From Plicaturopsis crispa FD-325 SS-3 (Eukaryota > Basidiomycota > Agaricomycetes > Amylocorticiales > Amylocorticiaceae), in contig KN832565.1 of the NCBI GenBank assembly GCA_000827205.1, positions 312,000-375,999 of the forward strand: 64,000 nt of DNA, in the 5' to 3' direction. Both the position numbers and the translations under genes were made by a program. Each line of letters starts with the position of its first letter. Position 1 is the first letter of the stretch. The notes beneath the pieces were generated by a model, which made no database searches, was not told where the DNA came from, and saw only the letters and a list, made by a program, of their open reading frames with translations. Below are positions 1 through 64,000 of the stretch, piece by piece.

Positions 1-3000
1 TTGAGTTGCATGGGGTGGGTGAGACGGCTTACCTATTCGCCGCTGGTTCCTCCAGCAGGACCAAGGCTAGTCTGATACTGCACCGTATCAATGTGACTGC
101 TTCGACAATCGTATCGATGGAATCTCGCGTGTTCAAGGTTGTAAGGAGAGCCTCGAGCACAGAAAGAAGCAAGATGTTCATTCCCGCTTTGTGCGAGAGC
201 TGCGTGACCAATAAAAGCATTCGCCGCTCAAAATCCGGCGCTTTTACCATATCTCGTAGGGCCCTAACAGCTGGGGAGGTGCCTATGTTGGTGATTGGAC
301 ACGCTTTGACACGCATGAGTGTGACACACCTTCGTCCTCCAGGCCTGCGTTCATAATCGGTCAGCGCGCGGTCCGCAACCGGATAACAAGCTATAACAAG
401 ACACTCTCACCTTGATTGATAGCAGTAAGCATGATCACATAATGTGTAGTAGCTTCGGTTGTGGGACAGCGGCGAATAATAGCCGAGGCTTTGGCGTACT
501 CGCGTCGTTCGATGTGGCACAGGGCGGCTTTGCGAAAGCATTTCGAAGAGCTGGTGGGGCCCATGTTCTTGAAAATCTTGTGGCTTCCGGAAAGAAACCA
601 ATCGGCGGCCTCAGAGAACCGCTTGGCCTGGTAATGGCGGTTGCCGTATTGCCACATGAGCTGTATGGTACTAGGTTAGGGTGGTGAGCGCTACATTGAA
701 CTGGCGCATACCGTAAGGCACGCTATCGTCGAGACTTTCGAGAGCTCAAATTCCGCATCTGAAATATCTGAGGACTGCCTTCAGCTCAGAGGGGAGAATG
801 GATAGCAGACAACATGCCGTTGAAAACAGCGTCTAAGTCCCGGATCGCCGCGTCATGATCGTCGTCCTTTGAGGAATGGATGATCGACGACAACAGTATC
901 CGGTCGATGAACGGATACCCTGACTCATCCTTCGTTTGCAGGGCACACTGTAGGCAATGGCGATTGATTGTGCTCAGAAGCCTACTGAGAATAGCACGTG
1001 AAGGGGACATGTCAGCACTAGGATAGGTCGCAATATGGAGTTCCCTCACTGTTTTGGGGCGAGGGTCCGAAGTTCCAGAAACAGACTGGCAATTGAATTG
1101 AATCATCAGCACGCCGCCGGCCTGTTTCAAATAAACGTCCTCGGACTCACTCGGTCAGTGTGGTATCGCTAAAAGTCATGTTATCGATTAGCGACTTGAA
1201 AGCTGTGAGAATAAGACAGGCGGTTATGTCTGCGGTCACTCGCACGCTGTGGTACGCGGTACATTACCATCAAGGAGTATGGCCTCCGCCGTATTCCGTC
1301 GCTTCAGAACGGCTATTCTCATCCAACGCAGCTCTTGAAACTCGGGACTTGCCTGTAACATGGGTTAACTTGGCTCTGGTGAAACAAGTCAAACAAAAAG
1401 GGGGATAATTACGTGGTCCGCGGAGGCGTCAATGGATGTGATCAACTCTTGCAACGCGGCTTCCGCACGTGCCAGATTCTCTGGGTCATGCGACGCAGAA
1501 AAAAAATACGCCCGCGCTAGATTGAGACGGGGAGTTTATCAGCCCTTTGGTATCGCCCGGGTTCCGGCACAAGACGAGCTCCTGCATTCTGAACGTACCT
1601 AGACTTCGGAGGATTGATCTCTATGCAGACAACGTTATTTCCACGAGTACCCCAACATGTGCAATTGTTTGGGCTTCCCCACATACCTTCAGTTCCGCCA
1701 CGCCGGGTGTTGCCGTATCCGCGAGTTGTTCGGCCATGGCAAAGGCCTTTTGGATCCACTGCACTGCTCTCTGACATTCGGCGCTATCTGTATCGCGGGG
1801 ACCCCTGCTAACACTTTTCAGCATCGATTGTCCAATTTCGAGGATCTTCGACGCGAGAAGCTCTCGCTGGTACATAGATGCAGTTTAGCACGGAGGGGCA
1901 TCGAGTACAACGTCGTGTAATAATGACTTACGTCGCGTGTTGGCAACAATGCGAACCGTTGATGATCGTTTTCTATCCGCGATGTGCGTGGGCGTGTGAG
2001 TATAAGCGATGATCGATATGGGGATCCAGCTTACTGACCTGTTATCTTGTCGAGCATGAACTGCGCTACCCCATTGTTACCTTCTCGCCATGCCTGTGGA
2101 GTGACATGAGAAGGGTTAATACTCTCGTGACCGCGAGAGGTAATCGACAGGAATGCTCCTTACGGCTTCCATCCTACTGGAAAGGTAAACAACGGTGGCG
2201 CATGCTTTCGCCTTGTGGTGTAAACCTTGAGGATCCTCGACGCTCCGCAGCGTTTCTTCAAACTTGGAACCAAAAGGGACGAGATAATTCAATCACACGA
2301 CACCGTCCCACGGAGATCTTGCGCACCTTCGCGGCGCAGGCCAAAACACTGGCCGCCTTTTCTTTGCTTCCGAGCTCTGAGAGGCATTTATATCAGTGGC
2401 GTGTTCTGCGGTGTAAACCGCAATCACGATGTGTTCCTGCTCACCTGAAAGAGTCGATCCGGCCTTGCTTGATATTTGCAGAACGTGGAGAAGAGCTAAG
2501 GAAGCACTATCAATGGTGGCCCATGATCGACTAAATGCAACTTTTACATACTTTCGATACCCGGTTGGGGTTCGAGTCCAGCCTCGATAAGACGGAACGC
2601 AGCAAACCTCACTGTCATCGATGAGAAAAGCGAAAAAGAATGATGGGAGCACCACGTACATGCGCCTATAATTGCGGGGTGATCCCCATCTTCCGCATCT
2701 CGACGGACGGTCCCAGAGGCATTCCAAAGCAGAACACCTAGACGAGGTTACATGCCTGTTCAATTACCTGATGACGGAGCAATGAGCGTACCTTCTCTGT
2801 CCAGCTCATCGGCGAGGTTGGACCATTTCTTCTTCGACCGCGGGCGCTGTTCGGTAAAAGATTCGGCCTGAGATGCTACTGCATACAATTCTGACACCAG
2901 AGATACACGCTCTGGTGCCGACGCCTCATGCAGCTTTGGCTTTATCTTGAGTAAAAGATCTGTTGGGGTGGAAAAACGCGTCGATTATCAGAAATTTCAC

Positions 3001-3276
3001 GCGACTGTGACTAGGATAGCGATTCAGGACTCACCCTTTATCTGGTCGTATACTATTTGGAGTGCCTTGGGGACTGTAGGATCCTTTTTCGTTGACATTT
3101 CAAGGGTGTACAGTGTAAAAGTTATCACAATATGGTAGTCGCGGTCAAAGGTCAGAAATGCCTCGGAAAGTCCGATCACGTTGTCGCGTCTCGGTTGTTT
3201 TTTACTCTCAGCCACCTCAGACTCGGACGGCGAGCGCGTAGTGCGACGCCAACGTGCACGTTGCTTTCGCAATGTC
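1..3276 (-). CDS. Spo22/ZIP4-like meiotic TPR protein, 3' end beyond the window
   Basis: Family role (known): Spo22/ZIP4 proteins are helical TPR-type scaffolds of the meiotic ZMM group, promoting crossovers and synaptonemal complex assembly. Seen here: a row of minus-strand exons sharing one style of helical, Leu/Ala/Glu-rich protein. One exon runs 2959-2792 and reads through LLLKIKPKLHEASAPERVSL and SKKKWSNLADELDREG; the exon before it ends at 3035 with a gtgagt donor. Later exons carry LARAYFFSASHDPENLARAE (about 1430-1530), a segment at 1621-1875 (KILEIGQSMLKS), 786-1130, 391-657 with repeat-like helices, and 29-316. The carboxy end lies left of base 1. The start is uncertain: the open frame at 3276 begins without an ATG, so a short 5' exon is probably unplaced. 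Family assignment is from recognition, not a search. Confidence 0.72.
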
Positions 3277-4443
3277 AAGTAAAGCCCAGCTCATTTCAGA
3301 CTGGAAGAGCAAACTGCCAGCCGACGATGTTGCCAGGTGCATTTCGGTGAGTTTTTAGCCTGCGCGCACGTCAATTCGTCGTCACGAACTCTACCAGGAT
3401 GCACGGCAAGATGGAATCTACGGCGGGCTGTCATCAGGTCTCCTTTCAGGCGAGTGACCGGCTCTTCATATCGCACGGTACATTCTCTTATTACGATAGG
3501 CATTTACAGCCCTAATCGGTCAAAAATTCATGAAGTTTGGCCGATATCAGACGGTTTTCTGTGGAGTTTGTGAGTCTCCTCTGTTTCCGTTGTAGCCAAG
3601 CACTACTGAAGCCTTCACGCCAAGTGACGGGCGCTCTTTCAGGATATCTATTTACGCAGGCTTTTCTTGAATCGAACCTGGCGAAATTGCAGGCACAGGA
3701 AATGGCCCGGATAAAAGCGTTAAACCAGGAGAATGTAGACTTGTGAAATGCAAGCCCTTCTACTCACACGGGGTGACGCGCGTTCAATCGGTGTTTTCAA
3801 CTCTCGCCTCTCCGTGCGCCCACGCCGCAGAAATCTCAATCCGGTCCGTATGAAAAGAACGCGTATACCTTCAGACCGATCGGAGTGGTGCGTGCTACGC
3901 GTCTCACACTAGCGAGGATCTATTCTGGCCCGAACCTTGGACCGCGTCATGCCAAGGGACGGCTCCCGCCGCAAGCAAACGGAGATTGTACTGTCCATCC
4001 AGCCCGCCGTTCTATTGCAAGTCTCAGTCAAGCTGATGTGCGTTCGGATAGACCGGTGCGTGTCGTCCTTCGCCATCTTGCGACCCCTTTCGTATATGTT
4101 TCTGGTCTGCTTATTCACCTCGCCAGCATTCTAACAGCAATCTGCCACGATGCTCTCATCCGACCCTATCGCCGAAGGCAGATGCACTCGCGGATGGTTG
4201 TCTAGTAAACACGATTCATATTGATTCTACCAAATAGGTATCTCCATGCGCCCCGCGCTGTGAGTGTAGGATGCCCTCAGGCCACTGCGTTCATCAGCGA
4301 CAAGTTCGGGTGACCAGAAAGTATGACCCCTTTGATGATGTGAGTGACAATCGAAATGCATGCTCCCATACACTTGATAATCTGCTCCAAGGGCTGCATC
4401 GGTGGGTCTTCCCGCTAGTTCCCTGTACTCGCAAGTCACAAAA
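3277..4443. other. Stretch without a recognised gene
   Basis: Only short open frames on both strands, none with a recognisable motif. Part of it probably holds the 5' end and promoter of the Spo22-like gene. Confidence 0.5.
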
Positions 4444-7400
4444 TTAGGGCTTGTGACCTCCAGCCTTTGCTCGGAGCTGCTCGTACGGAATCTTCATGGA
4501 TACCTCGAGACTTTCCAGCAATGCGCATATGCTCTTGCTCCCAGGGTATTCTAGGGCATTTCAAATCATCCCATTATGGTATGACGCCATCATGAGTGGT
4601 GAGTACGATGGTTAGACTTTGAACTTAAATGTAATCACAAATCACAGCCTGATTCTTTCGTTCCTTGACTAGCAGTTGCGCGTGTAACAGGCTGTATTAT
4701 TCCGTCGCGTCGCAGGAATCTCGCGGTAAAAGCGCGTTGTTTCCGGTCCAAGTCAAAGCCGGCCGCAACAAAATGCGTCTAGGTACGCGCCCGGAGGCGC
4801 GTCTGCACGCCTTTGATATGGAGCGTGGCAAGCTGTAGAAAGGTTTCTCCAACTCCATGTTGACTGCACGGACCGAAGATGATGTAGTACACTGCGCTGG
4901 CGCAACTCGCTCGACCGTGAGACCAGGTGCGATCGCGTTCCGAGACCCTATGCACGGCCCCTTCCAATTCCATTGCAACACAAACCTACTTCCAGTTCTA
5001 TGTATACGACTTCTTCTCCAGGTGCCTCGGACCCAACGACGCCCTTGACGAAGAAACTAAGCGCAACACCATTCAGCTCGGACATCAAGGCATTGCATTG
5101 CTGGTGTCAGCCACATACGATTGTCTTCGCCTCGCTTCTGATCGTGGCGTCGGTGGGATTGCATTAGAGATGCTTCCAGGCTCTGCCAGCCTGGCCTTCT
5201 TCGTTTGCACAAGTACATACATACCGCGAGGTGAGCGCATCTTCACGCATCTGGAACGGGAACATTGACGTTTGGGCACCTCCCTTCGGTCCGCTGCTGC
5301 GCCGGCCAGGACTTCCGGACTCGCCGTTGCGGCGTGGATAAGAAGGGAAATCGGAACTCGATGCGTGTCGCAGCGGTGTCTTTTTTAGCGACATCGGCCG
5401 TGAACCGCCTTCGTTTTTCCGGTTTCTGCATCTGTCAGACCGCGAACAAGGGAATACAGACAGAAAAGGGTCGAGGGGTACTGCTGCTTGCTCCTTTATC
5501 AGCGTGGAGGCGTGTACATCGAGTTCCTGTGGCTCTTCTCGTGCTGCCGCGTTGAAGACTGTGGCAACGTTGGATGGAGGTGGGGTGGCTTGTATGAAAA
5601 CCTGCGCATACTGACATATCATCATACACGCAGGTCCCCAAGAACAAGGACGCGGTTCAGCATCTTACGGAATGAGAGGCCTGAGCGATGAGCATCGCAT
5701 CAGCGCATATGACGGTAAGATGTGCTTCTGACCTGTGTACATACTCTATCTGATAATCTTACGGTATACTGAGGCCGCAAGAATTACACCGTCACGCCCG
5801 GGAACGATCATTCCTTTGTCTCCAGGCTCATGCTCTGTTTCCCTCCGTCGACCCTTCGACGTATGAGATAGTACAGTAACGTCCGAGGTCACCGCTGTGT
5901 ACTTATGATCAAATAGTGAGTGGTGGCATACGACTGCCTACCGATGTGATAACGATCTCACGTGTGCTCTTTTGTTGCTCGGACAGCCGCTGCAGGTAAA
6001 TGGTCTTTCAAGTTAGCTCGATGCCTGCATGCAGGTACGACTCCTCACCTAGGCCTCACGGGCGTATTGCGGGCTTTTGAAGACGCCTATCCGAGCGCTA
6101 CCGCCGGCAATTGAACGTCATCGTGACCTCCCAGGCCACATGCACGGAGATCAGCTAGGATCAGCCGTGAACAGGGGCTCGTGTCGGAGAGAGTCCTCCC
6201 TTTGGTCAAGCACGCCGCCTGCACGCCCGAAGGCGCCAAACATGACTCTGCTGTCAACTGAGAACCGCAGGCTATGGTGAGGAGATCGCGGACCTGCGCC
6301 TTCGACGCTTTCCGTATCACAATCGACGGGATTTTTTCGGTCGATCAGTGATATCCGTCGCTGCCCCTTCCGCAGCTCCTCCGGAAGTCCTACCAATTCA
6401 GCGAGGTGCGTGGAACGGTGGAAGCCCAGTATGTCGCGTGTCTCTTCTTTCCGTTGTTGTTCCTTTCATCACTGACTCACGCCCGATGTACACTCCGGTG
6501 TCTAGATGAACTAGCTTATCCCTAGGGCTGCCCTGATGGATGAACGCAAAACGGTGCGCGAACGAACACGCCCGCGGCACCCCACGCTGGAGTGTCCATT
6601 CATGGTTATGAAACCTACGGCCCGCCGAGGATGCTTCGCGTGCCATTTTGTCTAGGATCTGCACGTTGTCCCCACCTTGTCGTTTCGCTGGGCCCGGTTC
6701 TCGTGCGCCTCGCTCACCCTCATCATTCGCATACGGTGTTTATGCGCCACGGCCCTCGCGGAACCTAGAGGTGCTCCGTGCCCAGTGAACGGACGATGGT
6801 AACGCTGTACTCCTTCCCCACGTACTTGCTCAGCCCGTATCACCGGGATAACGTACGCGGCCCGCTAACCATCATCATGAATACTAGAATCAGTCGCCTA
6901 ATGAAGCACTCCTCCACAGGTTGCGCGCGCCCTTTAGGCTCTTCGTTTTGGGAACGCTTAGATGCGTTGCGGATGTGGCGTCTGCGCGACCACGGTGCTT
7001 TTCACCTGTGAACATGTGCTATTAGTATTAGGAGGCCGGTGAGTACATTCAATCGATTCTCGAATGTGGGTATGCTGCGTAAATGTAGGGACCGCAAGCG
7101 CAGGTACCTGTCAAATAAGTTTTCTGCGTTAACGTTCTTGCGGGCAGCCATCTGCGCCGGGTCACGCTAATACCCGCTCGCTGTCGGACGGACCTATAGA
7201 ACAGCCTCTACGTTGCTGAATTGTGCTGAATGGTAAATGGTAACAAATCTTCGAAATCAGGTTCATCACGCTACGTTCCAGTACGTTCCTCGGACGCGGA
7301 GGGCTGGCATGCGATTATTTCGAAGTCGTCGGGTACCTGTATAAATGCGCTGCTCGGACGATAGCCCTGCCCAGACAGACGAGATTTGGTACCGTCAGGG

Positions 7401-7510
7401 TACATACTTACCGTCCCCTCAAACTTCAAACTTCCAGCGCCGGGTCTTGCTGCTCCAGTTGAATGCGAGTAGCCAGCTACGTGTATCAGATAGTTGGGAA
7501 GCGATGCCAT
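4444..7510 (-). CDS. Possible unidentified intron-rich gene (fragmentary model)
   Basis: I do not recognise the product. The ATG at 7510 opens a 33-codon exon (7510-7412) ending at a good gtaagt donor, followed by a 30-nt exon (7366-7337). Further on, three open stretches join in phase through consensus signals: one ending near 6713 (RAEQVRGEGVQRYHRPF), one starting at 6661 (ILDKMAREASSAGRRFHNHE) and one starting near 6395 (LPEELRKGQRRISLIDRKN). Between 5625 and 5230 is a Ser/Pro/Arg-rich stretch. A terminal exon at 4550-4444 ends YEQLRAKAGGHKP and stop. The joins between these blocks are not resolved, and the blocks could belong to two genes or to a decayed one. The case rests on several in-phase GT-AG junctions, not on homology. 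Confidence 0.3.
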
Positions 7511-8620
7511 TCTCGCAGGTGTACATATGATTCCTGTTTCAATTTACTTTCCGCCATCCCCGTCTGGCGCTCGCGAACGGGTGCAGGCGTAGTTCATCGA
7601 TCCTTCATCGCTTGTCAACATCGCCCACAGGAACGCCAAGTTGACCCTTTGTTAAATTCGAGACATACAAACTTAGCGGCTCATTCGATCAGGCTCAACG
7701 GCCTTGTATTATTGATCATAGACGCGGAGCTGCTAGAGTGCACATACGCGCTCTTTAGCACATTGTACTGCGCCTCCACCATCAGTCGCGCCAATCTGCC
7801 CCCTCGGCGTTGAGAAATGGAGGTCGTTTCCTAAAACGCGCATGGTCACACACGCCGTGATCGTGATTTTGTCCTGATTTCGGCCAAAAACAGCCGAGTG
7901 GTTTAGAAATTAACGTTTTTCTTGTTGGCAATTGAGCCTACGCCGCCTAGCAAAGGTGATCTGCACGAGTGGCATGCAGCGCTGCCGCCGCCTCTGCTGC
8001 TTGCGACTGATCGCTCTCGACGGAGGCCACTGCCGGTAGGAGATAAAACAAAATTTGCATTGTGGAAGAGGAGCTGCGGCGGATGAAACGAGAAATGATG
8101 TACGGAAAAGAGATTCACTCGGGGAAGGAGCTTGTACGGATGAAAGGCAAACGGGACATGGTAACGGAGAGACCCTCAGATTCTCGGACTGTGTGCCTCA
8201 AGGCGGCACGGAAGGATGAGTGCAAAAGAAACAGGGAAAATTGGCGGGGCTGTCACCGAGCGGAAGTTTGATGGAAAAACACGATTAATTTAGGCCGTGA
8301 AGGGGTTAGCATAATTACGTTATTATTCCGTCTTTGGGAATGTTAAGAGAAAGGCTATGGGGAATCCCCCCTGCCGCGATGCCGCTGGGAGAAATGGGCA
8401 AGGAAAAGGGATAAAAAGTAGACAGGAAAAGGACGAAAGTGAGGAGCGGAATTGTGACGAAAGCGGACGAGCCCCCTGTTTGCCACGTCTCTCCGTGTCT
8501 CGTCCGAACGAACGCTTCGTCTCTCCTTTTTATTTTCGAAAGAAAAAATGTCGTTATGCTCTGGTCTCTATATTATCTTTTCCGCCCCCGATCTTTTCTT
8601 TTTCTTTCTTTAAACGCGTT
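7511..8620. promoter_or_regulatory. Intergenic region and cyclin leader
   Basis: No recognised gene. The last 100 bases (about 8519-8620) are strongly pyrimidine-rich on the plus strand (runs of ctcttt, ttctttt), as is usual for fungal promoters and leaders just before the cyclin ATG at 8621. An upstream frame that stays open in phase with the cyclin is probably untranslated leader. Confidence 0.5.
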
Positions 8621-10725
8621 ATGGCTCTCTGTTCTCTCCCCTACCATCTCCCTCGTTCCCCGGTCTCATACGCAATGAACGCTACTTTGCCCCCTATGCC
8701 GCACGAACTCCTCCAGACTTGGTCGTCCTGGCGGCACCCCAAGCAGGAGTTACCGACGCCGCCCATGTCTGCGTCAATGCAACGGCGGTGTACGGTGCCG
8801 CACATACCGCAGCAAGCACCAGAACCAGAGATGCAGATCAACAACACCACCACTTTACCTCCCATAACGCACTTTGACCGCCATTACCCTCGTATGTCTT
8901 TGCGTCGCGACAAGAACAACAAAGGCTCACTTGGTTTCTTTCTAGCAACGCCATCGTATACTGATGACGCGTGCTCACGACAAAGCCCTAGTTCTTCACG
9001 GCTGCCCGCGTTCCAGGATACGTTTCCGGATATGTTGGACGTGACACAACCCGAAAACCTTCAGCCGATACCTTCAACCCTCCCACCACATCCACCTCAC
9101 GTCCTCGACTGGTTGGACTACACGCGCGCACAGTCGGCACACTACGTTGCGGAAAAGACTTGCGAGATGATTTGCTATATCTGGTTCTCAAGTCCGTCTC
9201 TTGGCCGATCGCATTCGCCCAGCTCGCCATACGGATCGCGTAGTGAATCCGTAAACGCGCTTCAATTAAACGCGTCGCCCGAGTTCAGCCACTTTATGCA
9301 AAAATTACTCGAAACGACGCAAGTCAGCCAGTCGGTCATCGTTCTCTCTTTACATTACATATACCGCTTGAAGGAAGGCAACTACCTGCGTTGTGGACAG
9401 CCGGGTAGTGAGTTTCGGATAGCTGTGGCGGCGTTGATGATGGCGAATAAATTCCTTGACGAGTGCGTGCCCCCTCATCTATTTTCGTTGACTTAGTATG
9501 CTGACACATGCCACAGCAACACTTACACCAACAAGACGTGGTCCGAGGTTTCCGGCATCAAGTTGGAGGAAATCAACAAGATGGAGATGGAGTTCCTCGC
9601 GGGTGTCCAATACCAGCTATATGTGGACAAGGCATCGTACGACGCGTGGTTGAACTTGCTGAAGGGGCTGGTGTCGACAAAGAACATTGACAGTCACGAG
9701 TATAGGCGGGCGCGGCCTAACCACCGCACGTCGCGACCCTCTGCAATGCAATCTTCCGTCCCGCGTGCACATGCGCCCCGGCGCCGTTCGCATCCGCAGA
9801 CGCATCGGGCACGCTCCACCTCTCCCTCTTCGCAATTTACATATCCCTTCTCCTTCTACATGCCTCCCGCCCCGAACGACGCGTCGCATAACTACGATGC
9901 TTCCCCTGCGCCACAGCCGGGGTCGAAACGCTCGGCACGGGACGCGTTCTCGCCGACATCCGCGTCGTTCCCGGAGCGCAGACCTTCGAAGCGCCCCACG
10001 CCGATGACGCTGCAGATCCCACAGTACGTTGCCGCCGCAGGTGGTTCGGGCAGCGCGCATTCTAGCTCGCCGCTTGAGTCGCTGCAGTCGTTGGCAAACA
10101 TGTCGCTCGGCTCCTCGCCCCACGACCCGCGCCCGTCGTCGACCTGGATGTCCTCAAATGGTGGTGCCGACCCACAAACGCTGGTAGCCGCATATCGCGC
10201 GGAGGAACGCGCCCCATCCACTCTGCCGCAGGTAAGTTTAGACATAAGCGTTGGAAGCTACACATTTACTGACAATGTCCATAGAATCTCTACTTCTACT
10301 CTCTCGCGTGCTCGCCCACGGAGTCTACGCTGGAGGCAGAGGAAGAGAGCCGGTGGCGGAAGACGCGTCTGCGGTCATACCAGCCACCGCCCCCCGCCCT
10401 CATGCCGTACTACCAGCCGCCACCCCAGCCATCGTACCCCATGAACATCCAGTCCGCCTCCGCCAGCCCGCACGACGTGCGCATGACCATCGCCCCGCCG
10501 AGCCTCCCGCACTTCCGCGACATGGCGTGGCGCGCCGCGGACGACACCTCGCCGTACGAGTACTCGCCGGAGGTGCGGCATCTCGCGCCCGTGTCCGCGT
10601 CGCCCGTGCCCTCCGCGCCGTTCGCGAATGCGGGCCCGCCTGGTGTCCAATTCTACGCTACGCCGGTCCACAGGGACTCGGCTGTTAATAATGTTTATGA
10701 CTGGTCGCGAGGCCGCCGATTATAA
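8621..10725 (+). CDS. PCL/Pho80-type cyclin
   Basis: Predicted 665-aa cyclin. Cyclins of this family bind Pho85-type cyclin-dependent kinases to steer cell-cycle entry, polarity and nutrient signalling (family knowledge). Exons 8621-9462, 9517-10231 and 10285-10725; both introns are 53-54 nt GT-AG and the frame closes. The cyclin box begins near residue 220 (SPEFSHFMQKLLETTQVSQS), runs through YIYRLKEGNY and ALMMANKFLDDNTYTNKTW, and continues in exon 2 with IKLEEINKMEMEFLAGVQY. The MANKFLDDNTYTNKTW core is diagnostic and depends on removing intron 1. The N-terminal 200 residues and the C-terminal 300 are Ser/Pro-rich and look disordered, with a PPPP/YYQPPPQPSYP stretch near the end. Start: first ATG after the pyrimidine tract; the next in-frame ATG (8674) is an alternative. 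Confidence 0.88.
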
Positions 10726-12171
10726 TTCGCTCTCACCCACCCACCCCCACATACACCTTGTATAACCCAGCAGTACCCCGTTTATCCGTCGCATACTCTT
10801 ATTCTTCTTCTAGCGCTACCTTACCTACCTATCTACTTTCCCTGCACCCCTAGCGCCCGCCGCCTTGGGATTCTTATTGGCATCTCCCGTGCTCCGCCTC
10901 TGCATCTACCCTTATTCCGCATCACCACCCCGCGCATCTCTTATTTACTCCAATAATCCTAGTTACCTACACTTCATCTTGTTGCCCTCATCACACTGCA
11001 TAGAACCGTCATATTGCATTTTCTCGCTGTTGTATCCATTACCGTCTTCTATCCATTGGTTTCCCTGCACCATCCTGGACTCTTTTCTCTTCACTTCTCT
11101 TGTCGACAGTACTTGCACCGGCTACATTTTACGAAGGTCACGGTACATATATGATATGTATATGCTGTAATTCCCGATGATCGTACGGTGCGCATCAATT
11201 GAACCGTTGACAGTTGGCTAGAATTTCCGGCGTTGAAGATTTGCCATCTGAATCGACACCAACGTTAACCGTAACGGTGCCGGCGCCCAGTACCTGACTG
11301 GGGCCGGTATGCCCTGGAACGCCTCGTGATATTGACTTTGTTGGATGATCTACAGCAGGCGGCTTGTAGGCGGCAGTACGGGACTACTTGCAGTCAATAT
11401 CAAGCCAATATGGGCAGGCCGGACATCATTTTACCGTCAGACGAGCACTGCTCTTATAACACCGGTAAGTGACTGATATCGCATGCGCCAACTTGTGCCG
11501 CAGCCCACTGCATTAGCATATGGTAACTTAGTACGCGGTGCAATTTAGTGGCGCATCTTCGTTTGGGCAATCAGAGCGGTTGCGTTTGGCCTAGGAATGT
11601 TTTCAGAAGCAATTCAATAAGTAAAATGGTCAGCATCCGTGGCGGTCTCCAATCAAGGGCACCTTGCAATGTCATCGGCCGCCGACGTTCAAGCAACCAG
11701 GTCTGCTTTCTAGAGTCTAGAGCTGCCAAGGTACTTAGTGGCAGGCAGAGCGCGGATGAACGTAGCCATTGTGAGCCGCTGTAGTGACCGGTGACCCGTT
11801 TGTGCGCGCGTGCCAGAGCGCCCACATCCAGTGGCGTAGACTGTAGGTGCTAGAATCAATTAAAACCGCTAAAACTTTCTTCAGATAGGTTTCATGGTCA
11901 GATCGAAAAGGGCAGTGCGTACTGGGATTAATGATGAGGAAAAATGCACAAGCCTAGGTGCACCGGCTGCGTTGCAGCACTTGGCTACGATCGCAATTTT
12001 TGACATAATGCGGCGACCTCTTGGGACCTGAGGCGACTTCGCGTTTTGTATTTCCGAGATATGAGCAACCTAAAAGTCCCTTCGTACTTGGCGTTTTGAG
12101 CAGGGATGAGTAGTATTCTGAGGGACTTCGAATTGATTGCAAAGAATACCGAGAGACACGAGTGCATTTGA
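10726..12171. other. Convergent intergenic region
   Basis: 1.4 kb between the stop codons of the cyclin and the carboxypeptidase. The first 400 bases are pyrimidine-rich and probably 3' UTR of the cyclin. I see no conserved coding segment, tRNA or repeat. Confidence 0.5.
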
Positions 12172-14305
12172 TCACAGTTCTTCCCCAGCCAACCACCGAT
12201 TTACTAGAGCGAGTGACTCCTTAGGCTTGTCGTATGGGACCTGCACCCCGCAGCAAGGAGAAGGGGGACGAATGAGCAAATCGCACCGCAAATTGTAAGA
12301 GGGCACACGCACCATATGTCCCGCCCCGTCAATAGTAGCAAAGGTCAGGCCCTTCGCGCTCCTCGTCCGGCCTGCCGTCTGGCCGCCCACTTTCCAGTCC
12401 CTCAGCTCCTGCGCCGCAAACTCGTCATGGCCGCTCCATTCGAGCGCGGTCGTCCACGCCTCGTTGCCGACCCAGTTGCATATCCAGTCGTACGCGCCGA
12501 CGTAGATGAGGACCTTGACCTTGCGCTCGAGCAGGCCGGCCACGTAGTGGTACGTCGGGTGGTACTCGTCCATGGCTGCGGCGAACGCGGTGCCGACGGT
12601 GTTAGAGCACGACGAAAAGTTACCGGTCACTGCGGCGTCGACACCGAGGAATGAACGAACATCTGGATCGGAGAGGTATGCGCTGATGTACCTGGGGATC
12701 CAAGTTAGAGTGACCACCAGAGTGCGCGCCATGTCTAGAGAAAACCTACTTCGTAACTGGATAGCAGAGCGTGTCCGCAATGTCCCCTTCACAATCCTGA
12801 CTGATGTCGTAAGGGTTCTTGCCTGGGGAAGTTACAGGTTAAATCCACTACTAGAGAGAAATAAAGCTCTATACCTGACGCGAAGAACGGGTCGCCAATT
12901 TCACTGCCGCAGAAGTTGGCGGCTGCCTGGCAGTTAATGGCGTCGAACGTGTCTATGCAAGAGCTCTTCATCCATTTCTGACACCTGGGAAGCTAAGGGA
13001 GCACCGTCATATTAGATATGACTAGGTCAATGACAATATTACCATACCGCTTGCTTCATTCGAACACATGTTCTGAGAAGGCGCATGTTCAGTATTTGAT
13101 TTGACGGTGTTGAACGTTTCAGACTCGCTCACGCTATGTCAAGAACGGGTGCCACTGATGCTGGCGTGCATTGCAGATCGTAGTAAGCCGCGGTCATTGT
13201 GTAAAAGTCCGTCAACCCATTCCCTACATTTGGAAGACTTAGCCCGCCCTTAAACAAAGGTCAAAGGGAAAATGTGCGAACCGATCATAACAGACGTTAA
13301 GTTTATGGGCGTCAATCCGGCTTTGACAAGTTCTGCGTTCTGATCATATACTTCAGACGCGAAGACGGGAATGTAACGACCCTATAATTTGACTTGTCAG
13401 TCATGTTGAAGTTTTGGATCGAAACTTGGTGGAGATCGACAACATACCCCGTATGACTCGCCAGCCATATGGAAGGGTCTGCCCTTGAACTGGCTGAAAT
13501 TCTCGAAGAATATAGAGGTAAAAGCTGCGATATCCTTTGCAGCCTCCTCCGTCGTGCTCTATATTATGATATGTCACAAAGCCATTTCCTGCAGATATAA
13601 CATCGTGCTTACAACGGATTCCCCATACTCGGCATAAGAGAACCCAACGCCAACAGGCTGATCCACGAAAAACCTAAAAGGCTGAGTTAGCTCGGGAAAA
13701 GGAACGCCGTCAAAAGGATGCGCATACACATTGGCTTTTGAGTTCCACGACTCAGGATGGTATTTCGTCCCGTTCAGGTCGTTGATCCTGCACGGACCCA
13801 ACTCCATGAACAGTCCTAGACTCGAGCTGCACCCGGGCCCTTTCCACAACAAAACCTAGCTGTCAATTCCTGTCGTTGTACAGCGTACTAGGTGCACACC
13901 TCCGTTGGTCCAGAAGATGACATCATCCTTGTCGGGATCGCTCCTGCTTTCGAAAAAGTAGAAAAAGAGGTGGCGGGCTTGGATATCGATGTAGCCAGTG
14001 TACGCCCTGGGAGTCCGGTGAGTCCTATATGCTCATTCCAAATCATCCAAAACGAACTTGACTGTCTCGTCGCAGAAGGTCGATTTCTTGATCCTGACAC
14101 CGTAATTGGGAAACGCGGGGTGCCCGAGCGTCGTGAATGCCGTTTCACTAAGGGCTCCTAAATCACCTACGGGGGTGAACAAGCCTTCATCATAGCTTGC
14201 TCCCTTGAATGCGCCAGGACTGCCCGATCCCAGGAAAGCTTGCTGAGAGGCGCTTGCTGCAGCCGCGACACCGAGGACGACACTGTAGAGTAGCGCGAAT
14301 TTCAT
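12172..14305 (-). CDS. Serine carboxypeptidase (S10, carboxypeptidase Y-like)
   Basis: Predicted 497-aa serine carboxypeptidase, removing C-terminal residues from peptides in the vacuole or outside the cell. Twelve exons: 14305-14058, 14006-13900, 13839-13728, 13673-13613, 13558-13448, 13381-13282, 13223-13133, 13072-13048, 12992-12875, 12822-12750, 12691-12313, 12240-12172; the frame closes. A signal peptide follows the ATG (MKFALLYSVVLGVAAAASA). Substrate-binding WTNGGPGCSSSLGLF is assembled across intron 2. The nucleophile Ser lies in GESYGGRYIPVF (across intron 5), the catalytic Asp in YVGAYDWICNW, and the catalytic His in IDGAGHM just before the last intron. Cys-rich middle segments (CVRMK, RCQKWM) fit the family's disulfides. 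Intron 3 is 54 nt and contains no in-frame stop. Confidence 0.93.
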
Positions 14306-14702
14306 GGTTGAAGGCAGCCAGCGACGCGCGGACACGATTCTCTCAGTATCCTGATAACGAAGGGCCGTGTGTACGCTGTTCCAAGTATACGTTCCTGTTG
14401 GTCGCTGCCATTGCGCTGCACAAGGGACTGAGTACCTTCCCAGTCGCCAGGATCCCAGACCATGTCTAGAAATATTTTCCCACGACACCGCCCGACAGAC
14501 TGGGACTCGCCAGGCTCGGCTGGTCGACGCACGGTCGTCGCCGTCAACGTCCACCGACGAGCCTTCACTCTCTTGACATCCACCACGGGCGCGAACTATT
14601 TCGTCGTTTCCCCGGGTCCTCTTCCTGGTCTTTCCGCTCTCGTGCAGCTGCACACAGCCTTAATACGACTCTCTTTTCCTGCTTAAACCCACAGTCACTT
14701 AA

Positions 14703-16037
14703 ATGGGGATCGAGTTCGGATCCTTCGACAAGATATGCGAGACGGCGGCGCTCGTCGTGTGTCCCCTTATGGGCGGAAACCAAGGGATCGAGCCGACGTG
14801 CTACAGCAGAAATGTTGACCTTGGAGGGACGCTCATCTTTCAACCATGTGAGTAACCAATCGTTCAGCACCATGCAGACCATCGCGTGTGTCCTGCGATT
14901 GCGCGAGTGGTATTGGCGCTCGAGTCGACCAAGCTAATTGTCGTTTTTGTTCTCTCAGCGACATGTTTTGTCCATGTAGGCGCAATTATAATGACCGCAA
15001 TAATGATATATCACATACGGAGCAAATATACCGCCGTTGGTATGAAATAATTCACTTGAGAGTGCGTTTGCGGTTTAATTTTTTTCTTCTTGTCAGGCCG
15101 GAAGGAAATCGTGATGTTCTTCTGGATGTACCTTGTCATCGAACTCTTAGCCATTTTTCTTGACGGCGGCATCATACCCACGGCGCATGTCAGCTACCCG
15201 GTGCGTGTACTTTCCATGCAACAGTAAGCCTAACTAACGGCTTTCTGTAGTGGTTTACGGCTATATACACTGGGCTTGTCGCGTCTGCTTATTGCTGCCT
15301 CCTTATAAATGGATTCGTCGGGTTTCAAATCGCTGAAGACGGCACACCTCTGTCGTTATGGGTGCGTTTGCTCCTATGCTACTGACAGCAATACTAACCC
15401 GCCGCGCAGCTTCTGCGCATATCGTGTTTTGTGGTGTTCGCGCTCGGCTTTTTCCTCGCGATTGCAACGTTCCAAGGTTTCGCGTCGTTCAGCAACACGA
15501 AGCCCGTTGGCCTCTGGATCATATATATTCTGTGGCCACTCATATGTGCAGTGGTTTACACCGTATCCCAGCTCGTTCTCGTGTTCCGCACGCTCGACGA
15601 CCGGTGGCCCATCGGCGACATCCTTTTCGGGGCGGGCTTCTTCACGATCGGCCAAGTGCTGCTGTTTGCGTTCAGCAACACCATATGTGATGCGATAAAG
15701 CACTACATCGACGGCCTGTTCTTCTTCTCCATGTGCATGCTGCTGAGCGTGATGATGATCTACAAGTACTGGGACAGCATCACGGTGCGTCCATTCCACT
15801 TGGGGTGCGAGCATTTTGCTGACCATTTCCCAGCGTGAGGACCTTGAATTTTCCGTCGGCTCCAAAGCCGCAGTATGGGAAGTCAAGGACCCACTTCTCG
15901 CAAGCAGCACGGATGAATATTCCGAGCACGACACCGCCAGTAATTACCACGGTGGAGGGGTTCCCGCGGCGCCTGCGAGCTTAGTGGGTGGCGTGAGCGG
16001 CCAGCAGTTGTATTCGAAGGGCGGGCGGGGCTACTAG
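14703..16037 (+). CDS. CHS7: Chitin synthase export chaperone Chs7
   Basis: Predicted 339-aa multi-pass ER membrane protein of the Chs7 family, needed for chitin synthase III (Chs3-type) to leave the ER. Six exons: 14703-14847, 14959-15039, 15097-15200, 15251-15361, 15410-15784, 15834-16037; the frame closes. The N-terminus has the family form [20 protein letters not shown], with paired Cys residues before the first membrane segment. About seven hydrophobic helices follow, including [71 protein letters not shown] and [30 protein letters not shown] is a conserved loop. The tail after the last helix is hydrophilic and Gly/Ser-rich. ATG 14703 is chosen because it gives the family's N-terminus. 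It is followed on the same strand by a methyltransferase gene 440 bases away. Confidence 0.93.
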
Positions 16038-16476
16038 CCAACAGACGGTTTATACCATTTGCTATCTGCTGTGTATATTCGTACTCGTCTTGGAGAGAGA
16101 TCCGACGGGATACTAACGGAAGGACTATTCATCGCATTTTCGTAGAGCATCACAGCGGACTGGGATCTTACAGCTACACACATATTCAATAATTCATACG
16201 GCCTCAGCAGGATTTCAACAAGTCGGCTTCGCAGCAACGCTCGGAACCGCTTTCCAACGACGTCAAATAGCTCCGGTCAATAACATGGAGCCCCAGATAT
16301 CGCTGTGGAGTCGGCGAGGCAGGTCTTGATCGGCAAGACCTGCCAACGGGGGGTCTGCCAGCTCTTTCACACCTGTGCTTGTTACTGACCTAATTCCACT
16401 TTCTTCACCCACCTGTCCTTTCCCTCCAACTGCCATCCACATCGGTGCTGCCGTCGACATCTGGCAGACAGTGACC
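16038..16476. other. Intergenic region
   Basis: No gene seen. The last 90 bases are pyrimidine-rich (cactttcttcacccacctg), consistent with promoter and leader of the downstream methyltransferase gene. Confidence 0.45.
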
Positions 16477-17787
16477 ATGAGTTTCTACCTGCGCCATCCG
16501 CGCTTCACCGTTTTCTTTCTCGTCGCCCTCTTATTCTCGGTGATTCTGTTCCTTAGTGCGCCGCCACCGCCAGCCTTTATGCACAGGCCATACCCGCTGG
16601 GCTTCCGGCGTCCAGCTCCCGGAACTAGCGTCCAGGAGCAGCTCAGCCAGAGCGAGCACCACTACCAGCAGACCCTCAAGGAGCGCCAGCGCCTCATCGC
16701 GAAGTTTGGGCCTACTGTAGGGACCGTAGATTCGTGAGTTGTCGCCCCCGGTTTCTGCTCGTGCTCCCGAGGCTTACGCACGCATTCGTCGCAGGTTCCC
16801 TACACCCGAGAGCGGCGACTTCTACACTCTATGTACGTCATCGTGCTGTGCATGCGAGCCTAGGCGGGAGCTAAGTTGACGGGCGTAACAGGGGACTTCT
16901 TCACCGCGTCGTTCGCGTGCCCGCACCGCGTGCAGCGCGTCGGAACCCTGGGTGACGGCGGCAAATGGGTGTGCGGTCTTGAACGGATCGCGCAGAAGAA
17001 AGAATGCATCATCTACTCTGTCGGTACGTGCCTATGCTTGCGTGCTGCGTCTCCTTTTCTGGTCCATATTCTAATTGTCTCTGGCTCGCACTAGGTATCA
17101 ACGGCGAATCCTCATTTGAGGCTGGGCTTCTCGAAAGCGCACCGGGGTGCAAAGTATATGGCTACGACTTTAGCGTGAACTCCGTAAGCTCCGTTGTGGC
17201 TTATTCAGGCGTCCAGTTTCCTCATCTTGTACCACTCTAGTTTGGGCCCGAAATTGACGCGAACCCCGCATTAGCCGGGCGCGCGTTTTTCCGTCCGTAT
17301 GCACTGGGTGGCGTCGACAAGCATGCGCCTGGCGAACACCCGAAACAATACACGCTCGCGTCGCTCATGCGCATGAACGGCCACTCCTTCATCGACATCC
17401 TAAAGATCGACATTGAAGGTGCCGAATTCGAAGCGCTCGACGCGCTCGTCGACGCGTATACTAGTAACGATGGCGCCGACGGCATGCTCCCGTTCGGCCA
17501 GCTCCAGCTCGAGATCCATGCCCGCAACTCTGAATACGCGGAGTTCCCCCGTTTCCTCGAGTGGTGGCAGAGGCTCGAGCGCGCGGGTCTGCGACCGTTC
17601 TGGACGGAGCCAAACCTCGTCTATGTGAACTTGGTTAGAGGCGTAAAGCCCGATCTATCTGAGGTGGGTCTACCCTCCATTTCCTCAATTGCGTCGGAGT
17701 CCCTACCCCCGTGCTAATCTTCGCGTATTCTAGTATTCATTCATCAACACCCGGGGAAACCACGAGCTTGTCGCGGACGAGTTCTGA
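16477..17787 (+). CDS. Membrane-anchored FkbM/METTL24-like methyltransferase
   Basis: Predicted 330-aa protein. Exons 16477-16733, 16795-16832 (38 nt), 16892-17023, 17095-17183, 17241-17663 and 17734-17787; the frame closes. Residues about 10-28 (FTVFFLVALLFSVILFLSA) form one N-terminal membrane anchor, so the catalytic part probably faces the lumen. The enzyme part shows FACPHRVQRVGTLGDGGKWV, then YSVGINGESSFEAGLLE and VYGYDF (the SAM-binding loop and acidic strand end), and later FIDILKIDIEGAEFEALD, a signature of FkbM-type methyltransferases, followed by GQLQLEIH. Family members methylate small molecules, glycans or unknown substrates; the substrate cannot be told here. The gene is convergent with the dynein tail gene. 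Confidence 0.82.
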
Positions 17788-18272
17788 CGCAGGCCGTACC
17801 TTTTCCGATCCTCGCAGCGCAAATATGTGCCTGCTTTCCCTCAGTTCACGAAGTGTCCTTTATCGATGCTTCATGGATAATCTGGTTACTTTCACACTTA
17901 CCTTACCCTACGCAGCACTGCGCACACATATTCACACATCAACCACATGCATCGGACTATGGATTCAGACACACTCACTGCCTAGTTCCCTCTCACGGAC
18001 TTCCAGTCGGACACAAATGGAGCTTGCGATCATCATTGCCTCCAGTCGTTATATCAGACGCACTTACACTTACATCGCGATTAGCCATCGGTGATTTAGA
18101 AGGAATAAAAACATAGGCTCCATTAAGTATTGTACGAGGGATACAGTGAGCGGACATGATGCTGGAAGACAAGAGGACACATGTAAGAAATGCGAGGAAA
18201 AACGAATGTGGGATGAGCAAAGGGTATCTACAAGCCAATCAATCAACCCAACGGAAACAGCTCAGCAACACC
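17788..18272. other. Convergent intergenic region
   Basis: Separates the stop codons of the methyltransferase and dynein tail genes. It contains no dynein-like coding sequence in any minus-strand frame, which matters for judging the dynein terminus. Confidence 0.55.
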
Positions 18273-21200
18273 TCAGAACCGCCTGGCCCCACCCACCAAG
18301 CCCTCGATCGAGTGGTGCTCGAGGTCGTTGCGTGCCTTCAAAATGCTCGCGTGCATCTCCTTCATGGCGTTCCCCAGCTTCACGCCAAACCGGCTGAGGA
18401 TGTCCCGCTGCCACGCGTCGTACTTGGCGTTCACACGCGCCTGCACCTGCTCGTAGTCGATCACGCACACGCCGAACGTCTTCTGCGTCTCGGACGTGTC
18501 GAACGTCGAGCGCGCCTTCTTGATCTCCGTGAGCAGCTGCTGCCAGTTCGCGAGCGAGTCCCCGAGCCGGTTGAACACGTATTCGGCCTCGAGGTCCCAC
18601 AGCGACTGAAACTGCAACCACTTGTTCACGTATTCGGTGAGCTGCTGTACCTTGATCTCGATTAGGGAGAAGGGTCGCTCCAGGGTGTTATCCGGGAAGT
18701 GTGTTAACTGTGGAATTTTCCTGCGTCAGCCCCGGACTACGGTTACACAAAGGGGGATGACTTACTAGGGACGTATACGTCGTTTCTGATACTGCGGCAC
18801 CCTGCATTTGCAGACCGATCTCATATCTAGAGCTCTGTATCCGACGAAGCCGGCATACAATACCTGCGAAACCAGTTCAGATCCCAGGAAAAGGGGAGGA
18901 ACTAGACACATACCAAGCCAGCTATGGAGCTGCCCAATCCACGTCTGTCGGGCGTACTCTATTGGAGGGTCCAGGAAGATGACCTGATTCTGTATCCGGA
19001 TTTCGTGGACGATCGGCTTCAAAGTCATGTTGCCTTCGAGGAACTGCCCGAGGGGTTAGATGAATGGCGTTGCCCCAGCAGGACTATTAAGCATTACCTT
19101 CTCTTCCTTCACGCCCTTGCCACCTCTTCGTTTATTCGTAATGTCCCGTAGTGGTAGGGGATCTCGTCGCGTGTCGCCGTCGTCCGTTCGGTCAAATTCT
19201 GAACACCAAACTTGGATAATATGTGTCAACCGCTGAAGCAGAATCGTCTCGATCCGTTTGTCGAGCTCCGCGACCCAATGGTCGAGGTTGGCGTAACCTT
19301 CCAAGTTCAGCCGATCGATCTACGGGGCAAAAGTTATGAACACTGCCTATGACCTTCACGCAATCACGACTCACAGCAGACTGCACTTTCCCCAAAAGTT
19401 CAGAGAACGCTTCGGTCGTGTATGCACATGTAGACAAGTCCTCGACTGCTCGAAGTATGTCTTTGTACAAGTCAATGACGCTATTTGTTTTATCCTGGAC
19501 AAAATCATCAGTGCTCCGGTATTCTTGGGGTTTAGATGGATCATCCTTACCTGGAGGACGGATACCACGCTTGCGAATTCTCGTACAAATTGAATATGTC
19601 TTTGGTCTCGACCGTCCGCGCTAGATACGTATCGTGCGGTATCGTACTGGTTCACGAAGTGGTCCCACCGTATATTCATCCCTATCAACACGTTGTGAGC
19701 CGCACGATCCAGTATGCCGGTGGTGGGCATTCTCACCTTTCGAGACCATCCGCTGGGACTCGTTTCGATATTCAGCAACGAGCCACTCGATGCCCTTATT
19801 GTGCTCGACGAGGTCGAGCGTCTGGCCGTACGTCCTGACCGTCTCCATCAAGCTCACGGCATGGGGATACACCCTTTTGGCGTCTTTCGCCATGTTCGTG
19901 ATTGCGTGTGGGACCTGGAAGTTAAGCCACAGCAGATTCCGCACCTCTTTGAAGAGCGTAATAATTTGCGGGTCGAAATTCACGGCGAGCTGGAAGCCGC
20001 CGCCACGGAGACGGACAATCTCGAATAGTCGGCCGTTGACGCCCATGTCTCTCCGGTTGATGTCGTGCAGCCAGGCGTCGTATACCGGGCGCGTGTCGAG
20101 TTTTTTCCGGAACGCGGCGGACTCAGACTGGAGTTTTTGTCCTTCTGCGTAGAGCTCCCAGCCTTTGCCGAGAACGTCCTCGACACGTTTCATGTATGTC
20201 AGCAGTTGTCGCTCGATTTGCCGTGCCCAGATGATAGCACCGGCAATGGGAGGTAGATCGCGCATTTGCGACATATGATAAGCTTCAGAAAATCGATATT
20301 GCGTTTTGAACTAGAGGGCCACACGTCAAAGAGACGAACATGGATTTAACATAGACAGTTACTAACCTTGTCATGTAAGCGTTTGATGTCCTCCTTCACG
20401 GAGTCGATTAGTTGCGTCTGGTACTCTTGGATAGCACCGCGAATCTATATCACGTTAGCCAGCCGATTGTGGACACTAGCATATTAAACATACCTTGGGC
20501 CGCACGAAAAGGGCGTTGAATTTCGAGAACACCCTGAACATCTCATTAGCATTCCGCGCAGTCCCTAATCTATCCCGCAAACGCGCTATGATTTGATTCT
20601 CGACTCGAGCAACGCGTTCATTGTACGCGTTTTCGGCAGCAACCCAGATCTCCGTCCCCTCTGCGAAAAGGATGTAAATTGGCATGGGAAATATCAACAT
20701 TTCTGAGGAGCTTACCGACAGACACATCGAGGACATCGATGCGCTTGACTACTTCGTACGCCTCCTTCACCTCCTCCTCCATGTCCATCCCCCCGACATC
20801 CTTGCCGACGCCACCCAGGCCCTTTGTCGGGCCCGTCATGACGGCCAGCTGTTCGTGCTGTTTCCGCCAGTCCTTCAGATATCGCGTGCGTTCTTGAAGC
20901 TTCGCGTGCGCGGGGACGACCTTGATAGGAATGAATTTCTCTGACCGCTTCCGCGTAACCTCACGCGCGACATTCGTGAACTCCTTGATCTGGTCGTCCC
21001 ATGTGCGGAATATGTTCATCGTCTGCGAGAGAAGCCGGTCGAACGTCTCGTACGGGGTGTAAGGTAGTCGGTGCGAGGTAAGGACGCGCAGGAGCTGGTC
21101 GTTGAAGTCGCGAGAAATCGCCTCAACAAGGGGGAGGGCACGGCGGATGGGGTAAGGGGATAGCTTGAGCTTGCGGTTGATGTGTCCGAAGATGAGCAGG

Positions 21201-22436
21201 AGCGATTCTTGAATCTTGTCGAGGTCAGTGGCAGAGAGCAGTTCGTTGAGGGGGAAGTCTTTCATGAGCTGGTTGTATTTATGCACTGTGCAAACACGAT
21301 TTTTGTCAATGGCGAAGCACATGCACACGCGCGTATCACTCACCGACGTCCGTCGCATCCTTCAGTCCCGTATCGGCGATGAAACTGACCGTGGCATGGA
21401 ACCGCTTCGCGTTGCGTAGGCAGTCCATGACCATATTCACCTCCTCGCTGCGCAGCTGCGCTTCAATGCCCTCGAGCGCGCGCTCGAGACTGAGCCAGAA
21501 GTTGATCTCCTGCGACGCCGTCCCGGACGCGACATCGCGCGAGAGCTTGGTCACCGCCTGGATCGACTTGATCCACGCGTTGACATGCCCATGCAGCGTG
21601 TTCAGGAACGTGCTGTCGTTGAGCAGCTTCGGCGGGATGTGCGAGATGTTCGGGCGCGTGCCCGCGGCCTGCGCCTGCTCGACCGCGCGCTGGATCACGG
21701 GGTGGATGACTAGATGTGTCTCCGGGATCTCGACGTTCTGTTGTAGGTGCAGTAACGACAGCTCGAGCTCGGCGAATTTCTTCTTCGTCATCGGGATACC
21801 TGCAGACGCGTGAGCACGAGAACGGAAAAGGAATAGCATCCCGCTTACCCATCTTGCTGTCGCCGTCCTTGCCGGTCCCGCGCGCGCCGACGAAAGCGTC
21901 GAACCAGGGCTTCATGCCGTGGCTCACTACCGCGTGCAAACTCTCGTACGGTGTCTCGTCGCCACCGAAGAGATTCAAGATATGCAGCTGTGTCGCCAAC
22001 GGTGTGAGCAGATCGAGCGTGGGCCCGCGTTTGATCAAAGCCAGGCTCGTGACGTGGGACGGCGAGTACGACAGGTGTGGCATCAGCTGGTACGAGTATA
22101 CTGGCGGCCCGTCGTCTGCAGGCCGCCGTCAGCGTGATTTCCACCGTCGAAAAAACGACCGCACGTACCTCCGACGTCCTCCTTGACCTTAACTACATAT
22201 ATAACATCGCCACCCTCTGCCGCGAAGCGCGACACGCGTTCGTCGAATTCATCGTCAAAGAGCGACTCGAGCTCCGAAGGTGTGGCACCGATAACCGGCG
22301 GAAGGAGGGAGAGCAGGTAGTTGCGAAATACAGAAGAGTCGAAGGAGGCGGCGGCAGTGGGCTCCACGGGCCCGTCGTTGTGCAGCACGCCGTTCGTGTG
22401 CGTCAAAGGCGCCAGCGGCTGTTCGAAAGTGGTCAT
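18273..22436 (-). CDS. Cytoplasmic dynein heavy chain, N-terminal tail subunit (split gene)
   Basis: Predicted 1171-aa protein equal to the tail of cytoplasmic dynein heavy chain: dimerisation and intermediate-chain-binding region, no AAA motor. Exons 22436-22169, 22115-21849, 21799-21344, 21285-20716, 20660-20494, 20444-20367, 20310-19737, 19681-19551, 19494-19375, 19319-19098, 19043-18914, 18863-18766, 18707-18273; the frame closes across all thirteen. Family landmarks in order: [16 protein letters not shown] (near 170), VQRAVEQ-type helices, [61 protein letters not shown] and [20 protein letters not shown]. The protein stops after [12 protein letters not shown] plus a few residues, where single-gene dyneins continue toward the linker and motor. 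From knowledge, agaricomycetes (reported for Schizophyllum commune) and Ustilago encode this heavy chain as two genes. The motor half is not in the window. ATG 22436 is chosen because homologous sequence begins soon after it. Confidence 0.9.
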
Positions 22437-23800
22437 TTCGCGTTCCGTAGGGCGTTCGTCGACTAATTTCGGCGAACTTGAACGCGATCCTGGGCGAGAC
22501 CTTGCCCAAAGTCCGAGCGTAGTCCCTGCGAGACGGCGGGGAGAGGTCTTGCGGTAACTGGTGAAATAAGACTGTATCATGCCAATGTCAGGCGCCATTC
22601 TGATACGGTTTCAAGAGACCCATACCTTTTCCTGTCCCCGTCAAGTATCTGCTACTGCGAGAACGAGGCGTCTGCGCGTTTCGTGAAATCGTCGCCTGCT
22701 GTTGGCCTGCAGTGCCGAAATTTGGTGGAACAGCAGAGGAGGGGATTCCGAATTCCGACTCCGATCTTGTTTCGCTTTCTTCAAGTTCTGCAACTCTTCT
22801 GAACCTTTTCCTTGACTTTTCTTCGTGGACACTTGTTTCTAACAACACATATATTCGTCTGGACCCTGACCACTGCGTCCACTGCTATGCAAGGACTTCT
22901 GGGCAAGTCTCAATATTTGAGCCGTAGAACTCTGATGCCCTTCAGTCTCCAGCACTACTAGCGTTGAAGAAGCAGAGCTTCAAGCTCTTAGCTTCGAGCC
23001 AGTGCAGTGCTTTACCTCCTCCATGCCACCAACTCCTCCGGGATCCTTTGCTTCAAAATGATTGCACGTATCGCAAACCAATCACCTTACATCGGCCGAC
23101 CGACCTTACCTCAGGTTCTTGCTCATGCTTTGTATCATTACTTCAGAATTATCTTTCACCAGGCATTAGGAACCGCTAGACCTTGGATTGCGCCATGGAC
23201 AGAGGTTGTCCGGAAATTCTGGGAAACACACCCGCCAATTTTGTTTCTGCAGCAGGTCTGCAATACCTCGGCTGCGTATTCCGTCGAGCGTAATTATCCC
23301 TGATCTACCTCAACCTGCGCTCTAAGCTTACCGTTGGGTCTATCCGTATGCCAACACTAGCCATGCATTCTCCGCGTTCATCAATCCCGCCCCCCTCCTT
23401 TGCGGCGTTGTTGATACGTTGTGCTTACTATGAGTCTGCGCGTGTTCTATGGCAAAGCCAGCGGGCGCTCGAGAGACACCTGCTGGACTCTTCATAAATG
23501 TTGACTACATACAAAAAATTAAGGAATGAACGTATACTTGGGTATACATCTTAGGTTGCCTCTAAGTACTTGCCTGTGTTCTTTGCTGTCCTCCGCCAAT
23601 CCTCCGCGGTAAGTTGCAAGATGAAGATAAGATAAAAGGCAAACCCACGTGGCTATGTACAAAATATGACTCCGTGTGTGTGAGTCTACAAATTTTGTCT
23701 CTACAAAAGTTGCTGCTCCTTCGACATTCTTTCTTCGTCTTTCTCTCCCCCTAGACAATTCCCCAAAAATCTCAACACTATATCTGCATAATCATATAAC
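22437..23800. promoter_or_regulatory. Divergent intergenic region, dynein tail / BCAT
   Basis: 1.36 kb between two start codons, presumably holding both promoters. A pyrimidine tract at about 23722-23755 (ctttcttcgtctttctctcc) precedes the aminotransferase ATG. Very short upstream frames start at ATG 23655 and 23665; whether they are transcribed cannot be told. A minus-strand open stretch near 22590-22850 lacks a clear ATG and was not called. Confidence 0.45.
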
Positions 23801-25456
23801 ATGGCTCCCAGCGTCGCCAACGGTCTACCTACGATACCCGCGTCCCATGTCGTGGAGGCGCCTCACGCGAAAGCGTCTAGCGAACCCCTTTTGCACGGAC
23901 TCGATGTACGTGGTTTCCCCGTTTGTCTCAAGCATCATATTCGTTCACCGTAACTAACACGCGTGTCGTGTTACAGTCCTCCAAACTCAAAATCACCCTC
24001 ACCGATGCGCCAAAACCGATTCCAGCGCCAGAGACTCTCGTCTTCGGACAGGTGAGTCACATATATCCGTACAGAGGATGCAAGCAATGCTGACTGCTAT
24101 CTTGTCCTTGTAGGAAACGACAGACCACATGCTGATCATGTCCCACGATCCCGCAACAGGGTGGTCCACGCCGGAAATTAAGCCATACGGCCCCTTGACC
24201 CTTGATCCGGCTAGCTCCTGCTTCCAGTACTGCCCCAATGTATTCGAGGGGATGAAAGTGCGTAGAATTTGGTCATGCTCGTAGAATATAGAAACTTACC
24301 GCTGTTATCCTGCACAGGCGTATCTTGGCCCAGACGGCAGACCGAGGCTTTTCCGCCCGATCTTGAACATGCAGAGGCTGGCGCGCTCCGCTGAGCGTGT
24401 CGCTCTACCTGTACGTGCATCGTCCTACATGTACCGACAGAAACGATGTATTGACGCGTGTATGTAGCCGTTCGACACGTCGGAACTACTGACAATGATC
24501 AAGCGCCTCATTATCATCGACGCGCGGTGGATCCCAAAACAGCAAGGATACAGTCTCTATATCAGACCCACTGTAATCGGAACGCGTCCTTGTCAGTACT
24601 GTTGCGCGCTGTAATGGTGCTATCCTCTGATTTGTTTTTCCCTTCCTGCTAGCTCTTGGCGTCGCCGCATCGGACCACGCCCTACTCTACGTCATTCTAT
24701 CGCCAGCGGGTCCCTATTTCCGCACCGGACCCAAAGCCATCTCAGCACTGGCCGTAAGCGAAAGCGTACGCTCATGGCCTGGTGGAACTGGTGGTCACAA
24801 GCTCGGCCTCAATTACGCGCCTGGATTTCTGCCACAGCGCATAGCGGCGAAGAGCGGCTACCAGCAGGTATGTACTACCATCTGCTTTGCAATGATTGTT
24901 GATGGAATGTGCGTGTCCAGATCCTATGGCTGCTTGGTGACGACAGGATTATCACTGAAGCCGGCGCGATGAATTTCTTCGTCGTTGTGAAACGCGATGA
25001 CGGAGGCGAGTCAATTAACTTTTCGTACTTCCCGTAGACACGCGAACTAACGATACCTGCTATTCAACAGGCCTCGACGTGATCACCCCACCTCTCGACG
25101 GCACGATCCTCCCAGGCCTCACCCGCGACTCCTGCCTCTCCCTCACCGCCGCGCACACCTTCTCCACCTCGCTCCCGAACCTCTCGAACTCGCTCCTCCT
25201 GCACACGCACGAGCGCACCCTGCGCATGTCCGACCTCGTCGCGTGGTCCGCGCAGGGCCGCCTGCTCGAGGCCTTCGGCACCGGCACCGCCGTCATCGTC
25301 GCGCCCATCGGGCGCATCGGGTTCGAGGGCAAGGACCTCGTGCTGCCGGAGTATAAGGGCGGGCTGGGCCCGGTGGGGAAGGCGCTGTGGGAGCGGATCG
25401 TGGATATACAGGAGGGGCGCGTGGAGTGGCATGGGTGGAGCGTGCCGTGCTATTAG
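23801..25456 (+). CDS. Branched-chain amino acid aminotransferase
   Basis: Predicted 408-aa class IV PLP aminotransferase, exchanging amino groups between Leu/Ile/Val and 2-oxoglutarate. Eight exons: 23801-23905, 23977-24051, 24114-24257, 24318-24410, 24468-24591, 24653-24867, 24921-25005, 25071-25456; the frame closes. Motifs: FGQETTDHMLIM, CFQYCPNVFEGMKAYLG, GYSLYIRPTVIGT, the PLP-lysine region GGTGGHKLGLNYAPG, and ITEAGAMNFFVV, then PPLDGTILPGLTRDS. The N-terminus (MAPSVANGLPTIPASH) has no obvious mitochondrial presequence, so a cytosolic Bat2-like form is inferred. Intron 7 needs a GC donor (gcgagt at 25006): only that junction gives DDGGLDVITPPLDG in frame. The E2 subunit of the next pathway complex lies 1.7 kb downstream. 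Confidence 0.94.
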
Positions 25457-26011
25457 ACGGGAAAAGTATCGAGAAATATAAGTACGCGTCGATGTATTTT
25501 TTGCTTGTATATACACGACAGTAATCTTCAGACTTCAATGATTTACCAGAATTTGTGGCGAGGAAACTGCAACCGCGTCTGCTGCAGCTGCGTGCACGCG
25601 TCAACACACAGGTGGTCCGTGCGCTTTTTAGCGTTTCCCTCATATACCGCGTTTCCTGCATTTCACGTTCCCCATCTCTTGTGCTCGGGCATGTACTGTC
25701 GCCAGTGAGGTCTTTACCGAGGCACAGTCTTTTGCTGATTGCAAATTACACATCCGAACCCGTCTGTTAGCTTCGGCTTTCAGCAATTTTTGGCACACCC
25801 CCCTCTATTCCTGCTGGAGCACTCGTGAAGACGCGACTCGCGCGTTGGAAGGGCTCTAGGGGACGCGTTGTACTTCGTACGACCGCATCGTCTGTAGTGT
25901 TCATTGTACATTTGTGGCGCTAAGCATTCCAATGATAATTCTGCTCTATTGATAATCTCTGCATACATCGTGAGGAGGCACTAACTGGGATGAGCGCGAC
26001 ATGCACATTGC
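25457..26011. other. Convergent intergenic region
   Basis: Between the stop codons of the aminotransferase and the orphan minus-strand gene. No coding segment or repeat recognised. Confidence 0.5.
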
Positions 26012-26620
26012 TCAGAACCGAATGATAGGAACTGCTTGAGCGAAGGCAGGTTGCGGTCGCGTCGGTATAGCAAAGGAAAAGTGAGGTTTGCCTCTCCGTC
26101 GCAGCTCCCACAGCGAGCCCTCCGGAACAGCATAATACTCCGTGATGTCCTCACGCATAGGGGTCCCCCACGTCTTCTGCCACGAAACCAGGCGACCAGG
26201 ATAGAGGAACGCGCCGGGGCGATACGCGGGAAGGAACTCGCAGCCGGGTGGCGCCTTCATAGAGCGCTGAGCGACGCGGTCGTAGAACTCGATGAAGTAC
26301 TGGCCGTGCCCCTGGAAGCCGCCCGGGAATACGCGCAGGCAGAGGTCGCCGGAGTTGGGGAGAGGGATGAGGTGCACATCGTCCGTCTCGCCGGGCTTGG
26401 GCCTCATCTACAGAGACTCCGGATAAGCAAATAAGACGGAAAGAAACTGAACGAGACGTACCCCGACAACGTCCAGTTTTTTACCAGGGGGTATCTGTGA
26501 GTCTATTATGGCATTGCATCTTTCAACACTGCCATACATGCGTATTTTTTCCTCGTCCTTGAATGGCTCGAAGTCGTCCCCCATAAGGTCGTATAGCTGC
26601 TGCTCGAGACGGTTCGGCAT
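26012..26620 (-). CDS. Conserved-looking protein of unknown function
   Basis: Predicted 184-aa protein from two exons, 26620-26462 and 26407-26012, joined through a 54-nt GT-AG intron (gtacgt donor); the frame closes. I do not recognise a family. The N-terminal 50 residues are charged (LEQQLYDLMGDDFEPFKDEE), followed by a longer region with many aromatic and Pro residues (FPGGFQGHGQYFIEFYDRV, RPGAFLYPGRLVSWQKTWGT). There is no signal peptide or membrane segment. ATG 26620 opens the frame; no better upstream ATG was found. Even, codon-like composition and a clean intron support a real gene. It lies head-to-head with the E2 gene. Confidence 0.62.
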
Positions 26621-27146
26621 GCGACGCGGGGCGCGCTGTGGTCCCGGTCTCGACGGCTGGATGCACTGTCAGCTGAAATAACTTTGATGTGGCAGCAACA
26701 CGCACACCGATTTCCGAGGACTTCGAGCGACGAGAAAATGTTTCCGTGGATGGAATGAACGAGCGGCCTTGTCAGCACACGCCAACTCAAAGCGAAAGCA
26801 AGACGCACACCGGCAGCTGGTGCATCAACGCGCCCCGACAACGACTGTCCAGTCCCCGGAAACTTGGGACTGCTCGCATGTGCAGAACGACGAGGAACAG
26901 TGTACTTTGGCATCGGCGTAGACTGTAGTCAAATGATGCTCGACAACTTGAACGATTGAGATGGCGAGAGCCACGGAATAAAACATATAATTTGGACACG
27001 TTACGGTCAGATGATACCCTAGAGCCGGTCATGTGTGATATTATTTATTTATCTGAATATTTCCCCGCAATTTCCTTGGAATTTCCTCTTGATGCAGGTT
27101 CCGTCCGCTCTTGGTCTCTACCAGGTCTGTACGCCTCCTCGCATAA
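26621..27146. promoter_or_regulatory. Divergent intergenic region, orphan gene / E2
   Basis: 526 bases between two start codons, presumably a shared promoter region. No conserved motif could be named with confidence. Confidence 0.4.
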
Positions 27147-28765
27147 ATGCTGCTAAGTAGACCTCTGAGGCGTCTACTGGCGAGACCGGCCGTTGTCTCT
27201 CATTTCCACTCCTCGAGAGCATCTTGGGCGTCTCCGAAAGTCCTCCAGAAATTCAAGCTCGCGGATATCGGTGAGGGCATCACGGAATGCGAGGTTATAA
27301 GCTGGTCCGTCTTCCCCTCAATTTGAGAGCGATCGCGCTAAACGTCGAGCAGGAGCGTCAAGCCAAACACTGCGGTGCAGACGTTTGACCCGCTGTGCGA
27401 GGTGCAGTCCGACAAGGCGACCGTCGAGATCACGAGCCCGTTCGATGGCATCGTCAAGGAGCTCCTGGTGAAGGAAGGGCAGATCGCCAAGGTCGGCCAT
27501 GGCCTATGCCTCATCGAGGTTGACGAGGCCGCGCTGGAGAGCGTCGACCAAAGTGCAGTCGAGCCCGTAGAACCGCCGCAGGAGATCCAGTCGATTGAAG
27601 AGGCGCCGGTTTCTGATCATGCTCCCACTCCCGTCGTCGCGGAACGTCGCCTGCATCCAATGGACCCGAGCTACACGCCTTCGGACGCGTCAAAGTCTGC
27701 TCAGGATGTCCTAGCGACTCCGTCTGTCCGTCATTTGGCGCGTCAGAAGGGTGTCGATTTGGCTGCCTTGGCTCCGGGGAGTGGGAAGGACGGAAGGATA
27801 GAGAAAAAGGACATCGAGGCATACCTAGCGAAGGGCACTGAAGTATCTGCCCCTGCCCCTACCCCTACCGCAACTTCAGGCGAAGATATCGTCGTTGACC
27901 TGGGCCGGACAAGATATGGCATGTGGAAAGCCATGGTGAAGGTACGGACATCGCGACCGTTTAGATAATGTACTCAATCTCCTTTCAGAGCCTGGAAATT
28001 CCACATTTTGGATACACGACGACTCTCGACCTCACATCGCTGCACGGCATGCTGCCAATATTCAACGCAAATATCCCATCGCATTACTTGCCTCCGTCCT
28101 CCTCGCAGCAACCACCGTTAGCCGTATCACCGTCCGCTATTGGCATCTCCCCACCGTCTCCCTCCGCGATCTCGCCGGACGCGCATTATACCCGCCTCAC
28201 CTACCTTCCCATCCTCCTCAAAACACTGAGCAGGGCCATGATGGAATGGCCCCTCCTGCGCGCCTCCATCACCCCTGCGTCCTCTGACAGCAAACCGTCG
28301 CTGACCGTCCGCCCACACGCCGACATCAGCATCGCCCTTTCGACGCCCACAGGCCTCTACACGCCGACCCTCGCCGCCGCAGACACATACACCGTCTACG
28401 GGCTCGCCGCGCAGCTCAAGCACCTCGCGCACCTCGGGCGGCAGGTCCCGTGCGCACTGACCCCCGCGGAGATGCCGCGCCGCGGCGGCACGCTCAGCGT
28501 GTCCAACATCGGCGCGATCGGCGCGGGCGAGTCTGCGATGCCCGTGCTCGTCCCCGGGGGCGGCGTCGCTATCGTTGTGATCGGGCGCGCGAAGTGGGTG
28601 TGGGATGTGAACAGGGGCGATGGGCGCGGGGAGCGGCGGCTCCAGGTGGGTGTGAGCTGGGCCGCGGACCATCGCGTCGTGGAGGGGGCGGAGCTTGCTG
28701 CGTTTGTCGAGTGTTGGCGCGGGTACGTTGAGGCGCCGGAGCGATTAATCGTGGACAGCGTATAA
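27147..28765 (+). CDS. Branched-chain 2-oxoacid dehydrogenase E2 (lipoamide acyltransferase)
   Basis: Predicted 507-aa mitochondrial E2 core subunit, moving branched acyl groups from E1 to CoA. Exons 27147-27304, 27353-27941, 27989-28765; the frame closes. The first 30 residues ([20 protein letters not shown] and on) are basic with no acid, a mitochondrial presequence. Lipoyl domain: [20 protein letters not shown] and the lipoyl-lysine motif [17 protein letters not shown]. Peripheral subunit-binding domain near residue 180: [19 protein letters not shown] and [15 protein letters not shown]. Catalytic domain from about 235: [30 protein letters not shown], and near the end [14 protein letters not shown]. 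The branched-chain identity (over pyruvate or oxoglutarate E2) is inferred from KLADIGEGI and [13 protein letters not shown]. The usual HxxxDG motif here reads HRVVEG, an Asp-to-Glu change. Confidence 0.92.
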
Positions 28766-28916
28766 AGACGCCTTTATTAATGTAATAACATCACTATGAA
28801 CTTCGAGCTCGCGCGCAACACTTACCTGTATTCTAAGATGAATGGAGGAGTATCATATATGACCGGGTATAGATGGAAGTACAGCATAGCAGTTATCAAG
28901 ACTTAGGCTCAAAGCC

Positions 28917-30058
28917 CTACCTACCCACCTCGAAATTATATTTCCTCCTCGCTTTGCCCTCGATGTAGCTCGGCCAGACCCAGTAAAGGAAGTGCCCTAG
29001 CCGGTACACGATCCCGCCAGGCCCCCCGCCCACAAACACGTTCTTCTCCGCCCAATCCACCGCGCGGATGCACCGCCGTGCGACATACTCGCGCTTCAGG
29101 CCGTGTGTATTTGGGTCGTCCTCCCAAATCTTCGCGTCCCCGCCGTCGACGGCGGACGCGCGAAACGCGCCCTCGACGGTGCTGGGGAGGACGTGCGAGA
29201 AGGCGATAGCTGGGTGCTCGATGGAGAGCGCCTGGTAGAGCACCAGTGCTGCGGACTTGGTGGACCCGTAGAGTGCTCGCGTCGGTGCGGGGATGACGGA
29301 GGCTAGCGACGACACCAAGAGCACAGCCGGGGAGGTGGATGTGCTCGAAAGCAAGGGGATCTGGGAAATCAATCAACCACTGCAATAACGCGATTAAAGA
29401 TGCACAGGCGTACGAAGGTTACGGCGGAGACGAGAGGGCCGATGTAGTTGCCGGTGGTGGCTGCAAGCGCCACATCGACTGTCTTTTGTATGCCCGACGA
29501 CGAGGCCTCTGACGGCATGAATGTGCGCCCGTCTGTGAGGACGCCAGCCACTGCCATCACCGGCTGCAGCGCGGACACGCCCGCGGCCACTATCAGCGTA
29601 TCGAGGCCCTTCCACTCTGTGCGCAGGGTCAATATCTGGCACCATTAAAAGTGCGCGTCCGACGCACCGGCTTCCAGCACGCTCCGCACGCGCACCATCT
29701 CCGCGACGTCGGCAAAATTCGCGTCATACCCAAGCACTCTCTTTCCCGCGCCTGCGCTATCCGCAAAGAGCGCACTCAGCCCACGGCACTCGCCCACGAC
29801 GTCGTGCACTTTTTTGGCGTTGCGTCCGACGATGCACACCCGTGCGCCGCGCGACGCGTACTCGTGGGCTATTGCGCGACCGATGCCTGACGAGGCACCG
29901 AGTACCAGGACGCGTTCCGAGGTAGGCGGTAGCTTTGTCGGACGTACTGGCGACGCGAGGAAGCGGCGCAGGGCCAGGAGGACGGAGAGCGTCAGGAGAA
30001 TGAGCGAGCGCGGATGGAGCTGGGTCAGTGCTGCCAACGAAAGCGCGATCTGCTCCAT
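28917..30058 (-). CDS. Short-chain dehydrogenase/reductase, membrane-anchored
   Basis: Predicted 345-aa SDR. Exons 30058-29668, 29616-29414, 29360-28917; introns of 51 and 53 nt; the frame closes. An N-terminal hydrophobic helix (SLILLTLSVLLALRRFL) precedes the Rossmann fold, suggesting an ER-anchored enzyme like 3-ketodihydrosphingosine reductase or 11-beta-HSD relatives; the substrate is not determinable. Cofactor motif VLVLGASSGIGRAIAHEYAS, with the GRNAKK segment favouring NADP(H). Then LDTLIVAAGVSAL (the NNAG-equivalent), VLLVSSLASVIPAP with the catalytic Ser, and YGSTKSA with the catalytic Tyr and Lys. The tail is aromatic and basic (YWVWPSYIEGKARRKYNF). ATG 30058 is chosen; it is the first in-frame ATG before the helix. 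Confidence 0.86.
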
Positions 30059-30335
30059 CGCGGTAGACTCGAGACCAGTACTGTCTACACGCAGCTGTCG
30101 CAAGCAAAACGCAGGACCTGGTACGACGGCAAGGAGGAGGAGATTTTCTGGTGCCAACGGTAGGAATGCGGGGGTAGGCGTGTCACTGTGTTTATGCCAT
30201 TTCCAAAATCACAAGGAAGTAACTTAAGTATTTGTGCAATATTTATCTAGTTATTTATTTTACATTTTACATCACGTCTGGACTCTCCGCCTGGACAGCT
30301 CTCTCCAGTTTCTTGCTTGCGACAAGCTGCGAATC

Positions 30336-31431
30336 ATGAGCGAGTCTCACCACAGATCGCATAGACACCGCTCTCGTTCCTATGATAGGGCAGACGAAAG
30401 ATCAGAAAGCAGAAGGCGACATGGTCGAAACGGTGAGTGTCTGCATATATATTTCGACATGCACGCTTGACTGACTTCGTCCCAACGTTTCCCGTTCAAT
30501 CCATATCTCCATGGTTATGTTACAACTGCTCGACCGACATGTGTGTACCAAGACCACAGCGACCTTACTGGTAGGGTCTCAGGCCGAGGCCGCAGCCGCT
30601 CACGGTCACCCCGGACGCGTCACCGCGACGAGCACCGTTCTTCCCACAAAGACCACAAAGACGAGTACAGGGCCAAGGAGCGCTCTCATTCGCACCACGA
30701 TAGGATGACGCGCCGCTCGCCTGCCCTAGACGACGGCGAGCCGCATTCTCGTGGACACCGACACGAGGAACACACAAGGGAGGCACGACACCATGTAGTA
30801 AGCCTAAACACCTCGTGTCGACTGGTATCTGTAATTCGGATTTTACGGTAGGACCACGAGTACGAGCACTCGAGCCACTCGCACGGCAAGCGCAAGCGCG
30901 AGCGTAGCCCGAGTCCCCACATTGTACGTCCCTCCACCCCCTCCCGCCATGCGTGACGTTTGACCTTCGAAGCCACGCATGACATGACATCGTCACCCGC
31001 GCACGGTGTTCCACTCCCCAGGGCGCCAAGGATCGCCGGGGACGGTCGTCATCGCCCGACTCCGAGTCCTCGAGCTCCTCGGATGAGTCGAGGAGGACGT
31101 CCAAGCGCTCGCGGCACCGCTCGAGGTCCCGCTCCAGAAGCCGTGAGCGGGAACGCAGCAGACATCGCCATAAGCACAAGGACAAGGAGCGCAGCAGGGA
31201 CAAGAGCAAGAAGAAGAAAGACAAGAAGCGCAAGGAGAAAGAGAAAGACAGGGAGGAGCGGCGCAGTGTTCTGACGGGGAAGAAGGTGCGTTTTGTACTG
31301 CAGTCGGTGTTCATATGGGGCTCTAACCACCTGCGTAGATCAAGTTGAAGGTGCACAAGGATGCTGAGGATATTGAGCGAGACAAGAATCGCGAAAACCT
31401 GCTCAGCTTTTTGAATTCGACATTCGGATAA
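30336..31431 (+). CDS. RS-rich nuclear protein
   Basis: Predicted 256-aa protein, five exons: 30336-30432, 30553-30797, 30852-30923, 31022-31285, 31339-31431; the frame closes. It is almost wholly Arg/Ser/His/Lys-rich: an N-terminal HRSHRHRSRSYDR block, RGRSRSRSPRTRHRDEHRS, then KRSRHRSRSRSRSRERERS and a Lys-rich block (KSKKKKDKKRKEKEKDRE). The only ordered-looking part is the last 35 residues (KIKLKVHKDAEDIERDKNRE then LLSFLNSTFG), which reads as a conserved motif. RS proteins commonly act in splicing or speckles, but with no RNA-binding domain visible the role is inference only. It lies divergently from the SDR, 277 bases away. Confidence 0.75.
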
Positions 31432-32310
31432 CTAGTGCTGTACTAGCTACACACTCGTCCACGGCAAGCAATCTATTCGAGAGAGATAGCGCATAACTAT
31501 GCGGGCAAGAAACAGCAGTTTCCGTCTGTCCATCGTACACTGGTCCGTAGTCCTGCAGTTGCACCTGAAGCTGATTCAGTCTTGCGAGTCTTCGTATACT
31601 TACGATAATGCATGGACCTTGATTCACACCGAGCTATCACTGTCAGGCGTCTACATGATCACGGTAAGTGCTTGCATGAATCCCAACGTACTTTACTACT
31701 CACCAATATTAGCCTACAGGCTATATCAAGTATAAGGATAAGGTAAGTAACGTCGTTTGTGCCCTTCACGCGATTTTCCTCGAGGCTCGAGCAAAGGAGC
31801 GAAGGCAGTGGCTGGCAAGAATGCACGCAACAACGCCTGCAATGTGCAGCAATCTTGCTACCATGGCGCTTGCTTAGCGCTGCCATGTAATACGACGTCC
31901 AGTTCAAGTCCAGTTGCACTAAACCCGTAGCGGCCGGACGAAAGTTCCCATCACGTCGCCTACCTCTCGGGGATAACTTATGTCTTCCTCGGAGTCAAAA
32001 GTTCATCAGGGCCTACTTACCCGCTACGGTCGTCGCCGCGGTATGTATCAGGTACTGTACTTATCATTCTCGTCGTTTCTGACTGGTCGACAGGCCGCCT
32101 GGTGTAGCTGGAATACGGTTATTCAGTCGACAAAATGAGATACCTCCGTTCAATCTCATCGATCTCAGAAAACATCAGAAAACATTCCTCAACGCCACCG
32201 CCTGGCTAGAGTTAACACGAGGACATCAAGCCCTTTGTCGCCGATGTGCGGGACGAATACTTAAACTTGCGGACGCACCACAGGTCTTCCTCGAGTCCGA
32301 CGTCCTCAAT
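31432..32310. other. Intergenic region before the P450 cluster
   Basis: About 880 bases with no recognised gene or repeat. The last bases before the P450 ATG (tcctcaatatgcccgc) resemble those before the start of the third P450 (39886), consistent with shared ancestry of promoters. Confidence 0.4.
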
Positions 32311-34345
32311 ATGCCCGCCTGGTTGCCCTTGCTCGTGGCTGGTCTCGCCGCCTACTTGCTTCAGCGCGTTATCGTGCGAGCAAGGCGTCATGTCCTTCCG
32401 CCAGGTCCGACGGGACTGCCTCTCATTGGCAACTTATTCGACATGCCCACCTCGATGGAGTGGATAACGTTCGCGGAATGGGGGAAGAAATATGGTAAGT
32501 GCTTCGCCATCCTAGCGACAGGACGTACTTGACGTTATAGCATCTTGTTAGGCGGCGTCTCTTCTGTCACCATACTCGGAAAGCCCTTGATCATCATCAA
32601 CTCCGTAAAGGCTGCCATAGACTTGATGGACAAGAAGAGCTCGATATATTCTGACCGACCCGTCTTCCCTATGGCAGGGGAGCTCGTAGGCTGGACCGAT
32701 ATGCTCGTCCTCTCGCCATATGGCGAGAAAACGCGACTCCACCGCAAGTTGATGCACAAAGTGATTGGCACGCCCAATAGCGTACAACGGCTCGTGCCAC
32801 TTGCAGAGGCTGAGACTGTACGGTTCATCAACCGGGTCATTTCCAAGCCTGAAGATTTCGCGACCCATATACGCCTGTGCGTTGATTTTTTACGCTCAAT
32901 TTCGACCGTGCTGATGTCGCTTCTGTACAGTACTGCAGGGGCAATCATCCTGCTCGTCTCGCACGGTTACGAGGTCAAGGGGCCCGATGATCCATTCATA
33001 GACTTGGCCAACAAAGCCATCGCCCAGTTCTCGGAATGCACAATCCCCGGAGCATTCTTGGTAGACGTCTTTCCGATTTGTGGGTTCTCCAGTCGGCGCA
33101 TAGCGAACTCTTAGTGGCGTGACATTCAGCGCTAACGGCACGTCAATCAATTAGTACGATATGTGCCCGCATGGTTTCCCGGTGCTGGTTTCAAGAAGCT
33201 TGCGAAAGAGTGGCGGCAAACTCTCCAGGACATGGCAGAAGAGCCCTACAAATTTGTCTTGAAACAAATGGTTCGCTTACACTCTACTCGCTCTGAACGT
33301 GAATGATAGCTACCCGCGGACGCTGATATCACTCATCTATGTAGGACGCTGGAACCGCGGTCCCATCATTCACGCACGATCTCCTCCAGACCAAGGACTT
33401 CACCGATGAAGAGAAGGTCGCTATCAAATGGTCGGCTACCTCGGTCTACGCAGGCGGCGCAGATACGGTACGGCCTGATTTTCTCTGCCAGTGTTCTCTC
33501 ACTGAATCGCATGTTTCCAGACCGTGTCGGTCATCCACGCCTTCTTCCAGGCCATGACTTTGTATCCTGAGGTACAGAAACGAGCACAGGCTGAAATCGA
33601 AGCTGTCCTCGGCCCTAACACGTTGCCGACCTTTTCGGACCGCGCACGCTTACCGTACGTCGATGCTCTGGTGAAAGAGGTACAGCGATGGCACACGGTA
33701 GTGCCACTAAGTGAGTCGGATCGCTTCTACGCCGTCAGGTTGTCCGCTCATGGTGTTCAATGATACGCAGCCCCGCATCGGGTCATGGAGGAAGATATCT
33801 ACGAGGGACATCGGATACCTGCAGGTGCAACCGTGATAGCAAACATGGAGTACGTCTCGCTAGCGTCATCCTGACATTTATCCGTTCTCAATCTATTCTC
33901 CAGTTACATGCTGCACGATCCCGAGACATACCCCAACCCATCGGTCTTTGACCCGACCCGGTTCATCCCATCTGAAGGAAAAGAAGTGCAATTAGATCCT
34001 CGCATCATTTGCTTCGGGTTTGGCAGACGGTCCGTCATACACCCCGCATACATTGTCGCGCAGCTGTACTCACTGTCACGTCATCAGGATTTGCCCTGGG
34101 GTATATTTCGTGGACATGACGGTATTCTCTTCATGTGCCATGGCTCTAGCCACCCTCAATATCGGTAAATACGTCGAGAATGGTGTGGTCATGGAGCCCT
34201 CTCTCGAACCTATTCCCGGAGGTGTCCAGTGCGTGCACAATTGCTCTGAATACTCCATTCCCTACTAACGACGACCGCCTGCAGTCATCCAAGGCCCTTC
34301 AAGTGCTCTATCACGCCCCGTGCGCCTTATGAGAATGGCATTTGA
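32311..34345 (+). CDS. Cytochrome P450, copy 1
   Basis: Predicted 497-aa microsomal monooxygenase; substrate unknown. Ten exons: 32311-32494, 32552-32876, 32931-33079, 33155-33270, 33345-33467, 33521-33710, 33771-33849, 33904-34029, 34088-34228, 34285-34345; all phases agree. N-terminal anchor MPAWLPLLVAGLAAYLLQRV, then the Pro-rich hinge LPPGPTGLPLIGNLF. I-helix YAGGADTTVSVIHAFF, K-helix region VQRWHTVVPL, PERF-like FDPTRFIPSEGK and the heme loop CFGFGRRICPGVYF with the Cys ligand across intron 8. Looks intact. The I-helix reads GADTT rather than the commonest AGTDTT. It lies tail-to-tail with copy 2 and is more diverged from copies 2 and 3 than those are from each other. The exon-6 end gives VPLTPHR where the copies have VPLGAPH-like sequence. 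Confidence 0.9.
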
Positions 34346-34695
34346 GCGAGGTGCGACGAACATATCTACCGAGTTGTTTACGACTACTATGTGTATCTAT
34401 GTATTGTGTGCACGGGGAACGATCACTACATACCACAGCCATCCACGGCCTAGCCGGTTGAACTTGTAGCTAGATTTGCACGTTAACCCTTCCGGGCCCA
34501 ATCTTGCATTCCGACGCTCCGTTTGTTCCTCTCGCGAAACGTTTCGTTGCATCACTGACACAAGTCGGTTCAAGATGCAGGCTCGACAGGAAAAGCCATG
34601 GGTGGTTGTACATGGACCGTAGTAGCAATCGTTCTGTGCGCAATGCAGATATGCCATGCATATATCAGCAGGCCGATGAAATCTATTCGCGCCAC
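34346..34695. other. Tail-to-tail spacer between P450 copies 1 and 2
   Basis: 350 bases with no gene. From about 34600 onward it is part of the tandem duplication: the same sequence recurs from about 37750. Confidence 0.55.
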
Positions 34696-36751
34696 TCAGT
34701 TTCCTGGAATCCCATTTCCATATGGTGCACGAGCCGTGATAGAGCACTTGAATGGCACCGGATGGCTGTAAGGGAACATGTTTGTGTTAGGAAATGGAGT
34801 GTTTTGAGGCAGAGCATTGTTTACGAACTTGACACTTCCTGGGGTCTTGTCCATGACGGGCTCTACAACCATACCGTTCTCGACGTATTTGGCTATATTG
34901 AGGGTGGCCAGAGCCATGACACATGATGAGAATACCGTCATGTCTGCGAAATGTATCCCAGGGCAAACGCTGACATGCCAGTGAGCACAGTTGCACGAGA
35001 ATATCTGTGAGGCGTGTAACATACCGTCTTCCAAACCCGAAGCAAATGCTCCGAGGGTCTTTCTGAGGTACTTTGCCTTCAGATGGGATGAACCGGGTTG
35101 GGTCAAAGACCGATGGGTTGGGGTATGTCAGTGGATCGTGCAGCATGTTACTACAGAGCGGAATGATAGTTGATAAATGAGCGAAGGATGCCAGTATTTA
35201 AAGTACGAGACATACTCAAGATTAGCTATCACCGTGGAGCCTGCGGGTATTCGATATCCCTCGTGCACATCTTCTTCCAAGACACAATGGGGGGCTGGAT
35301 AGGTGTCGTGAAATATTGATCTGGCGGCGTAGAAGTGCGCGACTTACCTAGCGGCACTACCGTGTTCCACCGCAGTACTTCCTTTACCAGAGCATCTACA
35401 TACGGCAGGCGTTCGCGGTCCGTGTAGGTCGGCAGAGTATGGGTACCCACAACGGCTTCGATTTCTGCCTGTGCTTGCTTCTGCACCTCGGGATACAGCG
35501 TCATAGCGAGAAAGAAGGCGTGGATAGCCGATATGGTCTGGGAACAGGGGATTGAGAGATAGAACGACAGAGCGAGATGTGTAGGCCGCACGGTGTCTCC
35601 ACCGCCCGAGTAAAGCGATGCGGCGGACCATTTGATAGCGAGCTCTTCGTCAGCAGTGAGACCTTTTTTCTCGAGGAGCTCGTGTGTATATGATGGGACC
35701 GCATTTCCAGTGTCCTACATAGATGGATGATATCAGCTTTCATGGTAGTAGATGGCATTCAAGTTCAGTGCGTGTAAACTCCAAACACACCATTTGTTCC
35801 TTCACGAAAGCGAAGGGCCTTTCTACCATGTCATGGAGCGTCTGCCTGAACTCTTTCGCGAGCCTTTTAAACCCAGCGCCGGGAAACCATTCGGGCACAT
35901 ATCGAACTACCAAAGTGTCGTTAGCGTTGCATGCTCCCACAATCATGGCCCACTAAGCACGAGATGTATAACACACAAATTGGCACGACATCTACCCAGA
36001 ATGCTCCAGGGGTTGTGCATTCTGAGAACTGAGAGTCAGCTCTCTCGACCAAGTCTACGAACGGATCATGGTGTTCTTGAACTTCGTAGCCGTACGAAAC
36101 GAGTAGAATAATGGCTCCCGCAGAACTACAGAACCAACCAAGATCAGCGCGGTCGAATTGTAGCGTCAATAAATCAACGCACTGTCGTATCTGTGTCGCC
36201 AGATCTTCTGGCTTGGATATGACTCGATTTATGAACCGACGAGTTTCAGCCTCGGCGATTGGTACAAGTCGTTGCACGCTTTTGGCCGTGCCAATTGTTT
36301 TGTAGAGTAATTTGCGGTGTAACCGTGACTTTTCGCCATATGGACTGAGGACGAGCATATCGTTCCAGCCTGCGAGCTCCCCTACCATAAGGAAGGTGGG
36401 TCGATCAGAATATATTGCACTCTTCTTTTCCAGAATGTCTATGGCAGCCTTTGCCGTGTTGAGGATGATTATGGGCTTTCCAAATATGGTGACAAAACAT
36501 ATATCACCTGCCGAGATCCTATGGGGTCAAGTACTTTCAATACCTGGGATCGCGAAGCACTTACCATATTTCTTCCCCCATTCCGCAAACTTCATCCACT
36601 GGTTCGAGGTGGGCATGTCGAATAAGTTACCAACGAGAGGCAACCCCCTTGGACCTGGAGGAAGGGAGGCACGACGTTTTGCTTGTTCGGAGACGCGTTG
36701 AAGTAAGTAGATGGCGAGGCCAGCCAATAGTATGGACAACAAAGCGGGCAT
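34696..36751 (-). CDS. Cytochrome P450, copy 2
   Basis: Predicted 501-aa P450. Exons 36751-36565, 36507-36183, 36125-35977, 35906-35791, 35714-35592, 35537-35348, 35294-35216, 35150-35025, 34969-34829, 34765-34696; every intron sits at the same position and phase as in copies 1 and 3, and the frame closes. Anchor MPALLSILLAGLAIYLLQRV, hinge LPPGPRGLPLVGNLF, I-helix YSGGGDTTISAIHAFF, K-helix EVLRWNTVVPL, FDPTRFIPSEGK and heme loop CFGFGRRVCPGIHFADM. Intact by reading. The C-terminus extends to ARAPYGNGIPGN. Together with copy 3 it arose by the 3 kb tandem duplication. Substrate not predictable; such clusters often act in secondary metabolism or xenobiotic breakdown. Confidence 0.9.
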
Positions 36752-37861
36752 GTTGGGGATGGCAGACGGGACCTCCAGTGCAACCGTCTATTTGAGTATT
36801 CGCCCAGTCTACGGGCGTCCAAGGTGTTGGTGTCCTCGTGGGGGCGATAGCGCTGAGGGGCGTTGCCTGAGTCGCGCGGAGCGACGAAAATGAACAGGAC
36901 TGATGAAGGCCAGGATCAGTCCTTCGACTATTTTGGCATATACATGCCCGTTAGAGCATAGTTGAAGGCGTACGCGCGGAGCGCCCCAAAATTCTGGACG
37001 CGGATGCCCCTACCCGGGGCACCTCCTGGCATCTTGTCCTTGGTATGTTCAAATCTTGTCCGAATACCATATTTGAGAGGGAAAATTTTGGCATGCTTGA
37101 GGGCCAAATTTGGCCGAATCGGTGGCGGACACGGAAATGTGTGAGCTTTACGGGGCCTCCTTCGACTATCCTTGCTCGAGAGTGTAGATGTGCCTAGATA
37201 AGTCGTTGTGAACCAAGACTAGTTAACACTCTAAACGGATAAAGACGCTCACGAAGTGGATCAATCTCAGGCGTGACCACAGGTTTCACAGATGTACGGA
37301 GAACAGGCAGGAACTACTGCCGCCGCAGGCGCAGCGGGATATTCCACACATTCAGCGCGCTGGCGCTCGCTAGAATGCATTTCTGAGAAAAAAGAACGTC
37401 TAGAAGAAGCGGACGACGCTACGTACCCACAACCACAGCGCTACTTCGGCCAACCGCGAATTTGGAGCTTCAGGGCGAGAACAATCAGCTGGCGCGTACG
37501 CATTGAAAGCGCTGGCATTGAGACTGGAGAAGCTCTACGGGCATAAAAGGTAGGGAACGAAGACTCACGAGGCTTAATCGCGCTAATTTGTGTGTTTGTG
37601 TCGACAGCTCCATGGGGAATGGCTTGCTGGGTCGTGAGGCGCCTCGGCGAGCAGAGAATCTGGGAGACGACAATGCGTTTATAGTCTTCACCGATGCATG
37701 CATACTGACGCAGGCGGATCACGCTACAAGCTCAACAAGCAAGTACGTGGATGGTTGTGGTAGCAATGGTTCTTTGTGCATGCAATGCAATACGACATGC
37801 ATATTATCAGCAGGTTGATAGAGTTTGTTCGTGCAACTCAGTTCCCTATAATCCCATTTCC
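36752..37861. other. Spacer between P450 copies 2 and 3
   Basis: Contains the promoter side of copy 2, the rest of duplication unit A, a 226-base insertion bracketed by direct repeats, and the start of unit B. No convincing gene; short open frames here are not conserved in the matching part of unit B. Confidence 0.5.
36920..37169. repeat. 226-bp insertion flanked by 12-bp direct repeats
   Basis: The 12-base word tccttcgactat occurs at 36920-36931 and again at 37158-37169. The 226 bases between are absent from duplication unit B, which has one similar site (tcttcaagtat) after gatcag near 40050. This looks like a small non-autonomous insertion with target-site duplication. No clear terminal inverted repeats or poly-A tail, so the class is unknown. 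Confidence 0.5.
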
Positions 37862-40601
37862 TTACGATGCACGAGCCGTGATAGAGCACTTGAATGGCAC
37901 CGGATGACTGTAAGGGAGCATCAATGTGTTAGGAAGTGAAGGATTGCGAGGCAAAGCAGTGTTTACGCACTTCACACTTCCGGGAGTCTTGTCCGTCACA
38001 GGCTCTACGACCATACCGTTCTTAATGCATTTAGCTATATTGAGGGTGGCCAGGGCCATTGCACAAGATGAGAATACCGTCATGTCTGCGAAATGAAGCC
38101 CAGGGCAAATGCTGACATGCCGGTGAGCACAATTGCACGAGTGATTGAGAGTTGTATAACATACCGTCTTCCAAACCCGAAGCAGATGCTCCGAGGGTCT
38201 TTCTGAACTACTTTGCCTTCCGATGGGATGAACCGAGTCGGGTCAAAGACCGACGGGTCGGGGTATGTCAGTGGGTCGTGCAGCATGTTACTAGAAAACG
38301 AAATGAGCGTTGACTAATTAGCGAAGGATGCCAATACTTAATTGAAGTACGAGACATACTCAAGATTAGCTAGCATGGTGGAACCTGCTGGTATTCGATA
38401 TCCCTCGTACACATCTTCTTCCATGACGCGATGGGGGGCTGAATATGTATCGTGAATAATTGATCTTGCTGCGAAGAAGTACACAGACTTACCTAGCGGC
38501 ACCACCGTGTTCCACCGCAGTACTTCTTTTACCAGAGCATCGACATAGGGCAGGCGTTCGCGGTCCGTATAGGTCGGCAGCGTGTGGGTACCCACAACGG
38601 TGTCGATCTCTGCCTGTGCTTGCTTCTGCACCTCGGGGTACAGCGTCATAGCGAGAAAGAAGGCGTGAATGGCCGATACAGTCTGGGAACACGCAAGTGA
38701 GTGATAGAAGGACAGATCGGGGTATGCTAGTCTGCACCGTGTCTGCACCGCCTGAGTAGAGCGAGGCGGCGGACCATTTGATAGCGAGCTCTTCGTCAGC
38801 ATTGGGACCTTTTTTCTCAAGGAGCTCGCGTGTATATGAGGGGATCGCAGTTCCATCGTTCTACATGGATGGGTGATATCAGCTTTCGCGATAGTGGATG
38901 GCAATCAAGTTCAGTGCAAGTAAACCCCAGGCGCACCATTTGTTCCTTAACGAAATTATGAGGCATGTCCCGAAGAGTCTGCCTGAACTCTTTCGCAAGC
39001 TTTTTGAACCCAGCGCCGGGGCACCATTCGGGCACATATCGTACTGGCAAAACGTGCCGTTAGCGCTGGATGTTACTCTAATCGTGGCCCACCAAGCACA
39101 GACTATATAACCTACAGATTGGCGCGACATCTACCCAGAATGCTCCAGGGGTTGTGCAATCCGAGAACTGGGAGACAGCGTTATCGGCCAAGTCTATGAA
39201 CGGATCGTGGTGCTCTTGAACTTCGTAGCCGTGCGAAACGTGTAGAATAATGGCGGCTGCAGTACTACAGAACCAACATCAGTGCGGTCACATTGTAGCA
39301 TCAATAAATCAACAGACTGGCGTATATGGGTCGCTAGATCTTCTGGCTTGGATATGACCCGATTTATGAACAGGCGAGTTTCAGCCTCGGCAACTGGTAC
39401 ATGTCGTTGCACGCTGTTGACAGTGCCGATCTCTTTGTGAAGTAATTTGCGGTGCAGCCGCGACTTCTCGCCGTATGGAGTGAGGATGAGCATATCGCTC
39501 CAGCCTGCGAGCTCGCCTGCCATGGGGAAGATGGGTCGATCAGAATATATGGCACTCTTCTTGTCTAGCAAGTCTGTGGCAGCTTTGGCAGAGTTGAGGA
39601 TGATCATGGGCTTCCCGAGTATGGTGACCGAGCAGATATCACCTGGCAAGATACTATAGGGTCAAGTACTTCCAGTCCCTGTGATTGCGAAGCACTTGCC
39701 ATATTTCTTCCCCCATTCCGCAAACTTTATCCACTGGTTCGAGGTGGGTATGTCGAATAAGTTACCAACGAGAGGCAACCCCGTTGGACCTGGAGGAAGG
39801 GAGGCACGACGTTTTGCCTTTCCGGCAACGCGCTGAAGTAAGTAGATGGCGAGGCCAGCCAACAGTGTGGACAACAAAGCGGGCATGTTGAGGATGGCAG
39901 ACAAGACCTCCATTTCAACCGTCTTTTCAAGTATTCGTCCCGTCTATGGGCGTCCGAGGCGTTGTGTCCCGTGAGGTGGAAGGCGCTGAGTGGCGTTTCC
40001 TGCGTCAACGAAAATGATCAGGACTGCTCAGGGGGAGGATCAGTCTTCAAGTATCCTGGCGTGAGGGTGCCCAATGTGATTCAAGGAGGCGCACCTGCTG
40101 TGTAGTCGCGTCCAGATAAGGTGAGCCAAGGCTAGTCAACGTAAACGAATGAAGACGCTCACGAAGTGGATCGGTTTCAAGTGTCGCCACCAAACTGACA
40201 GGTGGACGAGGACAGACAAGAGTTGCTGTAGCCGTGCCACGCATTTAACCCGCTAGCTCTCGCTAGAAGGCAAATCTAAGAAAAACCAACGTCTGATAGA
40301 AGCGGATGGCACCACGTACCCACGAAAACAGCACTACTTCGGTCGACCGCAAATTTGGAGAGCGTTTGCATGGTTCAGGGCGAGAACAATCTGCTGGCGC
40401 CTATATCTTGAAAGCGCTGAGATAGCGACTGGAGGAGCTTTACGGGCACGAATGAAAGTAAACGAAGACTCACGAGGCTTAATTGCGCTTATTTATGTGC
40501 TTGTGTCGACAGGTCCATCGGGAATAGCGTGTAGGGTCGTGAGGCGGCTCGGCGAGTAGAGCATCTGGCATACAGAGGGCGTTTAGATTTTTCACCAATG
40601 C
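37750..40601. repeat. Tandem segmental duplication, unit B
   Basis: About 2.85 kb, direct repeat of unit A, holding P450 copy 3 and its upstream flank. Divergence is moderate in the non-coding flanks (many substitutions and small indels) and lower in the exons, so the duplication is not recent but both genes have been kept open. Confidence 0.8.
37862..39886 (-). CDS. Cytochrome P450, copy 3
   Basis: Predicted 490-aa P450. Exons 39886-39700, 39642-39318, 39264-39116, 39043-38937, 38860-38738, 38682-38493, 38438-38360, 38290-38165, 38111-37971, 37907-37862; the frame closes. Intron 1 has a GC donor (gcaagt) where copies 1 and 2 have gtaagt, and intron 2 has gtctgt where the others have gtgcgt. 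Exon 4 is nine bases shorter than in the copies. Anchor MPALLSTLLAGLAIYLLQRV, I-helix YSGGADTTVSAIHAFF, K-helix EVLRWNTVVPL, heme loop CFGFGRRICPGLHFADM. The C-terminus stops early (ITARAS) relative to copy 2 (ITARAPYGNGIPGN). An in-frame ATG 27 bases upstream (39913) is possible; 39886 matches the start of the copies. Confidence 0.88.
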
Positions 40602-40960
40602 AAACCATTCGGCTTTCGCGGACTCGGGCACGGACTCAAACCGAGGAATGCTGTGTATTATGATAGCAGTCGAGGATACATCTAAAACCCAATAACAGAC
40701 CAGCAATTATATGAGGGGTATCGTGTCCAATGCGCATCATGTGCTCGTGAAATCTGTGTGTACGAGTCAGCGGCAAGTACTTAGGTATAAAGATGCGGTG
40801 GTTCGTACAATCTATCGTGCTTGTTCGTCGGCCGCTTCGTCATGTCTCGTGAAAGTTCGTTGCCCGCTATGTATATGATCACCAACCCACTCCCACCAGC
40901 GGCCTCAATGACAGCTAATCCTGGCCACCTACCATGAGGCAGTAAGCAGGGCGGCAGACA
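39887..40960. other. Intergenic region downstream of unit B
   Basis: First 700 bases are the upstream flank of P450 copy 3 and belong to the duplication. The rest, to the phosphatase stop codon, shows no gene. Confidence 0.5.
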
Positions 40961-41860
40961 TCACTGAGTAGAGCGTACTTTCTGGAAGTTGCGCACAAAC
41001 TCGAACTGCGGGCCCGTCTCTGGGCTGTGGGGGAAGCGTTTGCACTTCTCGACGGTCTTCCACTCCTCCGCGATGCGGTTGAGGGCCTCCTCGCCCGTGC
41101 GCGCCAGGCCGCACTCGACGAGCCAGCAGCCGACAACCATGCCGGTGCGTCCTATGCCGCCGCGGCAGTGCACAGCGCTGATGCGTTCGCGCCTCTCGTT
41201 GTCGCGCAGGACGTCGAGGATGCCGCACATGTACTCGACGGAGACGGGCAGCGAGCGGTCGGCGATCGGAAAGTTGTGGTACTCGATTTCTCCGGGGTCG
41301 ATGCCGAGAAACTCTGCACGCGCCGAGAGGCAGTTGGGCGCGTACGGGCGCAGTTCGCCGACTTCAGTGAGATCGATGAAGGTGCGTATGCCTGCGAGGA
41401 GGACAGCGTCGAGCTTTTGCTTGACCGCACATGGCGCCCAAGGGTACTCGGTTGCTAAGAGATATTCCGTGGCCCAGTAAGAGTTGGGTATTGGCCTAGG
41501 AATGGCTACGGCGAGTCTAGTGTTTTCGCTAGAGCTTCCAGTAGGTAAAAGAGATGAAGTCGAGGCGACTGGCATGGTAATTTTGGTAGCGAAAGGAGGA
41601 AAACGCGGTTTCTGGGAGGTAAGAGGTGGGGGAAAGACAGGGGCCTTTGTTCGGCGAATGGTGGCAGTGGCTGACTTTATACGGTCCTGCCACTGGCCAC
41701 GGCCAAGAACAAGCGTCCGATGCATAACGGTTGCCTCGTTCTCGACCGTTATCTGTACAGTTCGCTTGGATATCGCTTCTGCTGCTCCTGCTCGCCCTTT
41801 GTTCGAGATGGACGGGGAAACGGTCTCGACGGGAGGCAAATCAGCCACGGTTTTACCCAT
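40961..41860 (-). CDS. Dual-specificity-type protein phosphatase
   Basis: Predicted 299-aa single-exon protein of the cysteine phosphatase superfamily. The signature loop VHCRGGIGRTGMVVGCWLVE carries the nucleophile Cys and the Arg. About 50 residues earlier is HNFPIADRSLPVSVEYM, with the Asp region expected to act as general acid, preceded by GIRTFIDLTEVGELRPYA. The N-terminal 95 residues are basic and low in order; a second ATG at 41575 would give a shorter protein starting MPVASTSSLL. The C-terminal helix (EEALNRIAEEWKTVEKCKRF) is family-like. Substrate unknown. Absence of introns is unusual beside its neighbours. Confidence 0.8.
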   Translation of the reverse strand: MGKTVADLPPVETVSPSISNKGRAGAAEAISKRTVQITVENEATVMHRTLVLGRGQWQDRIKSATATIRRTKAPVFPPPLTSQKPRFPPFATKITMPVASTSSLLPTGSSSENTRLAVAIPRPIPNSYWATEYLLATEYPWAPCAVKQKLDAVLLAGIRTFIDLTEVGELRPYAPNCLSARAEFLGIDPGEIEYHNFPIADRSLPVSVEYMCGILDVLRDNERRERISAVHCRGGIGRTGMVVGCWLVECGLARTGEEALNRIAEEWKTVEKCKRFPHSPETGPQFEFVRNFQKVRSTQ

Positions 41861-45364
<3,504 letters not shown>

Positions 45365-45551
45365 CCGCGATGACCCCATCCTATACGACTCAAAGAGCGC
45401 AGGCGTACTTTCCGGGCGATGATGTACGATAGGACGTACTGTATGATAGAAAACGATACTCAGAATGCCACGGCGGACTTATACCTGAACCCGAGTGAAG
45501 ATTGCCATTCAATAGTTTCATATTAAGTTAATCCATCGCCAACTGCTGCGC

Positions 45552-47415
45552 TCACCCCTCCTTCGCCACGACGTCGCCTAGTTTCTGGCCGACCTTCACC
45601 TTCTCCCCGGCGGCGACGGCGAACTCGAACGTCTCCGGCGCCTCAAACACGAGCACAATCGTGCTGCCGAGGCAGAACCCGCCCATCTCCTGCGCGGGCG
45701 TGAGCGGCTGCCCATTGAGGATCGGCGACGCCGCCGAGTACACCGCCTCGGAGTACGTACCCGGCGGCGGCGGGCGCCCGCGGACGTTCGTGCGCAAAGC
45801 CTGCAAGCAAACGTTGGTCGCAGAGAAAATGGACAAGGATGCGAGACGCGCACCTGGTCAAAGTTGATTTTGATGCTGCCGACGTTGGTCGCGCCGACGG
45901 GGACCATGCCGAAGAAGCCATGTTTCCACCGCCCGAGCAGCGCGACCCGCTCGTTCAGCACAAACAGATTCTCGAGGCGCTTCGCCATATACGGCGACAC
46001 GGAGAACAGCTCCCCTGCAGATGTCTGAGCCTTCTCGCACACGGACGCGATACATGGCGGCACTCACCGACGAAATGGCGGCGCTTCTCTACGACCCACG
46101 CGGTGGGGCTGTGGAAGCGATGGTAGTCACCCGGCGCGAGGTAGATGACAGCAAAGTAAAGCGCGTTGCCCTCCTTCACGCTCGTCCCGGACGTGCTCCG
46201 TTTGCGCTCCAGGGACTGCCGCACGCCCATCTCTATCGCGACGGAGGCGTCGTGCGCGATGGTGTCCTGCAGATTGGCCGAGGGCTCCACGACGGACGCG
46301 TCGACCTGCTCGCCGTCCCTCCGCGGCGTGTCGTCTGGCTTCTGGTCGGACGTGGGCGTGGTGGTGCCGGGCGTCGACGTCCTGGATGCGTGGCCGATGA
46401 GCTGGTCGAGGCTGTATTCGATCCCGTTGACGTTCGCAAACTCGCGGTCGTTCACGACCTCCATGTCGTTGTGGTCAAAGATAGTCGTACTAGACGATGA
46501 AGTGGGCGAGCTCGGGATGATGTCGTCTCGGTCTACGCCAAGGAGAGCGTCGAGGGAGTACGTTATGCCCTTCACCTGCTCCACGCGCAGGTCCTGAATC
46601 GTGCCAAAGTGTAGCATCTTCCCGTCCGCGGGGCTGACCTACACGTATCTGATTAGTTGACGTTCTGGATCTGCAGTAGAGTAGACTCGCGAGAATGGCC
46701 GCATCCACAGGGCGGGCGCCGTCTTTTAATTTGCGGTAGAAAAAGTCTCCGAGGCTTTTGTACTCTCGGAGGTCAGCATGCTCTACCTCCTCGAGGTTGC
46801 AGCCAAACGCGTATGCATATAGACGGAAGCCGTAAGGCCGGAACCACACCGGAAGCTCGAGCGAGTTCATGTACCCCCAGACCCGGGAGAGATTGCGGAG
46901 GGGAAGAGCACCCAGAACATGAACCTAAGGGAATTTAGCACGGCGGGGAAGGTCGTAGGCAGCGGTGCTCACCTGCCAAGGACCCTTCAACTTGATGACT
47001 TCGCGGCCCTCCTCGTCAACGTGCACCTCGCGCTTCAACTTCTTGCGGAACTGGACCGCGACAAGCAGCAGCGCGCCGACAGCCAACGGAATAGGATACC
47101 ATATCGTAGGTGTCTCGGTCCACGCGTTCAGCAGTCGTCCTGGCTATCTTTAGCTGCGGATACTAGCACGAATGGCGAGTACGTACTGTAAAATGGGACG
47201 CCCTTGGTGTCTGGTCCGGCTCCAGTGTTCCTGGTCGAGTACGGTCGCTTCATTGCGTCGCCTCGAAACGCTGGCAGCCATCTGTATGTGCGCATGCGCC
47301 CGTGCATGATGCACCGGGCGACGAGACCATGGCGGCGCGGTGCTGTCGGCGAGGCGGCGGTATGCAAAGGCGCCTTGCCCTTCACCAGTGATTGAGACTT
47401 ACGATAGAACAGCAT
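45552..47415 (-). CDS. PSD1: Phosphatidylserine decarboxylase, mitochondrial type (PSD1-like)
   Basis: Predicted 536-aa enzyme making phosphatidylethanolamine in the inner mitochondrial membrane. Exons 47415-47187, 47139-46973, 46924-46691, 46638-46068, 46014-45854, 45800-45552; the frame closes. A basic presequence ([20 protein letters not shown]) is followed by one membrane helix ([18 protein letters not shown]). Then [52 protein letters not shown], and after a Ser/Thr-rich insert [16 protein letters not shown] and [20 protein letters not shown]. The self-cleavage site LGST, in [14 protein letters not shown], yields the pyruvoyl alpha chain. Intron 3 requires a GC donor (gcgagt, first base 46690): only this restores AAILVSPADGK. 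The insert of about 110 residues between the SPADGK and [10 protein letters not shown] motifs is longer than in compact bacterial forms. Confidence 0.92.
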
Positions 47416-47667
47416 CTAACGCATCCAGTTTGCCAGGTCAGAACAGTACGGCGTGGCAAAGAGTTGGCTGTCGACTGTCAAGAGGGGAAGCACGGCACGC
47501 GATTGCATTTTGGCGAATTTGGCGAACTCAGGGCGCTTCCGAAGCCGACGGCACAAGACATGAAGCAATGCGATTGCAGAATATCATAAGACCAGCATGG
47601 AAGAGACAGGATTACAGGTGGGTACGTAGAATACATGAAACATAAATACAAGGTCGCAGTGGACCAA

Positions 47668-48770
47668 TTAAGCGTACTGTAAAGGGGAATATCAGTAGGG
47701 CCCATGTGCGAAGCGGTTCGGACTCACCCTCGTGAACGTGTTCATGGTCATGAATGTCTCTTTCCGCCGCGGTGTATCATCGCTGTTGTACAGGCTCTTC
47801 ACGGCGTCGCTCATGCCCGCCTTCCGCTTTGCCTCTTCAAGCGCTAGGCTGCTGACCACCGCTCGGCTCGCTGCCGATATGCTCGGATTTGTACTGGGCA
47901 AGGCCGGCGCAGCTTTCTTTTTCGACGGAGCATCGTCGGGACCATCTGCTGCCTTGCGCTTTTTGGACTTCGTCTTTTTGGCCGGTTCCAATAGTCGCAG
48001 TTGATCCATGGCAAGGCGCATGCGCTCCTCCTCGTCGACAGAGGGATTGAGAAGCACGACGTCCTCCGCCTTGTCGTATTTCGTGGCGCACTGTGGGCAC
48101 ATGTCGAGTTGTTTCCCTGTGCCCTTGTCGCTTCCTTCGCTATCGGAGGATTTCGAGGATGATGCCGACGACACAGTTTTCAAGCCGCCTTGCGAGAAGA
48201 CACACCCGCACGAAGATATGTAGACGAAGGGCTGGACACCGTTCATCTCTTTGAGTGTAAGGGGGCATACAAATTGTGGCCGGTCGGTCGAGGCAGAGAC
48301 AGAAGATACTGCTTTCGGTGCAGGGTTCGGTGTCAGCTTCAACGTCTTGACATCCTGTATGCAGTATATGAGAAGCGAGCTTGGCAGTAGGCAGTGGTTA
48401 GAATTACGCACCTTCAACGACCGTATGTGACCACATATACCTTCGCCGTCTCCGTACGCGGACTTGTCTATCAGGTATTCTATTATCGCGTCCTTGTTGT
48501 ACAATTTCCCCAATGCACACGATACTATGGGCTCTTGAAGTGGTTTCTGCAAGGACATGAGATAATGATTCACAGCACTATCATGGACCCACATACCTTG
48601 GAAAGTGCGCAGAAGAACCACTTGGCCCGGGTCTGATTCGCCTTGTCGGCTTGCTCAGCCTGGTCAACTGTAAGAATCTATCAACGCAGTCTGCAGAACA
48701 ACGAGCACACCTTGGGCTTGTTTCGAACCAGATCTCTGCGGTCCGGGATACTTCCTCCATCATTCCCCAT
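47668..48770 (-). CDS. RTF2: Replication termination factor 2 (Rtf2)
   Basis: Predicted 297-aa Rtf2-family nuclear protein with a modified RING-like fold, acting at replication fork barriers and also linked to splicing in fission yeast. Exons 48770-48711, 48659-48597, 48546-48412, 48354-47728 and a last exon of nine bases, 47676-47668; the frame closes. N-terminus MGNDGGSIPDRRDLVRNKPK is the family signature. Then WFFCALSKKPLQEPIVSCAL, GKLYNKDAIIEYL, FVCPLTLKEMNG, YISSCGCVFS and MCPQCATKYDKAEDVVLLNP supply the zinc-type Cys. The C-terminal half is Lys/Ser-rich, ending ETFMTMNTFTRYA. The terminal exon encodes only YA and stop; without it the reading runs on to an atypical tail. Head-to-head with MED21. 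Confidence 0.92.
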
Positions 48771-48978
48771 TGTGAATCGTCGACTGGTAAAGAGATTTAA
48801 GAAAAAGGCCTGATAAATGGGCGCACGTCGAGGTACGAGAGCAAGAGGGGGGCGTGGGAAACCACCCAACCACTGTCTAAAATCCCGCCACCTGCCCGCC
48901 TTCAAGTCGAAACCACCAACGTCAAAGGCATTTCGACGCCTTGCTCCTCTTTTTCTTCTAGGAGCGCAGCATTGCGCA
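48771..48978. promoter_or_regulatory. Bidirectional promoter, RTF2 / MED21
   Basis: Only 208 bases separate the two start codons, so the promoters must overlap or share elements. No TATA-like box was seen. Confidence 0.6.
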
Positions 48979-49677
48979 ATGCTGCAGGAACTTTCTCATA
49001 TGGACCGTATAACGCAACTCCAAGATGAAATCCAACAGGTGCTTTTGCCATGCTCTTAGATCAGACGCGTAGACTAAGATATGGTGGACCGCCATAGCTC
49101 CTCACAATCATGTCCAATAGCATAGCGTACCTCACATCCCGCGCGAACTTTGTGCAGGTCAGCCCAGAGGTACCGGTCACGAAACAGCGGAACCCAGACA
49201 AATACGACGCTCCGGAGGAGTTCGAAGGTGCGCGGTTCAGCGCAGCGAACGTCCTAGCGTAGCTCTAACGAAGAAATATGGTAGCCAACAAGAAGGAGCT
49301 GGTCACCGACCTCATCGTGAAAGCAAAACAAGTGGAATATCTCATTCAAAGCTTGCCCGAGCCCGAGCCTGAAGAAGAACAGGTGCGCTAGCCATATTCA
49401 TGTCATGTCTCCGCGACCCTGTTGTAACTGGATGCATTTTCAGGCCAGACGCTTGCAGGGATTAGAAGACGAGATGAAAGCCGCCAACGCAGAATATCTG
49501 CAAGCTGTCGATCGCGCAAGTACGTGCTCCATTTATTCTCGAATCATTTCCCCCGATGACCGGAATGACTTGGGTGTTCCCCACATCGCAGAACATTTGC
49601 ATGCGCAGGTGTCAGAGGTCATGCGAACAATGCTGACCGAGACGGACGCAAACATACTCGAAGATGCGCCGGGTTGA
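48979..49677 (+). CDS. MED21: Mediator complex subunit 21
   Basis: Predicted 149-aa subunit of the Mediator middle module, which links transcription factors to RNA polymerase II. Exons 48979-49038, 49098-49227, 49285-49382, 49444-49519, 49592-49677; the frame closes. MDRITQLQDEIQQLLTIMSN, then SIAYLTSRANFVQVSPEVPV is the conserved N-terminal signature. PEEFEANKKELVTDLIVKAK and QVEYLIQSLPEPEPEEEQ follow, then a coiled coil (ARRLQGLEDEMKAANAEYLQ) that pairs with Med7 in known structures. Length fits the family. Two in-frame ATGs: 48979 (MLQELSHMDR) and 49000 (MDRITQLQ); the first is used, but the second is closer to the usual start. Confidence 0.93.
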
Positions 49678-50326
49678 ACTCTATGCGATGACATCTATTC
49701 ACGGTCTCGACAACGCGAATAGCTCGCCACTGAACTGCGTCCGTCGCGACTCGCGGCCCTATGTAGGCTTCCTGCACAACAGTGCGTTGTCTCATGGAGA
49801 TCAGTGTGCATGCAGTCGCATTTCGATTCACATTCTACGGGGATACAGTGGACGCAAAAATCGTATGCTTGGGCCTCGTGTACTTATTTGCTGCGGTCCT
49901 TGACACGATGCGTACCACATACAAGGTGCTAGGGCCTTGCTGGGTATCCTCCGCCTGTGTGTGTGAGTTGAGTCTCTTGATCAATTCAATCACGCACTTC
50001 AGTTTTTACTATTCTATCGCAATCCCTCCTGCGCCTATTGAGCTTGAGCCGTGTTCTGTTTCGTGACATTTGTCGCGACGACCAACTGTGATTGTTAGTG
50101 CTTCATCCCCAGTCAAAAGTCGGTCGAGCCGGTTGGAGCAAATAAGAACGAGTTCGAGTCGCTTAGCACCTCTCGAAAAATATCGAGCGCTGGCAAAGCC
50201 TCGGTCACATTTCTTCGCATTCGTTTACAAGTCGTGTACTTTCGCTGACTACGGACTCCACAATTTCACTTGACCGATGTTGACTGCATCGCTGTCTTCA
50301 ACAAATTCTTCCAAGTTCCTTGTGTG

Positions 50327-50638
50327 CATTTGTTTGCACGCGTTCTTGCTCTAACTGACGTGGACCTACGTGCCACGACTTCATTCTATCTTCACGACGA
50401 CGTCGACCGTCGACCATGTACCCCTACCATAAACGCGAGCTATTATCCTCTCCACTCTCTCTACGCTGTCCTCGTCTCGCCACGGTCATCCGACACCAGC
50501 ACTAGGGACCTAATCGAATCCCCCAGCTTTACTGCGTCAGGACTGGAGCGGTGTGCTGCATACTGCTACGTCGGCAGCTCCACATGTGCATTCGCCGCGT
50601 GGATGTGCCGTGCAGCCGTAGACGGTCGAGGGCATTCT
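50327..50638. repeat. 312-bp sequence, left flank of gap
   Basis: Base-for-base the same as 51275-51586 by reading; ends exactly where the N run begins. Confidence 0.9.
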
Positions 50639-51274
50639 NNNNNNNNNNNNNNNNNNNNNNNNNNNNNNNNNNNNNNNNNNNNNNNNNNNNNNNNNNNNNN
50701 NNNNNNNNNNNNNNNNNNNNNNNNNNNNNNNNNNNNNNNNNNNNNNNNNNNNNNNNNNNNNNNNNNNNNNNNNNNNNNNNNNNNNNNNNNNNNNNNNNNN
50801 NNNNNNNNNNNNNNNNNNNNNNNNNNNNNNNNNNNNNNNNNNNNNNNNNNNNNNNNNNNNNNNNNNNNNNNNNNNNNNNNNNNNNNNNNNNNNNNNNNNN
50901 NNNNNNNNNNNNNNNNNNNNNNNNNNNNNNNNNNNNNNNNNNNNNNNNNNNNNNNNNNNNNNNNNNNNNNNNNNNNNNNNNNNNNNNNNNNNNNNNNNNN
51001 NNNNNNNNNNNNNNNNNNNNNNNNNNNNNNNNNNNNNNNNNNNNNNNNNNNNNNNNNNNNNNNNNNNNNNNNNNNNNNNNNNNNNNNNNNNNNNNNNNNN
51101 NNNNNNNNNNNNNNNNNNNNNNNNNNNNNNNNNNNNNNNNNNNNNNNNNNNNNNNNNNNNNNNNNNNNNNNNNNNNNNNNNNNNNNNNNNNNNNNNNNNN
51201 NNNNNNNNNNNNNNNNNNNNNNNNNNNNNNNNNNNNNNNNNNNNNNNNNNNNNNNNNNNNNNNNNNNNNNNNNN
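50639..51274. other. Assembly gap (636 N)
   Basis: Run of N. Frames that cross it are meaningless. Confidence 0.99.
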
Positions 51275-51586
51275 CATTTGTTTGCACGCGTTCTTGCTCT
51301 AACTGACGTGGACCTACGTGCCACGACTTCATTCTATCTTCACGACGACGTCGACCGTCGACCATGTACCCCTACCATAAACGCGAGCTATTATCCTCTC
51401 CACTCTCTCTACGCTGTCCTCGTCTCGCCACGGTCATCCGACACCAGCACTAGGGACCTAATCGAATCCCCCAGCTTTACTGCGTCAGGACTGGAGCGGT
51501 GTGCTGCATACTGCTACGTCGGCAGCTCCACATGTGCATTCGCCGCGTGGATGTGCCGTGCAGCCGTAGACGGTCGAGGGCATTCT
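51275..51586. repeat. 312-bp sequence, right flank of gap
   Basis: Begins exactly where the N run ends and repeats 50327-50638 without a difference that I can see. Unique sequence follows immediately (gtagtacgttcacc). Confidence 0.9.
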
Positions 51587-52718
51587 GTAGTACGTTCACC
51601 ATTTCTGATGTCTGCGATACAATCTTCTTACTTGTGACCGCCAGTTCTGATGCAGGCTCTGTCTCTCGAAGCGCTGCTTTGATCTTATTCTGGTAAGCAA
51701 AGTCCAGCTCTGATTTTCATGGAGGGCGCAATAGCAACATTACCAGTTTCCGCGTGGATCCTACCTTGGCGTCAACGATGCCCGCAGGCCGCGGCACGTT
51801 CAAGAAGTCCATACTAGGTGGGCCCCGTAGGTCACGTACATTCACAGCGACTGTGGCCCGCGGCGGCTGCCTGATCGTGAGCGGGGGCGCTGCCCAAGCC
51901 GTCATGACGCTGGTTCATCGAGGGCCTTTTAGCCGCAAGGTCGAGCACGCGCATCAAGTGGCGGAAAGGGCGTCTTCGTTGGCCGGGAAGTCTTCGGGCA
52001 CGCGTGCACATTCCACCCAGCACTGGCCCATGTATGTATCTTCTGCAGTGGTCATATGGTTGCAGAGCATCCTACACCGCCGCTGGCGCACTCGTCGGGG
52101 ACCTACCGCCGTTGATTTGAGCACATCGGAACTGGATACCTTCAACGTGAGCAGAGCGCGTTGAGGGAGGGGTGGGAGGGAGGTTCATACCGGCGTAGAT
52201 ATATGTATAGTCCCGCTGTCGTAGATTACCATGCCCCAATATATGTTCCATTGTAACCCGATTATTATGATTCCATTCAAAGCAATTCCATCCAAATGCA
52301 AGCTAGATATAAGGAAAATAATCGAGTAGCATCGAGTGAGCGTGAGGCGGCTAAGTGTCCCATCAAACCGTTCGATTTCGCTCCGAATGCCTCACATTTC
52401 GCTCGAAAAAAATCTACCAGATGGCTCAATTCGAGGCGAAATCGAGGGAGCTTGAGCCACTCGATTTTCTTCTCTTTCCTTCTCCCCGGCTCGACCGACT
52501 TTTGACTGGGCTTCATCCTCACAGCTCGTCCCCAGCAAATGTAGAATCGACTTGACTCTCGTGTAGGTTTCGGATAGTTCCGAGCTCGACGCGTACTTAT
52601 CAGATCGCGTTTCCCCTCGCTTCCAGCACGCCGCGATGAGCAGCAAGCACGCAAACTCGCCCGACAGAACCGCACAACATCGACAAGACTCGTATACTGC
52701 AGCCTGCGTTTAACCACC

Positions 52719-55438
52719 ATGTCGTCCAGCGACGCACAGAAGCCATATATCGTATTTGGATATGGGTCCTTGATTTTCAAGGTAAATCGTCTAAAGCTTA
52801 ATTGAAACGCGGGAGCTTTGCTGACTCATTCCTGATACTCAGCCCCCACCTCATGCCATAGCAGAAGGTATATTCCTTGCGAATGACTACTCATCTGATT
52901 TTGTTGACGGGAGCGGTTTGTTTTCCGTGCAGTTCCTGGATATCTGAAAGGATATGTCCGCCGTTTTGCGCAAAAATCGCACGATCACCGTGGAACACCC
53001 GAAGTACGTGGTGCAAGTCAATAAACCGTCGAAATGCTTGAAGTATCGACGACATTGCTGACAGAACCCTGGTCGAGTCGTCACTTTGGTACACAAGGAA
53101 GACTGGGACTCCTTCTCAGGCGCGGTCTGTTACAAGTATCTGTGAGACTGAATAGAACATGGATTCTTACAGTTTGTATTACTAGGACCCGTTCCCGGAC
53201 GAAGATACTGTATGGGGTGAGACTGACCTCTCCTTTGATAACTCCACCTCACTGAGACTACCAATTTCAAGGTGTGGCATACACAATAGATCCCATCCAT
53301 GCCGCAGATATCCGTGATTATCTAGGTCAGAATTATTTGACGATTCAATTCCAGGGTTCAAGCAGTGCTAACGGATCCCTCAGATTATCGTGAAAAGGTT
53401 TGGTTCTTTTTAGTTTGCGAGGTGTATGTCCTTGGCTTGACAGCGATTGGCCCACGAAGGATGGGTATACTCTTGAATCAGTAGATATCTACGGTCATGA
53501 CGAAAATGGTCAAGAGAAACTTGTAATTCAAGGGGTACGTCTCGCTGTGTACTCCCAAGCCATGCGATAGATTTATCGGATCCTCACCATTGTGTAGGCC
53601 GAGGTGCGTAGTTGCGGATTAAACGGTTGGATCTACCGAAGTCACTCATACCACTGTGCAGTGCTATGTGGGCCGAGAAGACAACCCTTCATTCAGTGAG
53701 CTCCCGCTGAGATATATCACACCACGACTCGATGTATTTCTTAACATCTTATCCACATCACAGTCGCCGCTGAACCCCTCGATGTCCTCGCTGAGAAAAT
53801 CTGGTCGTCAGTCGGGCCATCTGGACCGAACAAGGTGCGGTTTATTCCTATCCCCAACTACGATGTGTTGGTTTGATGTGCTGATTCCAATTTCACTCTG
53901 AAGGAGTATTTCTACAAATTGACCGAATCGGTTAGACAGCTAGCTCCAGACTCGCACGATTCACACCTGTATGCTCTCGAGGTATAGACCTTTCTCTACT
54001 CCTCTGTGTCATGAAGGATGATGTTCGACTACTACGCAGGCTCGGATTAAGGAGCTGGACAGTGCACAGGGGAGCGAAGACCTTCAGTCCGTCGCTAAGC
54101 CGTCTAAGCCATATGTTGTCTTCGGATATGGGTCGTTGGTATTCAAGGTCAGCCTAGGTGGTCCTTCTATGGCGACAAGGATATTGACTCGGTGCCCTCG
54201 CAGCCTCCGCCGTATGTCATCGCTCAAGGTCAGTCCAGTCCTGGGTATGTTCATGGTTTCGGTCTCATTCAGGTGAACAGTCGCGGGGTACTTGAAGGGC
54301 TACGTGCGACGTTTCGCGCAGATGTCTCACTACCATCGCGGAACAGTCGAGGTGAGTGATCAAGAATACACGGAGACACAATACAGTTTGATTAATCGCT
54401 CATTGCTATTATCATCAGAATCCGGGTCGTGCGGTTACGTTGATCCATAAAGAAGACTGGGATTCTTTCAACTCAACCTCTGCAGTAAGCCATGCCATGC
54501 TCGGATGTTCATTATACACTAATTAGCGGCGCCTTTGCATAGGATGCATTTCCCAACGAGGACACAGTCTGGGGTACGTTGATTCAGTCTCTACCTAAAA
54601 CTAACGGACAAAAAAATTGACGACTAGAGAATTCTAGGAATTGCTTATACTATCGACCCCATACACGAGTCCAATGTCCGAGACTATCTAGGTATTTCAG
54701 TATCAAACACATTTCTCTCGCGTCGACTAATTTTGTGCCGCAGACTTCCGGGAAAAGGTCGGCTCAATTCGTGCAACTGGTATGTGCAACTTGGAATAGG
54801 GCTTACATCACAATTGCAGGACGGGTATACACTCGAGACCCTTGATATCTATGGTATTGTTAACGGGGAGGAACAGGTGGTAGTACACGATGTGAGTAGG
54901 TTTCCGTCTGTATCTTAGTTTGCGAACGTGAACTGATCTTTGCCGTGACTTTGCTTTGGAAACTGGAGTGCTTTGTATGTCTATGCATGATTGCCATGAG
55001 TAAGCTCATCTAATGAATTCTAACCGGGAGCAGTGCTACGTAGGCCGCAAGGACAATCCATCCTTCGGTAAGCACATTCCTCACATTTTATCTCGCAGAA
55101 GCTGAGTACATGCAGTCGGTTATGAGCCCTTAGATGCTCTGGCCCGTCATATCTGGAAATCAGTCGGCCCTTCCGGGTCCAACAAAGTAAAGGCGATGAC
55201 CTCTCTCCGTCGCACTGTGCTCACTCTACCGCTGAATAGGAATATGTATTCAAACTGGCAGACGCCGTACGCTCACTTGCCCCCGAGTCCCACGATGACC
55301 ACCTATTCGCTCTCGAGGTACGCAACACACGCACACTGAATAATTTAGTTTGATAAGTATTTACGGTTCTATTGATAGACACGGATTCGAAAGCTGGACG
55401 ACGAAAGCAAGGTAGATGCGGTAGAAATGAGCAAGTAA
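52719..55438 (+). CDS. Fused tandem ChaC-type gamma-glutamylcyclotransferase
   Basis: Predicted 419-aa protein of two ChaC domains in one reading frame. ChaC enzymes cut glutathione's gamma-glutamyl bond to give 5-oxoproline and Cys-Gly in the cytosol. Twenty-three exons: 52719-52781, 52843-52867, 52933-53003, 53065-53124, 53186-53216, 53272-53325, 53384-53397, 53460-53534, 53662-53695, 53764-53834, 53904-53981, then linking exon 54040-54147, then 54204-54228, 54281-54351, 54419-54484, 54543-54573, 54638-54691, 54744-54757, 54820-54891, 55034-55067, 55116-55186, 55240-55317, 55379-55438. Domain 1: YIVFGYGSLIFK, YVRRFAQKSHDHRGTPENPG, YREKDGY, CYVGREDNPSF, GPSGPNKEYF. Domain 2: YVVFGYGSLVFK, YVRRFAQMSHYHRG, FREKDGY, CYVGRKDNPSF, GPSGSNKEYV. 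The catalytic Glu (as in human ChaC2 FREKGGY) is kept in both. Exon 12 carries the linker AQGSEDLQSVAKPSK with no stop and no Met. Confidence 0.9.
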
Positions 55439-55573
55439 ATGAAGTTTGCAGCTGTTAGTTTGGAGTAGAAGAGGTGCATGCAAAGCTTGGCCGATGCCAT
55501 ACAAATTGGCCCATAACTCCGCCCTGAAGTCAATGGAGCCATCTCATTTGCACGGTGTTAGTGCGCCCCGGTG

Positions 55574-57792
55574 TTACGACCTTGGACTACCATTTCCATT
55601 CATCTCGCCCTCGGGTCGGGGTGGGGACAACAGAGGCGTCCGCTCGTCAGCAGCGCCGGTATTTACACGTCGCTCACGTTCGACGATGCTACACAATTCG
55701 TCATCAGTGACTGCAGGGAGTGGAGTAATGCGAATCATACCCTCGTGCGACGGTTGCATTCGTGATGCGTTTGGCCTGTTTCTTCCCTTGGTTATCCTCG
55801 TAGAGATCGGTTTCGTCGACGATCTCTTCCGAAATGATCTCCTATAATTGAGGGGATTGAGGTTAGCCATCCGCCTTCAAGCCCGAGGGGCCGAGAACAT
55901 TACCTCGATGATATCTAGATACCGGCGAGGAAAAATTCTTAGCATGCTGTAAGACCCAAGAAAAAGCAAGAGCGCCTACCCTCCAACGTGATCACGCCAA
56001 TTGCACCACCGGCGATTCCTGGTGTATGGCTGACGAGCAGCAAATGTGAGCGGCCCGTCTGGCTATATCCATATGATCTGGTCAGTTGGGCGCAACTTGG
56101 CAGCATTCATAAACGCACAAGTAGTCGAGAGCCTGGAAGCAGTTTATCGATGGCTTGGCCTCGGGTAGAATGCCGAGCTTAAAGCTCGATACAGGCAATG
56201 CTTGGGCAGGGTCGTATTTTAGCAGCTAAGTAGTGGAGCTCAGTCAGATCATATTTGAAGGAGACTGCGGAAGGATAAGACCTTTTTGATGAGCAATAGC
56301 CCGACGAAAGCCAAAGGCTTTCCGGGCTCGTGTACCGGAAAGCGAGAATAGCCACTAGACAGGCTACACCAGTGTGTCAGTATTAGTCTTTTGTACATGA
56401 GAGCCAGGGTGCCAACATTTTGTCCACTGCTTGATGATCCAAGATCGTGTCTGTGCTCAATGTGACCGCATCCTGGGCGATGATTAAGTATGGATGAGCT
56501 ATATTTTACAGAGACACACACCTCCATGCTCGTCATGATCTCCTCGACGTTCTTGGTATTTAGCTCCAGTACACCATTAAGGATGTTAATCTCGTCGTCC
56601 TGAGAGGTGATGAGATCTAGGACGTGAAGATGACGCGGATACACGCACCCTGAGAGGCTCTTCGCCGGTACGATGGAATTGCAGAAATGATTTCAACTCA
56701 GCCTTCTTGTAAGTGTGATTGTCGTTCGCGCCTAGCACATAGTCGAGCAACTTTGCTATCGGGTAGGCGATGGGCGCTGTATGGTGTTGGTTAGTTGAAC
56801 GGGTTGCGATGAATGGCTAGACTCACAGAACAGATACATCAGGAACAGCACGAATGGTGCACACTTTGCACCGATGCCAAGTCCATACCGAACACTAGCG
56901 GCTTGTGGGATGATTCTGAATTCCATTAGCCACGGTGATGCCTTCGAGGAAAATATTTCTTACTCGCTGTGGTTTAAAAGGGCGGGATGAGTTAAGTGTC
57001 AGTGATGTTTCCCTGGCGCGACAGCACATACCCGAATATAACTGAGAATTTCTTGGTTAGCGGTGAAACATGCGGGGACAATGTGTTGCTCACCAATCGC
57101 AGTAGTAGAGATGACAACAGCAGCAATACCACCGCCGAGCTATACATGACGTGAGGACAGAAAAGACATGCATAGAAGAATATCACACACTGCACTATCC
57201 AAGAATATTGGAAGACTCTCGTTCACGATCTATACCAGGGTCATCATTTATTTGACTCGGCATTCTGTAACAGCCCTCACGAACCACATTTCCGAGCAGG
57301 AGCACCTGCAGTTGAACACGTCAATTAACGAGCCCTACGGGTACACACATCGGTGGACTCACCACGAGAACCCAGTGTCGGCCTTTCTGCATCAATTTGA
57401 GAACTCGAGGTAACTCGTGAGCCGAGTGCTGCTTGCATTAAACATAATAGCACACCTGTCGCCGCGTCCTTCTTCTCCTTTGGGTCATCTGAGGACGTTG
57501 CGAGAACCCTCAGGTGTAGTTCTTCTAAGCCCATGAGCCCTAGGGTCAATCTGTGCGTCCCACCTTGAGCTTTCACCATATGCATGATACACATTGATGC
57601 TCACCCTGCGAATGCGCCTCCGACCAAGACAAGCACTATGCTGACAGCAATCTTGTACCAGAATGCAGGTGATCCCACGGGTTCTCCGCCATGTTTTACG
57701 GCAGTCTCGACAATGGCACTGTTGTGCACGAATGGTGAAGCATATGCTAGGGGAATTTGCAACGCAGTCGAAGCGAGAACTAGTTTGTTCAT
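55574..57792 (-). CDS. CNNM/Mam3-type DUF21-CBS membrane protein
   Basis: Predicted 430-aa protein, likely in metal homeostasis at the vacuole or plasma membrane. Eighteen exons: 57792-57605, 57550-57456, 57403-57363, 57305-57285, 57229-57191, 57139-57094, 57041-57032 (10 nt), 56966-56964 (3 nt), 56915-56827, 56776-56649, 56599-56522, 56472-56417, 56363-56282, 56225-56119, 56062-55980, 55914-55904 (11 nt), 55841-55741, 55688-55574. DUF21: IAVSIVLVLVGGAFAGLTLG, LMGLEELHLRVLATSS, KGRHWVLVVLLLGNVIVNE, GGGIAAVVISTTAIVIFGE, then IIPQAASVRYGLGIGAKCAP. CBS pair: DDEINILNGVLELNTKNVEE, ILSSGYSRFPVHEPG, HTPGIAGGAIGVITLEDIIE. The 3-nt exon supplies the Glu of the conserved FGEIIPQ motif. A signal-like N-terminus (MNKLVLASTALQIPLAYA) precedes the first helix. 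The tail after RGIVERERR is short and disordered. Confidence 0.88.
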
Positions 57793-58053
57793 ATGTAAAG
57801 GAGTGTCGGTTTAGAGCGTCGGAGAGCTGTGTTATAAAGTATTTCGCTGTCTTGGCGTCGTCCTGGACTTGTCCTGGTGTTTGCCCTGTGTTGGCCAAGG
57901 AAAAGGAAGGGCGTTGACGAATTGAACGTCGACGAGAGGTTCTATACGCCGAATAGGGGCTAATGAAGTACGCTGTCCGAGTCCGTATGTTTTTCCTCCG
58001 TCTCCTTTTCCGTCTCTAGTATTTCTCGGCGCTACAGGATTCAAAGCGACTGG
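57793..58053. promoter_or_regulatory. Bidirectional promoter, CNNM gene / TRM2
   Basis: 261 bases between divergent start codons. Contains a pyrimidine-rich stretch (tttttcctccgtctccttttcc, near 57989-58010) on the TRM2 side. Confidence 0.5.
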
Positions 58054-60282
58054 ATGCTAGGACTGCGATATAATCCTTGCAAACAACACCTGACATCTGC
58101 ACTTGGTGCATTCTATCACTCTGGGTCTCCTACCAAATTATTCTCCCAGTCGAAACCGGTTATTCTCCGACGCGCAAAGGACAAGATGAGTCGATTGAGG
58201 TACTCGCCCGATCTCGACGACAAGGATCTCCAACTGCCACCCGAGAAAAAGCCTCGTCTTGAGCTATCTGCCTCTCCGGTACCTCCTGCGGAGTCCGGGT
58301 CTCACACCGAAACTGAGGCCAAAATCGATGGTATGCTCGATGTCCTGGTCAGCTCAGAGCGGAAGGCTGTCGCGCGGCGGTCTCGTAGTAGTAGCCCCGA
58401 TGCACCGGCGGACCCAACGGCTACCAATCCTTTGCAAGGAATCAGACCGAGTCGTACTGATGGGGCTGAGAAGAAAACGGGCAAATCGAAGAAGGCGAAG
58501 AATAAGAAAGTCCGCCACAACATACCGGAGCCGTGTTCTACAGAAGACGTCCTGTGGAGGGATATTGTTGCCGTTCTCGGTCAGGAGGCTGTTGACGAGG
58601 CCAGCAAAACGGAGGGCCTTATGTGGGACTCCCCGTATGCATTTCACGATGAAGTGGAATGCGAAGTCTCGGAACTGTCTTCAAACGGTGCGCCATACGC
58701 GTCTTTTGTGTGATGTCGCGTCGCGAGCTTCACTACAAATATCTAATGAGCCCCGCTTGACGCGCAGGCGAAGGACTGGCGGTTCCGGTCGAGGGAACAA
58801 GGCCCTGGGTGATAGTGGTCCCCTTTGCTCTCCCTGGAGAACGAATCCGGGCGCGCATATATCGTAACGATCGAATGCATTCCCGTGGGGATCTAGTCAG
58901 CGTCGATACCCCAAACCCAGCGCTGCGAGACGATAGCAGAGTAGCGTGCAAATACTTTGGGCAGTGTGCCGGTTGCCAGTATCAGGTACGCGCCGTCAAA
59001 TAGTTCACCTTCGTACTTTTCATGGAATATTTTCCAGATGCTTTCGTACGAGCAACAGTTAGATATCAAACAAAATGTAGTGGTGAAAGCATTCCGCAAT
59101 TTCTCTGGTATGTACATCGTCGCACATCCACAAACCGTCTCGTGATAAACATCACTCTAATAGGTCTACCTGAGTCGAGCGTACCTACTGTTCTGCCCAC
59201 CATCCCGTCACCCAAACAGCTCAACTACCGCACAAAACTCACGCCACATTTTGAGGCGCCATCTAAGAAGCACCTCAAAAACGGTGGCACTCAAAGTGGT
59301 GGGGATGACAAGACCCATCGCGCATGGCTCAAAATCGGCTTCAATCGTATCGGCACCCGAAATGCGATGGACATTGAGGTATCATATAACGAATCTTCCC
59401 ATGAAGCTTGTTGACTGATGCATACTTTAGGAATGTCCCATCGGCACTCCGGTGCTGAATGAGAAGTACAACTCTCTTCGCGTGCAGATTCACAAGGACA
59501 TCTACAAGTACAAAAAAGGCGTATCGTTGCTACTGCGAGACTCTCTGGAAATACCCAGTACTAACAGTGAACCACCCACCACCATAGAGGCGGACTCGGA
59601 CAGCTCTCTCGCTTCGTCTTTTGAAAAACATGTCTGCGTGACGGATCATAAAGCAATCGTGCGCGAGCGTGTCGGGGACAAGATTTTCGAGTTCCCAGGC
59701 GGGTCGTTTTTCCAAAACAACAACTCCATTTTGGTACCACTGACGACATACGTCCGCGACGCCATCTTCCCCCCGACTTCCTCGTCGTCGCCGCCACCCC
59801 CACGTCTCACGCACCTGATCGACGCGTACTGCGGGTCTGGCTTGTTCGCCATCACACTCTCCGAGCATTTCGACACTATCGCCGGAATTGAGCTTTCCGC
59901 CGACTCGATCAAATACGCGAAGCACAACGCGCAGCTGAACGGTATCCCGGAAGGGAAATGCTCCTTCCGCGCGGGCGACGCAGCCCACCTATTTACCACG
60001 GTCCAGGACTTCCCGCCGGAGCAGTCGGTGCTTATCATCGATCCTCCGCGCAAGGGGTGCGATGAGAGCTTCATCAACCAACTGCTGGCGTTCAAGGCAA
60101 AGACGGTCGTGTACGTGAGCTGCAATGTGCACACGCAGGCAAGGGATATCGGGATGATATTAAACCGGGGTACAGAGGGCGGAGGGGAAGGGGGAAGATA
60201 CGTTTTGGAGAGTTTACGGGGATTCGATTTGTATCCCCAGACGGCGCATGTCGAATCTGTTGCCGTGCTTCGTCTCGTATGA
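58054..60282 (+). CDS. TRM2: tRNA (uracil-5-)-methyltransferase Trm2
   Basis: Predicted 662-aa enzyme making m5U54 in the T-loop of tRNAs. Exons 58054-58687, 58768-58985, 59038-59107, 59164-59378, 59431-60282; the frame closes. After a charged, Lys-rich N-terminal third comes a TRAM-like domain (WVIVVPFALPGERIRARIYR), then CKYFGQCAGCQYQ, a Cys cluster as in iron-sulfur RumA-type enzymes. Catalytic domain: KIGFNRIGTRNAMDIEECPI, FPGGSFFQNNNSILVPLT, the SAM loop LIDAYCGSGLFAITLSEHF, LIIDPPRKGCDESFI and the nucleophile Cys in VVYVSCNVHTQARDI. Two starts are possible: ATG 58054 adds 44 residues that are basic with no acid until the last few (like a mitochondrial presequence); ATG 58186 (MSRLRYSPDLDD) gives a 618-aa form. 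Confidence 0.92.
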
Positions 60283-60679
60283 TAGCTTTTGGGATTTACT
60301 CATCCTAATCTTTTGTGACGCTGCAATCACCACGATCAACGAGAGTGATACTTAAATCGTGCTTAAGGTAGCATCGGTTCGTTTTGTAAGTAAGCAAAAA
60401 TATGTAAATAAATAAATAAATCCTGTCAGACCCCTGACTCGGAGCAGCTTGTCGCTGCCGGGCGCCCAGGTACAATTTTCTCTCACTCTCCATTGCCTTC
60501 CATTGCTCATGTCCTCGTCCCCTTAACACACGACACCATAATGACGGACCTATAGCTTCTCTTCGCTCGTTCTAGGGCTTGCTGCCGATATACTTCAATA
60601 ATCTAGAAATCGAAGAAATCGAGTCATATTTGGATACAGAGGCGAATCTGAAGGCTGCTCCGTCTTGCCTTTTGTCGCG
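60283..60679. other. Intergenic region TRM2 / MET2
   Basis: About 400 bases, same-strand genes. Contains AT-rich stretch aaataaataaataaat near 60405-60420, probably in the TRM2 3' region. Remainder is presumably the MET2 promoter. Confidence 0.45.
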
Positions 60680-62234
<1,555 letters not shown>

Positions 62235-63035
62235 AACATGAATATTGCATTGAAAAGAAATCTAACACCCGTAACTTTTTCCACGTCCTTTGCATCGTTC
62301 TCGCGAGCCGCGCTGAGTTTATCAGGGCCACAAGCTCGTTATCGCGCATTGCTCAATTGCTGGACGAAGCGCTGATTACTGACCGAGTATTCATAGGCAA
62401 GCTCGTCTTCGCAATTTATACGACATCCATAACCACAGCGTCAAGAGACGAGACTCGGAGCCATCTGCACGGTGATACCAACATCTTACACTATCTATGG
62501 ATCATGCTCTGATTTCTGTGCTCTATGCGTCCACGCCCTCCACGCGTGTTCAGGTATATAACGCTTGCATAACTGCGGGACGCCCGTCACAACCCTGCCG
62601 AGAAAGGCGACCGTAATGTCGTCTCGAATAATCACCAGCCGTCTGATGTACGTCCTATCCACGCGACGTTAATGTAGCGTATGCCCCTCCCTTTCGTCTT
62701 CCTTTCAAGCCGGTTACCGCTGCAAAACGTCGGGACGCGGTGGCAGATACATGTTCTTTGTCGCGTTCGCTTCAATCAAAGGGCGGCATGTGTGCGTTTC
62801 TAATATATGTGACCTCGACACTCGTCTGATGTGATTTTCTCCTCTCACCAGCACTACGATCGCTTTGAGAGAATGCAGCGTACTGGTAGGTGCTTATAGA
62901 CTCGAGTGCCAAAGTGTGAGCCACTACCAAGCCACCACCGCACGCTTTGATTGTGCTTTGACGTGCGCGCCACCCGAAATCCTATATAAGCGGGACTGAG
63001 GGATGAGAACCAGCACAGAAACTAGCATCATCGCC
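62235..63035. promoter_or_regulatory. Intergenic region with TATA box
   Basis: 800 bases without a gene. A strong TATA-like element, tatataag, lies at 62983-62990, about 45-50 bases before the ATG of the next small gene, which marks the nearby start site. Confidence 0.5.
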
Positions 63036-63660
63036 ATGTCCTCCTATTCGTATTCCTCCACTAGCACCACTGTAGGCCTCGGCCTGTATTTTGATGGCAG
63101 CGTCGACAGACCTCTCATTCGGATCGACTGTTCCTTCCTCCTCCAAGACGCCGAGCTGCACGAGCGGTTTGACTACCTGTCGCCACTGTGCACATCAAAG
63201 GAAAAGGATATGGTAAGCCTGTTTCTACTCTACAAATGATTAACTCCAAGCTCAACATTGGCCGTACAGCATCTCGAGATCCCCCGGCGCACCGTGCCCC
63301 TTCCCGAACCCGAATGCGTTAGCCTCTCTCCTTTGTCCCCTTCCCTACCGCTCCCACAACTCCCTACCACACCGGGGGCTACCCCAAGACCCTCGAATGC
63401 GTTGTTCCTGGGATCGTCGTCTCCGCACGACCGAGCGGCATATACGGACGAAGCAGGGTCTTCGCAAGGTCGCGATTCGAGGGTAAGCTAAACCATCCGT
63501 CCTCGTAAGGAAGTCCGAACTGACAGATTCTGTGGCATAGGGACACGAATCTCCAGCTGGCACTCATGGGCATAACGCAGGTGGCTCATACACACAAGCC
63601 AGAGAGCTACCATCCTCTCCATACTGGGCGACCTGCGCATCACCCTGCGTTTCATCGTAG
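63036..63660 (+). CDS. Small Ser/Pro-rich orphan protein
   Basis: Predicted 169-aa protein from exons 63036-63212, 63270-63482 and 63541-63660; the frame closes through two 57-58-nt GT-AG introns. I do not recognise it. The N-terminal 60 residues look ordered (TVGLGLYFDGSVDRPLIRID, DAELHERFDYLSPLCTSKE); the rest is Pro/Ser-rich (LSPLSPSLPLPQLPTTPG). No signal peptide or membrane helix. A TATA box just upstream suggests a regulated or strongly expressed gene. The third exon is the least certain part. Confidence 0.55.
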
Positions 63661-64000
63661 ACGTCCGATCGATATAACCATCTTGAACACCGGTCTGAAG
63701 AAGATTGTTCATGTATTTTTATTTGGGGCTCGAAGAAAGCACTAGTAGTAGTACATTATTGAGTAGTTATGACGTTGCTGTCTGCTATCGTACAGTATAG
63801 ACCGACGTTGACGTTGCGTTGACGCTTTTTCAATGCGTCCTATGAGACTGCTGTCCTGTCAGAAACCCTAGTTAAAAGAAATATATGGATGTTGGCCGTA
63901 GTTCGGGACGGGCATCGAGGGCGTTTGCGGGTCTTGCTTGTGAGATGCGCATGCGTACTATCGGGTCTTGCTAGTTGATTTTACTAGTGAACGGTGGTCG
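63661..64000. other. Window end, no gene seen
   Basis: 340 bases of probable 3' flank. Nothing recognisable. Confidence 0.4.

What the first reader, a model, noticed from the sequence alone, without database searches (positions are those of the whole stretch)
52719..55438. Two ChaC domains fused in one gene, with exon structure copied in both halves
The sequence shows two full ChaC domains read in one frame through an exon (54040-54147) that finishes domain 1, crosses a short linker and starts domain 2 with no stop and no Met. Internal exon lengths run 25, 71, 60, 31, 54, 14, 75, 34, 71, 78 in the first half and 25, 71, 66, 31, 54, 14, 72, 34, 71, 78 in the second, so the duplication copied introns too. 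Both halves keep YGSL and the catalytic Glu (REKDGY). ChaC enzymes are normally single-domain, so the fusion may give a dimer-like or dual-specificity glutathione-degrading enzyme.
Basis: partly seen in the sequence, partly recalled or inferred. Interest (0 to 1): 0.75.

Follow-up and report, generated by a model that had tools for sequence, protein, structure and literature searches.

The report
Two-headed glutathione-degrading enzyme gene
A wood-decay fungus carries a gene in which two copies of a glutathione-breaking enzyme sit head to tail and can be read as one protein, with the second copy changed near its active site; the enzyme family is well known, but this doubled form seems rare.

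Summary
One gene at 52719-55438 (+) encodes two complete ChaC domains in one spliced frame, joined inside the exon at 54040-54147 with no stop and no in-frame Met. The species is Plicatura (Plicaturopsis) crispa: its deposited protein PLICRDRAFT_283633 equals half 1 but stops one codon into the junction intron. No separate half-2 protein was found. No other ChaC gene was detected in the assembly. Of 255 fetched homologues, one predicted Branchiostoma protein also has two full ChaC domains. Synonymous sites between halves are saturated while 139 of 194 aligned residues agree, so half 2 was long under selection; lacking a start of its own, it is most simply translated as a fusion. The halves are unequal: half 2 has Tyr for the near-invariant Asp of DHRG and Asn at human ChaC2 Glu74, but keeps the other active-site residues checked. 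Best reading: a tandem in-frame duplication giving one ordinary and one altered GSH-cyclotransferase domain; retention of the junction intron would give a single-domain form. Transcript evidence is missing.

The parts
52719..55438 (+). Whole coding region of the two-ChaC gene, 25 exons, 423 aa
   Evidence: Spliced model in one frame with GT-AG introns; both halves match PF04752; no N inside
52719..53981 (+). Half 1: exons 1-12, ChaC domain 1 (exons 52719-52781, 52843-52867, 52933-53003, 53065-53124, 53186-53216, 53272-53325, 53384-53397, 53460-53534, 53598-53603, 53662-53695, 53764-53834, 53904-53981)
   Evidence: Identical to the first 194 of 195 residues of deposited P. crispa protein P0121
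53598..53603 (+).
   Evidence: Present in P0121; flanked by AG and GT
53982..54039 (+). Junction intron 12 (58 nt); if retained, the frame reads Val-stop (TAG 53985-53987), giving the 195-aa single-domain protein deposited as PLICRDRAFT_283633
54040..54147 (+). Fusion exon 13: end of domain 1, linker, start of domain 2; no stop, no in-frame ATG
54112..55438 (+). Half 2: ChaC domain 2 (end of exon 13 and exons 54204-54228, 54281-54351, 54419-54484, 54543-54573, 54638-54691, 54744-54757, 54820-54891, 54969-54974, 55034-55067, 55116-55186, 55240-55317, 55379-55438), stop TAA
   Evidence: PF04752 E 1.1e-49; PDB sequence matches to human ChaC2 and the yeast enzyme 5HWI
54969..54974 (+). Likely micro-exon 21 (TGCTTT, Cys-Phe) in half 2, inferred
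   Evidence: AG before and GTATGT after and restored alignment length with relatives; but its splice sites score weakest of 24

Best explanation
A ChaC gene (glutathione-specific gamma-glutamyl cyclotransferase, the Gcg1/ChaC2 kind) was duplicated in tandem at DNA level in the lineage of Plicatura crispa. The last exon of copy 1, without its stop, became continuous with the first exon of copy 2, without its start, so a spliced mRNA encodes one 423-aa protein with two ChaC domains. Domain 1 is predicted to cleave GSH to 5-oxoproline and Cys-Gly. Domain 2 keeps most catalytic residues but has Tyr for the DHRG Asp and Asn for the Glu74 position, so I expect weaker or altered activity there. If junction intron 12 is left in, the protein ends after domain 1, so both a single-headed and a double-headed form may be made. 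Shown: the open spliced frame, two family matches, the residues, and no other ChaC gene or deposited half-2 protein within the searches made. Inferred: that the fused mRNA is made and translated, the enzyme activities, and the isoform pair.
For: Open frame with identical intron phases in both halves. Two Pfam ChaC matches. Predicted fold of P0121 (domain 1), mean pLDDT 89.6; best PDB folds are the yeast enzyme 5HWI/5HWK and human ChaC2 6KY1. NG86 over 208 codons: pS 0.81 (saturated), pN 0.21; 46 of 67 fourfold sites differ. Simulated drift of 0.1 per site leaves half 2 stop-free in 8% and its splice dinucleotides intact in 0.7% of 2000 runs. No in-frame ATG between the upstream stop at 54019 and YGSL of domain 2. 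No P. crispa protein but P0121 among the 120 listed of 355 hits of half 2, best score 334 bits. In the 33.2-Mb assembly the matches of half 1 (15), half 2 (14) and Punctularia P0134 (12), all at E up to 10, fall in this gene.
Against: The deposited protein stops after domain 1, and whether that model rests on transcripts is unknown. No RNA reads were available. With ATGs from 53401 to 54110 and introns of 40-200 nt, 23 hypothetical one-intron starts for half 2 exist on paper; two use the real donor at 53982, with acceptors not otherwise used. Selection on half 2 may predate the joining, in which case the fusion could be recent and half 2 on its way out. No relative with the fusion was found, so its age and conservation are unknown. 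Whether the halves are each other's closest kin is unresolved.
Confidence: 0.72

Rival explanations
1. Read-through pair: two tandem genes that are co-transcribed but translated apart. Half 1 ends in intron 12 as the deposited model says; half 2 is non-coding or uses an unusual start.
For: P. crispa is a species in which polycistronic read-through transcripts were described: 314 loci, involving 717 of 9,073 transcribed loci, with enrichment in tandem duplicates (PMC4503453, sections 9 and 12). Deposited protein P0121 ends LYALEV.
Against: For 234 loci that paper describes stops in all frames between the ORFs, with a mean gap of 364 nt; here domain 1 and domain 2 meet in one exon with no stop. 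Half 2 has no in-frame ATG yet is well preserved.
Confidence: 0.15
2. Half 2 is a decaying relic: the joining removed its start recently, and only half 1 functions through the intron-12-retained or another short transcript.
For: Half 2 breaks the near-invariant DHRG Asp (168 of 169 relatives Asp, 1 Glu) and has Asn at the Glu74 column (0 of 169). At 108 columns conserved in 90% or more of 169 rows, half 2 has 8 breaks and half 1 has 4 (one search printed 9 and 5, counting one column filled in a single row).
Against: No stop, frameshift or lost splice dinucleotide in the half-2 exons. YGS, His, Arg, the REKDGY Glu and Tyr87/109/144 are kept. At 45 columns conserved in 99% or more both halves have 2 breaks, and 13 of 169 relatives have at least 8 breaks at the 90% level. 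Tree end branches of the halves are similar, 0.58 and 0.61.
Confidence: 0.1
3. Assembly or annotation artefact: a collapsed or misjoined repeat.
For: A run of N lies not far upstream of the gene, outside the gene itself.
Against: The halves differ at 28% of aligned residues and at saturated synonymous sites, so they cannot be two readings of one locus. The gene contains no N.
Confidence: 0.03

Closest known systems
Single-domain ChaC2 / yeast Gcg1 (glutathione-specific gamma-glutamyl cyclotransferase, PF04752)
   Same: Each half matches the family over its length and human ChaC2 and yeast 5HWI by sequence; the predicted fold of domain 1 is closest to 5HWI, 5HWK and 6KY1; most active-site residues are kept.
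   Different: Two domains in one protein; in domain 2 Tyr for the DHRG Asp and Asn at the Glu74 position.
Branchiostoma belcheri predicted protein P0042 (416 aa)
   Same: The only other fetched protein with two full ChaC domains.
   Different: 34% identical to ours; its second domain begins with its own Met-Trp start-like motif, so it may be two genes merged by prediction (my reading). An independent origin is likely (inference).
Leishmania major LmChaC2a and LmChaC2b
   Same: Two ChaC copies in tandem with unequal activity, about 17-fold (PMC9586994, passages).
   Different: Two separate genes and proteins.
Polycistronic read-through units of P. crispa
   Same: Same species; enriched in tandem duplicates (PMC4503453).
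   Different: Those ORFs are separated by stops in all frames; here one frame runs through once spliced.
ChaC fused to DnaJ and/or zinc-finger domains
   Same: Another ChaC gene fusion, named in Microstroma (P0044) and Jaminaea (P0058) (Pfam column; domain names recalled).
   Different: An unrelated partner; one ChaC domain in each of the 11.

Membership tests
ChaC family (PF04752), domain 1 | Match to the family profile over its length | tested here: met
   E 2.9e-51, profile 3-175 of 176 (without the micro-exon residues)
ChaC family (PF04752), domain 2 | Match to the family profile over its length | tested here: met
   E 1.1e-49, profile 3-175 of 176 (without the micro-exon residues)
ChaC family | YGS motif, His39, Arg40, Glu83, Tyr87, Tyr109, Tyr144 (human ChaC2 numbering, from PMC7022552 passages) | tested here: met
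   Conserved in both halves
ChaC family | Glu74 (human numbering), called strictly conserved by PMC7022552 (passage) | tested here: not met
   Asp in half 1, Asn in half 2; among 169 relatives 153 Glu, 11 Asp, 3 Ala, 2 Val, so it does not strictly define the fungal family
ChaC family | GGCT fold | tested here: met
   Model of P0121 only, i.e. domain 1: pLDDT 89.6, Foldseek E 1.2e-20 to 5HWI. Domain 2 and the fusion were not folded
ChaC family | Activity on glutathione | not testable with these tools
   Needs an enzyme assay
P. crispa polycistronic unit (PMC4503453) | Separate ORFs with stop codons in all frames between them | tested here: not met
   After splicing no stop lies between the domains; with intron 12 retained a stop does follow domain 1

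The most novel reading that the evidence does not exclude
The junction intron is a switch: its removal gives a two-headed enzyme, its retention a one-headed one from the same promoter, and domain 2, with Tyr for Asp in the DHRG loop and Asn for Glu74, has become a regulatory or differently selective partner domain that tunes glutathione breakdown by domain 1 within one chain.
Probability: 0.15. Interest if true: 0.55.

Novelty: new variant of a known kind. Interest (0 to 1): 0.38.

Why it matters
ChaC enzymes take part in cytosolic glutathione turnover, and sources differ on whether human ChaC2 works as a monomer or a dimer (passages). A natural covalent pair with one altered domain would let that be tested directly. 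It is also a case in which tandem duplication, in a species known for read-through transcription of tandem duplicates, may have ended in a true protein fusion. The deposited proteome appears to lack half of this gene.

Tried and rejected
Retro-duplication was rejected: intron positions and phases are kept. Recent duplication was rejected: synonymous sites are saturated and introns mostly unalignable. Resolving whether the halves are sisters failed. In the 63-row tree half 1 paired with Punctularia (81/65) and apart from half 2; in the 55-row tree, after I dropped 8 rows (long-branched, odd in composition, or near-copies), the halves paired at 63/37. They share 2 rare residues at under 2% frequency, where no relative shares more than 1 with either half; at 5% one relative shares 3 with half 1, and at 10% the halves share 3 against maxima of 3 and 4. 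Weakness of the junction donor was tested and not found special: 10th weakest of 24; no branch-like motif was seen in intron 12, nor in 7 other introns. The early stop in intron 12 (second codon, the earliest of 24 introns) is not telling alone. Of eight polyadenylation-like hexamers none lies in intron 12 or exon 13, though AATAAA 53020 and ATTAAA 53618 lie in half-1 introns; base composition at the junction and after the stop is alike. NCBIfam gave no match for either half. A first alignment for the micro-exon check was useless and was redone. One search counted one column filled in a single row as conserved; one search corrects it. YkqA of Bacillus (2QIK) appeared as a distant fold match; I recall it as having two cyclotransferase-like domains, but one search gave no paper on that. 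Searches for two-ChaC proteins or ChaC fusions in print showed none among the rows listed; only part of the matching papers is listed (for example 20 of 2,123), and apart from the four papers named in the report I saw titles and abstract starts only.

Full report
What is there. Reading 52719-55438 on the + strand as exons gives one frame from ATG to TAA. The 108-nt exon 54040-54147 ends domain 1, crosses a short linker and begins domain 2, without stop and without an in-frame Met. Of 194 aligned residues 139 are identical between halves, and each half matches Pfam ChaC at about E 1e-49 or better (run on the model without micro-exons).

Two micro-exons. The 'introns' of 127 and 142 nt stood out; the other 20 introns are 48-69 nt. 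The deposited P. crispa protein P0121 carries two extra residues, Ala-Glu, encoded by GCCGAG inside the first. The matching place in half 2 holds TGCTTT between AG and GTATGT. With both included, the segment before CYVG has the 14-residue length found in 139 of 229 other aligned rows (142 of 232 with the two halves and P0121; 230 of 255 fetched proteins were aligned, those of 190-275 aa). The half-2 micro-exon is less sure: its acceptor and donor score weakest of the 24 in a leave-one-out matrix of this gene. With both, the model is 25 exons and 423 aa, the split introns are 63+58 and 77+59 nt, and the series of intron phases is the same in both halves.

Which organism. P0121, 'PLICRDRAFT_283633', Plicaturopsis crispa FD-325 SS-3, has 195 aa of which the first 194 equal half 1. 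The species is in Amylocorticiales. The other 119 listed hits of half 1 are 62-76% identical.

The deposited model. P0121 ends LYALEV. That is what is read if intron 12 is kept: GAG GTA TAG. I cannot tell whether this rests on transcripts or on a predictor running to the next stop. A half-2 protein was sought with half 2 as query: 355 hits, 120 listed, best 334 bits at 71% identity, none from P. crispa except P0121 itself. So half 2 appears to be missing from the deposited proteome, within the limits of that search.

How rare. Of 255 fetched proteins plus ours, scanned with a profile made from 169 relatives, two full-length ChaC domains occur in ours and in the predicted Branchiostoma protein P0042. 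P0059, P0063 and P0100 show two matches of which at least one is partial; 18 of the 255 are 380 aa or longer. The fetched set is the listed part of three searches (120 each, of 1181, 3851 and 355 hits), and only the 7997 candidates sharing most words were scored, so this is not a census. A close relative with both domains should have ranked first (inference), and none did.

Only ChaC gene found. The family model (1 match, E up to 0.001) and half 1, half 2 and Punctularia P0134 (15, 14 and 12 matches, E up to 10) hit nothing outside this gene in the 33.2-Mb assembly. The search is exon by exon and scores only the best candidates, so a diverged copy could be missed.

Selection and age. Between halves, over 208 codons, pS is 0.81 (saturated) and pN 0.21; 46 of 67 fourfold sites differ. 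Random drift of 0.1 per site would leave half 2 free of stops in 8% and with intact splice dinucleotides in 0.7% of 2000 runs. Half 2 has thus been kept by selection for a long time, though perhaps mostly before the joining. Trees of 63 and 55 rows do not settle whether the halves are sisters; both have end branches about twice the median.

Can half 2 stand alone? Upstream of its YGSL the frame is open only to a TGA at 54019, with no ATG. A script found 23 paper alternatives using an ATG at 53401-54110 and one intron of 40-200 nt; two use the true donor 53982, none both that donor and the true acceptor. This makes independent translation unlikely, not impossible.

Unequal halves. Using residues named for human ChaC2 (PMC7022552, passages and section 3.6), both halves keep Tyr6, Gly7, Ser8, Lys12, His39, Arg40, Glu83, Tyr87, Tyr109 and Tyr144. 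The Asp before His39 is Asp in half 1 and Tyr (Y256) in half 2; 168 of 169 relatives have Asp and one Glu (169 of 229 rows passed a coverage and identity filter), and human ChaC2 and the yeast enzyme also have Asp. It is the only one of 38 columns invariant in the 58-protein alignment that half 2 breaks. Glu74, whose change to Gln lowered GSH degradation from 58.97% to 21.34% in an hour in that paper, is Asp in half 1 and Asn (N307) in half 2; relatives: 153 Glu, 11 Asp, 3 Ala, 2 Val of 169. At columns conserved in 90% or more, half 1 has 4 and half 2 has 8 breaks; at 99% or more both have 2. I infer weaker or altered activity in half 2. The predicted fold of P0121 confirms the cyclotransferase fold for domain 1; domain 2 was not folded.

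Setting. In P. crispa widespread polycistronic transcripts were reported: 314 read-through loci, 25.2% of transcribed loci alternatively spliced, and read-through units enriched in tandem duplicates (PMC4503453; abstract, passages and sections 7, 9, 11 and 12 read). That gives both the main rival (a read-through pair) and a plausible route to a fusion. Unlike those units, no stop separates the domains here once spliced. In Leishmania two tandem ChaC genes differ about 17-fold in activity (PMC9586994, passages). In a 2025 review (PMC12756093, passages) the words 'fungi' and 'duplication' do not occur in the main text.

Verdict. A real, well-kept two-ChaC gene in one fungus; most likely a fused enzyme with one altered domain, possibly with a single-domain isoform. 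It is a new variant of a known family, of moderate interest until transcripts are checked.

Noticed in passing
32533-33114 (+) and 35921-36526 (-): Two open stretches of clearly similar protein (KSAIYSDRP..., LSPYGEK..LHRKL) in opposite orientation; they look like inverted cytochrome P450 duplicates (name from recall, not searched).
   Followed up: no
61197-62234 (+): Alpha/beta hydrolase (PF00561, E 3.1e-11); reads like homoserine O-acetyltransferase (recall), which would place a sulphur-amino-acid gene about 6 kb from the ChaC gene.
   Followed up: partly
59431-60282 (+): tRNA (uracil-5)-methyltransferase-like stretch (PF05958, E 4.9e-13).
   Followed up: partly
about 55650-56800 (-): Convergent neighbour gene on the minus strand whose pieces resemble CNNM/Mam3-type metal transporters (recall only; frames).
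   Followed up: no
upstream of the ChaC gene, outside it: A run of N whose two edges carry an identical 312-nt direct repeat, as at a sequence gap.
   Followed up: partly
   Followed up: no
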